DNA of 64,000 bases from assembly GCF_002934265.1 (NCBI RefSeq), contig NZ_PTIX01000023.1, positions 1 to 64,000 on the forward strand, in the 5' to 3' direction. How positions within the stretch are numbered: the first letter of the stretch is position 1; every line of letters begins with the position of its first letter. Origin of the DNA: Actinokineospora auranticolor. GTDB lineage: Bacteria > Actinomycetota > Actinomycetes > Mycobacteriales > Pseudonocardiaceae. Below, one piece after another: positions 1 to 64,000 of this stretch. The notes beneath the pieces were generated by a model that saw only the letters and a program-made list of their open reading frames with translations, was not told the DNA's origin and made no database searches. Position numbers and translations under genes: made by a program.

Positions 1-91
1 AACGCCTGCCACTGCTCGTCAGTCAGCTCATGCCTGCGCACCACGACACAAGATCAAACCACGTCCGGCCCACCCGCTTTGAGGACGGGCC
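1..91 (-). mobile_element. IS5-family insertion sequence, 5' end only (runs off window)
   Basis: On the minus strand a GTG near position 44 opens a frame reading VVRRHELTDEQWQA, the typical N-terminus of an IS5-family DDE transposase; the rest lies beyond the left edge. The DNA outside the start (about 45-91) would be the terminal non-coding end. It meets the flanking gene at a CTAG tetranucleotide (92-95), the same target as at the complete element near 34131. The exact terminal inverted repeat cannot be confirmed because the other end is missing. Confidence 0.6.
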
Positions 92-471
92 CTAGGGCGG
101 AACGGGCCCGGCTGGGTGCGGGCGACGAGGTCGAGCATCTCGGGGACGTCGGCGGCGGTGAGCCGCAGCGCCTCGGGGTCGGGGGCGGGGGTGACGCCGT
201 CGTCGACCATCTGGACGCCGTCGATCAGCTCGGCGGCGGGCCAGCCCGGGGGCGCCTGCGTCGCGCCGGGCACGACGATCCCGCTGCCCGGCGTCGCCAT
301 GGCCGCGAGGTCGGCCCACTCCCGGGCGGAACCGGTCGGCACGGCGTGGAACGGGGACACGTCGTCCGGGTAGCCCGCCGCGTCGCCGTACCGCCGCGCG
401 ATCGACTGGTGCGGACCGGTCAGCGCCGCCCAGGCCGGGTTGTCCAGGAGTTCCTCGCCCACGTGTGCCAC
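92..471 (-). pseudogene. GNAT N-acetyltransferase, 3'-truncated by an IS insertion
   Basis: The product begins VAHVGEELLDNPAWAALTGP and continues through YPDDVSPFHAVP to PEMLDLVARTQPGPF, which I recognise as the N-terminal half of an actinobacterial GNAT-family acetyltransferase. The acetyl-CoA-binding C-terminal domain is absent: homology stops at PFRPR, exactly where IS-type sequence begins at the CTAG. The GTG at 471 was chosen over upstream in-frame starts because family similarity begins there and a GAGGGG lies just before it. The gene faces away from the flavin monooxygenase pair. Loss of the catalytic half makes activity very unlikely. Confidence 0.6.
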
Positions 472-618
472 CAATCCCCTCGGTTCACGGGCGAACGCGC
501 CCGCGGGTGCAAGCAAACCCCGTTCGTCGATATTCCCTCCACATGGCACGTCCCACATCCTGGGTGGGCCTCGGGGGCCTGGTTAGTGTCGAAAGCAAGA
601 GCGGCTCTGGGAGGCCTT

Positions 619-1605
619 GTGGCTCTGCATCTGGCTTTGGAAACCGACGGGGCGGGCGCGCACCCGGCAGCGTGGCGGTTCGGCGATCCCGCGAACCACC
701 TGCGGCCCGCCGCGATCCGGGACGTGGTGCTGGCGGCGGAATCCGCCGGGTTCGCGCTGGCGACGTTCGCCGATTCACCGGTACCGCGGGCGGGTGCGGT
801 GGGGCGGCTGGAGTCGGTCGGGCGCGCGGCGTTCGTGTCGACCCGCACCACGGCGATCGGGTTGGCGCCCGCGGTGCCGACGGCCACGGTCGAGCCGTTC
901 CACCTCGCCGCGCAGATCGCGAGCCTGGACCACGCGACGCGCGGTCGGGCGGCGTGGGTGGTCACGGGGACGTCCCCGGCCGCGCTGGCGACCGTGGGGC
1001 TGGAGGAGGGGCCCGCTTCCGAAGTGGTCGCGGCGGTGCGCGCGTTGTGGGACTCGTGGGAGGACGACGCGGTCATCAAGGATGTCGCTTCTGGGCGCTA
1101 CCTTGATGCCGACAAGGTGCACCACGTGGATTTCGAAGGGTCGTCGTTCACCGTCAAGGGGCCGCTGATCACGCCACGTCCGCCGCAGGGACAGCCGGTG
1201 GTGATCGCGGACGCGGGCCTGGCACTGGACGCGGACATCGCGTTGATCCCGGCGGACGAGGTCGGCCGCGCACGGCCCGATTCGCTGGTGTTCGCGGAAT
1301 TGGAGGTCGTGCTCGACACCGACGTCCCGGCGGAGTCCCGGTTGGCGGCGTTGGACGCCGCGGCCGAGTGGGGGTCTTCGCGGACGCGGTACGTGGGGTC
1401 GGCCGTCGGGTTGGTGGAGTTGCTGGGTGAGCTGTCGTCGTCGGTCGACGGGGTTCTGCTGCACCCGGCGGCGCTGGCGGTCGACCTGCCGGTGCTGACC
1501 AGGCACGTGCTGCCCGCGCTCGACCTGGCGCCGCGTCGGCCGACGCTGCGCGAAACCCTGGGGCTGCCCAAGCCCGTCAACCGATTCGCGAGGGCCGGGC
1601 TGTGA
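619..1605 (+). CDS. luciferase-like (LLM class) flavin-dependent monooxygenase
   Basis: A protein of about 328 aa opening VALHLALETDGAGAHPAAWR, with a (beta/alpha)8 bacterial-luciferase pattern: an early LHLA strand, FALATFADSP, then VEPFHLAAQIASLDHATRGRAAW, which is the conserved segment of the nitrilotriacetate/SnaA monooxygenase branch. Such enzymes use FMNH2 from a separate reductase plus O2. The GTG at 619 follows GGGAGG with a 4-nt gap; a GTG at 586 is a weaker alternative. Its stop overlaps the next gene by GTGA, so the two are translationally coupled and may act on one substrate. The substrate cannot be read from sequence; oxidation of a sulfur or amine compound is a guess. Confidence 0.75.
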   Translation: MALHLALETDGAGAHPAAWRFGDPANHLRPAAIRDVVLAAESAGFALATFADSPVPRAGAVGRLESVGRAAFVSTRTTAIGLAPAVPTATVEPFHLAAQIASLDHATRGRAAWVVTGTSPAALATVGLEEGPASEVVAAVRALWDSWEDDAVIKDVASGRYLDADKVHHVDFEGSSFTVKGPLITPRPPQGQPVVIADAGLALDADIALIPADEVGRARPDSLVFAELEVVLDTDVPAESRLAALDAAAEWGSSRTRYVGSAVGLVELLGELSSSVDGVLLHPAALAVDLPVLTRHVLPALDLAPRRPTLRETLGLPKPVNRFARAGL

Positions 1606-2876
1606 GCGACGCGCAACTGCACCTCGGGCTGTTCTACACCGGGGTCGGCGGGCAGTACCTGTGGCAGGAAGCGGGCGACTTCGACCACACCACGATCGAC
1701 GCCTACCTGTCCGTGGCCAAGACCTTGGAGCGCGGCCTGTTCGACGCGTTCTTCCTCGGCGAGGGCCTGCGGGTGCGGGAGAACCGCGGCCGGATCCTCG
1801 AAACCGACGTCGCGGGACGCCCGGACGCCATCACCCAGCTCGCGGCGCTGGCGGGGGCGACCGAGCACATCGGGTTGGTGGCGACGCAGAACGCCACGTA
1901 CAACTTCCCGGCCGACCTCGCCCGCCGACTGGCCACTTTGGACGTGCTATCCGGCGGCCGAGCCGGGTGGAACGTGGTGACGACCGACAACGCCTGGACG
2001 GGCGCGAACTTCCGCCGCGGCGGGTGGCTGCCGCACGAGCGCCGGTACGAGCGGGCGGAGCAGTTCGTGTCCGCCGCCAAGGAGATCTGGGCGGCGGAGC
2101 GGACGGTCGAGCGGCACACGGACCTCGTCGAGTTGAGCGTCACGCCGACCGTGCCGCGGACCAGACCGGTGGTGTTGCAGGCAGGCGACTCCCCCGGCGG
2201 CCGAGACCTGGCGGCCCGGCACGCGGACGCGGTGTTCTCCGGCAACACCGAATACCCGAAAGCGCTTGCGTACGCGACGGACCTGCGATCCCGCCTGGCC
2301 GGGTACGGCCGCTCCCCAGACTCCCTGCGCATCCTGCCGGGCGCCTCGGTGGTGCTCGGCGCGACGGACGCCGAGGCCCAAGAACGCGCCGAGTGGCTGC
2401 GGCGGGAGTTGCTGACGCCGCGGCGGGCGATCGGGTTCCTGGAGCAGTACTGGGACAAGGACCTGTCGGCGTACGACCCGGACGGGCCGCTACCGGACGT
2501 CGAACCGTCGTCAGCGGAACTCGACCCGTCCCGAGGCACCCTGACCATCTCCGACCGCACGGGAAAGCTGGACCGCATCCGCCAGTGGCGCGAACTGGCA
2601 GCGGAGAAGAACCTGTCGATCCGCGAACTGGTCCTCCAGGTCCAACCCACCCGCCACGACTTCATCGGCACCCCCTCCCGCATCGCCGACGAGTGGGCCC
2701 ACTACGTCCGAACCCGCGCCGTGGACGGCTTCATCCTGGGCGCGGACCGCCTGCCGACCGGGGTGGAGGAGATCGTCGACCGGCTGATCCCGGAACTCCA
2801 GGAACGCGGGGTCTACCGGACCTCGTACACGGGCTCGACCCTCCGCGAACACCTCGACCTGCCCACGGTCGACTGA
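1602..2876 (+). CDS. NtaA/SnaA/DszA-family FMN-dependent monooxygenase
   Basis: A 424-aa protein of the NtaA/DmoA/DszA subfamily of luciferase-like monooxygenases. Diagnostic stretches are LHLGLFYTGVGGQYLW at the N-terminus, IGLVATQNATYNFPADLARR and DVLSGGRAGWNVVTTDN (FMN and phosphate binding), and PVVLQAGDSPGGRDLAARHA. Length is normal for the family. Relatives hydroxylate or cleave C-N and C-S bonds in compounds such as nitrilotriacetate and dibenzothiophene sulfone, using FMNH2 from a partner reductase. The GTG start overlaps the preceding monooxygenase stop by 4 nt, so the pair is an operon. No reductase gene is adjacent; the nearest FMN reductase in the window is at 50555. Confidence 0.85.
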   Translation: MSDAQLHLGLFYTGVGGQYLWQEAGDFDHTTIDAYLSVAKTLERGLFDAFFLGEGLRVRENRGRILETDVAGRPDAITQLAALAGATEHIGLVATQNATYNFPADLARRLATLDVLSGGRAGWNVVTTDNAWTGANFRRGGWLPHERRYERAEQFVSAAKEIWAAERTVERHTDLVELSVTPTVPRTRPVVLQAGDSPGGRDLAARHADAVFSGNTEYPKALAYATDLRSRLAGYGRSPDSLRILPGASVVLGATDAEAQERAEWLRRELLTPRRAIGFLEQYWDKDLSAYDPDGPLPDVEPSSAELDPSRGTLTISDRTGKLDRIRQWRELAAEKNLSIRELVLQVQPTRHDFIGTPSRIADEWAHYVRTRAVDGFILGADRLPTGVEEIVDRLIPELQERGVYRTSYTGSTLREHLDLPTVD

Positions 2877-3010
2877 CACCCACACCCGGCCCGCGCGGTC
2901 TGCGGCCCAGGCTTCCCAACCCCCTGCGCCCGCGAGGGATCCCCCGCGATGGGGAACCCCTGTCTTCGATTCTCCCGGGGTTGGCAAAGCGGCGGAAGCG
3001 TTGACACCGG

Positions 3011-3055
3011 CCTGTGGACAACTTCGGCGCATGTGCATGGGTGGTTGTCCACAGG
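3011..3055. repeat. inverted repeat made of two DnaA-box-like sequences
   Basis: CCTGTGGACAAC (3011-3022) and GTTGTCCACAGG (3044-3055) are perfect 12-bp inverted copies separated by 21 nt. Each contains TTGTCCACA, the preferred high-GC actinobacterial DnaA box. The arms could also form a hairpin after the monooxygenase operon, but no U-tract follows. The site lies in the 299-bp gap between the monooxygenase pair and the ATPase gene. Confidence 0.55.
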
Positions 3056-3163
3056 CTTGATCGTCTTCGCCGCGACTTGTCGGTGACCGCCAGTAAAGTG
3101 GATACCGGGGGCCGGAGGCGTGCCCCAGGTTTATCCGGGCCGGACATCCGGGCCGGTGGGCGA

Positions 3164-3175
3164 TAGTGTCGGGGC
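3164..3175 (+). promoter_or_regulatory. -10-like element of a probable leaderless promoter for the ATPase gene
   Basis: TAGTGT (3164-3169) fits the actinobacterial -10 pattern TANNNT and ends 6 nt before the ATG at 3176. There is no Shine-Dalgarno sequence between them, so transcription probably starts at or next to the start codon. No convincing -35 is visible, which is common for such promoters. This is inferred from spacing alone. Confidence 0.4.
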
Positions 3176-4525
3176 ATGTACGTGTCGCGCGTCCGGCTGG
3201 TCAACGTGCGGGGGTTCCACGGCGGGCGCGCGGTCGAGCTCGACCTGCGGCGGCCCGACAGCACCTATGCCGGGTGGACGGTCCTCGCGGGCCGCAACGG
3301 TTCGGGGAAGACGTCGTTGTTGCGCGGGATCGCGCTGGCCATCGGGGGGCCCGCGGCGGCGCGGACGTTGGTCGCCGACTTCGACAACTGGATCTCGGTG
3401 GGGCAGCAGGGGGCCACGGCGGCCGTGCAGCTGACCTTCGACCTCAACTTCGAGCGCTTCAAGAAGGGCCGCCCGCCGGAGCGGCCCTTCTGGGCGGGTC
3501 TGCGTTGGGCGGCCCCCGACGCCGAGGACACGGCGCACGCGCGGCGGCCGGTGCAGCCTTCGCTCGAGGAGCACAGTGAGGACGGGCGGGCCAAGACCGC
3601 GCCCCGCAACGGGCCGTGGCACGACAACCCGTCCGGGTGGTTCTGCGCCGCGTACGGGCCCTTCCGCCGGTTGATCGGCGGCACCGGTGACGTGCAGCGG
3701 TTGATGCTCGGCGCGGGCAGCGTCGCGCGGATGGCGAGCCTGTTCCACGAGGACGCCTCCCTCGCCGAGGGCGTCGCGTGGCTCATCGAGCAGCACCTGC
3801 GGGCCCTGGAGCGCCGCGAGGGCGCGCGCTACCTCAAGGAGACCGCGCTCAAGATCCTCGGCGACGGGCTGCTGCCCGACGACTACCGCATCAACGAGGT
3901 CGACTCCGAGGGCCTGTGGGTCTCCTCCGACGGCGGCCACCGGTTCCCGCTGCGGGAGATGAGCGACGGCTACCGCACGGTCGTCGCCCTGGTGGTCGAC
4001 CTGCTCAAGCAGCTCTACGAGAGCTACGGCGACCTGCACCTCGACGGCACCGTCGTCGGCGTCCCCGGGGTCGTCATCATCGACGAGATCGACGCGCACC
4101 TGCACGTCTCGTGGCAGAAGCGGATCGGGGAGTGGCTCAAGCAGCACTTCCCCCAGATCCAGTTCATCGTGACCACGCACAGCCCGTACATCTGCCAGTC
4201 CGCCGACCCCGCCGGCCTGATCCGCCTCCCCGGCCCCGACGAGGACACCAGCCCGCAGACCGTCGACGGCGACCTGTGGGAGCGCATCGTCTACGGCACC
4301 GGCGACGACGCGGTGCTGTCGGACCTGTTCGGCCTCGACACCGCCTACTCGCACCGCGCCATCCGGTTGCGCCACCGCCTGGTCGAGTTGGAGATCAAGG
4401 TCCTGGACGGCACCGCGGACGAGCGGGAACGCGCCGACTACCACGAGCTGAAGCAGACCCTCACCAGCTCGCCGTCCGCCCGGGTCACCGAGGTGGCCGC
4501 CCGGCTGATCGCCGACGAGCGGTGA
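3176..4525 (+). CDS. AAA/ABC-type ATPase of a Septu-like (PtuA-like) defence pair
   Basis: A 449-aa protein with SMC/ABC-type ATPase motifs in order: N-terminal strand YVSRVRLVNVRGF, Walker A GRNGSGKT (39-46), an insert of about 60 residues (roughly 95-155), ABC-signature-like EMSDGYRT (261-268), Walker B VVIIDEIDAHLH (299-310) and switch/H-loop TTHSPYI (333-339). This is the AAA_15/AAA_21 layout of PtuA and other defence or OLD-like ATPases. The stop overlaps the HNH gene by GTGA, so the two subunits are co-translated. In Septu the ATPase is thought to sense infection and control the nuclease. Here the role is inferred from architecture and pairing; a general DNA-repair ATPase is possible. 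Confidence 0.75.
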   Translation: MYVSRVRLVNVRGFHGGRAVELDLRRPDSTYAGWTVLAGRNGSGKTSLLRGIALAIGGPAAARTLVADFDNWISVGQQGATAAVQLTFDLNFERFKKGRPPERPFWAGLRWAAPDAEDTAHARRPVQPSLEEHSEDGRAKTAPRNGPWHDNPSGWFCAAYGPFRRLIGGTGDVQRLMLGAGSVARMASLFHEDASLAEGVAWLIEQHLRALERREGARYLKETALKILGDGLLPDDYRINEVDSEGLWVSSDGGHRFPLREMSDGYRTVVALVVDLLKQLYESYGDLHLDGTVVGVPGVVIIDEIDAHLHVSWQKRIGEWLKQHFPQIQFIVTTHSPYICQSADPAGLIRLPGPDEDTSPQTVDGDLWERIVYGTGDDAVLSDLFGLDTAYSHRAIRLRHRLVELEIKVLDGTADERERADYHELKQTLTSSPSARVTEVAARLIADER

Positions 4526-5259
4526 TCAAGCTCGTCCGCCCGCCGCTCACCCCCGACCTGGTGGACTCGCTGCAACGCGCCACCGACGGCATCCGCGCGG
4601 CGCGGCGCAAGGAGCAGGTCGCGAAGGCCCGCGCCCTCTGGCGCTCCCGACCGGCGGTCCGCCAGGCCGTCGGCGCCACGCTGCGCGGGTTCGCCCCCGG
4701 TCGCGAGCGCTGCATGTACTGCGGCGACAACCAGGGCACCGACATCGACCACTTCTCCCCCGTGGCCCTGACCCCGCTGCTGACCTTCGCCTGGCGCAAC
4801 CACCTGCTGGCCTGCTCGGCCTGCAACAGCCACCACAAGCGTGACCGCTTCCCCCTCGACGACCGCGGCAAGCCGCTGCTGCTGGACCCCACCGTCGACG
4901 ACCCCTTCGACCACCTGGCCCTGTCCCTCACCCTGGGCCGCTACCACCCGCTGACCGACCGCGGCGCGGGCACGATCGACATCTGCGGCCTCAACCGCGA
5001 CATCCTGACCAGGGGACGGCAGAACGCCAGGTCGACCCTGGTGTTCCTGTTCGAGCGCTGGGCCGTCGCGCACCGGACCGACGACCGCGCCACCGCGGAC
5101 CGGGTCATCGACACCGTGCGGGAACAGCCCTTCGCCGACGTCGTCCAGGCGATGCTCCGCTACAGCACCCGCCCCGGTGCGGCGGACGTCTTCTCGGAGC
5201 AGCCGGAGGTCCTCGACGTCTTGCGGCACCCGGACCTCCGGGCCCGGCTCGCTCTCTAG
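4522..5259 (+). CDS. HNH endonuclease, PtuB-like partner of the upstream ATPase
   Basis: A 245-aa protein whose middle holds a zinc-bound HNH fold: C64-x2-C67 (CMYCGDN), the catalytic DIDH at 74-77, N93 in FAWRNHLLACSACN, and C98/C101 followed by NSHHKRDRFPL. This spacing matches the HNH family (TIGR02646-like) used as PtuB in Septu and as effector in some retrons. A basic N-terminus (LVRPPLT, IRAARRKEQVAKARALW) precedes it and a helical C-terminus follows. The GTG at 4522 was chosen because it forms a GTGA overlap with the ATPase stop. No reverse transcriptase or ncRNA-like structure was noticed nearby, which favours Septu-type over retron. Confidence 0.78.
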   Translation: MIKLVRPPLTPDLVDSLQRATDGIRAARRKEQVAKARALWRSRPAVRQAVGATLRGFAPGRERCMYCGDNQGTDIDHFSPVALTPLLTFAWRNHLLACSACNSHHKRDRFPLDDRGKPLLLDPTVDDPFDHLALSLTLGRYHPLTDRGAGTIDICGLNRDILTRGRQNARSTLVFLFERWAVAHRTDDRATADRVIDTVREQPFADVVQAMLRYSTRPGAADVFSEQPEVLDVLRHPDLRARLAL

Positions 5260-5361
5260 CCCCCACCGCACGGCAGGCACGTGCGCGGCGAGCCCTCGGC
5301 GAGACGAGTTGAGCCGCCGGAGCCGGGGCCTCGGCGGCCTGGCCGCAACGGTGCTTCCGCG

Positions 5362-6027
5362 CTAGTGCTTGCGGACCAGCGTCACGCCGTCGCGCAGCGG
5401 CAGCAGCACGGCGGAGACGCGGTCGTCGGCCACGATCATGTCGTTGACCGCCCGGATGGCGAGCGTCTGCTCGTCCTGGGCCGCCGGGTCGATGATCCGG
5501 CCCTCTTGCAGCATGTTGTCCAGCACGATCAGGCCGCCGGGGCGCAGTCGCACCAGGATTTCCTCGTAGTAGTCGGCGTAGCCGGTCTTGTCCGCGTCGA
5601 TGAACGCGAAGTCGATGACCGGGTCCAGGGGCAGGGACCGCAGGGTCTCCACCGCCGGTGCCAGGCGCAGGTCGATCCGGTCGGTCACGCCCGCGCGGGC
5701 CCAGTACTTGCGGGCCACCGCCGTCCACTCCTCGCTGACGTCGCAGGCCAGCAGCGTGCCGCCCTCGGCCAGGCCGCGCGCGATGCAGATCGACGAGTAG
5801 CCGGTGAACACGCCGATCTCGACCGCGAACCGGGCGCCGGTGAGCCGGGCCAGCATCGTCAGGAACTCGCCCTGTTCGTGGGAGATCTGCATGGAGATCA
5901 CGTCGCCGTGGTCGGCGGCGGTCTCCGCGGCCAAGTCGCGGAGGAGGTCGTCGCCGGGGCTCGAGTGGGCGAGCACGTAGTCGTTGATGGCCGGGTCGAC
6001 TATGTCGATGCGGTGGTCCATGTCCAT
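5362..6027 (-). CDS. SAM-dependent O-methyltransferase (class I, CCoAOMT-like)
   Basis: About 221 aa. The N-terminus DHRIDIVDPAINDYVLAHS leads into the SAM-binding motif AVEIGVFTGYSSICIARGL, then an acidic strand LLACDVSEEW, the motif FIDADKTGYADYYEE (metal-binding Asp and Lys) and GGLIVLDNML. This is the bacterial caffeoyl-CoA/catechol O-methyltransferase family (family 3, metal dependent). Three in-frame ATGs lie at 6036, 6027 and 6021, and none has a strong Shine-Dalgarno; 6027 is a compromise. It faces the HNH gene (convergent, 102-bp gap) and sits just downstream of the asparaginase gene. Substrate unknown. Confidence 0.85.
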   Translation of the reverse strand: MDMDHRIDIVDPAINDYVLAHSSPGDDLLRDLAAETAADHGDVISMQISHEQGEFLTMLARLTGARFAVEIGVFTGYSSICIARGLAEGGTLLACDVSEEWTAVARKYWARAGVTDRIDLRLAPAVETLRSLPLDPVIDFAFIDADKTGYADYYEEILVRLRPGGLIVLDNMLQEGRIIDPAAQDEQTLAIRAVNDMIVADDRVSAVLLPLRDGVTLVRKH

Positions 6028-6061
6028 GCCGCACATCCAACCGTCAAGAGCGGTCGCCGGA

Positions 6062-7042
6062 CTACCGGTAGTGCTCGAACGCGGCGACGATCCGCTCGCG
6101 TTCGGCGCCGTCGGCGAGCAACAAGAGCAACAGGACCCTTGCCTTGGCCGGGTCCAGGAAGCCCGCGTGCACGAGACCGCGGTCGAGCAGGTCGCGCTCG
6201 GAGCCCGGGTAGCCGTAGGTCTGCCGCAGCACCGACCCGGACCCGGTCCGCGAGGACAGCACCACCGGCACGTGCGCGGCGAACTCCGCGACCGCGGGCA
6301 CCATCGCGGCGGGCACGTGGCCCGCACCCAGCCCGGCGATCACGATCCCGTCGCACACCCCGCCCGCGTGCCGCAGCAGTTCGCCGTCGTCCCCGAGCGC
6401 CACGGTGATCAGCCCGACCCGGAGGTTCTCGACGGCGGGCGACGCGGGCAGCGTCAACGGCACCCGCGGCACACCGCGCAGCCGGGGCTCCCCCTCGACC
6501 AGCAGACCCATCGGCCCGAAGCCGGGCGAGCCGAACGCGGCCGTGCTGCTGGTGTGGCCCTTGCGGACGAACCGGGCGCCGTGCACCTCGTCCGACATCA
6601 CGACCAGCGCCCCCAGCCCGCGCGCGGCGGGCGCGGCGGCGACCCGGATGGCCGCGTACAGGTTGGCCGGGCCGTCGGCGCCCGCCGAGGTGGGGGCGCG
6701 CATGGCGCCGGTGACCACCACCGGCACCTCGGTGTCGACGGTGAGGTCGAGGAAGAGCGCGGTCTCCTCGATCGTGTCGGTGCCGTGGGTGACGACGACC
6801 CCGGCGGCGCCCGCGTCGATCTCGGCGCGCACCGCCCCGGCCAGCGCGACCAGGTCGCCGAAGCCGATCGAGGGGCTGGGCAGCGACCGCAGCCCGCAGG
6901 TGGTGATCTCCAGGTCGAGCTCGGCCAGGCCGGGCACGGCCGCGATGAGCTCGGCGGCGTCGAAGGCGGGCACCACACCGCCCGCCGCGCTCGGCGCCAT
7001 GGCGATCGTGCCGCCCATGCCGATGACCGCGATCCTGGTCAC
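6062..7042 (-). CDS. type I/II L-asparaginase family protein
   Basis: A 326-aa protein, normal for bacterial asparaginases, with both threonine motifs: VIGMGGTIAM near the N-terminus (first catalytic Thr) and VVTHGTDTIEETALFLD (second Thr with the Asp/Lys triad region). GAMRAPTSAGADGPANLYAA is the usual conserved loop. It hydrolyses asparagine to aspartate and ammonia. No signal peptide is visible, suggesting a cytoplasmic enzyme. The GTG at 7042 is preceded by a strong GGAGGG Shine-Dalgarno. It could supply aspartate for pyrimidine synthesis, but nothing in the sequence shows such a link. Confidence 0.9.
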   Translation of the reverse strand: MTRIAVIGMGGTIAMAPSAAGGVVPAFDAAELIAAVPGLAELDLEITTCGLRSLPSPSIGFGDLVALAGAVRAEIDAGAAGVVVTHGTDTIEETALFLDLTVDTEVPVVVTGAMRAPTSAGADGPANLYAAIRVAAAPAARGLGALVVMSDEVHGARFVRKGHTSSTAAFGSPGFGPMGLLVEGEPRLRGVPRVPLTLPASPAVENLRVGLITVALGDDGELLRHAGGVCDGIVIAGLGAGHVPAAMVPAVAEFAAHVPVVLSSRTGSGSVLRQTYGYPGSERDLLDRGLVHAGFLDPAKARVLLLLLLADGAERERIVAAFEHYR

Positions 7043-7070
7043 ACGTCCCTCCGCAACTCCCGGCCGCGGG

Positions 7071-7580
7071 TCAGGCGCGGGCGGGCTTGTCGAGCAGGTC
7101 CAGCAGGGGTTCCCACGGCGCCGACGGGTCCGCGTCGGCGATCCGGCAACCCGCGCCGCGCAGAGTGTCCAGGTGCGCGGTGAACATCGGGTGCGCCCGC
7201 TGCGCGTCACTCGCCTGCGGCCGGATCACGACCGGGACGCCGGGGAGGCCCACGGCCTCGCCCAGCGCGGTCAGTGCCTGGTTGTCCGCGATGCCCAGGG
7301 CCAGTTTGGCCAGCGAGTTCGTCGTGGCGGGGACGAACAAGAACGCGTCCGGCACCGGGTACGGCTTGGGTTCGCCCGGTAACCGGGGCTCGCTGCGCAC
7401 CGGGAGGTCCGTCAGCGCCTGCAACCGCTCGGTCTCCCCGACCGCCGCCATCCAGCGCCCGGCGGTCGGGGTGAACGTGATCGCGAGCCGCCAGCCGCGC
7501 GCGGCCGCCGGTTCGGCGAGTTCGGCGCGCAGCCGCCGGTCCACACCCGCCGCCGCGGCGGACACCAGGCCGAGGATCAC
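7071..7580 (-). CDS. flavoprotein-fold small protein (Dfp/HFCD-like)
   Basis: A 169-aa protein opening [14 protein letters not shown], with the Flavoprotein-family features FLFVPATTNSLAKLALGIADNQALTALGEA and PVVIRPQASDAQRAHPMF. These recall the FMN-binding decarboxylase fold of CoaC/Dfp. It is much shorter than CoaBC, which is present separately at 14693, so it is not pantothenate-pathway CoaC; its reaction is unknown. It overlaps the rsmB stop by GTGA and is therefore the last gene of the def-fmt-rsmB operon. The asparaginase gene follows 28 bp downstream. Confidence 0.7.
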   Translation of the reverse strand: MILGLVSAAAAGVDRRLRAELAEPAAARGWRLAITFTPTAGRWMAAVGETERLQALTDLPVRSEPRLPGEPKPYPVPDAFLFVPATTNSLAKLALGIADNQALTALGEAVGLPGVPVVIRPQASDAQRAHPMFTAHLDTLRGAGCRIADADPSAPWEPLLDLLDKPARA

Positions 7581-9004
7581 CGGCGGAGCAGGGCGCAGAA
7601 CATCGCGTCCGTGCCGTGGCGGTGCGGCCAGAGCTGCACGTACGGGCCGTCGCCGAGGTCGGGCATCTCAGGGAAGGACTCGCGGGCGTCGAGGATGGTC
7701 GCGCCGGTCTTGCGGACCACCGTGGACACGACGCCCTCGGTCTCCGACAGGTGCGGCGAGCAGACCACGTACGCCACCACACCGCCGGGCCGCACCAGGT
7801 CGAGGGCGCTGGTCAGCAGCTCGGCCTGCAGGCGGGTGAGGTCGCCGACGTCCTCGGGCTGCCGCCGCCAGCGGGCCTCCGGCCTGCGCCGCAGCGCGCC
7901 CAGACCGGTGCACGGCGCGTCGACGAGTACCCGGTCGAAGGTGCCTTCGAGGCCGGGTTCGCGGCCGTCGGCGACGTGCACGGTGACCGGCAGGCCCTCG
8001 GTGATCCGCTCGATGAGCTTGCCCCGGTGCGGGGCCTTCTCGACCGCGTCCAGGGTGCCGCCGTTGATGGCGACCAGCGCGGCGAGCATGGCGGCCTTGC
8101 CGCCGGGGCCCGCGCACAGGTCGAGCCACCGGGTGTCGGCACCGTCGACCGACGGGCGGGTGAGGGCTAGCGCGCACAGCTGGCTGCCCTCGTCCTGCAC
8201 GCCCGCCAACCGCTCGCGGACGGGTTCGAGGTCGCCCGGGTCGCCCGCGCCCGACTCGAGCCGCACGCCGTAGGGCGAGTACGGGGCCGGGTCGCCGCCG
8301 GTCATCGCGGCGAGCTCGTCCGCGCTGACCTCGCCGGGGCGGGCGACCAGGTGCACGGCGGGCCGTTCATCGTCGGCGCGCAGCGCGGCGGCCAGCTCGT
8401 CGCCGGTGGTGCCGAGCGCGTCGGCGAAGGCGCGGGCGATCCAGCGCGGGTGCGCGGTGCTCGCGGCGAGGTGGCCCAGCCGGTCCTCGGCCGGGTCCGG
8501 CGCGATGCGCGCGATCCAGCCGGGCTCGTCGAGTTCGCTGACCCGGCGCAGCACGGCGTTGGCGAAGCCGGTGACGCGCGGCCCGAGGTCGTGCCGCACC
8601 AGGTCCACAGTGGACGCGACGGCGGCGTGCGCGGGGACGCGCGTGCGCAGCAACTGGTACGCGCCCAGCCGCAGCGCGTCGAGCAGCACCGGCTCCACCT
8701 TGGACAGCGGGCGGTCGACGCACTCGGCGAGGATCTCGTCGATGAGGCCGAGGGCGCGGGCGGTGCCGTAGGCCAGTTCGGTGGCCAGCGCGGCGTCGCG
8801 GCCGGTGACCCGGCGCTCGCGCAGCAGCTTGGGCAGCACGAGGTTGGCGTACGCGTCGTCCGCGCGCACGGCCCGGAGGGTGTCGAGCGCGGCGCGGCGG
8901 GCCGGGTCGTCGATCGGCGGTCGGTCCGGGGTGTCCGGCCTGCGCGGCGGGTGCGCGCGGCGCGGGCGGGACGGGCGCTGGGGGCGGCGTCCTGGCTGGT
9001 TCAT
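7577..9004 (-). CDS. rsmB: 16S rRNA (cytosine-967-C5)-methyltransferase RsmB
   Basis: A 475-aa protein with an N-terminal NusB-like RNA-binding domain (about 30-160: [31 protein letters not shown]) and a C-terminal RsmB/NOP2 methyltransferase domain. SAM binding is DLCAGPGGK (295-303); motif IV is DAPCTG (Cys365) and motif VI is [10 protein letters not shown], with the catalytic Cys415. It methylates C967 of 16S rRNA. A basic, proline-rich tail of about 30 residues precedes the NusB domain. The ATG at 9004 overlaps the fmt stop by ATGA, giving the common def-fmt-rsmB arrangement. Confidence 0.93.
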
Positions 9005-9927
9005 CCCAGTCGCTCCCCGGCCTCGAGGCGGGTGCCGCGGGCCCAATCGCTGGCTTGCATGCGTTTCTTTCCCTGTGCCTGGACCTCGCCGAGCCGCACC
9101 GGGAAGGTGGCGGTGCCGACGAGGACGCGCTTGCGCTCCACCAGCACCTCGCCCGGGGCGAGGGTGGTGTCGGACTCGGCGCGGGTGACCGGGCCGAGCT
9201 TGAACCGTTCACCGCGGAAGAGCGCCCACGCACCCGGGTCCGGGGTGACGGCGCGGATCCGGCGGTCCACGGCGAGCCCCGGTTGCCCGAAGTCCACTTT
9301 GGCGTCTTCCACGGCGATCTTGCCCGCGTAGCTGACGCCGTCCGCGGGTTGGTCGACGGCGGTGAGCGCGCCGTCCTGGATGCCATCCACAGTAGACAGC
9401 AGGAGACCGGCGCCCGCCTCCGCCAAGCGGTGGAGAAGTGTGCCCGCGGTGTCATCCGGACGGACGGGTTCGGTGAGCACGCCGAAGACCGGGCCCGCGT
9501 CCAGCTCGCGGACGATGCGGAAGGTGCTGGCGCCGGTGATCTCGTCGCCGTGCCAGAGCGCGGCCTGCACGGGGGCGGCGCCGCGCCAGGCGGGCAGCAC
9601 GGAGAAGTGCAGGTTGACCCAGCCGTGCGGCGGGATCTCCAGCGCGGACTTGCGCAGCAGCGCGCCGTAGGCGACGACCGGGCAGCAGTCCGGCGCGATC
9701 TCGCGCAACCGGTCGAGGAACGCGGGGTCGGAGGGCTTCTCCGGGGTCAGCACCTCGATGCCGTGCTCGTCGGCCAGCGCGCCGACCGGTGAGCGGGTGA
9801 CGTGCTGACCGCGGCCCGCGGGCGCGTCCGGTCGGGTGACGACGGCCGCGACCTCGTGCCGGGAGGCGATCAACGCCCGCAGCGACGGCAGCGCGACCTC
9901 CGGGGTGCCCGCGAACACCAACCGCAT
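9001..9927 (-). CDS. fmt: methionyl-tRNA formyltransferase
   Basis: A 308-aa enzyme (family about 310) that formylates initiator Met-tRNA. The N-terminal Rossmann-like domain begins [16 protein letters not shown]; the catalytic triad is visible as N105 and H107 in [16 protein letters not shown] and D143 in ELDAGPVF. The C-terminal OB-like domain (about 205-308) starts near [11 protein letters not shown]. It follows def with a TGATG overlap and overlaps rsmB, so formylation, deformylation and rRNA modification genes are co-expressed. The start ATG is fixed by the coupling to def. Confidence 0.95.
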
Positions 9928-10472
9928 CAGCGGCTCCCGAACAGCGGGTGCGGGCTCTGCTTGAGGACGGGCACGCCGCCGTCGAACCACTCGGACTGGC
10001 GGATCTCGCGCATCGCCTGCTTGCGGGTGTCGTCGTCGAGCCGGTCGAGGAACAGGACGCCGTCGAGGTGGTCGGTCTCGTGCTGCAGGCAGCGCGCCAG
10101 CAGGTCGGACCCCTCGATCTCGACGGGCTCGCCGTGCTCGTTGAACCCGCGCGCGACGACGTTGCGGTGCCTGCGGCAGTCCCAGTAGAAGCCGGGGATC
10201 GACAGGCAGCCCTCCTGGCCGTCCTGGACCTCGTCGTCGACCGCGGTCCACACCGGGTTGACCAGGTGCCCCTCGACCCCGTCGCAGGCGTAGGTGAACA
10301 CCCGCAACCCCACCCCCAACTGCGGCGCGGCCAGCCCGGCACCCCCCTGGTCGCGCATGGTGTCCCACAGGTCGCGGACCAGGTTCCGCAGCTCCTTGTC
10401 GAAGTCGACCACCGGCGCGGCGGGCGTGCGCAGCACTGGGTCGCCGAAGAGCCGGATCGGCTGGACGGTCAC
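9927..10472 (-). CDS. def: peptide deformylase
   Basis: A 181-aa metalloenzyme with all three signatures: motif 1 GLAAPQLG (46-53), motif 2 EGCLS (87-91; metal-binding Cys89) and motif 3 HETDH (131-135; two metal-binding His and the catalytic Glu). It removes the formyl group from nascent proteins. The GTG start at 10472 has GGGAGACCC immediately upstream. It is the first gene of the def-fmt-rsmB-flavoprotein operon; the promoter presumably lies in the 398-bp gap towards priA. Confidence 0.95.
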
Positions 10473-10870
10473 GGGTCTCCCATCAAGGGTCAAGGGTCGC
10501 GGTCGGTCCAGTCTATGCACCCGCGCCCGACCCCGACGCGCCCCGGCGGCCCTGGACCGGGATCGAGCCCGGCCGACGCTCGCTCGCGACGCGTTTCGAC
10601 ACGCGCGCCCGCACCTCGGGCCCGCGCCCGGAACCGGCAAGATCAAAACGGGTGGCGCGCGCCTCCGGCCCCCGATGACCATGCTACCGGCGGGTGCCGA
10701 CGGTCCGGGCCGATGATGATCAAGCCTGTGCACAGCTCCTGCCCTATCGGGTGGAGCCTGGCCGAGCGGTCGAGTTGTCCACAGGCCACTCGGTTGATCT
10801 TCCGGTTTCGTCGCCCCCGCCCGGTAGCGTGGATACCGGGGGCCGGAAGCATGCGTTGATCAACATGCGC
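10473..10870. other. 398-bp intergenic region with DnaA-box-like site and a 19-bp repeat
   Basis: No gene is supported here. CCTGTGCACAG (10725-10735) and TTGTCCACAGG (10775-10785) are spaced about 40 bp apart; the second contains a DnaA-box match. GTGGATACCGGGGGCCGGA (10829-10847) is identical to 3098-3116, which likewise lies about 50 bp beyond a TTGTCCACAGG. The region should contain the def promoter on the minus strand, but no clear -35/-10 pair could be assigned. Confidence 0.5.
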
Positions 10871-12934
10871 CTAGATGAGTTCGAGCGGATCCAGCTGGAC
10901 GCGTAGCGGGTCTTGGTCTTTCCGGGCGGTTCGCACGCCTTGCGCCTTGGCCAGCACCGCCGCGAGGTCGCGGCCGTGGGCGCGGTCCACGCGGACCAGG
11001 GCGCGTTCGCGGGTGCTGTCGGCGTCCGGGGGTCCGAGGGGGACGGGGCCCAGGATCTCGCCGGTCGGGGGGAGCGGGAGGTCGGCGAGCATCCGGTCGA
11101 CGGCCGCCGGGGTGCCGTCGATGGCGGCCATGCGGACGGCCGGGGGGAAGCCGAGTTCGGTGCGGCCCGCCAACTCCACGCCCGCGTGCCAGACCGGGTC
11201 CCAGCGGACCAGGGCCTGGACGGGGGTGACGGTCGAATCCGCGAGCACCACGACCCGGCCGCCGTCGGTCGCCGGTCGCACCAGGGCGGCGGCGGTCATC
11301 CAGCGGCGCAGGGCCTCCTCGGTGGCCCGCAGGTCCGCGCGGCCGAGCAGGGCCCAGCCGTCGAGCAGGAGAGCGGTGCCGTAGCCGCCCTCGGCGACGG
11401 GTTCGGCGCCCGGGGTCGCGACGACGAGCGCGGGCCGCGCGTCCACTGTGGAGAGCACCTCGGCGGCCCCCGAGGTGCGCACGGGGAAACCGGTGAACGC
11501 GCGGCCCAGCTCCTCCGCCGTCCGCTTCGCTCCCACCACCACCGCGCGCAGGCGGCGGGAACCGCAGTTCTGGCAACGGAAGTTGGCCTCGGCGGCCGCG
11601 CACCAGCGGCACGCGGGTGTGCGCGCGACCTCCGAACCCGCCGGGATGCCGAGTGGGCCCGCGCAGCGGCGGCACCGGGCCGGTGTGCGGCAGTCTTGAC
11701 AGGTCAACCCGGGCACGTAACCCCGTCGGGGCACCTGCACCAGCACCGGGTGGCCCGCCGCGAGCGCGGTGCGGGCCGCCTCGAACGCCACGGACGGGAT
11801 GCGGGCCGTGCGAGCGGCGGGGTCACGCGCGAGTTGGGAGTCGTGTTCGCCGATCGCCGTCACGCGCGGCGCGGCGGCGCGGACGTCGTTGCGGGAAGCC
11901 ACGATCTCCGGGGCCCATCCGGCGTCCACGAGCAACTGCGCCTCGGCGGTCCGCGCGAACCCGGCGACCACCAGCGCGGCCCCGGTGAGCGTCGCCCGCT
12001 GGAGCAGGACATCCCGCACGTGCGGGTAGGGCGAACGCGGGTCGGAGTGCTGGTCGTCCCCGTCGTCCCACACCACCAGAACGCCCGGATCCGCCACCGG
12101 CGCGTACGCGGTCGCCCGGGTACCCACGACTATCCGCGCCACACCACGCCGCACCGCCAACCAACGTCGATAACGCTTGGCGGGCCCCAAATCAGCCGAC
12201 AGCGCAACCACGGCCTCTTCGCCCGCCAACGCCACACAGGCCGCGTGCACACGGGCGACATCCCGGTGATCCGGCACCACTACGACCGCACCACGCCCCG
12301 ACGACGCCGCAGTGGCCGCGACCTCCGCCAACCGCGCGGGCCAGTCCTCACCCGGTAGGGCCTGCCAGACCGCGTGGGCCTGTCGTCCGGCTCTTACCGC
12401 TTCGAGAAAAGCGGCTCCACGCGGGTATCGCGACCAACCGGCCGGATCAGGCGCCATAGGGGGCGCGGCGGGATCGGGTGGCTCCTCGGCCTCCACACGC
12501 GCGTGACGCGGCGGGATGGCCAACCGCAAGACGTCGATCATCGTGCCCGCGTACCGGTCGGCCACCGCCCGGCACAGCGTGGCGACCTCGGGCGCCAGCA
12601 CCGGCTCGGGCGAAACCACCCGGTCGAGGAACGCCAACGTGCCCTGGTGGTCGGTCTCGTCGCCGCGCGCCACCAGGTAGGCGTCCACGAGCTGCCCGGC
12701 GAACCGCACCCGAACCCGGCACCCGGGCACCGCGTCGGCGTCCATCGAAGCGGGCACGAGGTAGTCGTAGGTCCGGTCGAGGTGCGCCAACGGCACGTCG
12801 ACGTACACCCGCGCGATCGGCTGGTCCTCCGCCTGCGCGGGCCGCCCCTTCGCGGGTTTGGTCGCCTTCGGCGGCGGGACGGGCTTCACCGGGACCTCGA
12901 CGGCGAAGAGCGCGTCTGGGTCGGGCTCGGCCAT
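10871..12934 (-). CDS. priA: probable replication restart protein PriA, helicase motifs degenerate
   Basis: A 687-aa actinobacterial PriA. The N-terminal 3'-DNA-binding domain is clear (ARVYVDVPLAHLDRTYDYLVP). The central zinc-binding region has paired cysteines (CQDC, CRRC, CRWC, CQNC). The ATPase motifs are lost: no GxGKT Walker A appears before GAVVVVPDHRDVARV, and the DEEH box is replaced by VVWDDGDDQHS. This is usual for actinobacterial PriA, which is thought to load the replisome without helicase activity. It lies 21 bp downstream of the small membrane-protein gene, in the conserved metK-priA neighbourhood. Confidence 0.88.
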   Translation of the reverse strand: MAEPDPDALFAVEVPVKPVPPPKATKPAKGRPAQAEDQPIARVYVDVPLAHLDRTYDYLVPASMDADAVPGCRVRVRFAGQLVDAYLVARGDETDHQGTLAFLDRVVSPEPVLAPEVATLCRAVADRYAGTMIDVLRLAIPPRHARVEAEEPPDPAAPPMAPDPAGWSRYPRGAAFLEAVRAGRQAHAVWQALPGEDWPARLAEVAATAASSGRGAVVVVPDHRDVARVHAACVALAGEEAVVALSADLGPAKRYRRWLAVRRGVARIVVGTRATAYAPVADPGVLVVWDDGDDQHSDPRSPYPHVRDVLLQRATLTGAALVVAGFARTAEAQLLVDAGWAPEIVASRNDVRAAAPRVTAIGEHDSQLARDPAARTARIPSVAFEAARTALAAGHPVLVQVPRRGYVPGLTCQDCRTPARCRRCAGPLGIPAGSEVARTPACRWCAAAEANFRCQNCGSRRLRAVVVGAKRTAEELGRAFTGFPVRTSGAAEVLSTVDARPALVVATPGAEPVAEGGYGTALLLDGWALLGRADLRATEEALRRWMTAAALVRPATDGGRVVVLADSTVTPVQALVRWDPVWHAGVELAGRTELGFPPAVRMAAIDGTPAAVDRMLADLPLPPTGEILGPVPLGPPDADSTRERALVRVDRAHGRDLAAVLAKAQGVRTARKDQDPLRVQLDPLELI

Positions 12935-12955
12935 GGTGGCTGGTCTACCAGACCC

Positions 12956-13369
12956 CTAGTCCGGCCGGTCCGAGTGGTAGGCGGCGTACATGGCCACGAT
13001 CTCCGCCCGGTCGCCGGACTCGGCCTCCTCGCGGATGCGGCGGTTGAGGCCCACGGGGTACCCGTGCCGGACGAGCCTGCGCTCGCAGGCGTCCTCCATG
13101 AACGACAGCGAGAAGTACAGCCCGGTCACGTACCCGGCGGCGACCATCGACAGCCGCAGCGACAGCGGGCCGGGCACGAGCAGCACCAGCCACACCGGCA
13201 GCAACAACACCATCACCCGGGCGAAATGCCGAACCACCCAGGTGGTGGCGGACAGGTCCCACAAGACCCACGGTCGGTAGGCGTCCGGGAGCGTGCCGCC
13301 GACCGCGTACCAGAGCCACCGCACCGCACCGGGTCGTTTCGGGCGCACCCCGGTGATGGTAGGCGCCAT
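12956..13369 (-). CDS. DUF5313-type small membrane protein
   Basis: A protein of about 137 aa starting MAPTITGVRPKRPGAVRWLW. Two hydrophobic segments are visible, VMVLLLPVWLVLLVPGPLSL and a weaker MVAAGYVTGLYFSLSF, after the motif LPDAYRPWVLWDLSATTW. The C-terminus is charged and cytosolic-looking (LNRRIREEAESGDRAEIV). It resembles the actinobacterial DUF5313 family, whose function is unknown. In-frame starts further upstream run through the metK terminator hairpin and were rejected. Confidence 0.65.
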   Translation of the reverse strand: MAPTITGVRPKRPGAVRWLWYAVGGTLPDAYRPWVLWDLSATTWVVRHFARVMVLLLPVWLVLLVPGPLSLRLSMVAAGYVTGLYFSLSFMEDACERRLVRHGYPVGLNRRIREEAESGDRAEIVAMYAAYHSDRPD

Positions 13370-13375
13370 GACGCA

Positions 13376-13411
13376 CCTCGTCCCCGGCCGGGTACCCGGT
13401 CGGGGACGAGG
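13376..13411 (-). terminator. strong hairpin after metK
   Basis: CCTCGTCCCCG (13376-13386) pairs perfectly with CGGGGACGAGG (13401-13411); the 14-nt loop GCCGGGTACCCGGT is itself self-complementary. It begins 8 bp after the metK stop on the minus strand. There is no U-tract, as is common for high-GC actinobacterial terminators. It overlaps the upstream region of the DUF5313-type gene. Confidence 0.65.
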
Positions 13412-13419
13412 TCGACGCA

Positions 13420-14622
13420 TCAGGCGTTGACGGCCTTCTTCAGCGCGTCGACGCGGTCCGTGCGCTCCCACGGCAGGTCCAGCTCCGGACGGCCGAAGTG
13501 GCCGTACGCGGCGGTCTGGGCGTAGATGGGGCGCAGCAGGTCGAGATCGCGGATGATCGCGGCGGGCCGCAGGTCGAACACCTCGCGCACCGCGGCCTGG
13601 ATCTTGGCCGGGTCCAGCTTCTCGGTGCCGAAGGTCTCCACGAACAGCCCGACCGGCGCGGCCTTGCCGATCGCGTACGCGACCTGCACCTCGATCCGGT
13701 CGGCCAAGCCCGCGGCGACCGCGTTCTTGGCCACCCAGCGCATCGCGTACGCCGCCGAGCGGTCCACCTTCGACGGGTCCTTGCCGGAGAACGCGCCGCC
13801 GCCGTGGCGGGCCATGCCGCCGTAGGTGTCGACGATGATCTTGCGGCCGGTCAGGCCCGCGTCCCCCATCGGGCCGCCGATGACGAACCGGCCGGTGGGG
13901 TTGACCAGCAGCCGCACGTTCTCGGTGTCGAGTTCGAGGTTGGCCAGCTCGGGCAGCACGACCTGCTCGCGCACGTCCACGCCGAGCAGCTTCTCCAGGT
14001 CGACGCCCTCGGCGTGCTGGCTGGAGACGACGACGGTGTCCAGTCGGACCGCGCGGTCGCGGTCGTACTCGATGGTGACCTGGGTCTTGCCGTCCGGGCG
14101 CAGGTAGGGCAGCACGCCGTCCTTGCGGACCTTGGTCAGCCGCCGGGACAGCCGGTGCGCCAGCGCGATCGGCAGCGGCATCAGCTCCGGGGTGTCGGTG
14201 CAGGCGTAGCCGAACATCAGCCCCTGGTCGCCCGCGCCCTGCCGGTCGATCTCGTCGGAGGCGTTCTCCACCCGGGTCTCGTGCGCGGTGTCCACACCCT
14301 GCGCGATGTCCGGGGACTGCGCGCCGATGGCCACGTTGACGCCGCAGGAGTTGCCGTCGAAGCCCTTGGCCGACGAGTCGTAGCCGATCTTGAGGATGAC
14401 GTCCCGCACGATGCTGGGGATGTCGGCGTACGCCTCGGTGGTCACCTCGCCCGCCACGTGCACCTGGCCGGTCGTCACCAGCGTCTCCACCGCGACCCGG
14501 GACCGGGGGTCCTTGGACAGCAGCGCGTCGAGCACGGAGTCGCTGATCGCGTCGCAGATCTTGTCCGGGTGCCCCTCCGTGACCGACTCCGAGGTGAACA
14601 ACCTGCGGCCCGTCTCACTCAC
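13420..14622 (-). CDS. metK: S-adenosylmethionine synthetase
   Basis: A 400-aa enzyme of normal length that makes SAM from ATP and methionine. Conserved pieces are [20 protein letters not shown] (catalytic His, Mg-binding Asp), [21 protein letters not shown] (loop near the active site), and [19 protein letters not shown] (P-loop-like with catalytic Lys). It works as a cytoplasmic tetramer. It lies between coaBC and priA, the usual actinobacterial order. A 70-bp gap separates it from coaBC, with a TAGAGT -10-like element on the minus strand at 14665-14670, so it may have its own promoter as well as read-through. Confidence 0.97.
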
Positions 14623-14692
14623 GACAAAACCCCCACCACATCTTTGTCCGGCAGTGTCCGCGCAACTCTACTGAGTCCGGGTTACGGACGGC

Positions 14693-15925
14693 TCAACGAT
14701 CACGAAGAGACATGGCCGAGTCCCAGACTTCGGTCGCCATGGCCGACTTCGAGCCCAACGCGATGGGCTGTTCGGTCCCGTCCGCGGCCAGCACCCAGCC
14801 CGCGTTGTCCTCGGTCTCGAACGCCTTGCCCTCCCCGACGGCGTTGACCACCAGCAGGTCGCACCCCTTGCGGGCGAGCTTGGCCCGGGCGTGGTCGAGC
14901 ACGTCGGCGCCGGAGTCGCCGGTCTCGGCGGCGAACCCCACGATGGTCTGCGTGGACCCCGGCACGCCCCGGCGCGCCTCGACCAGTTCGGCGAGCACGT
15001 CGGGGTTGCGGGTGAGGCCGATCGGGTCCGGGTCCCGGTCGGTCTTCTTGATCTTGAACTCGGCCCGGGTGACAGGCCGGAAGTCGGCCACCGCGGCGGC
15101 CATGACCACCACGTCCGCGTCGGCGGCGGCCTTGTGCACGGCGTCGCGCAGCTCGGCGGTGGTGCCGACCTTGACCACGTCGACGGCGGCCGGGTCGGGC
15201 AGCGCGAGGGTGTGCGCCGAGACCAAGGTCACGCGGGCGCCGCGCTGGGCGGCGGTGCGTGCCAGCGCGTAGCCCTGCTTGCCCGACGAGCGGTTGCCCA
15301 GGTAGCGGACCGGGTCGAGGGGCTCGCGGGTGCCGCCCGCGGACACCACGACGCGCAGGCCCTCCATGTCCCGGGGCAGCGCGTCCGCGCGGTGCAGCAG
15401 CAGCTTGGCCAGGTCGACGATCTCGGCCGGGTCGGCGAGCCTGCCCTTGCCGGTGTCGGCGCCGGTGAGCCTGCCGCTGGCGGGCTCGGTCACCACGGTG
15501 CCCCGGCCGCGCAACGCGGCCACGTTCGCCCGGGTGGCGGGGTGCTCCCACATCTCGGTGTGCATCGCCGGGACCATCAGCACCGGGCAGCGCGCGGTGA
15601 GCAGCGTGCCGGTCAGCAGGTCGTCGGCGAGGCCGTGGGCGGCGCGGGCCAGCAGGTCGGCGGTGGCCGGGACGACGACCACCAGGTCGGCTTCCTGGCC
15701 GAGCCGGACGTGCGGGACCTCCGGCACGTCGGAGAACACGCCGGTGTGCACCTTGTTGCCCGAGAGCGCCTCGAACGTGGCGGCGCCGACGAACCGCAGC
15801 GCGGCCTCGGTCGGCACCACCCGCACGTCGTGCCCGGACTCGGTGAGCCCGCGCAGCACCTCACAGGCCTTGTAGGCGGCGATCCCGCCGCCCACCCCCA
15901 GCACGACCCGGGGCCGCGGGGTCAT
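14693..15925 (-). CDS. coaBC: bifunctional phosphopantothenoylcysteine decarboxylase/ligase
   Basis: A 410-aa fusion performing two steps of coenzyme A synthesis. The CoaC half (about 1-185) has the flavoprotein start VVLGVGGGIAAYKACEVLRG, the substrate-recognition region PAMHTEMWEHPA and RLTGADTGKGRLADP. The CoaB half begins LRVVVSAGGTREPLDPVRYL and includes GNRSSGKQGYALA (CTP/dimer region) and EFKIKKTDRDP, where the conserved Lys-rich motif is KIKK. The start ATG is 4 bp from the rpoZ stop, so it is co-transcribed with mihF-gmk-rpoZ. Confidence 0.96.
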   Translation of the reverse strand: MTPRPRVVLGVGGGIAAYKACEVLRGLTESGHDVRVVPTEAALRFVGAATFEALSGNKVHTGVFSDVPEVPHVRLGQEADLVVVVPATADLLARAAHGLADDLLTGTLLTARCPVLMVPAMHTEMWEHPATRANVAALRGRGTVVTEPASGRLTGADTGKGRLADPAEIVDLAKLLLHRADALPRDMEGLRVVVSAGGTREPLDPVRYLGNRSSGKQGYALARTAAQRGARVTLVSAHTLALPDPAAVDVVKVGTTAELRDAVHKAAADADVVVMAAAVADFRPVTRAEFKIKKTDRDPDPIGLTRNPDVLAELVEARRGVPGSTQTIVGFAAETGDSGADVLDHARAKLARKGCDLLVVNAVGEGKAFETEDNAGWVLAADGTEQPIALGSKSAMATEVWDSAMSLRDR

Positions 15926-15929
15926 GCGG

Positions 15930-16217
15930 TCACTCGCCCTCGGTGTGCTCGAGCAGACCGGAGTGGATCTCGCGCAGCGCGATCGACAGCGGCTTCTCCC
16001 GGGGACCGGGCTCCACCAGCGGGCCGACGTACTCCAGCAGGCCCTCGCCGAGCTGCGCGTAGTAGTCGTTGATCTGACGGGCGCGCTTGGCCGCGTAGAT
16101 GACCAGCGCGTACTTCGACGAGACCTTGTCGAGCAGGTCGTCGATCGGCGGGTTGGTGATGCCTTCGAGAACCGTGGTCGGCTCGCCCAGGGCGCCCAGC
16201 TCGGTGGGGGTGATCAC
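15930..16217 (-). CDS. rpoZ: RNA polymerase omega subunit
   Basis: A 95-aa protein typical of actinobacterial omega. The core fold is [19 protein letters not shown] followed by [19 protein letters not shown], the region that latches the beta' C-terminus. The acidic C-terminus [15 protein letters not shown] is also typical. It assists RNA polymerase assembly. The GTG start overlaps the gmk stop by GTGA. Confidence 0.95.
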
Positions 16218-16849
16218 TCGCGATACTCCTGGTTCGTGGTGTCCCGGGTCGAGGTGCCGGGAAGTACCCAGGTTAGCAACTCCTCGGCGGCGGTCCGCAC
16301 ATCGGCGTTCACCACGACCGCGTCGAACTCGGCCTCGGCGGCCAGCTCGTCCTTGGCCACGGCCAACCTGCGGGCCACCACGTCCTCGTCCTCGGTGCCG
16401 CGACCGGTCAGCCGGGAGACCAAGGTCTCCCAGGTCGGCGGCACCAGCATGACCAGGAAGGCCTCGGGCATGGCCCGGCGCACCTGGCGGGCCCCCTGCA
16501 GCTCGATCTCCAGCACCGCGGGCCTGCCCTCGGCGAGGGCGACCTCGACGGGGCCGCGCGGGGTGCCGTAGTGGTTGCCCGCGTACTCCGCGTGCTCCAG
16601 CAGCTCGCCCGCCTCGACCATGCGCTCGAACTCGGCGTGGTCGACGAAGTGGTAGTGCATGCCGTCGACCTCGCCCGGCCGCGGTGGCCGGGTGGTCGCC
16701 GACACGCTGAAGTAGACGTCCGGGTGCAGCAGGCGCAGTTCGGCGACCACGCTCGACTTGCCGACCCCGGACGGGCCGGAAACGACCGTGAGCCGGGACC
16801 GGACGACCACGTCCGACCCCGGCCCCCGGCCATGAGACCGCTCGGTCAC
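16214..16849 (-). CDS. gmk: guanylate kinase
   Basis: A 211-aa enzyme converting GMP to GDP. The P-loop is GPSGVGKS (25-32); the GMP-binding region is [20 protein letters not shown] with [15 protein letters not shown], and the lid is [18 protein letters not shown]. The first 18 residues are a variable basic tail, so a start at an internal codon is possible; the chosen ATG overlaps the mihF stop by 4 nt. The neighbour pair gmk-rpoZ is conserved across many bacteria. Confidence 0.95.
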
Positions 16850-17163
16850 TCGACGCTGAACTCGGCGATCAGCGCCTTGCGCTGGCGCTCGCCGAGGCCG
16901 CGCAGGCGCCTGCTCGGCGCGATCTCCAGGCGCTCGATGATCTGCTGGGCACGCACTTTGCCGACGCCCGGCAGGGCCTCCAGCAGCGCGGTGACCTTCA
17001 TCTTGCCCAGGACCTCGTCGTTGTCAGACAGGGTCAGCACGTCCTTGAGGGTGGTGCCGCCACGCTTCAGACGCTCCTTGAGCTCGGCTCGGGCGCGACG
17101 GGCGGCAGCCGCCTTCTCCAGCGCTGCGGCCCGCTGCTCCTCGGTCAGCTGGGGAAGGGCCAC
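16846..17163 (-). CDS. mihF: actinobacterial integration host factor (MihF/sIHF-type)
   Basis: A 105-aa basic nucleoid-associated protein. [20 protein letters not shown] is followed by the helical DNA-binding core [14 protein letters not shown] and the H2TH-like region [19 protein letters not shown], ending in [17 protein letters not shown]. It binds and bends DNA, and in mycobacteria it supports phage L5 integration. The GTG at 17163 is preceded by a strong GGAGGAAATC, which decides the start against longer in-frame options. First gene of the mihF-gmk-rpoZ-coaBC operon. Confidence 0.93.
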
Positions 17164-17667
17164 GATTTCCTCCGTGGGGTGGGATTTCTTCCGGATCGGT
17201 GCCGCGACGTTACCGACCCCTGGCCTGCTGGGACAACGCGGGTCCATCGTGTGCGGATCGTGACCGACCCGCCGAAGTTGATCAACAACGCGTGATCTCG
17301 TGTCCCTTGACCTGGGAGTATAGCCCAGTGGCTGCCGTCACTCTCGGCATCACGCAGCGCGATCGATCGCCGACGATCGGCGAAAGTGTCACCTCCGCCA
17401 CTCTCCCGGGCCGCGCAACGCACCCGGACAGACCAACGCCGTCACACGCGCGTTCACCTGCCGGTTCACCTGCGGGGACGCGTGCGCAGGGCACGCCGAA
17501 GCCACCGAGATACCCGGCGGGCACTTCGGTGGCGGATTTCAGCGTCGGAATCGGTCGGGAATCGATGCCGTTCCGGGGTGAGTTTCGGTGGGGTTATCTC
17601 CGCGAGATCTGCTCGAGATTGTGTCCGATCGATGAGCGCTCGCCGACCGGGCAGGCGGTGGGAACGC
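17164..17667. other. gene-free region upstream of mihF
   Basis: About 500 bp between the end of the pyrimidine operon and the mihF start. Reading frames on both strands look non-coding: poor codon use and no family resemblance. It is less GC-rich than its surroundings near 17280-17400 (for example TTGATCAACAACGCG and GGGAGTATAGCCCAG). The mihF operon promoter is expected here on the minus strand; no unambiguous -35/-10 pair could be assigned. Confidence 0.5.
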
Positions 17668-17698
17668 GACCGGCCGGCGGGGGTCCCGCCAGCCGGTC
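17668..17698 (-). terminator. terminator of the pyrimidine operon
   Basis: GACCGGCCGGCGGG (17668-17681) and CCCGCCAGCCGGTC (17685-17698) form a 14-bp stem with one mismatch and a GGT loop, 27 bp beyond the pyrF stop. There is no U-tract. Position and strength fit a transcription terminator. Confidence 0.65.
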
Positions 17699-17724
17699 GG
17701 TGTGGTGTTCCCGGGGGTTCTTGC

Positions 17725-18551
17725 TCAGCTCACCGCGGCCGCGAGGTCGTCGCGGACGCGGAGGGCGGCGGTGCGCAGTGCGGCCGGGTCGGGGCCGTGG
17801 CGCAGCACGTCGCGGGAGCTGGTGGGCAGCACGTGCGGCAGCGCGGGGCCGAAGACCCGCGCCAGGTCGGCCGGTCCGGCGCCCTGGGCACCCAGCCCGG
17901 GGGCCAGGATGGGCCCGTTGAGGCCGGAAAGGTCAAGATCCGTACGAGATACCGTAGCGCCCACCACGAGGCCGACGGAGCCCAGTGGGGCCGCGCCCGC
18001 GTTGCGGGAGGCCGCTTGGTCGACCACGGTCTGCGCGACGCTGCGGCCGTCGACGGCGGCCCGCTGCACGGTCGCGCCCTCGGGGTTGGAGGTCAGGGCG
18101 AGGACGAACACGCCCCGGCCGGTGCGCTCGGCCTCGGCCAGCGCCGGGTCCAGCGAGCCGAACCCCAGGTAAGGCGACACGGTGACCGCGTCGGCGGCCA
18201 GCGGGGACCCGTCGGACAGGTACGCCTGCGCGTACGCGGCCATGGTCGAGCCGATGTCGCCGCGCTTGACGTCGAGCAGCACCAGCGCGCCCGCCGACCG
18301 CGCGTCGGCGATGACCCGCTCCAGCACGGCGACGCCCTTCGAGCCGTACGCCTCGAAGAACGCCGACTGCGGCTTGAGCACCGACACGTCCCCGGCCAGC
18401 GCCTCCACGCAGGTCAGCGCGAACCGCTCCAGCCCGCTCGCGTCGCGGGGCAGGCCCCACTGGTCGAGCAGCCCCGGGTGCGGGTCGATGCCCACGCACA
18501 GCGGTCCGCGCGCGCCGACCGCCGCGCTGAGCCGGGCCCCGAAGGACGCGG

Positions 18552-18555
<4 letters not shown>
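17725..18555 (-). CDS. pyrF: orotidine 5'-phosphate decarboxylase (type 2)
   Basis: A 276-aa enzyme for the last step of UMP synthesis (OMP to UMP). The longer type 2 form is typical of actinobacteria. Recognisable parts are [20 protein letters not shown], the catalytic Lys/Asp motif [32 protein letters not shown] and [15 protein letters not shown] (phosphate binding). The GTG start overlaps the carB stop by GTGA, so no pyrD lies between them as it does in Streptomyces. Last gene of the operon. Confidence 0.95.
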
Positions 18556-21866
<3,311 letters not shown>

Positions 21867-22994
21867 CTACTTACCTTCCATCAAGGTCACGAACTGGTCG
21901 AACAGGTTCGCCGCGTCGTGCGGACCGGCGGCGGCCTCCGGGTGGTACTGCACGGAGAAGGCCGGGACCTCCAGCGCCCGCACGCCCTCGACGCAGCCGT
22001 CGTTGGGGCAGTAGTGGCTGACCGTGGCCCGGCCGAACGGGCTGTCGAAGTCCTTGCCGGGCTCGCCCTCGAGGGCGAAGCCGTGGTTCTGCGCGGTGAT
22101 CGCGACCGCGCGGGTGGCCACGTCGATGACCGGGATGTTGATGCCGCGGTGGCCGTAGCGCAGCTTGTAGGTGCCCAGGCCCAGGGCGCGGCCCAGGATC
22201 TGGTTGCCGAAGCAGATGCCGAACAGCGGGATCCGCCGCTCGAGCACGCCCCTGGTGAGCGCGACGGCGTGGTCGGTGGTGGCCGGGTCGCCGGGACCGT
22301 TGGACAGGAACACGCCGTCGGCCTCGACCGCGAGCAGGTCGTCGAGGGAGCTTGTGGCGGGCAGCACGTGCGTCTCGATGCCGCGCGCGGCCAGCATCCG
22401 CGGGGTGTTCGACTTGATGCCCAGGTCCAGCGCGGCGACCCGGAACCGGCGCTCGCCGTCGGCGGGCACCACGTAGGTCTGCTTGGTGCTGACCTCGCTG
22501 GCCAGCTCCGCGCCCAGCATCTGCGGGCTCTCGAGCACGCGCGCGACCATCGCCTCGGGCGTGACCAGGGCGTCGCCGGAGAACACGCCCGCGCGCATGG
22601 CGCCGCGCTCGCGCAGGTGGCGGGTCAACGAGCGGGTGTCGACACCGCTGATGCCGACCACGCCCTGGGCGACCAGCTCGTCGTCGAGGGAGCGGGTGGC
22701 GCGCCAGTTGGAGGGGATCCGGGCGGGGTCGCGCACGACGTAGCCGGAGACCCAGACGCGGGCGGACTCGTCGTCCTCGTCGTTCCAGCCGGTGTTGCCG
22801 ATCTGCGGGGCCGTGGCCACCACGATCTGCCGGTGGTACGAGGGGTCGGTCAGGGTCTCCTGGTAGCCGGTCATGGCCGTGCAGAACACGACCTCGCCGA
22901 AGGTGGCGCCGGTCGCGCCGAACGCCTCGCCGCGGAACACCCTGCCGTCTTCGAGGACCAGCGCGGCGGCCGTCCTGGTTGTTGTCTCACTCAC
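21867..22994 (-). CDS. carA: carbamoyl-phosphate synthase small subunit (glutaminase)
   Basis: A 375-aa protein: N-terminal small-subunit domain (ALVLEDGRVFRGEAFGATG, FCTAMTGYQETLTDPSY) and C-terminal class I glutamine amidotransferase. The nucleophile is the Cys in IPLFGICFGNQILGRALG; the catalytic His-Glu are in SVQYHPEAAAGPHDA. It hydrolyses glutamine and passes ammonia to CarB. The GTG start overlaps the upstream membrane-protein gene by 8 nt, and carB follows directly. Confidence 0.97.
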   Translation of the reverse strand: MSETTTRTAAALVLEDGRVFRGEAFGATGATFGEVVFCTAMTGYQETLTDPSYHRQIVVATAPQIGNTGWNDEDDESARVWVSGYVVRDPARIPSNWRATRSLDDELVAQGVVGISGVDTRSLTRHLRERGAMRAGVFSGDALVTPEAMVARVLESPQMLGAELASEVSTKQTYVVPADGERRFRVAALDLGIKSNTPRMLAARGIETHVLPATSSLDDLLAVEADGVFLSNGPGDPATTDHAVALTRGVLERRIPLFGICFGNQILGRALGLGTYKLRYGHRGINIPVIDVATRAVAITAQNHGFALEGEPGKDFDSPFGRATVSHYCPNDGCVEGVRALEVPAFSVQYHPEAAAGPHDAANLFDQFVTLMEGK

Positions 22995-23532
22995 CGTCGT
23001 GTCCTTCTCCGGTCTGGTTCGAGCAGAGGGCGCGCAGGGCGGGCACCCACCGCTCGTAGTCGTCCTTGTCGTCGGCGCGGAAGCCGGTGTCGAACTCCTG
23101 CTCGCCGACCGCCCAGCGGACCACGAGCAGGCCGTCGCGGCCCATCACCTTCCCGGCGATCCCGGCCTCGGTCCGCGCGGCCCGCACCGACCCGGCGGGG
23201 ATCCACACGGGAGTGGCGCCGGTGCGGTCGAAGAGCAGGCCGTCGGCCAGCAGGTGGGCGGTGGCGTCGGCGCGGAAGCCGACGTCGCCGACCGCGACCC
23301 GGTCCTGCCAGCTCGCGCCGGTCACCGTGCTGGCGTAGACGCCCGTGCTGGGTGGCAGCACGGTCTCCGCGGCCCCCGACCGCACACTGGCCAGGAGGTC
23401 TTCCGGGGCCGTGGGCAGCGCGGGCAGCACCTTCGCCTGGCGGCGGGCACGGTTGCGGTAACCCCACCACATGAGCGCGACCAGCAGCAGGAACACCGCG
23501 ACGAACAGCAGCGTCAGGCTGAGCCGGTTCAC
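22987..23532 (-). CDS. small membrane protein of the pyr operon (PH-like domain)
   Basis: A 181-aa protein with one N-terminal transmembrane segment ([20 protein letters not shown], residues 3-22), then a basic stop-transfer RNRARRQ and a soluble beta-rich domain ([40 protein letters not shown]) resembling bacterial PH-like domains. The same kind of gene sits between pyrC and carA in many actinobacteria; its role is unknown. The GTG overlaps the pyrC stop by GTGA and its end overlaps carA by 8 nt, so co-translation is certain to matter. Confidence 0.8.
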
Positions 23533-24821
23533 GCGGTCGCCTTCCCGTCCCGGGCGGTGACCTCGCCGCGCAGCAGGGTCAGCACCACCGTGCCGGGCAG
23601 GTCCATGCCCTCGTACGGGGTGTTCGCGGCGATGCTGGCCAGTTCGGCGCCGCGCACGGTCCAGCGGCCCGCCGGGTCGACCAGGGTCAGGGTCGCGGGC
23701 TCGCCCACCGCGATGGGGCGGCCCTGGTCGGGCAGCCCACCGATCTCGGCGGGGCGCTCGCTCATCACCCGCGCCACACCGCGCCAGTCCAGCAGCCCGG
23801 GCTCGACCATGGTCGCCACCACGATCGGCAGCGCGGTCTGCAGGCCGAGCATGCCGGGGCGGGCGGCGGACCACTCGCAGTCCTTGTCCTGCGCGGCGTG
23901 CGGGGCGTGGTCGGTGGCCACGCAGTCCAGCGTGCCCGCCGCGAGCGCTTCCCGCAGCGCCTTGGCGTCCGACGCGGTGCGCAGCGGCGGGTTGACCTTG
24001 TTCACCGGGTCGTAAGTGTTGAGCCGCTCGTCGTCGAGCAGCAGGTGGTGCGGGGTGACCTCCGCGGAGACCCGGGTGCCGCGCTCCTTGGCCCAGCGCA
24101 GCACGTCGGCGGTGCCCGCGGTGGAGACGTGGCAGACGTGCAGCCGCGCGCCGACGTGCTTGGCCAGCAGGCAGTCGCGGGCCACGATGGCCTCCTCGGC
24201 GACCGCGGGCCAGCCCGCCAGGCCCAGCCGCGCGGCCAGCTCGCCCTCGTGCGCCTGGGCGCCGACGGTGAGCCGGGGCTCCTCGGCGTGCTGGGCGATG
24301 ACCGCGTCCAGCGCCCGGGTGTACTCCAGGGCCCGGCGCATGACCAGCGGGTCGGCGACGCAGAGGCCGTCGTCGGAGAACACCCGCACGCGCGCGGCGG
24401 AGCGGGCCATGGTGCCGAGTTCGGCGAGTTGCTCGCCCTTGAGGCCGACGGTGACCGCGCCGACCGGGTGCACGTCGACCAGGCCGACCTCGCGACCCCG
24501 GCGCCACACGTGCTCGACGACCACGGCGTTGTCGGCGACCGGGTCGGTGTTGGCCATGGCGAACACGGCCGTGTAGCCGCCGAGCGCGGCGGCCCGGGAC
24601 CCGGTCTCGATGGTCTCGGTGTCCTCGCGGCCCGGCTCGCGCAGGTGCGTGTGCAGGTCGACGAAGCCGGGCAGGGCGACGAGCCCGCCCGCGTCGATGA
24701 CCTCGGCGCCGCCGGTGTCCAGGCCGGTGCCGATCGCGGTGATCACGCCGTCGCGGATCTCGATGTCGACGGGGTCGCCTTCGCCGTAGGGCTTGGCGCC
24801 GCGGATGACGGTCGTGCTCAT
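23529..24821 (-). CDS. pyrC: dihydroorotase
   Basis: A 430-aa class I dihydroorotase (amidohydrolase fold), which closes carbamoyl-aspartate to dihydroorotate. Zinc ligands are visible in [20 protein letters not shown] (HxH), [18 protein letters not shown] and the catalytic Asp in [23 protein letters not shown] and [14 protein letters not shown] are further family signatures. The ATG at 24821 overlaps the pyrB stop by ATGA. Confidence 0.96.
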
Positions 24822-25768
24822 GCGGCGTCTTCCTCTCCGGCCAGCAGGTGGTACAGGACGGCCATCCGCACGTGCACCCCGTTGGTGACCTGCTCGGTGA
24901 TGGCGGCGCGGGCCGAGTCGGCGACCGCGTGGGAGATCTCCATGCCGCGCAGCATCGGACCGGGGTGCAGGACCACGGCGTGCTCGGGCAGCAGGGACGC
25001 GCGGGCCTCGTTGAGGCCGTAGGCGATGGAGTACTCGCGGGCGGACGGGAAGAACCCGCCGTGCATGCGCTCGGCCTGCACCCGCAGCAGCATCACCGCG
25101 TCCAGGGTGGGCAGCTCGGGGTCGAGGTCGTGCGAGACCACCAGCGAGCCCGCCGCGCCGACCGGCCAGTCGCCGACGGCGGTGGGCAGCAGCGTGGGCG
25201 GGGCGACCAGGACGACCTCGGCGCCGAAGGAGGTGAGCAGGTGCACGTTCGACCGGGCGACGCGGCTGTGCAGCACGTCGCCGACGATCGCGATCCGCCT
25301 GCCCTCGACGCCGCCGAGCCGCTCCCGCAGGGTCGCCATGTCCAGCAGCGCCTGCGTGGGGTGCTCGTGCGTGCCGTCGCCCGCGTTGACCACGCTGGTG
25401 TTGGTGTGCGAGAGCCACGACGCGAGCCGGTGCGCGGCGCCGGAGGCCGGGTGCCGCACGATGACGCAGTCCGCGCCCGCGGCGGCCAGCGTCAGCGCGG
25501 TGTCGCGCAGGGACTCGCCCTTCTTGACCGAGGACCCCTTGGCGGAGACGTTCACCACGTCCGCGCTCATCCACTTGCCCGCGATCTCGAACGAGACCCG
25601 GGTGCGGGTGGAGTCCTCGTAGAACAGGGTGATGACGGTGCGGCCTCGCAGCGTCGGCAGCTTCTTGACCTCGCGGCCCAGCAGCGTCTTCTTCAGGCCC
25701 TCGGCGGTGTCGAGGATGACCCGCGCGGTGTCCGGGTCGAGCCCGTCGGTGCCCAGCAGGTGCTTCAC
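24818..25768 (-). CDS. pyrB: aspartate carbamoyltransferase catalytic subunit
   Basis: A 316-aa enzyme that joins carbamoyl phosphate and aspartate. The carbamoyl-phosphate loop is [36 protein letters not shown] and [14 protein letters not shown] are the aspartate-side motifs (HPTQ, RxQ). No regulatory PyrI partner is present, as expected in actinobacteria. The start overlaps the pyrR stop by ATGA. Control is probably through the PyrR-bound leader. Confidence 0.96.
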
Positions 25769-26358
25769 GCGCCCTCCCCCGCCCGGTTCAGCAGGACCGC
25801 GTCGCGGTCGTCGGTCTCGCTCAACAGGACGTGGACCTCCTCGGAGCGCGCGGTGGGCACGTTCTTGCCCACGTAGTCGGCGCGGATGGGCAGTTCGCGG
25901 TGGCCGCGGTCGACCAGCACGGCCAGCTGCACGGCGCGCGGGCGACCGCCCGCGTCGCGCAGGGCGTCGAGCGCGGCGCGGATGGTGCGGCCGGAGAACA
26001 GGACGTCGTCGACGAGGATGACCAGCGCGTTCTCGATGCCGCCGACGGGCAGCTCGGTCTCGCCGAGCGGGCGGGTGGGTTTGCGCCGGAGGTCGTCGCG
26101 GTAGAGCGTCACGTCGAGGGTGCCGACGCCGACCTCCACGCCGCTGAACTCGGCCACGCGGCGGGCGAGGCGGTGGGCCAGCGGGGCTCCCCTGGTCGGG
26201 ATGCCCAGCAACACGACCGGGCCCGCGTCGGACGCGCCGAGCGAGGTCTTCTCGATGACCTGATGGGCCATTCGGGCGATGGTGCGCGCCACGTCACCGG
26301 CGGACAACAGCTCGCGCCGCTCCGCCGGTTCCGGCGCGCCACGATGTCGCGGCGGCAC
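25765..26358 (-). CDS. pyrR: PyrR, pyr operon RNA-binding attenuator / uracil phosphoribosyltransferase
   Basis: A 197-aa protein of the phosphoribosyltransferase fold. [20 protein letters not shown] is the usual N-terminus; [20 protein letters not shown] follows; the PRPP loop is [18 protein letters not shown]. When bound to UMP or UTP, PyrR binds a conserved loop in pyr mRNA. A good match to that loop lies directly upstream of this gene. The GTG at 26358 follows GAAGGAGTCCGAA. First gene of the seven-gene operon. Confidence 0.95.
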
Positions 26359-26364
26359 TTCGGA

Positions 26365-26400
26365 CTCCTTCCCCGCCTCACCGGACGGGTCATTAAAGGT
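26365..26400 (-). promoter_or_regulatory. PyrR-binding RNA loop at the pyrR ribosome-binding site
   Basis: Read on the minus strand, CTTTAATGA is followed by the hairpin CCCG-TCCGGTGAGG-CGGG (26372-26389) and then GAAGGAG, the pyrR Shine-Dalgarno. The segment GTCCGGTGAGGC matches the conserved PyrR-binding loop (AGUCCNGNGAGGCU) known from Bacillus and mycobacterial pyr leaders. Because the stem ends at the Shine-Dalgarno and no terminator lies between loop and gene, PyrR binding would block translation, as reported for Mycobacterium smegmatis. A second hairpin, CGACCCC/GGGGTCG (26407-26428), lies just upstream in the same leader. Confidence 0.8.
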
Positions 26401-26508
26401 GTCTAGCGACCCCTCTGACCTGGGGTCGACCCGACCGTACCAGGCGAGTGGGCGGGGCCAGGCGGGTGGTGTGCGTCGCTTTGCCGGGACCCGTGGGCCG
26501 GACCGGCT

Positions 26509-26550
26509 TGACCTGGTGACAACTCTGGGTAACCATTACTCAGCGTGTTG
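26509..26550 (+). promoter_or_regulatory. bldD promoter with two BldD-like operator boxes
   Basis: TTGACC (26509-26514) and TAACCA (26531-26536) form a -35/-10 pair with a 16-bp spacer. CAACTCTGGGTAAC (26521-26534) and TTACTCAGCGTGTT (26537-26550) each match the Streptomyces BldD box TNACNC(A/T)GNGTNAN at all but one fixed position. The first overlaps the -10 and the second lies just downstream, as expected for autorepression of bldD. The match was judged by eye. Confidence 0.6.
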
Positions 26551-26611
26551 AAGTGAGGATACCCGCGGCAGTCCTTAGCGCCGTCGGGGCGAACGAATGG
26601 AGAACCGCCGC

Positions 26612-27100
26612 ATGGGCGACTACGCCAAGGCGTTGGGGGCCAAGCTCCGCGCCATCCGCCAGCAGCAAGGGCTGTCGCTGCACGGCGTCGAGCAGAAGTC
26701 CGGTGGCCGCTGGAAGGCCGTCGTGGTCGGCTCGTACGAGCGGGGCGACCGGGCCGTGACCGTACAGAAGCTGGCCGAGCTCGCGGACTTCTACGGCGTG
26801 CCGGTGGTGGAACTCCTCCCCGAGGGCCGCGTCCCGTCCGGCGCCGAGCCCGCCACCAAGATCGTCATCAACCTCGAGCGGCTGCAACAGCTGCCCGCCG
26901 AGAAGGTCGGGCCGCTCGCCCGGTACGCCGCCACCATCCAGAGCCAGCGCGGCGACTACAACGGCAAGGTCCTCTCGATCCGCACCGAGGACCTCCGCTC
27001 CCTGGCGATCATCTACGACATGACCCCGGGCGAGCTCACCGAGCAGCTGATCGACTGGGGCGTGCTGCCCCCCGAGGCGCGCCCGTCCAAGGAGGACTAG
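26612..27100 (+). CDS. bldD: BldD, c-di-GMP-responsive developmental regulator
   Basis: A 162-aa protein with an N-terminal XRE-type helix-turn-helix (about 5-70: GAKLRAIRQQQGLSLHGVEQ, WKAVVVGSYERGDRAVTVQK) and a C-terminal domain carrying the c-di-GMP signature RxD-x8-RxxD as R113GD115 and R124TED127. Tetrameric c-di-GMP makes BldD a dimeric repressor of sporulation genes in Streptomyces. GGAG at 26600 serves the ATG at 26612; an ATG five codons upstream is the alternative. It diverges from pyrR, and its promoter holds probable autoregulatory sites. A strong terminator follows. Confidence 0.95.
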   Translation: MGDYAKALGAKLRAIRQQQGLSLHGVEQKSGGRWKAVVVGSYERGDRAVTVQKLAELADFYGVPVVELLPEGRVPSGAEPATKIVINLERLQQLPAEKVGPLARYAATIQSQRGDYNGKVLSIRTEDLRSLAIIYDMTPGELTEQLIDWGVLPPEARPSKED

Positions 27101-27113
27101 GTTCGGCCTCCCG

Positions 27114-27159
27114 ACACCCGACCAGGCAGACGGGGATACTGCCCGGTCGGGTGTTTTTC
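27114..27159 (+). terminator. Rho-independent terminator of bldD
   Basis: ACACCCGACC-A-GGCAG and CTGCC-C-GGTCGGGTGT form a stem of 15 pairs with one internal mismatch and a loop of about 10 nt, followed by TTTTT (27155-27159). It begins 14 bp after the bldD stop. It is one of the few terminators in the window with a real U-tract. Confidence 0.85.
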
Positions 27160-27902
27160 GTACGCCCCCACCACCCCGCACCCCGCAAAACCGGCCCTGA
27201 CCTGCGATTTTCGCGGTTGTCCACATACCGCCGCCGCATCCACACCCCACCACACCCGGGCCCCCCGCACCCCCACCACCGGTAGGCTGGAGCAGGGCCG
27301 ACCCCCCGGGATGGGTGGGGGCTGCGTGGATTCGGGGCGGCTTGCCGGAGCCTGGGGAAGTGGGTTCGGCGGTAGCCGCGGCAGCTTGAACCGGGTGCGC
27401 TGATGGATCTCCATCACCAGCGGATCACCGAACGCCCGGGGAACACCACTGTGCTGCCGCGCCACCCAGTTCGCTGACCTGCGCGGTGGTTCGCACCTGC
27501 TAGCCGGCCGCCGATCGGCCCGGTAGTTATACGACGTCAAACCGCCGCACACGCAGGTCAACGAGGCCGCCGCCGGGCGATACAGCTCGTCGGCGTGGTC
27601 GCGGGGACCGCGTGGATTCGGGGCGGCTTGCCAGAGCCTGGGGAAGTGGTTGGCGCTCACCGCGCGAAGGGTTTCGGGGCGTCGAGGCGCGGCCGGGTCA
27701 GTGAACGGCAGGGTGATGTGCCGGGGGTATCCGGCCCGAGAAATGGGCTGACCCGCCCGGCCTGTGGGGGATCATTGATCCAAGGGGGGTCTTCACAGGT
27801 CGGACGGGGCAGTGGGAAAACCGTAGCGGGGCGGAGGTCCGCGCCGGGTGCGCTGCGGGCCAACACGCCGTCGCTGGATCGGGTGAATCGGCGCCGCGGG
27901 GG
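27160..27902. other. 740-bp gene-poor region between bldD and nusB
   Basis: Contains a duplicated 41-bp segment (27324-27364 and 27610-27650) and one DnaA-box match TTGTCCACA (27217-27225). A minus-strand frame (27660 down past 27300) reads ADELYRPAAASLTCVCGGL and GVPRAFGDPLVMEIHQRTRF between the repeats; I do not recognise it and its codon use is poor, so it may be a gene remnant. The rest looks non-coding. Confidence 0.4.
27324..27650. repeat. two direct copies of a ~41-bp repeat
   Basis: GCGTGGATTCGGGGCGGCTT begins both copies (27324 and 27610). The match continues through GCC(G/A)GAGCCTGGGGAAGTGG with one substitution. The copies lie in the same orientation with starts 286 bp apart. The DNA between them may be the remains of a gene or a small mobile element. 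Confidence 0.6.
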
Positions 27903-28322
27903 CTAGAGGGTGGCGCGGAGGCGGTCGGCGATGCCCGCGATGCGGCCGAGAACGCCGTTGACGAACCGCGGGGAGTCGTCGGTGGAGAGGGATTTGGCCA
28001 GCTGGACGGCCTCGTCGATGGCCACGGCGTCGGGGACGTCGGCGGCCCAGAGGATCTCGTACAGCCCGAGGCGGAGCACGGCCAGGTCCACGGCGGGCAT
28101 GCGGGCCAGGGTCCAGCCCTCGGCGTGTTCGGTGAGCAGTTCGTCGATGCGGGCGCGGTTCGCGCTCACGCCCTCGACCAGGGTCACCGTGTAGTCGTTG
28201 ACCGGGGGGACGTCGGGGGAACCGACCCGGTCGGCCAGGAGCGTGACCGGGTCGGCGCCGCGGACGGCGGCCTCGAAGAGGAGGTCCACCGCCCGCTTGC
28301 GGGCTTTGCTGCGAGCACCCAC
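27903..28322 (-). CDS. nusB: transcription antitermination factor NusB
   Basis: A 139-aa all-helical RNA-binding protein. ARSKARKRAVDLLFEAAVRG is the standard N-terminus, and ARMPAVDLAVLRLGLYEILW and AIDEAVQLAKSLSTDDSPRF the conserved C-terminal half. With NusE it binds boxA in rRNA leaders and promotes antitermination. It starts 1 bp after the efp stop, so efp-nusB form an operon. Confidence 0.95.
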   Translation of the reverse strand: MGARSKARKRAVDLLFEAAVRGADPVTLLADRVGSPDVPPVNDYTVTLVEGVSANRARIDELLTEHAEGWTLARMPAVDLAVLRLGLYEILWAADVPDAVAIDEAVQLAKSLSTDDSPRFVNGVLGRIAGIADRLRATL

Positions 28323-28323
28323 G

Positions 28324-28887
28324 TCAGTTGTTGACCCGGCCGAGGTAGCGACCGTCGCGCGTGTCGACCTTGACCTTCTCGCCGGTGGTGACGAACAGCG
28401 GGACCTGGATCTCCGCGCCGGTCTCGAGCCGCGCGGGCTTGGTGCCGCCGGTGGAGCGGTCGCCCTGCAGGCCGGGGTCGGTGTGCTCGATGATCAGCTC
28501 GACGGAGGTCGGCAGCTCGATGAACAGCGGCACGCCCTCGTGCGAGGAGACCACGGCGGTGCCGTTCTCCAGCAGGAACCGGGACTGCTCGCCCACGGTC
28601 TCGGCGTTGATGCCGATCTGCTCGTAGGACTCGCCGTCCATGAAGTAGAACTCGGCGCCGTCGTTGTAGAGGTAGGTCATCTCGCGGCGGTCGACGGTGG
28701 CCGTCTCGACCTTGACGCCCGCGTTGAACGTCTTGTCGACGACCTTGCCCGTCATCACGTGCTTGAGCTTCGTCCGCACGAAGGCCGGACCCTTGCCGGG
28801 CTTGACGTGCTGGAACTCGACGACGGTCCAGAGCTGGCCCTCGAGGTTGAGCACCAGGCCGTTCTTCAGGTCGTTGGTCGAGGCCAC
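28324..28887 (-). CDS. efp: elongation factor P
   Basis: A 187-aa three-domain beta protein that relieves ribosome stalling at polyproline. The loop VKPGKGPAF carries Lys32, the residue that is modified or left bare in various bacteria; ending [14 protein letters not shown] is typical. The GTG at 28887 follows AGGAGATCCCCCCA. In many actinobacteria pepQ lies between aroQ and efp; here a small membrane-protein gene on the opposite strand occupies that place. Confidence 0.95.
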
Positions 28888-29086
28888 TGGGGGGATCTCC
28901 TGTTGTCCGGGCGTGGTCGTCCGGCGGACCCGCGCGGGATCCCTCGACGACCATGGGCTGCTTCGTGGGTCGGTGGGAGGCGGGCGTGACGACACCCGGC
29001 CAGACGGCGACCGCTACTCCGGCGGGAAGTGTACCGTCGCCCGGCTTCCGGCCCGGCAACCGGGTTCCGGGGCCTACGCTGGAGTA

Positions 29087-29560
29087 ATGCAGACGTGGCT
29101 GGTGCGCGGCGCGGCGTTGGCGGTGGTGCACGCGGGATCGGCCGTGGCCGTCGCCGCTTTGAAGGCCGCCGACCCGGTCGGGTGGCACGGGCTCGAGGCC
29201 CTGGTGCTGGGCGCCCTGGTCGGTGTCGCGGCGGTGTGGGCCGCGGTCGACGGGTGGCGCGGGGTCGTCGACCGGGGCCGGGCCTGGGTGATCGCGGCCT
29301 TAGTCGCCGGGTGGGGCGCCGCCGTGCTCGGCGTCGTCGGGCGCGCGGTGTTCGTCGACCAGACCGGGGTGAGCGCCCTCGGCCAGGCCCTGACGGGCGG
29401 CGCCGCGTTCACCGCCCTGCTGGTCCTGGTCCCGGCTGGACTGGGCCTCCTCGTCGGCCCCCGCCTGGCCCTGCGCGAACTCCCGGCCGACGACGAAGAC
29501 CCGCCCGCCGCCACCCCCGCGCGGCAGGCGCCGTCCCCGCGCCGCCGCAACGCGGTCTGA
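29087..29560 (+). CDS. four-helix membrane protein (B-4DMT-type)
   Basis: A 157-aa protein with four hydrophobic stretches (about 5-27, 37-55, 67-90, 103-127; for example WVIAALVAGWGAAVLGVVGR), then a hydrophilic proline/arginine-rich tail. It resembles actinobacterial B-4DMT family proteins found near efp, proposed to be small transporters. TACGCT (29075-29080) is a -10-like element ending 6 nt before the ATG, with GGAG in between. Function unknown. Confidence 0.65.
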   Translation: MQTWLVRGAALAVVHAGSAVAVAALKAADPVGWHGLEALVLGALVGVAAVWAAVDGWRGVVDRGRAWVIAALVAGWGAAVLGVVGRAVFVDQTGVSALGQALTGGAAFTALLVLVPAGLGLLVGPRLALRELPADDEDPPAATPARQAPSPRRRNAV

Positions 29561-29846
29561 CACCGGCGCCCACCGTCGAGCGCGGGTCCGCATCACCGAC
29601 CACACCGCAACACGGCCGAACGGGTGAGCCGGGCGCAACACGATCGGGTGAACCGATCCAGAGCCCCTGACCGCCTCGAATCCGGGTGTGCTCACCCTCG
29701 GTGAGCTGGTACCCGGTCGCCAACCGAGGCCGCGCCATGGCCGAGTTCAACCGCCACGCGCGCGGACGTGGACACCGACAACCGAGGTCTGCTTCGACGT
29801 CGGCGCAGGGCTCAGCCGTCGAACCGACGAGCGGCGGGTATCGCGC

Positions 29847-31939
<2,093 letters not shown>

Positions 31940-31943
<4 letters not shown>

Positions 31944-33130
31944 CAGCGGTTCCGCACGGCGTCGAGGTAGCCCTCGACGTTGCGCTTGCTCTCGGCGATG
32001 GAGTCGCCGCCGAACTTCTCCAGCGCGGTCTCGGCCAGCACCAGCGCCACCACCGACTCCAGCACCACCCCGGCGCGGGGCACGGCGCAGACGTCCGAGC
32101 GCTGGTGGATGGCGACCGCGGGCTCACCGGTCACAACATCCACAGTGGACAGTGCGCGCGGCACCGTGGAGATCGGCTTCATGGCGACCCGAACCCGCAG
32201 CGGCTCGCCGTTGGTGATGCCGCCCTCCAGTCCACCCGCGCGGTTGGTCCGCCGGGTGACGCCGGTCAGCGTGCCCTCGGCCCGGTCGATCTCGTCGTGC
32301 GCCTGGCTGCCCCACCGCTGGGCGGTGGTGAACCCGTCGCCGATCTCGACGCCCTTCATCGCCTGCACGCCCATCAGCGCCCCGGCCAGCCGCGCGTCGA
32401 GCCTGCGGTCCCAGTGCACGTGCGAGCCCAAGCCCGGCGGCAGCCCGTAGGCGATGACCTCGATGACCCCGCCGACCGTGTCACCGGCTTTTTTGACGGC
32501 CTCGACCTCGGCGACCATCGCGTCGGTGCCCACCTGCCCGAAGGCCCGCACCGGGCTCTCGTCGATCGCGGCGAGGTCCTCGGGACCGGGGAGCGGTCCT
32601 TCCGGGGCCACCGCGCCGCCGATGGAAATCACGTGGCTGATGACCTCGACGCCGAGGAGCTGCCGCAGGAACGCCCGGGCGACGGTGCCCAGCGCGGTCC
32701 GACCCGCGGTCTCGCGGGCGCTGGCCCGCTCGAGGACCGGGCGGGCCTCGTCGAAGCCGTACTTCTGCATGCCCGCGAGGTCGGCGTGGCCGGGCCGGGG
32801 CCGGGTCAGCGGCTCGTTGCGCCCGAGCTCGGCGAGTTCGGCCGGGTCTACCGGGTCGGGGGACATGACCCGCTCCCACTTGGGCCACTCGGCGTTCTCG
32901 ATCCGCACCGCGACCGGTCCACCCTGGGTCAGGCCGTGGCGGACCCCGCCGAGGAACTCGACCGCATCCGTCTCGAATCCCATCCGGGGGCTGCGGCCGA
33001 AGCCGAGCCTGCGCCTGGCCAACTGGGCGTTGAGGTCGTCGGTCGTGACCTCCACGCCCGCCACCATGCCCTCCAGCACGGCGACCAACGCGGGGCCGTG
33101 TGACTCTCCAGCGGTTATCCAACGCAGCAC
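31940..33130 (-). CDS. aroC: chorismate synthase
   Basis: A 396-aa FMNH2-dependent enzyme forming chorismate. The signatures are [71 protein letters not shown] and the C-terminal [19 protein letters not shown]. First gene of the aroC-aroK-aroB-aroQ operon. The upstream 250 bp up to the insertion-sequence remnants should hold the promoter. Confidence 0.97.
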
Positions 33131-33388
33131 CTCCTGATCCTGTCATGAGGGCACACCTCCCCGGCGCCCGGCGTGACCTTGACGACCTCGACATGTCCGC
33201 TCCCCGGACCGGTCCATTCCACTCTCCGAACTTGAGCAGCTCAGCAGACTTGCCACCCCGCGATCCCTCCTTGCCCAGCGACGTCACGACCGCGCCGATG
33301 CTCGATCGACGAAGCGATTCCAGGGCACCGGCCTCCGGAAAGCCGGTCGAACCGGTGGTCCCGGCACACCCGGGGTCAGAAGCACCGC

Positions 33389-33900
33389 CTACCGCGTGCC
33401 GGTGCCTGTCTCCAAGGCCCGAGCGCGAGGGTGGCCACAGGTCGACCATGGCGTGGAACGAACCGGGGTCTTGTCGTAGCGGGTGGCGATGGCCCGGTGT
33501 TGTGTGAGCAGGTCGATGCCGCATTCCACGGTGTGGTGTTGTTGGTATGTCTCGGTGTCGAACGCGGGCGGGCGCCCACCGGAGGAGCCTTTGTTCTTGC
33601 GGTGGGCGGCTTGGTCGCGGGGTTGGGCGATCGTGGCCCTGATGCCCCGTCGGCGCAGGCAGGACCTGTTCGCGAGAGAGGAGCAGGCCTTGACCGCGAG
33701 CACCCGACCGGGCCGGGTCCCGGGACGGCCGCCGCCGGAACAGGACACCCGGATGCCCTCGATCACAGCAGTGAACTGCGGGCTGTCACCGCGGCGCCCG
33801 GCGGCGAGCAGCAACGACAACGGCGTGCGCCCCTGCTCACACGCCAGGTGCGGCGTGCTGGTCCACCCGCCACGCGCCCTGCCCAGCGCATGACCGTCCG
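33389..33900 (-). pseudogene. decayed IS5-family transposase
   Basis: Across two frames the minus strand reads LGRARGGWTSTPHLACEQGR then PLSLLLAAGRRGDSPQFTAV, IRATIAQPRDQAAHRKNKGS and RPPAFDTETYQQHHTVECGI, ending in IATRYDK. This is the middle and C-terminal part of an IS5-type DDE transposase. The expected active-site ADKAY is replaced by AVKACSS, and NVVERGF by HTVECGI, so catalytic residues are lost. An end-like sequence AAGATCCACATCTG...ACACGGCC (about 34107-34128), similar to the ends of the neighbouring intact element, lies just before it. Degenerate and inactive. Confidence 0.75.
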
Positions 33901-34130
33901 GTTCGCTCCCACCTGCCGGGGTGTCGAGTGGCTCGACCCGCAGAGCCCTCTATTCCTCGCCCCGGGCGCCATGGTCATGGACACGGGTGATCGAGCCCGG
34001 ACCGTTACCACCACGCCGGTCACGAGGTCTCCGGTGGTACAGGCTCGCTCGGTCGCTTACCCGTCTACCGAAGACCTCTCCACATCCCGGACACCACCAC
34101 ACCCAAGATCCACATCTGAAACACGGCCTA

Positions 34131-35075
34131 GGTCGTGTCCTGTGGATCTTCATCGGAGGTGAAGGACGATGCAGGCGAGGATCATCTCGGCGCGGTGGTA
34201 GGCGGCTCGTTTCGCGTATCTGGTGGCCAGGCCGCGGAATTGTTTGAGGCGGTTGAAACAGCGTTCGACGACGTTGCGGAGCTTGTAGAGGTCGGGGTCG
34301 AAGGCCGGTGGTCTGCCACCGGCCGAGCCCTTGGCCTTGCGGCGAGCGATCTGATCGACGCGTTCAGGGATGGTGGCCTTGACCCGCCGCTGCCGTAACG
34401 CGGTGCGGGTGCTCGGGTGGGTGTAGGCCTTGTCGGCGATCACCCTCCCGACCCGCACCCGCCGCCCATCGACGTCGATGGTGTGGATATCGCCGAGCAG
34501 CGGCAACAGCTGCGGGTTGTCCCCGGCCTGGCCTGGCGTCAGGATCACCGCCAGTGGCAGACCCGCGGCGTCGACCGCCAGGTGGAGCTTGGTGCTCAGT
34601 CCGCCTCGGGAACGTCCGAGACATTCCCCGTCGACGGCGAGGTCCTCGATCCAGTCCGCGCAGCCCCCTTTTTCCGGGCACCGGCGGCGTGCTGGTGCGC
34701 CCGGACACTGGTGGAATCGACGCTGACCACGAACGCGACGTTGTCCTCCAGCGTTCCGAGGGAGTCGTCTTTGACGATCACGTGCTCCAGGATCCGATCC
34801 CAGGTCCCGTCCACGGTCCACTTCCGCAACCGCTCGTGCGCGGTCTTCCACGGCCCATACCGTTCCGGCAGGTCACGCCACGGCGCACCGGTGCGTTCCT
34901 TCCACAGGATCGCGTCGATCACCTGCCGGTGACTACGCCACCGGCCACCACGCCGCCCGCTCTGCGCGGGCAACAACGGCGCGATCACCGCCCACGCCTT
35001 GTCCGTCAACTCACCACGTCCGACCACACCCCATCATCCACACACGATCACGACAAAGATCCGCAGGACACGGCC
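34131..35075 (-). mobile_element. complete IS5-family insertion sequence
   Basis: About 945 bp. The ends are imperfect inverted repeats: GGTCGTGTCCTGTGGATCTT at 34131 and, on the other strand, GGCCGTGTCCTGCGGATCTT from 35075. It is flanked on both sides by CTAG, consistent with insertion at that palindrome and duplication of it. Inside is one transposase encoded in two overlapping frames. It sits between two decayed relatives in the same orientation. Confidence 0.85.
34150..35027 (-). CDS. IS5-family transposase, two frames joined by predicted frameshift
   Basis: OrfA (35027 down to 34596, 143 aa) starts GRGELTDKAWAVIAPLLPAQ and carries the first catalytic Asp in VVSVDSTSVRAHQHA. OrfB (from about 34690 down to 34150) continues WIEDLAVDGECLGRSRGGLS, holds the second Asp in VIADKAYTHP and the Glu in NVVERCFNRLKQFRGLATRY. 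The frames switch at AAAAAGGGGG on the minus strand (34664-34673), a typical slippery run for programmed frameshifting in this IS group. All DDE residues are present, so the element looks capable of transposition. Confidence 0.82.
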
Positions 35076-35089
35076 TAGCCGCAGCGCCT

Positions 35090-35335
35090 AGCCTTGGCCT
35101 TCGCCTTGAACAGCATCTCGTTGCTGACCTGGCGGACCTTACCCCGAGGCCGTCACTTGCCTCCCGGAACGGGAAGCAAGAGCTCGATCACCCGCCATTG
35201 CTCACCGGTCGACTCATGCCCCGCACCCGATAGCAAGCGGCGCGTTTGGCGTGGCTGGTGGACAGGGTCCCGAACTGGTCGAATCTGTTCTTGGAGCGTT
35301 CGACCACGTTGCGGTGTCGGCAGGCTCGAACCGAG
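35090..35335 (-). pseudogene. two abutting transposase fragments
   Basis: From 35335 to about 35210 the minus strand reads CRHRNVVERSKNRFDQFGTL then STSHAKRAACYRV, a decayed IS5 transposase C-terminus. It runs into HESTGEQWRVIELLLPVPGG (about 35217-35160), the N-terminus of another transposase, which hits a stop and continues RPRGKVRQVSNEMLF. The two pieces are in the order C-terminus then N-terminus, so they come from different elements. A hairpin CTTGCCTCCCG/CGGGAAGCAAG lies at 35156-35180. Confidence 0.65.
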
Positions 35336-35398
35336 TGCGTGCCTGTCGCAGGCGAGGCGGATTTTCGTGGACGGGCGCCGCAGGCCGGTCCTAGGCGC

Positions 35399-36238
35399 TC
35401 ACAGGTACGCGGGTAAGACCAGCGCGTAGGTCGCGGCGAGTAGACCAGGGCCGTGTGGGATGGATCGGCCCCAGCCCGGGTAGAGGGTGAGCGTGATGAT
35501 CGCGGCGATGCCGGGGGCGAGGAGCAGCGCCCATGGGCCTGCGGCTCCCAGCATGGCACCGAGGGACAGGGAGAGCTTGACGTCGCCGAAGCCGAGGGCG
35601 GAAGGGGACAGGTAGTGGGCCAGTGCGTGGAATCCTGCGAAGGCCAGGCTTCCGATGACGGCGTCGCGGAGCAGGGTGAGACCTGGGCCCGCGATGGCCG
35701 CGTAGGTGAGGAGCAGCAGGGCGAGCGGGATCGCGGGGAGGGTCAGGAAGTCGGGCAGTCTGCGGTGGCGGAGGTCGATGGCAGTGAGGGGCACGGCGAG
35801 AGTGACGAGCAACAGGACCGGCGGCAACCACCACGACGGGATCAGGTGTGCGCACGCGGCGGTGGCCGACCAGAGAACCACCGCCGGGTACTCACACCAA
35901 CCGGCAGGCACGGCGGTCTCCGGGTGGAGGCGGGCGGCGAGAACCCTTGTGGCCGCACCGATCGCGAACCCGACGACTCCGCCCAGGAAGACGAGCACCG
36001 GTAGCTGAACGGGCAGGACGTTGCCCGCGAGCACCAAGAACAGCGCGACGGGCCAGAACAGGCGAGGACCGGCCCAACGGGCAGATCTCGCCGCCAACGT
36101 GCGTCGAAGGAATTCCCGAAGGCGACCGGGACTCCGGCCCGGAGGCGCGGGATGTGGTTGTGGCGCCTGGGGATCGGGTTGAGCGGGACGGAGTGGAAGG
36201 TCGCGGAATGGCAGCGGGATACCGCGCGGCCGTGGCAC
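35399..36238 (-). CDS. prepilin peptidase (A24 family, TadV/CpaA-like)
   Basis: About 279 aa from the GTG at 36238. The membrane part holds seven or so hydrophobic segments and the two catalytic aspartates of A24 peptidases: LTAIDLRHRRLPDFLTL and LGFGDVKLSLSLGAMLGA. These enzymes cleave (and sometimes methylate) type IV pilin-like signal peptides. The N-terminal ~50 residues are proline/arginine-rich and of uncertain reality; the true start may be internal, and no Shine-Dalgarno decides it. There are no pilin or tad secretion genes in the window, but a lone prepilin peptidase beside aroC/aroE is common in actinobacteria. Confidence 0.8.
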   Translation of the reverse strand: MPRPRGIPLPFRDLPLRPAQPDPQAPQPHPAPPGRSPGRLREFLRRTLAARSARWAGPRLFWPVALFLVLAGNVLPVQLPVLVFLGGVVGFAIGAATRVLAARLHPETAVPAGWCEYPAVVLWSATAACAHLIPSWWLPPVLLLVTLAVPLTAIDLRHRRLPDFLTLPAIPLALLLLTYAAIAGPGLTLLRDAVIGSLAFAGFHALAHYLSPSALGFGDVKLSLSLGAMLGAAGPWALLLAPGIAAIITLTLYPGWGRSIPHGPGLLAATYALVLPAYL

Positions 36239-36567
36239 GCGACGACGGAAAGAGGTGGGCACAGCGGGTGACGCGGGGTTGATGGTGTCGGGAGTGGATG
36301 CGTTGGGGGCAGGGATGTTTATGGCGGGGCGATTCGGACAGGGAAAGGCCGTCGGAGCGCCTGCGGGTGTGCCCGACCTGGCTACTTGGGCGGGTTGACT
36401 TGCGCGACAACAGGTCCTGGAGTCCGAAGTGGAGAGAAGAGGAAGGGTTTTGGGGAGTGGCACTGAGATCTCCTTTGCTCGCTTTCCAGGTTAGGCGAGC
36501 AAAGGGGAGGGCGGCAGTCGCTCAATGCGGTGGGGATGGAGTGTTTGACAGGATTGGCGAGGTGTGC
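36239..36567. other. gene-free interval between prepilin peptidase and aroE
   Basis: About 330 bp with no recognisable gene. It is slightly less GC-rich than its surroundings (for example GCATTGAGCGACTGCC read from the minus strand near 36520). It should contain a promoter for the prepilin peptidase gene on the minus strand, but no clear element was found. Confidence 0.4.
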
Positions 36568-37410
36568 TTACAGCGGTAGGTCGTGGAGCGCGCCGGTGGC
36601 CTCGCGCAGCGCCGAGCGCATGGCGGCGCGGGGGGCGGGGGCGCCGGTGAAGTGGGTGACCTGGCCGAACGCCTGGTGGAGCAGCATGTCGAGGCCCGTG
36701 GCCACCCGGCCGCCCGCCGCCGTCACGGCCTCGGCCAGCGGCGTGGGCCAGGGGTGGTAGATGACGTCCAGCAGGTGCGGGGTTGTGGACAACTCCCGGG
36801 CCAGCGGAGCGGTCGCCGCGGGCGGCACGGTGTTGACCAGGACGGAAGAGGCCACGGCGAGACGGGCGAGATCCACGTCCGACAAGCGCAGGACTTCCAG
36901 CGGCAAAGCCGACTTCTCCGCGCACTCCACGGCGTCCACGGCCCGCGCCGGATCACGGACCACCACCGTCGCCGACTCGATGCCCAACTCCGCGAACGCT
37001 GCCAAGGCAGCGCACGCAGTCCCACCAGCACCCAAGATGACGCCATTAACGCCATCCGCGAACCCCGTGGCCCGTAGTGCGCCAACCACGCCATCGATGT
37101 CCGTGCAGTCCGCGAACCACCCGTCCGCACCGCGGACCAGCGTGTTGGCCGCCCCCACCGCCTCCGCGCGCGAGGACACCGAGGAGGCGACCGCCAAGGC
37201 CGCGCGCTTGCCGGGCATGGTCACCGACAGCCCCACCCACTCCTCCCCCAGGTCCGCGACGAACCCGGGCAACCGCTGCTCGTCGCACTCGACGCGGTCG
37301 TAGGACCACTCCAGGCCGAGCGCGGCGTAGGCGGCGCTGTGCAGGACCGGGGACAGCGAGTGCGCCACGGGCGAGCCGAGGACGGCCGCCCTGCGCCGGT
37401 CAGTAGGCAT
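36568..37410 (-). CDS. aroE: shikimate dehydrogenase
   Basis: A 280-aa NADP-dependent enzyme reducing 3-dehydroshikimate. The substrate domain has AVLGSPVAHSLSPVLHSAAY and the catalytic Lys in LSVTMPGKRAAL; the partner Asp is in FADCTDIDGVVGAL. The nucleotide-binding loop is VILGAGGTACAAL. Its first codons overlap the mltG stop by 11 nt, so it belongs to the alaS-ruvX-mltG-aroE operon rather than to the aro cluster at 30-33 kb. Confidence 0.95.
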   Translation of the reverse strand: MPTDRRRAAVLGSPVAHSLSPVLHSAAYAALGLEWSYDRVECDEQRLPGFVADLGEEWVGLSVTMPGKRAALAVASSVSSRAEAVGAANTLVRGADGWFADCTDIDGVVGALRATGFADGVNGVILGAGGTACAALAAFAELGIESATVVVRDPARAVDAVECAEKSALPLEVLRLSDVDLARLAVASSVLVNTVPPAATAPLARELSTTPHLLDVIYHPWPTPLAEAVTAAGGRVATGLDMLLHQAFGQVTHFTGAPAPRAAMRSALREATGALHDLPL

Positions 37411-38584
37411 CGTTCTTTTCGGCCAGCGCCACGTTCGCCTGGTGCTCTTCCAACGTGTTCGCGAAGCAGGAGGTGCCGTCCTTCTGGCAGCGGACGAAGA
37501 ACACCCACGTGCCGTCGACGGGCTTGGCCGCCGCTTCCAGCGCCTCGCGGCTGACCGCGGCGATCGGCGTCGGCGGCAGACCGGTGTTGGCGTAGGTGTT
37601 GTACGGGCCCGCCTTCGCGCGGTCCTCCGGCTTGGTCATGATCGAGGGCCGGTCGAGCACGTAGTTGACCGTGGAGTCGTATTCCAGCTTCATGCCCTTG
37701 GCGAGCCGGTTGTACGTCACCCGGGAGACCTTGCCGAAGTCGCCGACGATGGCCTCGCGCTGCACCAGCGACCCCATGACCAGCAGCTGGTACGGCGTGA
37801 AGCCGGTGGCGTCGGCCAGTGCGGGCATGCCCACGCTCTGCAACCGCGCCGAGGAGTCGGCGACGAGCTTCTTCAGCACTTCCTCCGCGGACGTGCCCGG
37901 CTTGACCTCGTAGACGTCCGGCATGATCAGGCCTTCGAGCCTGCGCTTGGGTTCCGGCGAGTTGCTCGCGTCCGGGATGGCCCACTCGGGCACGCCGAGC
38001 GCGCTCAGGTTGGCCGTCTCGACCGTCTTGCGCAGGTCCTCGACCGAGACGCAGGTCTGCTTGCCGTTGAGGTTCGCGCAGCTGGCCTTCGAGATGAGGG
38101 AGTACACCCCGGGGGTCACCGCGGTGCCGTTGGTGATGTCGTCGAACTGGGTGCCCGCCTTGATCTGCAGGTTGCCCACGCGCGAGGTCGGGTTGACGAT
38201 GCGGGTGACGGCGTCCTTGCCGGAGATCTTGGTGCGCATGACGTAGTAGCCCGGTTGCACAGAGCGCACGCGGTTGTCGTCCTCCGACGCCGCGACGAAC
38301 GCGCGGGAGCTGGCGACGACCCCGTCGTCCTTGAGCCGGTTGGCGATGGCACCCGTGCTGTCGCCGCCCTTGACCTCCACCACGATGTCGGTCTCGCCCG
38401 CGCCCTGGAAGTCGTCGTAGTCGCCGATGCCGGACAGCTGCCGCCACCCGTACCAGACGCCCCCGCCGATGAGGGCGAGCACGACCAGGCCGAAGACCGC
38501 GAGCTTGACCCGCCTGCGGTCCTTGCGCGGCTTGCCGCCTTCTTCCTGCTCCTCGAAGAACCCCAGCTCGTCGTCGGTCATCAT
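37400..38584 (-). CDS. mltG: endolytic murein transglycosylase MltG
   Basis: A 394-aa inner-membrane protein. A short acidic cytoplasmic tail ([17 protein letters not shown]) is followed by a basic patch, one transmembrane helix (about 27-47), a LysM-like domain ([20 protein letters not shown]) and the YceG catalytic domain. The catalytic Glu is in [19 protein letters not shown], followed by [18 protein letters not shown]. It cuts nascent glycan strands and sets their length. Overlaps ruvX upstream (4 nt) and aroE downstream (11 nt). Confidence 0.94.
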
Positions 38585-39068
38585 TCCGCCTCCGCAGATC
38601 GTGCGAGCGCAGCCGACCGGGCGTCGAGCCAGGACTGCAGGATCTCCACAGCCGCGGCCTGATCGACGACGGCGCGTTGGCGCTTGCCGCGGACCCCGCG
38701 CGCACTGAGCATCCGCGACGCGGACACCGTGGTCAGCCGCTCGTCGGCGAGCCGCACCGGGATCGGGGTGATCCGGCGGGCCAACTCGGTGGCATAGGCG
38801 ACGGCACCGTCAGCGGCGGCGCCGTGCCGCGCCGCGAGCGTCCTGGGCAATCCGACCACCACTTCGACCACCTCGTGCTCGGCGACGAGCTCGGTGAGCC
38901 GGTCGAGGTCGCTGCCCGACCGCTCGTCGCGGGACAGCGTAACGAGGGGAGTGGCCAAAACGGGAGTCGGATCGCTCACTGCGACCCCGACGCGGACGGA
39001 GCCGACGTCCACGGCGAGCCTGCGGCCACGCCCCGGGTCGTCGGCCCCCGGCCGGTCGGGTTTGGCGT

Positions 39069-39072
<4 letters not shown>
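38581..39072 (-). CDS. ruvX: RuvX/YqgF pre-16S rRNA nuclease
   Basis: A 163-aa RNase H-fold protein. [19 protein letters not shown] has the first metal-binding Asp, VVVGLPRTL the second conserved strand, [15 protein letters not shown] the Glu and [15 protein letters not shown] the last Asp. It matures the 5' end of 16S rRNA. The start overlaps the alaS stop, and the alaS-ruvX-mltG order is highly conserved. Confidence 0.94.
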
Positions 39073-41732
<2,660 letters not shown>

Positions 41733-41791
41733 TGGGGGTCCTCTGTCGCGAGTGGTCGGTCTGGTGCGGCGCGGCGGACGGCGGGCACGGC

Positions 41792-42070
41792 TCAGCCGTC
41801 CGCCCTGCGCGCTCGCGCGTCGCGGCGGCGGGGACCTGGGGTTACGCCTGACCGGCGCTCCACCGCGTCGGACAGTTCTTCTTCGCGTTCGACCATGCCC
41901 GCGCGCACGTCCGCGCCGAAGGCACCGATGGCACCGGCGAGCTCGTGCACGGCGTCACCGAGGTTGCCCGCGATACCGGCGGGGGTGACGGCGTGGGCGG
42001 TCCGACGGGCCTTGCGGGACAGGGCGACCCCGGCAGCGACACCGACGCCCAGCCAGAACAGCCGCCTCAT
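41792..42070 (-). CDS. DUF6167-type small membrane protein
   Basis: A 92-aa protein starting [20 protein letters not shown], a single N-terminal membrane helix with a basic stop, then a helical segment [20 protein letters not shown] and a charged arginine-rich tail. It matches small actinobacterial proteins (DUF6167) found between the DUF948 gene and alaS. Function unknown. It overlaps the upstream DUF948 gene by ATGA. Confidence 0.75.
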
Positions 42071-42486
42071 GAGCGCCCCCCGCGGCGGACGGCGCGGCGG
42101 CGGCCGGACGAGTGCTTGCCCTCGACCCCGGCCTTGGCCTTGCGGCGGGCCCGGATGGCCTTGCTGACGCCGTAGGACAGCGCGGCGGCCTTGACCAGCG
42201 GACCGCCGAGGGTGGCGGTGAAGACCGAGGCCAGCGCCGAGACGTTGCCGGTGACGGCCTGGGCGTTGGCGGTGATCCCGTCCACCCGTTCGAGCTGGGT
42301 GTTGACGTGGGTCAGGGTCGTGTTCGCGCCGGAGAAGAGCGGGTCGCTGTTCTCGTGGGCCTTGCGGATGGCGATGGTGGCCTCGTCGAGCGTGCGGCCG
42401 AGCTTGACCAGCACGATGCCCATCAGCACTACCAGCAGCACGAACGCCCCTGCGGCCACCAGCGCGGCGATCTGCCCTGCTGTCAC
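42067..42486 (-). CDS. DUF948 membrane protein
   Basis: A 139-aa protein with an N-terminal helix ALVAAGAFVLLVVLMGIVLV, then a long amphipathic region of DUF948 character (LGRTLDEATIAIRKAHENSD, TQLERVDGITANAQAV) and a strongly basic C-terminus (AIRARRKAKAG ... [11 protein letters not shown]). The family is widespread in Gram-positives and thought to be membrane-anchored and coiled-coil-like; its job is unknown. It is translationally coupled to the DUF6167-type gene. Confidence 0.8.
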   Translation of the reverse strand: MTAGQIAALVAAGAFVLLVVLMGIVLVKLGRTLDEATIAIRKAHENSDPLFSGANTTLTHVNTQLERVDGITANAQAVTGNVSALASVFTATLGGPLVKAAALSYGVSKAIRARRKAKAGVEGKHSSGRRRAVRRGGRS

Positions 42487-42588
42487 GGGCCCTCCTCAAT
42501 AGGCTTGACCGGCGGATTGATCCGCGCCAGGCTACCGCGCGCCCTCCCCGGCCAGTGTGCGTGGTGGCGGCCCGGTCGGGCGAGTCGA

Positions 42589-43932
42589 TTACTCGCCGCG
42601 CACCACCCTGCGCAGCTTCGGCACGCGGTCGGCGAGGTTGCGTTCCGCACCGCGCTGGGTGGGCTCGTAGTAGTCGCGTCCGCGCAAGTCGTCCGGCGGG
42701 TACTGCTGGGTCAGCACGCCCTCAGGGACGTCGTGGGGGTAGCGGTAGCCGGTGGCGTTGCCGAGCTTCTTGGCGCCCGCGTAGTGGCCGTCGCGCAGGT
42801 GGGCGGGTACCAGGCCGGTACCGCCCGCGCGGACGTCGGCGATGGCGGCGTCGACGGCGGTGATGACGGCGTTGGACTTGGGCGCGGTGGCCAGGTGGAT
42901 GGTGGCCTGGGCCAGCGCGAGCCTGCCCTCGGGCAGGCCGATGAGCTGCACGGCTTGGGCGGCGGCCACGGCGGCCTGCAGGGCGGTGGGGTCGGCGAGG
43001 CCGATGTCCTCGCTGGCGTGCACGACGAGGCGGCGGGCGATGAACCGGGGGTCCTCGCCCGCCTCGATCATGCGGGCGAGGTAGTGCAGCGCGGCGTCGA
43101 CGTCGGAGCCGCGGATGGACTTGATGAAGGCGCTGATGACATCGTAGTGCTGGTCGCCGGAGCGGTCGTACCGGACGGCTGCCTTGTCGACGGTGGCCTC
43201 AACCGTGGCTAGGTCGATGTCGCCGTCGCGGGTGGCTGCGGCCGAGTCGGCGGCGGCCTCCAGGGCGGTGAGGGCGCGGCGGGCGTCTCCCCCGGCGAGG
43301 CGCACGAGGTGGGCCTCGGCGTCTTCTTGGAGGGTGACCTTGTTGTCGAGGCCGCGTTCGTCGGAGACCGCGCGACGGATGAGCGCTTGAACGTCGGTAT
43401 CGGTAAGAGGCTGGAGTTGCAGCACAAGAGACCGGGAGAGCAAGGGGGAGACCACGGAGAAGAAGGGGTTCTCGGTGGTGGCGGCGACCAAGAGGACGAT
43501 CCGGTCCTCTACGGCGCTGAGCAGCGCGTCTTGCTGCGTCCTGGAGAAGCGGTGCACCTCGTCGATGAACAGGACGGTGGACTCACCGGAGTGCGTGAGG
43601 CGTCGGCGGGCTTCTTCGATGACCGTGCGGACCTCTTTGACGCCCGCGGATAGGGCGGAGAGGGCGACGAACCGGCGTCCGATGGCCGAGGAGACCAGCG
43701 TGGCCAGCGTGGTCTTGCCGGTACCGGGTGGGCCGTAGAGCAGGATCGAGGCCGGTGCCGCGCCTTCGACGAGGCGGCGCAGGGGCGCGCCGGGGCCGAG
43801 CAAATGGTCCTGGCCCAGGACCTCGTCGAGCGTGGCAGGCCGCATCCGCACCGCGAGCGGTGTGTTGGCGTGTGCCTTGCGAACGGCCGCGTCGGAGGCG
43901 GGGGCGCCGAAAAGGTCGAACTCCTGTTCCAC
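42589..43932 (-). CDS. rarA: RarA/MgsA replication-associated recombination AAA+ ATPase
   Basis: A 447-aa clamp-loader-like ATPase. [20 protein letters not shown] is the family start; Walker A is [13 protein letters not shown], Walker [20 protein letters not shown] and sensor 1 [12 protein letters not shown]. The C-terminal tetramerisation domain includes [20 protein letters not shown] and [17 protein letters not shown]. It acts at stalled replication forks. The GTG at 43932 was chosen where homology begins (VEQEFDLFG); there is no strong Shine-Dalgarno. It often neighbours alaS in actinobacteria. Confidence 0.94.
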
Positions 43933-43997
43933 AGTGCTCGACGCTACCTGGTGGTGCGGGCTTGGACCGCCCGCACCACGTCGGTGGCGGCGGGCGC

Positions 43998-44207
43998 TCA
44001 GAGCGGTAGAGCGAACCCGCCACACTTGGTGCCATCGATCAATGTGCGCCAAGAGACCGGCGGTAAGGCCAATGCGCCTCCAGAGCGGTTTTTGGTATCT
44101 CGTATCCCAACGGCGGATCGGGTGAGGCGTATCTCCACGCAGTTCTCCTCCGCAGCGGCGCTATGGCTGCTCTTGAACCAGCCCGTGTCCCGAGTCGACG
44201 GTGCCAT
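43998..44207 (-). CDS. DUF397 small protein
   Basis: A 69-aa protein with the DUF397 pattern: [19 protein letters not shown] near the N-terminus and [18 protein letters not shown] in the middle, followed by a short hydrophobic end. These proteins are usually encoded right behind XRE/DUF5753 regulators and act with them (for example WhiJ- and BldB-type systems in Streptomyces). Here it overlaps the regulator gene by 47 nt in another frame, suggesting tight co-translation. Confidence 0.85.
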
Positions 44208-45075
44208 CAACGTTCTCCTTCGCGATTTTCTGGATCAGCCGTCGAGAGTCCTCGCGGCCCAGAGTCAGGTCCCATACGCGGTGGAAGGCGCGAAGCATGC
44301 TCGCGGTCTCTTCCTCGCCGTCGTAGTAGGTGGCGGGGCCGGGGACACCTGACGAGTAGCCGACGGGTGTCCCCCGGTCGCCGAAACCGAAGACGAGCAG
44401 AGTCCGGCCTCTTACCGGATTTCCGTACACACCCGTGGGTAGCACACGGATGTTGAGAGCCGGGTACTTGTCCATCAGGTTGACCAGGTGCTCCAGTTGC
44501 TCATGCATCACCTCTGGAGCCCCCATGTTGGCGCGCAACGCGTCCTCGGTGATGACGAAGCGCATGACGCGGCGGTCGCTCTCCCCCAGAAGCCGGGCTT
44601 GCCGGTCCATGCGGAAGAACCAGCGGTCCTCGGCCTGCGCGCCTTCCGGCTCCCACCAGATCCCCTCGGCCTCGGCGAACAGCGCCTGCACGTAGGCCGG
44701 GGACTGGAGCACGCCGGGGATGACGCCGCTCTCCACCGAGTTGATCTCGTAGGCGCTGGCCTCGAGGTCGGCGAACCGGCGGTAGGCGTCGGGCAGGTTG
44801 TCCACGTGCACCCGCCGCTGCTGGCGCTTGCGGGCCAGCGCCCCCAGTTCGAGGACGGTGTGGCGTTCCTCCCCGCTCGCCCCGTAGCACGCGAGGAGCC
44901 TGTCGAGGTCCTCTTGGCTGGCGGTGGCCGTGCCGTCCTCCAACTGCACGATCCGCGACCGGACCTTCCCCACCGCGTCGGCTCCGGCTTGCTGCGGCTT
45001 GCCCGCGCGTTCGCGCAAGCGCCGCAGCACCAGACCGAGCTGCCTGCGCTCGAACGTGGCCCGCGCCTGTCCCAT
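44161..45075 (-). CDS. XRE-family helix-turn-helix regulator with DUF5753 domain
   Basis: A 304-aa regulator. The N-terminal helix-turn-helix spans about 10-65 (LGLVLRRLRERAGKPQQAGA, SRIVQLEDGTATASQEDLDR). The DUF5753 domain follows (SVESGVIPGVLQSPAYVQAL, MRFVITEDALRANMG, YYDGEEETASMLRAFHRVWD). Such proteins pair with DUF397 partners and regulate development or secondary metabolism in actinomycetes; targets are not evident here. The DUF397 gene overlaps its 3' end. Confidence 0.88.
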   Translation of the reverse strand: MGQARATFERRQLGLVLRRLRERAGKPQQAGADAVGKVRSRIVQLEDGTATASQEDLDRLLACYGASGEERHTVLELGALARKRQQRRVHVDNLPDAYRRFADLEASAYEINSVESGVIPGVLQSPAYVQALFAEAEGIWWEPEGAQAEDRWFFRMDRQARLLGESDRRVMRFVITEDALRANMGAPEVMHEQLEHLVNLMDKYPALNIRVLPTGVYGNPVRGRTLLVFGFGDRGTPVGYSSGVPGPATYYDGEEETASMLRAFHRVWDLTLGREDSRRLIQKIAKENVDGTVDSGHGLVQEQP

Positions 45076-45162
45076 CCCCCAACCTCCCAGTCGACCGTGC
45101 GTCCAACCACCCGTTCCGGTTTCCGACCGCCCCCAGGCCGGCCGGAAACCGGAACGGGCACA

Positions 45163-45621
45163 TCAGGTGGTCCCGTCCGCCCGCTCGAGGACCGTCAAGT
45201 GCGCCGCGCGCCAGCGCGCGGTCCACGGCTCGGGTCGGAAGGTGTCCGGGTCGAGCTTGACCACCGAACGGCTGCCGTGAGCGTGCGACTCGCCGCTCGG
45301 ACCCACGCAACGGAACCGGTAGCGCAGGCTGGTGGTCCCGATGTGGGTCGCGGAGAGCTCCACCGCCAGCGGTCCGGTGCCGATGAAGGGCAGCTCGAAG
45401 TCGATCTCGAAGCGTCGTACGACCTGGAACTGGTCCGGGTTGTCGGCGGTGTCGGCCGCCCAGCGGAACCCGTGCCCGCGCAGGAACGCGGTGGTGGCGC
45501 GCTCCACGTGCAGCGCGTACCGGGCGTTGTGCAGGATGCCGAGCGGATCGAGTTCGTCGAAGTGCACGGTGTTGACGTGTCGGAACGGTGTCACGCGCGG
45601 GTCGTCCCGCAGGGCGGTCAC
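45163..45621 (-). CDS. 4-hydroxybenzoyl-CoA-type hotdog thioesterase
   Basis: A 152-aa protein with the 4HBT hotdog signature VHFDELDPLGILHNARYALH (catalytic Asp plus HN) and central beta strands FEIDFELPFIGTGPLAVELS. It would hydrolyse an acyl-CoA; the substrate is unknown. Its start overlaps the stop of the GMC oxidoreductase gene by 4 nt, so both are read from the same promoter divergent from the TetR gene. Confidence 0.85.
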   Translation of the reverse strand: MTALRDDPRVTPFRHVNTVHFDELDPLGILHNARYALHVERATTAFLRGHGFRWAADTADNPDQFQVVRRFEIDFELPFIGTGPLAVELSATHIGTTSLRYRFRCVGPSGESHAHGSRSVVKLDPDTFRPEPWTARWRAAHLTVLERADGTT

Positions 45622-47096
45622 GCGTGACCCCAGTTCATTCCCACGGCGCGCTCGGCGACCATGAGGACCGGCAGGGTGGTCGTGGCGCGGGAACTCACGG
45701 GGAACACCGAGGCATCAATGACCACCAAGTCGGCCACGCCGTGCACGCGGCAGCGCTCGTCGACCACCCCACCGGGGCCCATTCGGCAGGTGCCGACAGG
45801 GTGGTTGTAGGTGCCGACCACGGCGCGGACGGCGTCTTCCAGGCCGCTCGCGGCGATGGCGGGTCCAGGCACGAGTTCGGCGACCAGGATCTCGGCCAGC
45901 GGCGTGCTCTCGGCCAAGCGCCAGATCACCCGTGCACCGTCGACGACGCGTCTGACGTCTTCGGGATCTCGGTAAACACCGGTGTCGATGACCGGCGGGT
46001 CGCCGATCTCGCGTGACCGCAGGCGCACCGAGCCGGTTGACCGCGGCGCGACGAGACCGGCGGTCATGCGGAAGTCGTAGCCCGTGGGGTGGTGCCCTTC
46101 TTGTGTCTGGGTGGGAGACGTGGCGACAGCGTGTATGTGGATGTCCGCGTCGGGTTCGGCCGGATCGGTCTTGAGGGTGAGCATGGTGCGCAGCGGCGCT
46201 TGCGGTTCATCGTGCTGTTCGGCCGTGGCGGCGTAGACCACTGCCGTTGTGGGGTGTTCCTTGAGGTTCGCGCCTACCGCCGGGTTGTCGACTACTACGT
46301 CGATTCCGACGTCCTTCAGGTGCTCGGCAGGGCCGATGCCTGAGCGCATCAGGATGGTCGGTGTGTTGTAAGAGCCTGCGGACAGCACTACCTGTCGTGC
46401 GGGGATGACTTCACCCGAGGTGAGCCGCACGCCCGTCGCGCGATTGCCTTGAACGACAACGGAGTGGACTTCCGTACCCGCGCGGATCTCCAGGTTCGGC
46501 CGGTCATCGACGTCCGACAGGTACACCAGGGCAGCGTTGTGACGGATGCCATCGACCTGGTTGAGAGGCGTAAGACCCGCTCCGACGGCATATGGGGCGT
46601 TGAGGTCGTCCACGAGCGGATAGCCGGTCGTCTCGCAGGCAGCCAAGAAGCGCTCTTGCGAGTCAGTCAGCTCTTTCCTGCTATAGCGCCGGATTGGGGT
46701 CTTGCCACGAGCGGGCGGATCGTCTGGGTGGCGTTCGAGGGACTCGTAGGTCGGCAGCACCTTGTGCCACGACCAATCCGGCATCCCCCAGGCGTCGTGG
46801 TCGACGGGTCTGCCGCGCAGCGTGACGCAGTAATTCACCGCGGTCGAGCCGCCGATGACCTTGCCGCGCCGGAGCGGGAAGGAAACTCCGTAGTCCAGCG
46901 GTTCGCTGGCGTACTCCCAGTCGGCGGTGCGCGGTATGCCGAAGCCGTCGACCAGTTCTTCTGGCCACTGCTCGGCAGCGCCGTAGTAGGGCCCGGCCTC
47001 GAGCAGCAGGACCGTGCGCTTCGGATCATCAGCGAGCCGGGAAGCCACTACGCATCCCCCAGCTCCTCCCCCAACGATGACCACATCGTGTGTCAT
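45618..47096 (-). CDS. GMC-family FAD-dependent oxidoreductase
   Basis: A 492-aa flavoprotein (choline dehydrogenase/alcohol oxidase superfamily). FAD binding: DVVIVGGGAGGCVVASRLAD at the start and LLLEAGPYY. GMC signature regions are GKVIGGSTAVNYCVTLRGRP and VVLSAGSYNTPTILMRSGIG. The catalytic His is in TYNHPVGTCRMGPGG, and a conserved C-terminal motif VIDASVFPVSSRATTTLPVL follows. It oxidises an alcohol; the substrate is unknown. A -10-like TAGCGT ends 6 nt before its ATG, so its mRNA is probably leaderless. Confidence 0.9.
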   Translation of the reverse strand: MTHDVVIVGGGAGGCVVASRLADDPKRTVLLLEAGPYYGAAEQWPEELVDGFGIPRTADWEYASEPLDYGVSFPLRRGKVIGGSTAVNYCVTLRGRPVDHDAWGMPDWSWHKVLPTYESLERHPDDPPARGKTPIRRYSRKELTDSQERFLAACETTGYPLVDDLNAPYAVGAGLTPLNQVDGIRHNAALVYLSDVDDRPNLEIRAGTEVHSVVVQGNRATGVRLTSGEVIPARQVVLSAGSYNTPTILMRSGIGPAEHLKDVGIDVVVDNPAVGANLKEHPTTAVVYAATAEQHDEPQAPLRTMLTLKTDPAEPDADIHIHAVATSPTQTQEGHHPTGYDFRMTAGLVAPRSTGSVRLRSREIGDPPVIDTGVYRDPEDVRRVVDGARVIWRLAESTPLAEILVAELVPGPAIAASGLEDAVRAVVGTYNHPVGTCRMGPGGVVDERCRVHGVADLVVIDASVFPVSSRATTTLPVLMVAERAVGMNWGHA

Positions 47097-47102
47097 GGAC
47101 GC

Positions 47103-47129
47103 ACGCTAACACATAAGTGCGATCGATCG
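47103..47129 (-). promoter_or_regulatory. promoter and palindromic operator between the GMC oxidoreductase and TetR genes
   Basis: On the minus strand TAGCGT (47103-47108) is a -10 element 6 nt before the GMC oxidoreductase ATG. About 11 bp further out lies the palindrome CGATCGATCG (47120-47129), framed by TAA and TTA. It overlaps the expected -35 position and is the best candidate operator for the divergent TetR regulator. The assignment rests on position and symmetry only. Confidence 0.45.
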
Positions 47130-47265
47130 TGCGGTTATTTTGGCAGGGTGGATCCGGCGGTTGTACCGGCGGAAATCGACGAAACCGCCGCGTCACCGGT
47201 GGTCACGTACCATCTGTCCAGGTCCGGGTGGGCACCCCGGACGCGACTTGCGCTGAGAGTGGCTG

Positions 47266-47907
47266 ATGACCGAGGCACGGGTGGACGGGCGCGTCCAACG
47301 CGGGAACCACACGCGCGGGCTCATCCTGGCGCGTGCGGTGGAGATCGCGTCCGTCGAGGGCTTGGCGAGCTTGTCGCTGGGTCGGCTGTCGACCGACCTG
47401 CACCTGAGCAAGAGCGGCGTCTTCGGGCTTTTCGGCTCCAAGGAGGAGCTGCAACTGGCCACCATCGACGCCGCCACCAAAATCTACATCGACACGGTCG
47501 TCGTCCCGGTCATGGACCTGTCCCCCGGGCTGGCGAAGGTGTGGCGGCTGTGCGTGAGCTGGCTGGACTACTCGCGCGGGCGGGTGTTCCCCGGCGGGTG
47601 CTTCTTCTACGCGGTGGCCGCGGAGTTCGACGCCCAGCCCGGGCGGGTGCGCGAGACCATCGTGGCCCTGTCCGCGCGGTGGGCGCGGCTGGTGGAGAAG
47701 CTGATCGACCAGGCGCGCGCGGTCGGCGAGATCAAGGAGGAGGTGGAGACCGCGCAGTTGGGCTTCGAATTGGTGGCGTTCATGGAGACGGCCAACGCGT
47801 ATTCGGTGCTCAACGACGACGTGTCGGTCTACCGCCGCTCGCGTACTGCCATCCGATCCCTACTACGGCACGCCGCGTCCGATCCGGCACTGGTACCGCA
47901 GGACTAG
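47266..47907 (+). CDS. TetR-family transcriptional regulator
   Basis: A 213-aa repressor. The helix-turn-helix is residues ~17-62: RGLILARAVEIASVEGLASL then LGRLSTDLHLSKSGVFGLFG and SKEELQLATIDA, which is the typical TetR recognition-helix layout. The C-terminal ligand domain includes YSRGRVFPGGCFFYAVAAEF, a pattern of the TetR_C_16-like group. It diverges from the GMC oxidoreductase/thioesterase operon and probably represses it; the sfnG-type cluster lies downstream but has its own leader. Confidence 0.88.
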   Translation: MTEARVDGRVQRGNHTRGLILARAVEIASVEGLASLSLGRLSTDLHLSKSGVFGLFGSKEELQLATIDAATKIYIDTVVVPVMDLSPGLAKVWRLCVSWLDYSRGRVFPGGCFFYAVAAEFDAQPGRVRETIVALSARWARLVEKLIDQARAVGEIKEEVETAQLGFELVAFMETANAYSVLNDDVSVYRRSRTAIRSLLRHAASDPALVPQD

Positions 47908-48057
47908 CGCGCTCCCCTACCAGCACTATCCGCGCCAAGACAGTCCCAGACCGGCAACTTCCCCGTATCGAGGCATTCCCGAAGCCGCCCCTTCCCACCG
48001 GGTGGACGCGCGACGCCCCCGGTTGACCCTCCACGATCTCGGTGTTCGGATAGAGGC

Positions 48058-48144
48058 GTGTCCACGACCCGGCCAGGCCACCCGCTGACCCGGCGCAGGC
48101 ACGTCGACTTCGTCCGCGTCTGCAGCCAGGGCTGTCCGCGCTGA
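48058..48144 (+). CDS. 28-codon leader peptide upstream of the organosulfur operon
   Basis: GTG at 48058 opens a short frame ending with TGA at 48144. The product contains LTRRRHVDFVRVCSQGCPR, matching the recurrent actinobacterial leader-peptide pattern with RRHVDxxRV and terminal cysteines that precedes sulfur-acquisition genes. Its end lies 48 bp before the sfnG start. TTGACC at 48023-48028 is a good -35, with the -10 weakly placed near 48047-48053, so the peptide could be leaderless. The two Cys codons near the stop suggest cysteine-dependent attenuation; this is inference from family and position. Confidence 0.7.
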   Translation: MSTTRPGHPLTRRRHVDFVRVCSQGCPR

Positions 48145-48192
48145 ACTCTCCCCCACCGACGGTTCCGCCCACGGCCGACCCGGGAGTTCGCC

Positions 48193-49302
48193 ATGCCCGT
48201 TCCACCGGATCCACTGAAGTTCGCCTACTGGGTGCCCAATGTCAGCGGCGGTCTCGTCGTCAGCGACATCGAGCAGCGCACCGACTGGTCCTACGACTAC
48301 AACCGCGAGCTGGCCGTGCTGGCCGAGGAGAACGGCTTCGAGTACGCGCTGAGCCAGGTCCGCTACATGGCCAGCTACGGGGCCGCCTTCCAGCACGAGT
48401 CGACCAGCTTCAGCCTCGCGCTGCTGCTGGCCACGCGGCGCCTCAAGGTGATCGCGGCCGTGCACCCCGGCCTGTGGCACCCCGGGGTGCTGGCCAAGCT
48501 GATCACCACGGCCGACCACCTCTCCGGCGGGCGTGCCGCGGTGAACGTGGTGTCCGGTTGGTTCAAGGGCGAGTTCACGGCGTTGGGCGAGCCGTGGTTG
48601 GAGCACGACGAGCGCTACCGGCGGTCGGAGGAGTTCATCCGCGTGCTGCGCAAGAGCTGGACGGAGGACGACGCCGAGTTCGCGGGCGACTTCTACCGGT
48701 TGCGCGGCTACGACCTCAAGCCCAAGCCGACCTCCACCCCGGAGGTCTTCCAAGGCGGCAACTCCACCGCCGCGCGGGCGATGGCGGGCCGGGTGTCCGA
48801 CTGGTACTTCAGCAACGGCAAGGACTTCGACGGGGTCACCGAGCAGATCGCGGAGGTGAACACCTCGGCTCGGGCGCACGGCCGGACCGTCCGGTTCGGC
48901 CTCAACGGGTTCGTGATCGCCCGTGACACCGAGGCGGAGGCCCGGGAGACGCTGCGGGAGATCGTGGCGAAGGCGAACCCCGAGGCGGTGGGAGGGTTCC
49001 GGGATGCCGTGCGGCAGGCGGGTAGCTCTACCGGCGACGGTAAGGGCATGTGGGCAGACTCGTCGTTCGATGATCTGGTGCAGTACAACGACGGATTCCG
49101 CACCAAGCTGATCGGGACACCGGAACAGATCGCGGAGCGGTTAGTGCGCTACCGCGCTCTTGGCGTCAACCTCGCCCTCTTGGGCTTCCTGCACTACCAC
49201 GAGGAAATCGAGTATTTCGGCAAAAACGTGCTGCCGATCGTGCGCGCCCTTGAGGCCGACGCCGACCGCAGCGCCGCTTCTCCTGAACCTCTTCGCGCGT
49301 GA
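48193..49302 (+). CDS. sfnG: SfnG-like dimethylsulfone monooxygenase
   Basis: A 369-aa luciferase-like monooxygenase of the SsuD/SfnG group. LKFAYWVPNVSGGLVVSDIE, GFEYALSQVRYMASYG, VIAAVHPGLWHPGVLAKL and TADHLSGGRAAVNVVSGWFK are typical. SfnG uses FMNH2 and O2 to oxidise dimethylsulfone to methanesulfinate in sulfur-starved cells. The downstream genes supply a DszC-like monooxygenase and an FMN reductase. GGGAG (48180s) lies before the ATG. SsuD-like alkanesulfonate specificity cannot be excluded. Confidence 0.85.
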   Translation: MPVPPDPLKFAYWVPNVSGGLVVSDIEQRTDWSYDYNRELAVLAEENGFEYALSQVRYMASYGAAFQHESTSFSLALLLATRRLKVIAAVHPGLWHPGVLAKLITTADHLSGGRAAVNVVSGWFKGEFTALGEPWLEHDERYRRSEEFIRVLRKSWTEDDAEFAGDFYRLRGYDLKPKPTSTPEVFQGGNSTAARAMAGRVSDWYFSNGKDFDGVTEQIAEVNTSARAHGRTVRFGLNGFVIARDTEAEARETLREIVAKANPEAVGGFRDAVRQAGSSTGDGKGMWADSSFDDLVQYNDGFRTKLIGTPEQIAERLVRYRALGVNLALLGFLHYHEEIEYFGKNVLPIVRALEADADRSAASPEPLRA

Positions 49303-49323
49303 CCCGCCACAGGAAGGCACGAG

Positions 49324-50535
49324 ATGACCACGACCAAGGCCGACTGGGCCCAGTCCTCCCCGACGACCCCTGCCGAGTGGCTGACACGCGCCGCCGAGGT
49401 GTCGGCACTGCTCGCCGTCGACGCTGTCGAGCGTGACCGTGAGGGGAAGACACCCCACGCGGAGGTTCGACTGCTCAAGGACTCGGGGTTGGTCACGTTG
49501 CTCGGGCCGACTCGGCACGGCGGTGGGGGCCAGGACTGGCCTACCGCGTACCGGGTGGTCCGTGAGGTCGCCAAGGCCGACGGCTCCATCGGGCAACTCC
49601 TCGGCTACCACTACCTGTGGTTCTGGGCCGCCCGCCTGGTGGGTACGTCCGAGCAGATCGAGGCGGTGGAGGAGCTGGCGACCACCAACCGGCTCTTCTT
49701 TGGTGGCGCGGTCAACCCCCGGGACGCGGATGTGACTATCCGCGACGAGGGAGACACCATCGTCTACAACGGGCACAAGTCGTTCTCCACCGGCAGCAAG
49801 GTCTCGGACCTCACGGTGCTCGAAGGCGTGTTGGAAGGCACCGACAAGCACATCTTCGCCATCGTGCCATCGGACATCGATGGCCTGACCTTCCACGATG
49901 ACTGGGACAACATCGGGCAGCGGCTCACGGAGTCGGGCGGTGTGACCATTTCCGACGTGCGCGTGCCGTGGGCGTCGGCGGCCGGGTACGTGGATAAGGA
50001 GTTCACGCCACGGGTCTACAACACGCTCAACGTGCCGACGATCCAGTTGGTGTTCGTCAACTTCTACCTCGGCATCGCGCGCGGCGCGTTGGAGACCGCG
50101 CGGACCTACACCGCGCAGAAGTCGCGCTCTTGGCTGCACGGCGGCCACGAACGCGCGGTGGACGAACCGTACGTGCTCGACATCTATGGCGACTTCACCG
50201 CCAAGCTGTGGGCGGTGGAGGCGTTGGCGGACCAGGTCGCGCAAGAGGGCCTGGCCATCCACCAGAGCCCCGACTTGGTGACCGAGCGCGAGCGCGGCGT
50301 GCACGAGGTGCGGGTCGCGGCGGTTAAGGCGCGGGCGACCGAGGTGGCGTTGGAGGTCACCGCAGGCGTGTTCGAGGTGACCGGCGCGCGGTCCACGGCG
50401 GCGCGCGAAGGGCTCGACCGGTTCTGGCGCAACGTGCGCACGCATACGCTACACGACCCGGTGGCCTACAAGCGGCGGGAGGTCGGGGTGTTCGTGCTGC
50501 GCGACGAGGTCCCCGAGCCCACCTGGTACTCCTGA
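49324..50535 (+). CDS. DszC/SfnB-like acyl-CoA-dehydrogenase-fold flavin monooxygenase
   Basis: A 403-aa protein of acyl-CoA dehydrogenase fold. Early helices LRVLKDSGLVTLLGP-like (LLKDSGLVTLLGPTRHGGGG) lead to VREVAKADGSIGQLLGYHYL; the flavin domain has FSTGSKVSDLTVLEGVL, and the helical C-terminus has VALEVTAGVFEVTGARSTAA and RFWRNVRTHTLHDPVAYKRR. This is the branch of DszC (dibenzothiophene monooxygenase) and SfnB sulfur-acquisition oxidoreductases, which use FMNH2 rather than acyl-CoA. It starts 21 bp after sfnG and was probably recruited for organosulfur use. Confidence 0.82.
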   Translation: MTTTKADWAQSSPTTPAEWLTRAAEVSALLAVDAVERDREGKTPHAEVRLLKDSGLVTLLGPTRHGGGGQDWPTAYRVVREVAKADGSIGQLLGYHYLWFWAARLVGTSEQIEAVEELATTNRLFFGGAVNPRDADVTIRDEGDTIVYNGHKSFSTGSKVSDLTVLEGVLEGTDKHIFAIVPSDIDGLTFHDDWDNIGQRLTESGGVTISDVRVPWASAAGYVDKEFTPRVYNTLNVPTIQLVFVNFYLGIARGALETARTYTAQKSRSWLHGGHERAVDEPYVLDIYGDFTAKLWAVEALADQVAQEGLAIHQSPDLVTERERGVHEVRVAAVKARATEVALEVTAGVFEVTGARSTAAREGLDRFWRNVRTHTLHDPVAYKRREVGVFVLRDEVPEPTWYS

Positions 50536-50554
50536 TCAACCCTGGAGGTTCTCC

Positions 50555-51094
50555 GTGTCCTCGATCGTCGTACTCTCCGGCAGCCCGTCGGCGAAGTCCC
50601 GGACGGCCGCGCTGGCCGAACACCTCGCCGACCGGCTCCGCCGCCACGGCCACTCCGTGCGGCTGGTCCGCGTGCGCGACCTGCCACCCCAGGCGCTCCT
50701 GCACGCCGACGTGGCGGACCCGGCGATCGTGGACGTGGTCACCGCGATCGAATCCGCAGACGGGGTCGTAGTGGCTTCGCCGGTGTACAAGGCTGCCTAC
50801 AGCGGGCTCTTGAAGACCCTCTTGGACCTCTTACCGCAGTTCGCGTTGGCGGGTAAGACGGTGTTGCCGGTGCTCACCGGTGGCAGCCCTGCGCATGTAC
50901 TTGCGCTGGACTACGCGCTGCGGCCGGTGCTGACCTCGCTCGGAGCGCACCACGTGGTGCCGGGGTGGTTCGTGTTGGACAAGCACATCGAGGTGGGTCC
51001 GACGGGCGTTGTGGTGCACCCGGACTCGGAGACACCACTGCTGTCCGTTGTGGACACGTTCTCGGGGGTGCTGCGGGTACCGTTGGCGAGTTGA
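50555..51094 (+). CDS. ssuE: NADPH-dependent FMN reductase (SsuE/MsuE-like)
   Basis: A 179-aa flavodoxin-fold reductase. IVVLSGSPSAKSRTAALAEH is the FMN phosphate loop; GVVVASPVYKAAYSGLLKTL is the SsuE signature, and PVLTGGSPAHVLALDYALRP a conserved later stretch. It makes FMNH2 for the two monooxygenases upstream. CTGGAGGTTCTCC lies just before the GTG start, and a 19-bp gap separates it from the DszC-like gene, so sfnG, the DszC-like gene and this gene form one operon. Confidence 0.9.
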   Translation: MSSIVVLSGSPSAKSRTAALAEHLADRLRRHGHSVRLVRVRDLPPQALLHADVADPAIVDVVTAIESADGVVVASPVYKAAYSGLLKTLLDLLPQFALAGKTVLPVLTGGSPAHVLALDYALRPVLTSLGAHHVVPGWFVLDKHIEVGPTGVVVHPDSETPLLSVVDTFSGVLRVPLAS

Positions 51095-51217
51095 CCCTTC
51101 CACCGCAGTTCATCGGTAGCCGTTGGGCCCGACGGTCGGTTGGCGGATCCGTTGACCGGCGTCGGGCCCAAGCGCTCTCATGAGCGGCTGGTGTTCCGCA
51201 AGTCACTCGTTCGGGGC

Positions 51218-51259
51218 TGTGGACAACTTCGAGCGGCCCCGGCGGCCGCTCCGTAAAGT
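51218..51259 (+). promoter_or_regulatory. DnaA-box-like site and -10 for a leaderless aminotransferase mRNA
   Basis: TGTGGACAA (51218-51226) is a DnaA-box match on the minus strand. TAAAGT (51254-51259) is a -10-like hexamer ending 7 nt before the ATG at 51267, with no Shine-Dalgarno between, implying a leaderless transcript. The same TAAAGT occurs at 3094-3099, 40 bp after another such box. Confidence 0.4.
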
Positions 51260-51266
51260 CATCGAC

Positions 51267-52367
51267 ATGCCACTTCTCGATCGCACCCTGCTGGGCCCCG
51301 GACCGTCCAACCCCTACCCGGAGGCCACCGCCGCGCTGTCCGCTCCCCTGCTCGGCCACCTCGACCCGGAGTTCCTGCGCGTGCTCGACGAGACCTGCGC
51401 GCGGCTGCGGCGCGCGTGGGGCACGGAGAACGCGCGCACGCTGCCGCTGTCCGGCACGGGGTCGATCGGCATGGAGGCGGCGTTCGCCAACTTCGCGCGC
51501 CCGGGCGACGTGGTCGTCGTCGGGGTGAACGGGCTCTTCGGCGAGCGCATGGTCGAGGTGGCGGGCCGCTACGGGGCCGAGGTCGTGCGCGTCGACCACG
51601 ACTGGGGCACACCGGTCGACACCGAGCGGGTGCTGGCCGCGCACCCGGAGCCGTCGATGGTGGCCGCGGTGCACGCCGAGACTTCAACCGGGGTGCGCAG
51701 CGACATCCGGGAACTGGCGCTGGCGGTGCACAAGCGCGACGAGCGGGCTCTTGTGCTGGCGGACTGCGTGACCTCGCTGGCGGGCATCGAGGTAGCGATC
51801 GACGCGTGGGACGTCGACATCGCGTACTCGGGCACGCAGAAGTGCCTCGGCGTGGCACCGGGCCTCGCCCCGTTCACGGTGTCACCGCGCGCGTGGGACC
51901 GGCGGGTGCCGCGCCCGCCGACCTGGTACCTCGACCTCAACCTGATCGGCGCCTACGTCGACGGCTCCAGCGGCGGGCGCACCTACCACCACACGGCACC
52001 GGTCGCGATGATCACCTCCCTGCACGCCGCCCTGGGCCGGATCCTGGACGAGGGCCTGGAAGCGGTGTGGGAGCGCCACCAGGCAGCGGGCGCGCGGCTG
52101 CACGAGGGCCTGGCCGAGCTGGGCCTGTCCCTGTTCGCCGCGGAGGGCTATCGGCTTCCGGAACTGACGACCGTGCGGGTTCCGGAAGGGGTGGACTCGG
52201 CGAAGACCCGGGAAGCGCTGCTGACCGAGTACGGAATCGAGATCGGCGCGGGAGTCGGCGCCTTCGCGAGTTCGGTCTGGCGAATCGGGCTCATGGGCCA
52301 CAACGCCCGCCCCGACCGGGTCGAGTTAGTACTCGGCGCGCTGGGACGGGTGCTGGGGAGGAGGTGA
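51267..52367 (+). CDS. PLP-dependent aminotransferase (alanine-glyoxylate/serine-pyruvate type)
   Basis: A 366-aa class V aminotransferase. LLGPGPSNPYPEATAALSAP and LGHLDPEFLRVLDETCARLR are the AGT signature; LPLSGTGSIGMEAAFANFAR and VAAVHAETSTGVRSDIREL follow; the PLP-binding Lys is in IAYSGTQKCLGVAPGLAPF. It transfers amino groups between small oxo- and amino acids (glyoxylate, pyruvate, serine). The ATG at 51267 was preferred to an upstream start at 51180, because the sequence between reads as promoter. Not obviously part of the sulfur operon. Confidence 0.9.
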   Translation: MPLLDRTLLGPGPSNPYPEATAALSAPLLGHLDPEFLRVLDETCARLRRAWGTENARTLPLSGTGSIGMEAAFANFARPGDVVVVGVNGLFGERMVEVAGRYGAEVVRVDHDWGTPVDTERVLAAHPEPSMVAAVHAETSTGVRSDIRELALAVHKRDERALVLADCVTSLAGIEVAIDAWDVDIAYSGTQKCLGVAPGLAPFTVSPRAWDRRVPRPPTWYLDLNLIGAYVDGSSGGRTYHHTAPVAMITSLHAALGRILDEGLEAVWERHQAAGARLHEGLAELGLSLFAAEGYRLPELTTVRVPEGVDSAKTREALLTEYGIEIGAGVGAFASSVWRIGLMGHNARPDRVELVLGALGRVLGRR

Positions 52368-52799
52368 CGCCTTTGATGCCGAAGAAGTCGGGCGACGTCC
52401 GGAAGAGAGGTGAGTAGCGGGTTCGCCGAGGCTTGATGACGACTCCGACCGCAGAGCTCCTACCGCGCGGATATTGATTGCGGCAATGGTGGGGAACCGA
52501 GGCTTCCAGCTATCCCGCACCTGACCGCAACGCTCTCCTTGCCGGAAGGGGCCCGCGAGCCGGAACGCGTCACACCCGCACGCGGAACTCGTCCACCCTC
52601 AGTGCACCGCGCCATCGTCCTCGGCCAGCAAGGTGACCACCCGTGCCGCTACACCAGGCACGCGCCGCACCGGCAAGTCAGGGGCGGCAGGACTCCCGCT
52701 GGGTTGTGGGGCTGCGGTAGGGAGTCCGGTTGTGGCTGCGGCCAGGCTGTGGCAGGGAGTCCGATCTCCGGCTCGGGCTCCGGCTTCGGCTCCGGTCGC
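52368..52799. other. gene-free stretch after the aminotransferase gene
   Basis: About 430 bp with no convincing gene. A short frame from a GTG overlapping the aminotransferase stop reads VTPLMPKKSGDVRKRGE and ends at 52417; it is too short to judge. The last 100 bp (from about 52690) contain low-complexity GGGAGTCCG and CCGGCTCCGGCTT runs leading into the tandem array. Confidence 0.4.
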
Positions 52800-54290
52800 G
52801 GCACCAACCACCGCGGGAACTCCGGATCAAGCCGCGGCTGGGGCCACGGCGCTGGCTGCGGCCGGGCCCCTGCTTCAGCCCCACTCGACAAGGCTGCGGC
52901 TACGGGCGGGGAGCCTTGGCCCGGATCAAGCTACGGCTAGAGCCGCGGTCCCGGCTGCGTCGAGGAGTCCTGTTGTCACTCCGCTCGACGAAGGCGGGAC
53001 CCTGGCGGGGAAGGCAAGTCCGGACCAAGCCTCGGCTGGAGCCACGGCATCGGGTGCGGCCAGGAACCCTGCATAAGCTCCGCTCGACGAGGCCAAGACC
53101 ATGGCCGGAAGCCTGAATCCGAACCAAAGCGCAGCTGGAGCCACGGCGCTGGCTGCGGTCGGGCCCCTGCTTCAGCCCCACTCGACGAGGCTGCGGCTAC
53201 GACCGGGAGCCTCGTCCCAGCTCCGGCCACGGTCCCGGCTATGTCCAGGAACCCTGCCGCAATTCCACCCGACGAAGCCGAGATCATCGCCGATGGCCGA
53301 GTCCGGACCAAGCCACAGCTGGAGCCACGGCGCTGGCTGCCTCCAGGAGCCGTGCATAGGCTCCACTGATGAGGCTGCGACTGCGGCCGGGAGCCTTGGT
53401 CAGGTCAAGCCACGGTCCCGGCCGCCTCGAGGAGCCTTGCTTTCAGCCCCACTCGGCGAGGCTGCGGCTACGGCTGAGCGACCGGGTCCGGACCTGGTCG
53501 CACCTGGAGCTGCGGCGCTGGCTGCCTTCAGGAAACGTGCACAAGCTCCGCTCGACGAGGCCGAGACGACGGCCGGAAGCCTGAATCCGGACCAAGCCGC
53601 CGCTGGAGCCATAGTGCTGGCTGCCTATGGGAACTCTGCTCCAGCCCCACTCGACGAGGCTGCGGCTACGGCCGGGAGCCTTGGCCCAGATCAAGCCACG
53701 GGTGAAGTCACGATCCCGGCTGCGACCGGGAACCTCACTCCAGCCCTACTCGACGAGGCCAAGGCCATCGCCGAGAGCATGAGCCCGGACCAAGCCACGG
53801 CTAGAGCCGCGACGCCGGCTGCCTCCAAGAGCTCTGCTTCAGCTCTACTCGACGAGGCCGCGGCCATGGGCGGGGAGCCTTGGTCAGATCGAGCCACGGC
53901 TAGGGCCGTGGTCCCGGCTGCGTCGAGGAGCCCTGCTTGACTCCGCTCGACGGGGCCGAGCCCTGGCAGGGAACGCAACCACAACTAGAGCCACGGCGGT
54001 GGTGAGGCGGCGTCCAAGAGCCCTGCACAAGTTCCATTCAACGGGGCCAACACCATGGCCGGAAGCCTGAATCCGGACCAAGCCACGGCTGGAGCCACGG
54101 TCCGACTCCTTCCAGGAGCCTTGTTTAGCTCCACCCGACTGGGCCAAGTCCATCGCCGAGAGCCCGAGTCTGGACCAAGCCAGGCTGGAGCTGCGATCCC
54201 GGCTGTGGCCGGGAACCCCGCTCCAGCACCATTCCACGGGGCCGAGGTATGGCTTGGGAGGCCGGGTTCCGATCAAGTCGGCCTCACCTG
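52800..54290. repeat. degenerate tandem array, about 15 units with a 99-bp period
   Basis: The motif CTCGACGAGG and its variants recur at 52884, 52984, 53083, 53181, 53268, 53366, 53452, 53551, 53650, 53749, 53848, 53946, 54037, 54134 and 54232: spacings 86-100, mostly 98-99. The five units from 53452 to 53848 are exactly 99 bp apart and stay in one plus-strand frame, giving a 33-residue unit close to LDEAxAxAGSLxPDQA-x17. Flanking units carry stops and frameshifts. Codon third positions are clearly less GC-rich than in neighbouring genes. It looks like a decayed repeat-protein gene or a non-coding satellite-like array; the plus frame (53101-53940) is not called as a gene. Confidence 0.8.
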
Positions 54291-54529
54291 TCATCGACAG
54301 GCTTCTCGCACGTTCTCTTGATGTCTCCACCGATCGCGGCCGTCGACTGGCGGCTCAAGGTTCAACGCCGCGGTCGGTGCGGGAAAGCCGAAGTGGGGTC
54401 GTCCGCGCTGTCGTCCGGGTTCTGGCCCGTGCCTCGAGTGCGCGGCGACGAATCCAGGTCTGGTGCCGCCAGAGCCGGCCGCCGTGGGAAGCGGTGGTAC
54501 GGGCTGAGGTGTTGGCCTGGTCGGGTGGG

Positions 54530-55393
54530 TCAGGTGGTTTTCAGGTCGGGGGTTTCGGGGGTGAGAAGGTCGGCGGCGGATGGTGCGGTTTGGGGGTTCA
54601 GGCGGTCGCGGCGGGCTTGGAGCATGATCGAGATCGCGTAGGGGACGAGGTCCTGGCCTCGGCGCCAGAGCCAGGGGATGCCCTTGATGATGAGCCACGC
54701 CACGTGGGCCAGGGGGCCTGCCTGGAGGCCGCCCTCGCAAGTGAGGCTGACCGGTGTGGGGATCGCGCATCCCTTGTGGGCCAGGATTTCCGCGAATCCC
54801 TTGGCCAGCATCCGGTGGCCCAGTTCCGACGGGTGCAGGCGGTCGACGCTCCACGTCGTCGTCTGGTAGGCGCCGGGGAGGGTGTCCAGGTTCAGGTAGG
54901 GGGCGCCGGTTTCGGCGGACACCGCATCGATCACGGCGTTGAGGCGGTCGATGCGGTCGCGGAGGGCCCTGCGGAGGGACTCCGGCATGCGGAAGACCTT
55001 GCCGTGGTCGTGGTAGCGCACCAGCACGACCACGGTGCCCGCGGCGTGCAGGCTGTTCACGGTGTGCGTCAGGTCCGCGCGCATCGCCGACGGGTCGAAG
55101 TCCGAGCGGAGGGTGTCGTTCATCCCCGCGATCAGGATGGCGGCGTCCGGTTGGGTGTTGAGCACCTCGGGTAACTGGGTGCCCCGGACGTCGGCGAGGC
55201 GGGCGCCGGGCGCCGACACGTTGCGCACGGCGGCGCCCAGGGCGGCGCCGAGCAGCGGGCCGACGCCGCGCCAGCCGCCGCCCGGGAGGGGGTCGCCGAG
55301 GCCCACCGACGTGGAGTCGCCGAGGACTGCCAGGGTGCGGGCGGTCCACGTCGGATGCTCGACAGCGTTGCGTTCGAATCCCACCGCGGTCAC
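54530..55393 (-). CDS. SGNH/GDSL-family hydrolase
   Basis: About 287 aa with all family blocks: block I LAVLGDSTSVGLGD (Ser nucleophile near residue 27), block II glycine region in VSAPGARLADVRGTQ, block III LIAGMNDTLRSDF and block V VDRLHPSELGHRML (catalytic Asp and His). No signal peptide is evident, so it may be a cytoplasmic esterase or acyl hydrolase. The C-terminal third (ISIMLQARRDRLNPQTAPSA) is extra. The GTG at 55393 follows AAGGTTGAG; a GTG at 55414 is possible. Substrate unknown. Confidence 0.85.
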   Translation of the reverse strand: MTAVGFERNAVEHPTWTARTLAVLGDSTSVGLGDPLPGGGWRGVGPLLGAALGAAVRNVSAPGARLADVRGTQLPEVLNTQPDAAILIAGMNDTLRSDFDPSAMRADLTHTVNSLHAAGTVVVLVRYHDHGKVFRMPESLRRALRDRIDRLNAVIDAVSAETGAPYLNLDTLPGAYQTTTWSVDRLHPSELGHRMLAKGFAEILAHKGCAIPTPVSLTCEGGLQAGPLAHVAWLIIKGIPWLWRRGQDLVPYAISIMLQARRDRLNPQTAPSAADLLTPETPDLKTT

Positions 55394-55475
55394 GGGCTCA
55401 ACCTTGCGGCGCACAGGCTCACCGGCGGTGAGGACCCGGTGTCCGCACGGGGACGGACCGGAGAAGTCTTCGGTG

Positions 55476-56702
55476 CTAGTCGAACGCGGGGTAGAGCGGC
55501 AGCGAACGCTCGCCGAACCGTCGCGTGAGAGCCGTGACGACCGACTCGGCGTGCTCGGCCACCGCCGCCGACTTGGCTCGGCGTGCGGCCGCGGCCAAAC
55601 CGGCCCAGCGGGCCACCAACACGTCGGCCTGGTGCGGTCGGGCTACCGCGCCGCCGGAGCCCAACTGCTCCACGTCCGGCACCGTCAGGTACTGCCAGGT
55701 GGTCAGCCACACCCAGAACACCTGCGCGTCCAGCAGCCGCGGCAGCAGGACCTCGTCGTCGTCGAGGTCCGGCCACATCACGCGGATCTCGGCGCGCCAG
55801 GCGGCGAGCATCGCGTCGGTCATGCCCGGCGGCAGGGAGTAGGCGCACCAGCAGGACGGGAAGGGGACCGTCAGGTAGGCCGCGTCGAAGAGGATGTTGC
55901 GGACGCAGCCGCCCTCGAAGTCGAGGAAGCGGACGCCCCGGTTGGTGATCAGGTTGTTGTCGGGGCAGGAGTCCGACGGGCTGAACGCCCGGTGCCGGGC
56001 GGTGTCCAAGAGGGCCAGTGTCGCCCGGGCCGCGTCGAGCGCGGCGTCGGAGGTGGCGACGCCGTACTCGGTGCGGAGTAACAGCGGCAGCGCCTCCACC
56101 GCGATCGGACCGTCCACGGTGAGCGGGTCCTTGGACTTGGGCGGGCTGAGCCTGCGCAGCAGCGCGTCGAAATCGGCCTCACGGCCCGCGGTGCTGGCGT
56201 GCAGCCTGCCCAGCGACCGCGCCCACGACAGCAGCGCGCCCTCCGCGACGCGCGCGTCGTCGCCGTGCAGCTTCTCCGCCAGCGTCGGCGCGCGGCCCAG
56301 GTCCTCCAGCACCAGCAGGCTGGTGCCGCGGTCGTGGGCGAACAGCTCCGGGCACATCCGGTCCTCGGCGGCGAGCGCGGTGAACAGCTGGTAGCTGACC
56401 GCCTCGCGCACCCAACTGTCGCGGGAACCGGTGTCCGGCCGTTCGACGTACCGCTTGACCGCGAGGGTGCGCGGCAGGGAGAAGGGGCTCGCCGCGACCT
56501 TGACGCGCAGCACGATGGAGCGCTCGCTGCCGCCGAGGTCCTCGGGTTCGGCGAGTCGGATGCGCGCGCCGAAGCGCTTGCTGAGCACGGACTCGGCGGC
56601 CACGACGGTCGCCAACACCTCCGCGCTGGCGGGGTGGTCGACTACGCCGGTACCGCCCGGTTCGCCGGTTTCCGGCGGATCGGCGGCGATCTCCACACTC
56701 AT
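55476..56702 (-). CDS. aminoglycoside-phosphotransferase-like protein
   Basis: A 408-aa protein with a protein-kinase-like fold. The ATP-binding Lys is probably in RTLAVKRYVERPDTGSRDSW; TSLLVLEDLGRAPTLAEKLH is the hinge; the catalytic loop is modified to AFSPSDSCPDNNLITNRGV, where the usual HGDxxxxN His-Gly is replaced by Ser-Pro-Ser but Asp and Asn are kept; the Mg-binding DFEGG follows. Similar actinobacterial proteins are annotated as phosphotransferases of unknown substrate. Two start codons in the first 20 residues are equally possible. Confidence 0.7.
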   Translation of the reverse strand: MSVEIAADPPETGEPGGTGVVDHPASAEVLATVVAAESVLSKRFGARIRLAEPEDLGGSERSIVLRVKVAASPFSLPRTLAVKRYVERPDTGSRDSWVREAVSYQLFTALAAEDRMCPELFAHDRGTSLLVLEDLGRAPTLAEKLHGDDARVAEGALLSWARSLGRLHASTAGREADFDALLRRLSPPKSKDPLTVDGPIAVEALPLLLRTEYGVATSDAALDAARATLALLDTARHRAFSPSDSCPDNNLITNRGVRFLDFEGGCVRNILFDAAYLTVPFPSCWCAYSLPPGMTDAMLAAWRAEIRVMWPDLDDDEVLLPRLLDAQVFWVWLTTWQYLTVPDVEQLGSGGAVARPHQADVLVARWAGLAAAARRAKSAAVAEHAESVVTALTRRFGERSLPLYPAFD

Positions 56703-56875
56703 CTCCTCTGACCCTACTCCCGATCGTAGGGGGCCGGTCCGGCCCAGTCAGCACTCTCGCCCAGATGACCGTAGTGGGCGGGGCGGGCCCGACACGAGGC
56801 GCCCGCCAAGAAATAACGACGTCGATCGTGTTTCGCGCACACCACCCACCAAAGGGTGCCCACTCGGCGGGGAGG

Positions 56876-57817
56876 TCAACCCCGGGAAAGCGGCCTTTCC
56901 CGGATGTCGGGAGCGCTCCTGTTGCGCCGCAACAGCAGTACCAGGGCCGCGGCCAGCACGATCCCCGCCAGGTTGACCGCGAGCTGCCCGGCGGAACGCG
57001 CGACTTTGTCCCACTCACCGAGAATCGCGGCCACACCGATGTAACCGGCGGCGGGCACGGTGGTGACGGAGATGAACACGCCGACGAGCGCGGCGGACTT
57101 GGCGGAGGTCATCGACAGCATGCCCGCCGCCCCGGCCAACAGGGCCACGACCAGCGACCACGGGCCCACCTCGTAGACGAAGTCGACGTCGTGGTCGCCG
57201 GAGATCACGGACGCGTCGAACAACCCCGTGTAGTTGCCCAACCACGTTCCGCCCGCGGTGACCAGGATGGCCAACGGGAAACCGGCGCCCAGCGCGAGCA
57301 GCGCCCGCCGCACGAGGTCGAACCGGCGGCGCACCAACCCGACCGCCACCGCGGCCAGCGGCCCGAACTCCGGGCCGACGACCATCGCGCCGACGATCGT
57401 CACCGGCGAGTCGGTGATCACGCCGACGGCGGCGAGCAGGCACGCGATGGTCAAGAACGCCAGGAAGGTGGTGTTGAGGCGGGATTCCTCGCCGGTGCGG
57501 CCGACGAGTTCCTCCCACACCACCGCGTCCGCCGCCTCGCCGGGCGCGGCCTCCTCGGCGCGGTCGGCGGCGTCGGAGAGCGACGTGTCGACCTGCTCCA
57601 GCGTCAGCCCGCCGTCGCGGTCGACGCCCAGCCCGCACAGCGCGGCCAGGATCTCGTCCGCGGCCTCACGGGCGACGTCGGCCTCGATGACGTCGCCCGC
57701 GGGCTCGACGGCCGCGCCGCGGAACAGGACCAGGTGCGTGGCACCGGCGTGCTCGCGCAGGAGGGCGACCGCCCGCTCGGTGATCCCGGGCGGGCAGATC
57801 GCCCTCAGGTGCAGCAC
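56876..57817 (-). CDS. DUF389 membrane protein
   Basis: A 313-aa protein: an N-terminal soluble region of about 125 residues (LHLRAICPPGITERAVALLR, VEPAGDVIEADVAREAADEI), then six or so membrane helices of the DUF389 family (TTFLAFLTIACLLAAVGVIT, PVTIVGAMVVGPEFGPLAAV, SLVVALLAGAAGMLSMTSAK). The conserved VGAMVVGPEFGPL is diagnostic. The function is unknown; a regulated transporter or sensor has been suggested for relatives. It follows aspS by 6 bp on the same strand, so the two may be co-transcribed. Confidence 0.88.
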   Translation of the reverse strand: MLHLRAICPPGITERAVALLREHAGATHLVLFRGAAVEPAGDVIEADVAREAADEILAALCGLGVDRDGGLTLEQVDTSLSDAADRAEEAAPGEAADAVVWEELVGRTGEESRLNTTFLAFLTIACLLAAVGVITDSPVTIVGAMVVGPEFGPLAAVAVGLVRRRFDLVRRALLALGAGFPLAILVTAGGTWLGNYTGLFDASVISGDHDVDFVYEVGPWSLVVALLAGAAGMLSMTSAKSAALVGVFISVTTVPAAGYIGVAAILGEWDKVARSAGQLAVNLAGIVLAAALVLLLRRNRSAPDIRERPLSRG

Positions 57818-57823
57818 CGGCGC

Positions 57824-59635
57824 CTACTGCGCGGCGGGTTCCGGCTTCGCGGTCTCCGGCTTGGGCGGCGCGGGCTTGAAGTCGACCCCGGCCTCCTTGC
57901 GCTGCTCGGCGGAGATCGGCGCGGGGGCGCTGGTCAGCGGGTCGAAGCCGCCGCCGGTCTTGGGGAAGGCGATGACCTCGCGGATCGAGGACTCCCCGGA
58001 CAGCAGCATGACGATGCGGTCCCAGCCGAAGGCGACGCCGCCGTGCGGGGGCGGGCCGTAGGAGAACGCGTCGAGCAGGAAGCCGAACTGCTCCTGGGCG
58101 GTCTCCCGGTCCAGGCCCATGACGTCGAAGACCCGCTCCTGCACGTCGCGGTTGTGGATACGGATCGACCCGCCGCCGATCTCGTTGCCGTTGAGCACGA
58201 GGTCGTAGGCGTAGGCCAGGGCGTTGCCCGGGTCCTGGTCGAACCGGTCGATCCAGTCCGGGGTGGGCGAGGTGAAGGCGTGGTGCAGCGCGGTCCAGCG
58301 GCCACCGCCGACGGCGACGTCACCGGCGCTCTCGGCGCGGGAGGCCTCCTCGAACATCGGGAAGTCGACGACCCACAGGAAGGCCCACGCGGACTCGTCG
58401 ATCAGCCCGCAGCGGCGGCCGATCTCCAGGCGGGCCGCGCCGAGCAGGGCGCGGGCGTCGTCGGGGTGGCCCGCGGCGAAGAACACGCAGTCGCCGGGCT
58501 CGGCGCCCGCGGCCTTGGCCAGGCCGTCGCGCTCGGCCTCGGAGAGGTTCTTGGCGACCGGGCCGCCGAGGGTGCCGTCCTCCCCGACGAGCACGTAGGC
58601 CAGGCCCTTGTGGCCGCGCTGCTTGGCGAACTCCTGCCAGGCGTCGAGCTGCTTGCGCGGCTGGCTCGCCCCGCCCGGCATGACCACGGCGCCGACGTAC
58701 GGGGCCTGGAAGACGCGGAACGGGGTGTCGGCGAAGTACTCGGTCAGCTCGGTCAGCTCGACGGCGAAGCGGATGTCGGGCTTGTCGGAGCCGTAGCGGG
58801 ACATGGCCTCGGCGTAGCTGAGCCGGGGCAGCGGGGCGGCGATGTCGTGGCCCGTCAGCTCGCGCCAGATGGCGCCGATGATCCGCTCGCTGAGCGCGAT
58901 CACGTCGTCCTGGTCGACGAAGCTCATCTCGATGTCGAGCTGGGTGAACTCGGGCTGCCGGTCGGCGCGGAAGTCCTCGTCGCGGTAGCAGCGGGCGATC
59001 TGGTAGTACCGCTCGAGCCCGCCGACCATGAGCAGCTGCTTGAACAGCTGCGGCGACTGCGGCAGCGCGTACCAGGAGCCGGGCCGCAGCCGGGCGGGGA
59101 CCACGAAGTCGCGCGCGCCCTCGGGCGTGGAGCGGGTCAGCGTGGGGGTCTCGACCTCGACGAACCGCTCGGTGTTGAGCACGTCGCGGGCCACCCGGCT
59201 GACCTCGCTGCGCAGCCGCAGCGCCTTGGCGGGGGCGGAGCGGCGCAGGTCGAGGTAGCGGTAGCGGAGCCGGACCTCGTCGCCGACGCTGAGGTGGTCG
59301 TCGAGCGGGAAGGGCAGCGGCGCGGACTCGCTGAGCACGGTCAGCTCGGTGACCAGCACCTCGATGGCGCCGGTGGGGATCTCCGGGTTCTCGTTGCCCG
59401 CCGGGCGGGCGGCGACCTCGCCGACGACCTTGACGCAGAACTCGGCGCGCAGCCGGTGCGCGCGCTCGGCCATCTCACCTTCGCGGAAGACCACCTGGGA
59501 GACACCGGAGGCGTCGCGCAGATCGATGAAGATGACCCCGCCGTGATCGCGCCTGCGGGCCACCCACCCGGTGAGGGTGACGGTCTGCCCGGCGTGCTCG
59601 GCGCGGAGGGTTCCGGCCTCGTGCGTGCGGATCAC
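57824..59635 (-). CDS. aspS: aspartyl-tRNA synthetase (bacterial type)
   Basis: A 603-aa class IIb synthetase. The N-terminal OB fold has [20 protein letters not shown]; motif 2 is [20 protein letters not shown]; the bacterial insertion domain spans about 290-420; motif 3 is [19 protein letters not shown]. It charges tRNA-Asp and perhaps tRNA-Asn. The C-terminus adds a Pro/Lys/Glu-rich tail ([18 protein letters not shown]). The GTG at 59635 has AGGAGAGCG upstream; longer in-frame starts were rejected because homology starts at [16 protein letters not shown]. Confidence 0.97.
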
Positions 59636-59986
59636 GGTGTGCGCTCTCCTGTCCAGATCTTGGGATCGTGCGCGGGATCGAGCCAACGGCGTCCCGCGCG
59701 TGTGCCGGTCAGGCTAACCGGTGCCGCGCCGCGACCGCCGGCAGGATTCCGCGAGCGCTTCCAGCCTTCCCGACCAGCCGCGATGTCTGGGAACGCGCGG
59801 GAACGAAGTGAACCCTTTGGCGGTGAAACGCCGACTGATCGGCGGTATAGCACCGGGGCCGTTCAGCCTATCCGGTGACGCCAGGCAGCGAACTGGTTAC
59901 CCATGAATTAACACTGACGCTATCCAGCGGGCCCCCTAGGACGTAATGTGACCGACAGGGCGTAAGGGGTAACCCAGGGAGTGAAC
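59636..59986. other. divergent promoter region between aspS and a helix-turn-helix regulator
   Basis: A 351-bp gene-free stretch. Near the plus-strand gene, GAATTAACACTGACGC and CCCCCTAGGACGTAATGTG are unusually AT-rich for this region and probably carry its promoter. The aspS promoter should lie on the minus strand at 59640-59750. No certain -35/-10 pair was assigned. Confidence 0.4.
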
Positions 59987-60976
59987 ATGGGTAGCGGTAT
60001 CACCCGCGAGCCAGTTCGTGAGCTTCACCAGAACGGGAGTGTTCGCCATGCGTTGACCGCCGACCAGCCGGAATCGCTGGCGGCGGACGCTTTCCCCACC
60101 GCGCTGAGGTCCGCGATCCAGGCCAGTGGTTTGAGCCTGGACCGCATCCAGTACCGGTTGCGTGCCCGCGGGGTGTCGATCAGCGTCACGGCGCTGAGCT
60201 ACTGGCAGTCCGGGCGCCGCAGGCCGGAGCGCGCGGAGTCCTTGGCCGCACTCGGCCACCTGGAAGACGTCCTCGGGGTGCCCACCGGATCGCTGATCGC
60301 CCTGCTGGGGCCGCCGCGACCGCGCGGGCGGGTCAACCGGGAGTCATCCCGGTTGACGGTCGAGGCGCTGTGGGGCAACAGCGAGCCCGTCTCGCACCTG
60401 CTCAAGCGCATCGATTTCACGACGGACGCCGCGCTGACGAAGCTCAGCCAGCACGACAAGATGGAGATCGCCGTCGACCGCGGCGAGAAGGCCCTGCACA
60501 TCCGCCAGGTATTCCGCGCCGAGCGGGATGGGGCCGATCGCACGCTGATGGTGTACGACCTGGAGGTCCCCGGGAGACCGTTCCCGGAGATCGTCGCGGG
60601 TGACACGTGCCGGATCGGGCGTGTCGCCCAAGACCCCGCGGCGGGTCTGGTCGCCGCGGAGATCCTGTTGGACCAGCCGCTGAACCGGGGCGAGACGACG
60701 ATCGTCGACTACTCCCTGCGGCACCCGGGACCGCCGTACTCGCGCGGCGACGACAGCTACTGCCGGAAGTTCCCGGGTCCGGTCCGCGAGTTCGTGCTGG
60801 AACTGCGCTTCGACCCGCGGGCGCTGCCCGCGTATCTGGAGCAGTACACCGTGGATATGGACGACCAGGTGACGAACCGGCGCAAGCTGGACGTCACCCT
60901 GGACGGCAAGGCGCACGCCGTGGCCTTGGACTTCGGTCCCGGGATCCTCTGCGCGCGCTGGGAGTGGCCGGACTAG
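59987..60976 (+). CDS. helix-turn-helix transcriptional regulator
   Basis: A protein of about 329 aa. The N-terminal DNA-binding unit is residues ~30-95: FPTALRSAIQASGLSLDRIQ, then RLRARGVSISVTALSYWQSG and RRRPERAESLAALGHLEDVL, a lambda-repressor-like (XRE) fold. The larger C-terminal half (HIRQVFRAERDGADRTLMVY, FVLELRFDPRALPAYLEQYT, KLDVTLDGKAHAVALDFG) is beta-rich and I do not recognise it. The ATG at 59987 has GGGAG 5 nt upstream; GTG at 59981 is the alternative. It diverges from aspS; targets unknown. Confidence 0.75.
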   Translation: MGSGITREPVRELHQNGSVRHALTADQPESLAADAFPTALRSAIQASGLSLDRIQYRLRARGVSISVTALSYWQSGRRRPERAESLAALGHLEDVLGVPTGSLIALLGPPRPRGRVNRESSRLTVEALWGNSEPVSHLLKRIDFTTDAALTKLSQHDKMEIAVDRGEKALHIRQVFRAERDGADRTLMVYDLEVPGRPFPEIVAGDTCRIGRVAQDPAAGLVAAEILLDQPLNRGETTIVDYSLRHPGPPYSRGDDSYCRKFPGPVREFVLELRFDPRALPAYLEQYTVDMDDQVTNRRKLDVTLDGKAHAVALDFGPGILCARWEWPD

Positions 60977-61297
60977 CGCCGGTCCGTCGGACACGGTCAG
61001 GGTGAGTGGGAACCCGTGTCCGCCACCGAGGTGGCGGGGATGGGGTGGGGACCAGTGGTTCCGCGGCCGTCCGGTGGCCGACGACGAGTATCCGCGCTCG
61101 TCGACGACCCCCGGGGACGCGTTGGGGTTGGCACGCCCGCCGACGCCACCGCACGCGGCAACGGGCAGACCCGGTCCCATCAGGGCTCTTGGGCGGCGGG
61201 ACTCCGGTCCCGCCGCCCAAAACCGTGTCCGGACACGGCTTCCGAGATTTCCAGTATGCCCCAGCGCCGAGATCTCGGGGGAGATTTCGGGTTAACG
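60977..61297. other. intergenic region rich in inverted repeats
   Basis: Between two convergent genes. GGACACGG (60989-60996) and CCGTGTCC (61014-61021) form an inverted pair, and the 16-bp palindrome CCGTGTCCGGACACGG (61223-61238) repeats both halves. The strong hairpin at 61191-61218 is listed separately. No gene is supported. Confidence 0.55.
61191..61218. terminator. bidirectional terminator between convergent genes
   Basis: GGGCGGCGGGAC (61191-61202) and GTCCCGCCGCCC (61207-61218) form a perfect 12-bp stem with a TCCG loop, followed by AAAA on the plus strand and preceded by CTCTT. It can serve the regulator gene ending at 60976 and the methyltransferase gene ending at 61298. Confidence 0.7.
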
Positions 61298-62509
61298 CTA
61301 CGCGAGTTCCCCGACCATCCCAGCCACTGGACCGATCACCGTCACCGCGGGCGGCCGGAACCCCTGGGCCTCGACGTCGGCGGCCACCGCGTCGAGGGTC
61401 GACCGCAGCACGCGCTGGGCGTGGGTCGTCCCCTCCTGCACGACCGCGACCGGCGTCGAGGCCGGGCGACCGCCCGCGATGAGCGCGTCGGTGAACCGCG
61501 CCAGCTTCTCCACGCCCATCATCAGCACGATGGTGCCGGTGAGCCGCGCCAGCGCCGACCAGTCGGTCAGCGAGGCGGGGTCGTCGGGGACGATGTGGCC
61601 GGAGACGACGACCACCTCGTGCGCGACGCCGCGGTGCGTCACGGGCACGTCGGCGACCGCAGGCACCGCGAACGCGGAGGTGACGCCCGGAACCACGGTC
61701 ACCGGCACGCCCGCCTTGGCGCAGGCGATGAGCTCCTCGAAGCCGCGGCCGAACAGGTACGGGTCGCCGCCCTTGAGCCGCACCACGAACCGGCCCGCCT
61801 TGGCGTGCTCGACCAGTGCCTCGTTGATCGCGTCCTGGCTGGCCGCGCGGCCGTAGGGGATCTTGGCCGCGTCGATCACCAGCACGTTGGGCGGCAGCTC
61901 GTCGAGCAGGTCGCGCGGGCCGAGCCGGTCGGCCACGACCACGTCGGCGCGGGCCAGCAACCGCCTGCCGCGCACCGTGATCAGCTCGGGGTCACCCGGC
62001 CCGCCGCCGACCAGCGCCACGCCCGCGGGCTGCCGGTCCTGGGCGCTGGCCCGGCCCTCGCGCAGGGCGTCGAGCAGGCCGTCGCGCACGGCGGCCGAGC
62101 GCTGGTGGTCGCCCTGGGCGAGCACGCCGACCAGGAGCCCGTCGTGGTCCCCGGTGGCCGGGGTGACGGCGCTGCCCGCGATGCCCGCGTCCGCGCGCAC
62201 GCAGAACACCCGCACCCGCTCGGCCTCCGCGGCCACGGCGGCGTTGACCTCGGTGACCGACGTGCAGCACAGCACGTACCACGCGTCGGCGAGGTCGCCG
62301 TCCCGGTAGGGCCTGCGGTGCCAGGTGACCTCACCGGCGTCGGCCATGGCCTGCACGGACGGGGTGACCTCCGGCGAGACGACCTCGACCGAGGCGCCCG
62401 AGCGGACCAACCGGGGCAGCCGCCGCTGCGCCACGGTGCCGCCGCCGACCACGACGACGCGGCGCCCCGCGAGGTCGAGGCCGGCCAGGTAGTGCTGCTC
62501 CACTGACAT
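61298..62509 (-). CDS. cobA: fused precorrin-2 dehydrogenase / uroporphyrinogen-III C-methyltransferase
   Basis: A 403-aa CysG-like fusion. Residues ~1-150 are the NAD-dependent siroheme synthase domain (LAGLDLAGRRVVVVGGGTVA, WYVLCCTSVTEVNAAVAAEA). Residues ~155-403 are the SAM-dependent methyltransferase (VALVGGGPGDPELITVRGRR, VRLKGGDPYLFGRGFEELIA, VTVVPGVTSAFAVPAVADVP, VVVVSGHI). Together they turn uroporphyrinogen III into precorrin-2 and sirohydrochlorin for siroheme or cobalamin. Siroheme serves sulfite and nitrite reductases. The ATG at 62509 has no strong Shine-Dalgarno; an ATG four codons upstream (62521) is possible. cysG is an equally valid name. Confidence 0.88.
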   Translation of the reverse strand: MSVEQHYLAGLDLAGRRVVVVGGGTVAQRRLPRLVRSGASVEVVSPEVTPSVQAMADAGEVTWHRRPYRDGDLADAWYVLCCTSVTEVNAAVAAEAERVRVFCVRADAGIAGSAVTPATGDHDGLLVGVLAQGDHQRSAAVRDGLLDALREGRASAQDRQPAGVALVGGGPGDPELITVRGRRLLARADVVVADRLGPRDLLDELPPNVLVIDAAKIPYGRAASQDAINEALVEHAKAGRFVVRLKGGDPYLFGRGFEELIACAKAGVPVTVVPGVTSAFAVPAVADVPVTHRGVAHEVVVVSGHIVPDDPASLTDWSALARLTGTIVLMMGVEKLARFTDALIAGGRPASTPVAVVQEGTTHAQRVLRSTLDAVAADVEAQGFRPPAVTVIGPVAGMVGELA

Positions 62510-62672
62510 GCCGGACAGCATGCCCGGTGGGACCCACCGGACCGGAGTGCGCCGCACGACAGTGTGATCGAGGTGACCGGGCGGGTGACCGGGTGCCGCC
62601 CGACCGGGTATGACGCTGGGTGATTGGTACGGTGCCCGCCGGATCGGGCCGGATCCGCCGGAGAGGAGCGCC

Positions 62673-64000
62673 ATGCCGCACGAGCACGTCGACGTCCTGG
62701 TCATCGGGGCCGGGTTGTCCGGTGTCGCCGCCGCCTGCCACCTGCGCACCAGGGTGCCGGACGCGAGCGTGGCGGTGCTGGAGGCGCGGTCGGCGATCGG
62801 CGGCACGTGGGACCTGTTCCGCTACCCGGGCGTGCGGTCGGACTCGGACATGTACACGCTGGGCTACTCCTTCCGCCCCTGGCCGGGCGCGTCGGCGATC
62901 GCCGACGGGACGTCGATCCGCGAGTACATCGTCGACACCGCCCGCGAGTACGGCGTCGACCGCCTGGTGCGCTTCGACCACCGGGTCACCGCGGCCGAGT
63001 GGAACTCCGCGACCGGCCGGTGGACCGTCACCGCCGCGCACGGCTCCGAGACGGTCCGGATGACGTGCGGCTTCCTGTTCTCCTGCGCGGGCTTCTTCGG
63101 CTACGAGCACGGCCACACCCCGGAGTTCGCCGGTCGGGACCGGTTCGGCGGGACGGTGGCGCACCCGCAGCGCTGGCCGGAGGACCTGGACTGGACCGGG
63201 AAGCGGGTGGCCGTCATCGGCAGCGGTGCCACGGCCGTCACCCTGGTCCCGGCGCTGGCCGAGCGGGCCGCGCACGTGGTGATGGTGCAGCGGTCGCCGA
63301 GCTACGTGGTCTCGCTCAGCTCGCGGGACCCGGTCGCCGGGCTGCTGCGCCGGGTGCTGCCCGGTCGCGTCGCGCACCCGGTGCTGCGCTGGAAGAACGC
63401 CTTGTTCGCGCTGTCGTTCTTCACCCTGGCGCGGCGCAGGCCCGCCCTGGTGCGCAAGCTGATCCGCTGGGGCGCGCGTCGGCAACTGCCCGCGGACTAC
63501 CCGGTGGACACGCACTTCCGGCCGGACTACGACCCGTGGACGCAGCGGGTGTGCTTCGCCGCCGACGGGGACCTGTTCCGGGTGCTGCGCACGGGCCGCG
63601 CCGAGGTCGTCACGGACCGGGTCGAGTCGTTCACCGAGCGCGGCCTGGCGCTGGCCTCCGGCGGGCACGTGGACGCCGACATCGTGGTCACCGCGACGGG
63701 TCTGCACGTCGTGCCGTTCGGCGGGGTGGCGATCACCGTCGACGGCGTCGAGGTCGACTACTCGGACACGGTGACCTACAAGGGGATGCTGCTCGGCGGC
63801 GTGCCGAACCTGGCCGTGGCCATGGGCTACACCAACGCGTCGTGGACGCTCAAGATCGACCTGGTGGCCCAGTACGTGTGCCGGTTGATCATCCACATGC
63901 GCGAGCGCGGGCTCAGCCGGGTGACGCCGCGCCCGCCGGAGGGGCAGGCGACGGAGCCGTTCGTGGACTTCACCTCCACCTACGTGCGGCGGACGGTGCA
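62673..64000 (+). CDS. Baeyer-Villiger-type flavin-containing monooxygenase (3' end beyond window)
   Basis: At least 442 codons from the ATG at 62673, which has GAGAGGAG 8 nt upstream; the frame is open to the window end. It has two dinucleotide-binding motifs, VLVIGAGLSGVAAACHLRTR (FAD) and RVAVIGSGATAVTLVPAL (NADPH), with the Baeyer-Villiger fingerprint FGGTVAHPQRWP (158-169; FxGxxxHxxxWP) between them. It would insert oxygen into ketones or oxidise N or S atoms using NADPH and O2. It diverges from the siroheme gene with a 163-bp gap. The substrate is not predictable. Confidence 0.88.
   Translation, partial: MPHEHVDVLVIGAGLSGVAAACHLRTRVPDASVAVLEARSAIGGTWDLFRYPGVRSDSDMYTLGYSFRPWPGASAIADGTSIREYIVDTAREYGVDRLVRFDHRVTAAEWNSATGRWTVTAAHGSETVRMTCGFLFSCAGFFGYEHGHTPEFAGRDRFGGTVAHPQRWPEDLDWTGKRVAVIGSGATAVTLVPALAERAAHVVMVQRSPSYVVSLSSRDPVAGLLRRVLPGRVAHPVLRWKNALFALSFFTLARRRPALVRKLIRWGARRQLPADYPVDTHFRPDYDPWTQRVCFAADGDLFRVLRTGRAEVVTDRVESFTERGLALASGGHVDADIVVTATGLHVVPFGGVAITVDGVEVDYSDTVTYKGMLLGGVPNLAVAMGYTNASWTLKIDLVAQYVCRLIIHMRERGLSRVTPRPPEGQATEPFVDFTSTYVRRTV

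Follow-up and report, generated by a model that had tools for sequence, protein, structure and literature searches.

A degenerate, probably non-coding 99-bp tandem array at a gene-order junction in Actinokineospora auranticolor

A tandem array between converging genes

The window analysed is a 64,000-nucleotide stretch of Actinokineospora auranticolor DNA (contig NZ_PTIX01000023.1, positions 1 to 64,000). In it, a class-V aminotransferase gene on the forward strand (51219–52367; Pfam PF00266 and gene order) and a GDSL/SGNH hydrolase gene on the reverse strand (54530–55414; Pfam PF13472 and PF00657) converge on an intergenic gap of 2162 bp (52368–54529). The aminotransferase ORF opens at 51180, the start at 51219 being the call of a rough gene finder. 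Using TRF and a profile HMM, we delimited a degenerate tandem array in this gap at 52820–54279, with a unit of ~99 bp, 15 units and a preceding part unit; it is described on the forward strand, the orientation being arbitrary. Since both genes point toward the array and stop short of it, the array is not an extension of either neighbour.

The TRF span was 52821–54277 (15.1 copies), and the profile matches extended over 52820–54279. The 15 full units span 52881–54279 and start at 52881, 52981, 53080, 53178, 53265, 53362, 53449, 53548, 53647, 53746, 53845, 53943, 54034, 54131, and 54229, giving successive spacings of 100, 99, 98, 87, 97, 87, 99, 99, 99, 99, 98, 91, 97, and 98 bp. The intervals thus range from 87 to 100 bp; 11 of the 14 fall within 97–100 bp and five are exactly 99 bp. 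The existence of the ~15-unit array, as put forward in the original prediction, was borne out by tandem-repeat analysis, in which the TRF score under lax settings was 1230 against at most 140 across 200 first-order Markov shuffles of the gap, and by self-comparison, in which the lag-99 match over 52600–54400 was 0.412 (mean 0.286 and sd 0.019 for lags 10–899). Under default settings, TRF broke the array into pieces scoring 307–421. A CTCCGG run lies at its left edge (TRF), and CTCGACGAGG is present six times at 53083–53848.

The five in-frame core units, the ~12-bp deletions, and the small indels were likewise present as first described. The core (53449–53942, forward strand) consists of five units that share a frame and are separated by four intervals of exactly 99 bp; this reading frame is open for 163 codons (53449–53937). 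The start of the array required a slight shift upstream, to include a worn part unit at 52820–52879 (forward strand, profile search). A doubtful trace of a further worn unit lies on the same strand at 52744–52803 (profile 8.5 bits, E 0.82); a covariance model placed it at 52745–52805 (17.6 bits, E 0.027).

The unit profile (99 positions) was built from 14 units and scored on those same units, which gave 50–75 bits for units 1–5 and 67–80 bits for units 7–11. The weak full units were those carrying deletions (units 4, 6, and 12, with 50, 48, and 36 bits); the outermost part units reached 34.5 and 10.9 bits. Apart from these, the scores showed no gradient from the middle to the ends. The original description of the array as decayed at both ends therefore holds for the reading frame and fails for the sequence; only in the middle do the units share an unbroken frame.

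A profile search of the own genome returned the array locus and three single matches with E 0.016 or worse. The array was missing from the 15 congeners in the same kind of search. It was also not found in the sampled 297 genomes of the family, 397 of the order, and 396 of the phylum, sets that partly overlap and each include the own genome; the order and phylum samples were searched at E 1e-6, and in searches over more than 40 genomes the stricter filters, with few candidates scored per genome, could let a very diverged relative escape. Of the 296 other genomes of the family, 77 gave single weak profile matches at E 0.01 or better, the best having E 7.9e-6 (G006) and the next 5.8e-5. None of the 35 weak-match loci inspected (L070–L082 and L084–L105) had matches about 99 bp apart or formed an array, and their lag-99 z values were at most 2.2, against 4.6–4.7 for the window array. 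The array was present in 0 of 72 loci around the aminotransferase in named genomes. The exact pattern of one unit matched nothing in a genome-contig collection from which the own genome may be missing. Four short matches inside the array (31–51 bp, 78–90% identical, E 7.8e-4 to 8.7e-4) and matches of 25–62 bp in the CTCCGG-rich DNA of its left edge, all to other genomes, were taken for chance.

The lack of any relative in the sampled genomes would suit an assembly artefact or a recent import by phage or plasmid, to both of which we give almost no credence. The array lies inside a contig of 109,596 bp, and its 14 fullest units all differ (pairwise p-distance 0.17–0.51, mean 0.34), so that one copy cannot have been multiplied, as the artefact envisaged at the outset would imply. 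As to import, neither the DNA nor the core protein matched any phage or plasmid record, and the GC content of the gap is 0.686, compared with 0.683 in sampled intergenic DNA of the genome.

Reading frame of the array and of a repeat-protein gene

The unit length corresponds to 33 codons, and one of the options raised originally was a dying repeat-protein gene. According to this explanation, the locus would be a pseudogene that once encoded a disordered Ala/Pro/Asp-rich protein of 33-residue repeats, whose units diverged while coding and then acquired frameshifts and stops. Besides the period, the five core units open in one frame and the shared phase of 10 of the 15 unit starts are in its favour, and just seven frame-breaking length changes would have been needed after decay. 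However, the openness of the frame says little because the unit consensus is open in five of the six frames. Among the nine intervals that differ from 99 bp, two differ by multiples of three, which is about the chance expectation, and seven break the frame. No frame is open over more than 59% of the array, whereas a repeat protein calls for one frame running through. The longest ORF (279 aa) was equalled in length by 22% of shuffles.

Homology searches also argue against a decayed gene. No Pfam family was found in two array ORFs, and the search with the core protein gave no convincing match: in the 297 family genomes, its one hit outside the own genome was weak (E 1.6e-4, 35% identity) and contained a stop. 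No intact relative, and hence no unbroken version of the gene, was found in the sampled genomes by the DNA profile, nor by the core protein in the family genomes, plasmids, and phages. The Ka/Ks comparison gave a median core-unit dN/dS of 0.82 in the core frame, not below two other frames (0.54 and 0.69), though the remaining three were higher (0.89–1.36). The codon-position entropy of the array was 0.70/0.74/0.79 (p 0.65), in a test of low power in which a coding control also lacked a third-position excess. Entropy, flat codon-position GC, and dN/dS were initially counted against coding and later dropped as arguments, the first two because the control repeat gene would fail both as well.

This control is a 63-bp array in the same genome (G000:C4:252794–253807, G000 being the genome of the window), which encodes 21-residue repeats before a GGDEF domain. 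The GGDEF protein (L210:12196–15621, equivalent to G000:C4:252196–255621; also L303–L311) has a long N-terminal region of such repeats (TSRGTSGAP...). The 63-bp core pattern occurs in 9 of 16 genus genomes at one locus each, with a single stray match in addition in G005, where the repeat locus is syntenic. Across the nine genomes, all 112 intervals were multiples of three when two anchors 492 and 592 bp upstream were dropped (113 of 114 with these far leading anchors kept). Every interval that differed from 63 bp stayed in frame (70/70), and the frame was open in 9/9 genomes. It continued into the GGDEF domain in both cases examined, the genome of the window and L311. The codon-position GC of the control repeat is flat, which hides the gene from codon-usage gene finding.

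The two arrays are alike in being degenerate and GC-rich, in unit similarity (65% for the GGDEF repeat region and 64% for the window array, TRF), and in flat codon-position GC. In contrast to the window array, the GGDEF repeat region has kept its frame, is open throughout, is shared by 9 of 16 genomes of the genus with a single locus in each, and is joined in frame to a GGDEF domain in the cases examined. Since a genuine repeat gene in this genome is equally flat, which may also be held in favour of a former gene here, flat codon-position GC is not an argument against coding. In GC-rich DNA, a period of 33 codons that is open does not testify to a gene, and real repeat genes fail tests of codon usage. 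With two of nine changed intervals in frame and no intact relative in the genomes sampled, we consider a decayed repeat-protein gene unlikely and the array most likely non-coding.

Intergenic arrays in the genus and known repeat systems

The original prediction held the array to be unlike anything else in the window. This is correct within the window; elsewhere in the genome there are other, unrelated degenerate arrays. We surveyed 1.25 Mb of the own genome and 0.4 Mb of each of three congeners (2.4 Mb), taking gaps of at least 150 bp between predicted genes; the gene finder was rough, and at least one real coding repeat escaped it. The census yielded 36 arrays with a TRF score of at least 150, compared with 4 when the gaps were shuffled once. 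Unrelated degenerate intergenic arrays were present in all four of the genomes sampled, most often between converging genes. The units of arrays scoring at least 250 had, a few exceptions aside, no match elsewhere in the sample. Consensus lengths were divisible by three in 17 of the 36 arrays, against 12 expected by chance, and given this excess part of the class may be coding.

The counts by gap type include the window array and leave out one CRISPR-like array and two coding GGDEF repeats. Arrays scoring at least 150 were seen in 15 of the 107 convergent gaps, in 16 of the 335 co-directional ones, and in 2 of the 196 divergent ones (convergent versus divergent, p 5.6e-6). At a score of at least 250, there were 6 convergent, 9 co-directional, and 2 divergent cases, a weaker excess (6/107 versus 2/196, p 0.025). 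Convergent gaps were longer on average (576 vs 384 bp), and the excess persisted per base. In 0.62 Mb of other taxa, mostly actinobacteria (L119–L177), seven arrays reached a score of 150, or 11.3 per Mb; this lies inside the range of the four congeners (10.4–25.0 per Mb), so that at this score no richness specific to the genus is apparent. At scores of 250 and 400, the densities were 4.8 versus 5.6–15.0 and 1.6 versus 2.5–12.5 per Mb, respectively, from few arrays. The broader notion that Actinokineospora keeps growing lineage-specific satellite-like arrays in convergent gaps, where they would be retained for buffering colliding transcription and of which the window array would be the highest-scoring case in the 2.4 Mb surveyed, strikes us as very unlikely.

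The window array lies between converging genes, the type of gap in which the four sampled genomes most often carry arrays. This location could also point to a functional non-coding element, either a series of protein-binding sites or a buffer that terminates the converging transcripts or keeps them apart. Three terminator-like sites were observed against 0.9 expected, which agrees with such a role, and no promoter-like sites were found. Against it, the unit contains no conserved sub-motif: the windowed column entropy was not below that of permuted columns (p_min 0.17–0.79, windows 6–18). Some sub-regions were more variable than permuted columns (p_max 0.02–0.05 for windows of 6, 9, and 12; 0.34 for 18), which counts against the non-coding reading favoured here. 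No structured RNA was found, either as a conserved fold or as a known family. No Rfam family reached its curated score in the array, the folding of five units was weak (z −0.85 to −2.53 on the plus and −1.97 to +1.26 on the minus strand), and the consensus structure of the units comprised 8 pairs with a covariation term of −0.14. Nothing similar occurs at the same place in the 12 congeners with the gene pair. A function of this kind thus appears quite improbable.

The survey also revealed dispersed repeats. An element of ~90 bp (G005:C4:274568–274819; G000:C2:304631–304719, C17:37770–37858, and C4:296861–296949) is 91–94% identical between two species and occurs several times in the portion of the genome surveyed. 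Another, of ~75 bp and containing TTGTCCACA, occurs in tandem once and otherwise singly (G000:C2:139638–140006; window positions 3044–3119 and 10661–10734); we take it to recall the leader of DUF222/HNH genes. An apparent CRISPR array at L205:6128–6518 (G000:C4:146128–146518) has a repeat like GGTCCCCGCGCACGCGGGGATGGTCC, presumably type I-E-like, and similar DNA is found in L123.

CRISPR arrays combine near-identical short repeats with unrelated spacers, whereas in the window array the similarity runs across the whole 99-bp unit. In mycobacteria, MIRU/VNTR loci consist of intergenic tandem units of ~50–100 bp in a GC-rich actinobacterium, and MIRUs belong to one dispersed family whose copies are few and almost identical. 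The window array shares the intergenic tandem arrangement and the GC-rich actinobacterial host, but stands alone and consists of strongly diverged units.

A closer likeness is to the prokaryotic satellites of Subirana and Messeguer (2019), defined as at least 4 tandem units of 10–200 nt (PMC6749651). The filters given there require at least 4 copies of some decamer within 800 nt and an identical length in at least 60% of the repeats (PMC6749651). The window array agrees with that description in unit length, copy number, and decamer content, and is unique in sequence and intergenic (PMC6749651). It differs in that 5 of its 14 intervals have the modal length, below 60%, a proportion reached by the core units only (PMC6749651). 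Because of this shortfall in equal-length repeats, we call the array satellite-like and not a catalogued satellite. The same paper describes long non-coding tandem arrays as uncommon in compact bacterial genomes, and some genomes as having scattered long-unit arrays that are mutually unrelated and partly non-coding, which the window array resembles (PMC6749651). It also reports transposed satellite families in Leptospira interrogans, whereas the window array has no related array elsewhere in its genome (PMC6749651).

Gene order and origin of the array

Orthologs of the hydrolase were identified in 12 of the 15 other genus genomes (63–76% identity), and the remaining three have remote relatives only. 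In 12/12 of these congeners, the hydrolase gene lies directly upstream of the aminotransferase gene, adjacent and on the same strand. The order in G003 (with extra DNA), G005, G009, G011, and G015 is FMN reductase (+), zinc dehydrogenase (−), aminotransferase (−), and hydrolase (−), compared with FMN reductase (+), aminotransferase (+), array, and hydrolase (−) in the window. A whole-genome search of the own genome found no zinc-dehydrogenase ortholog, the best match being 38% identical, against 74–84% DNA identity among the relatives. Judging from gene order, the aminotransferase was most likely inverted in the own lineage, with the array at the new junction. The end of homology would place the left junction at 51095–51186, between the FMN-reductase and aminotransferase genes, and the right one within the gap at 52368–54529. 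This gap has no significant similarity to the DNA beside the aminotransferase in relatives, the closest of the 15 congeners being 85% identical in the aminotransferase gene. The recombination hotspot considered in the original prediction is thus upheld insofar as the array sits at a gene-order junction unique to the own genome among those compared; either of the two may have come first.

The most similar pair of units is 83% alike, and departures from the unit consensus are mostly transitions. Two unit subtypes (A and B) differ at seven columns. The mean identity of units at lags 5 and 10 was 0.703, compared with 0.63–0.68 at lags 1–4, 6–9, and 11; this five-unit period gave a permutation p of 0.004 (0.016 allowing for the choice among periods 2–6), values that are soft since the subtypes and the period were seen before testing. 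The period suggests that the array grew through duplication of blocks of about five units. The mean unit divergence of 0.34 is slightly lower than the divergence of the aminotransferase from the 15 congeners at four-fold sites (0.39–0.51), a rough comparison as such sites are subject to codon bias. Birth of the array within the own Actinokineospora lineage fits these figures, and because it is possible on them, the absence elsewhere would need no import. Of the three options first proposed, an expanding non-coding array is the best supported, with the amendment that the array is old and, with its closest units 83% alike, not visibly expanding.

We therefore favour, at a probability of about 70%, a non-coding, degenerate, satellite-like array that was born in the own lineage, probably together with a local rearrangement or following it. 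In that rearrangement, the aminotransferase would have been inverted, perhaps together with its dehydrogenase neighbour, which would have been lost afterwards. The inversion would have left a gap flanked by two 3' gene ends and free of any promoter in need of protection, in which a stretch of ~99 bp may have been duplicated head to tail via slippage or unequal exchange. Later duplication would have proceeded in multi-unit blocks, as the five-unit period suggests, and the copies may since have drifted without constraint through substitutions and small indels. The array is real, old, and probably non-coding, and its position at a lineage-specific rearrangement junction makes it an instructive case of what is yet ordinary genome drift. 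Tied to a lineage-specific change in gene order and comparable with a true repeat gene from its own genome, it offers a clean example of how such repeat DNA may arise, expand in blocks, and fade.

The possibility that the array descends from the lost dehydrogenase was considered and found no support: the best tblastn match had E 0.07, and the best blastn match of the whole region (E 0.002 over 22–27 bp) fell outside the dehydrogenase gene. In the left flank of the array, a 72-bp scrap (52604–52675) is 86% identical to C14:178872–178943 of the own genome, with weaker matches in congeners. Its minus strand reads RRVPGVAARVVTLLAEDDGAVH followed by a stop, and reads like the end of a gene with a frameshift.

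Other species also vary at this locus. In G006, only scraps of the zinc dehydrogenase remain between the aminotransferase and FMN reductase (L042:8911–9362), the same gene having been lost in another species. In Actinokineospora fastidiosa (G001; L117 and L050), the hydrolase and aminotransferase together oppose the neighbouring gene, which differs from the other compared congeners and represents a different rearrangement at the same place.
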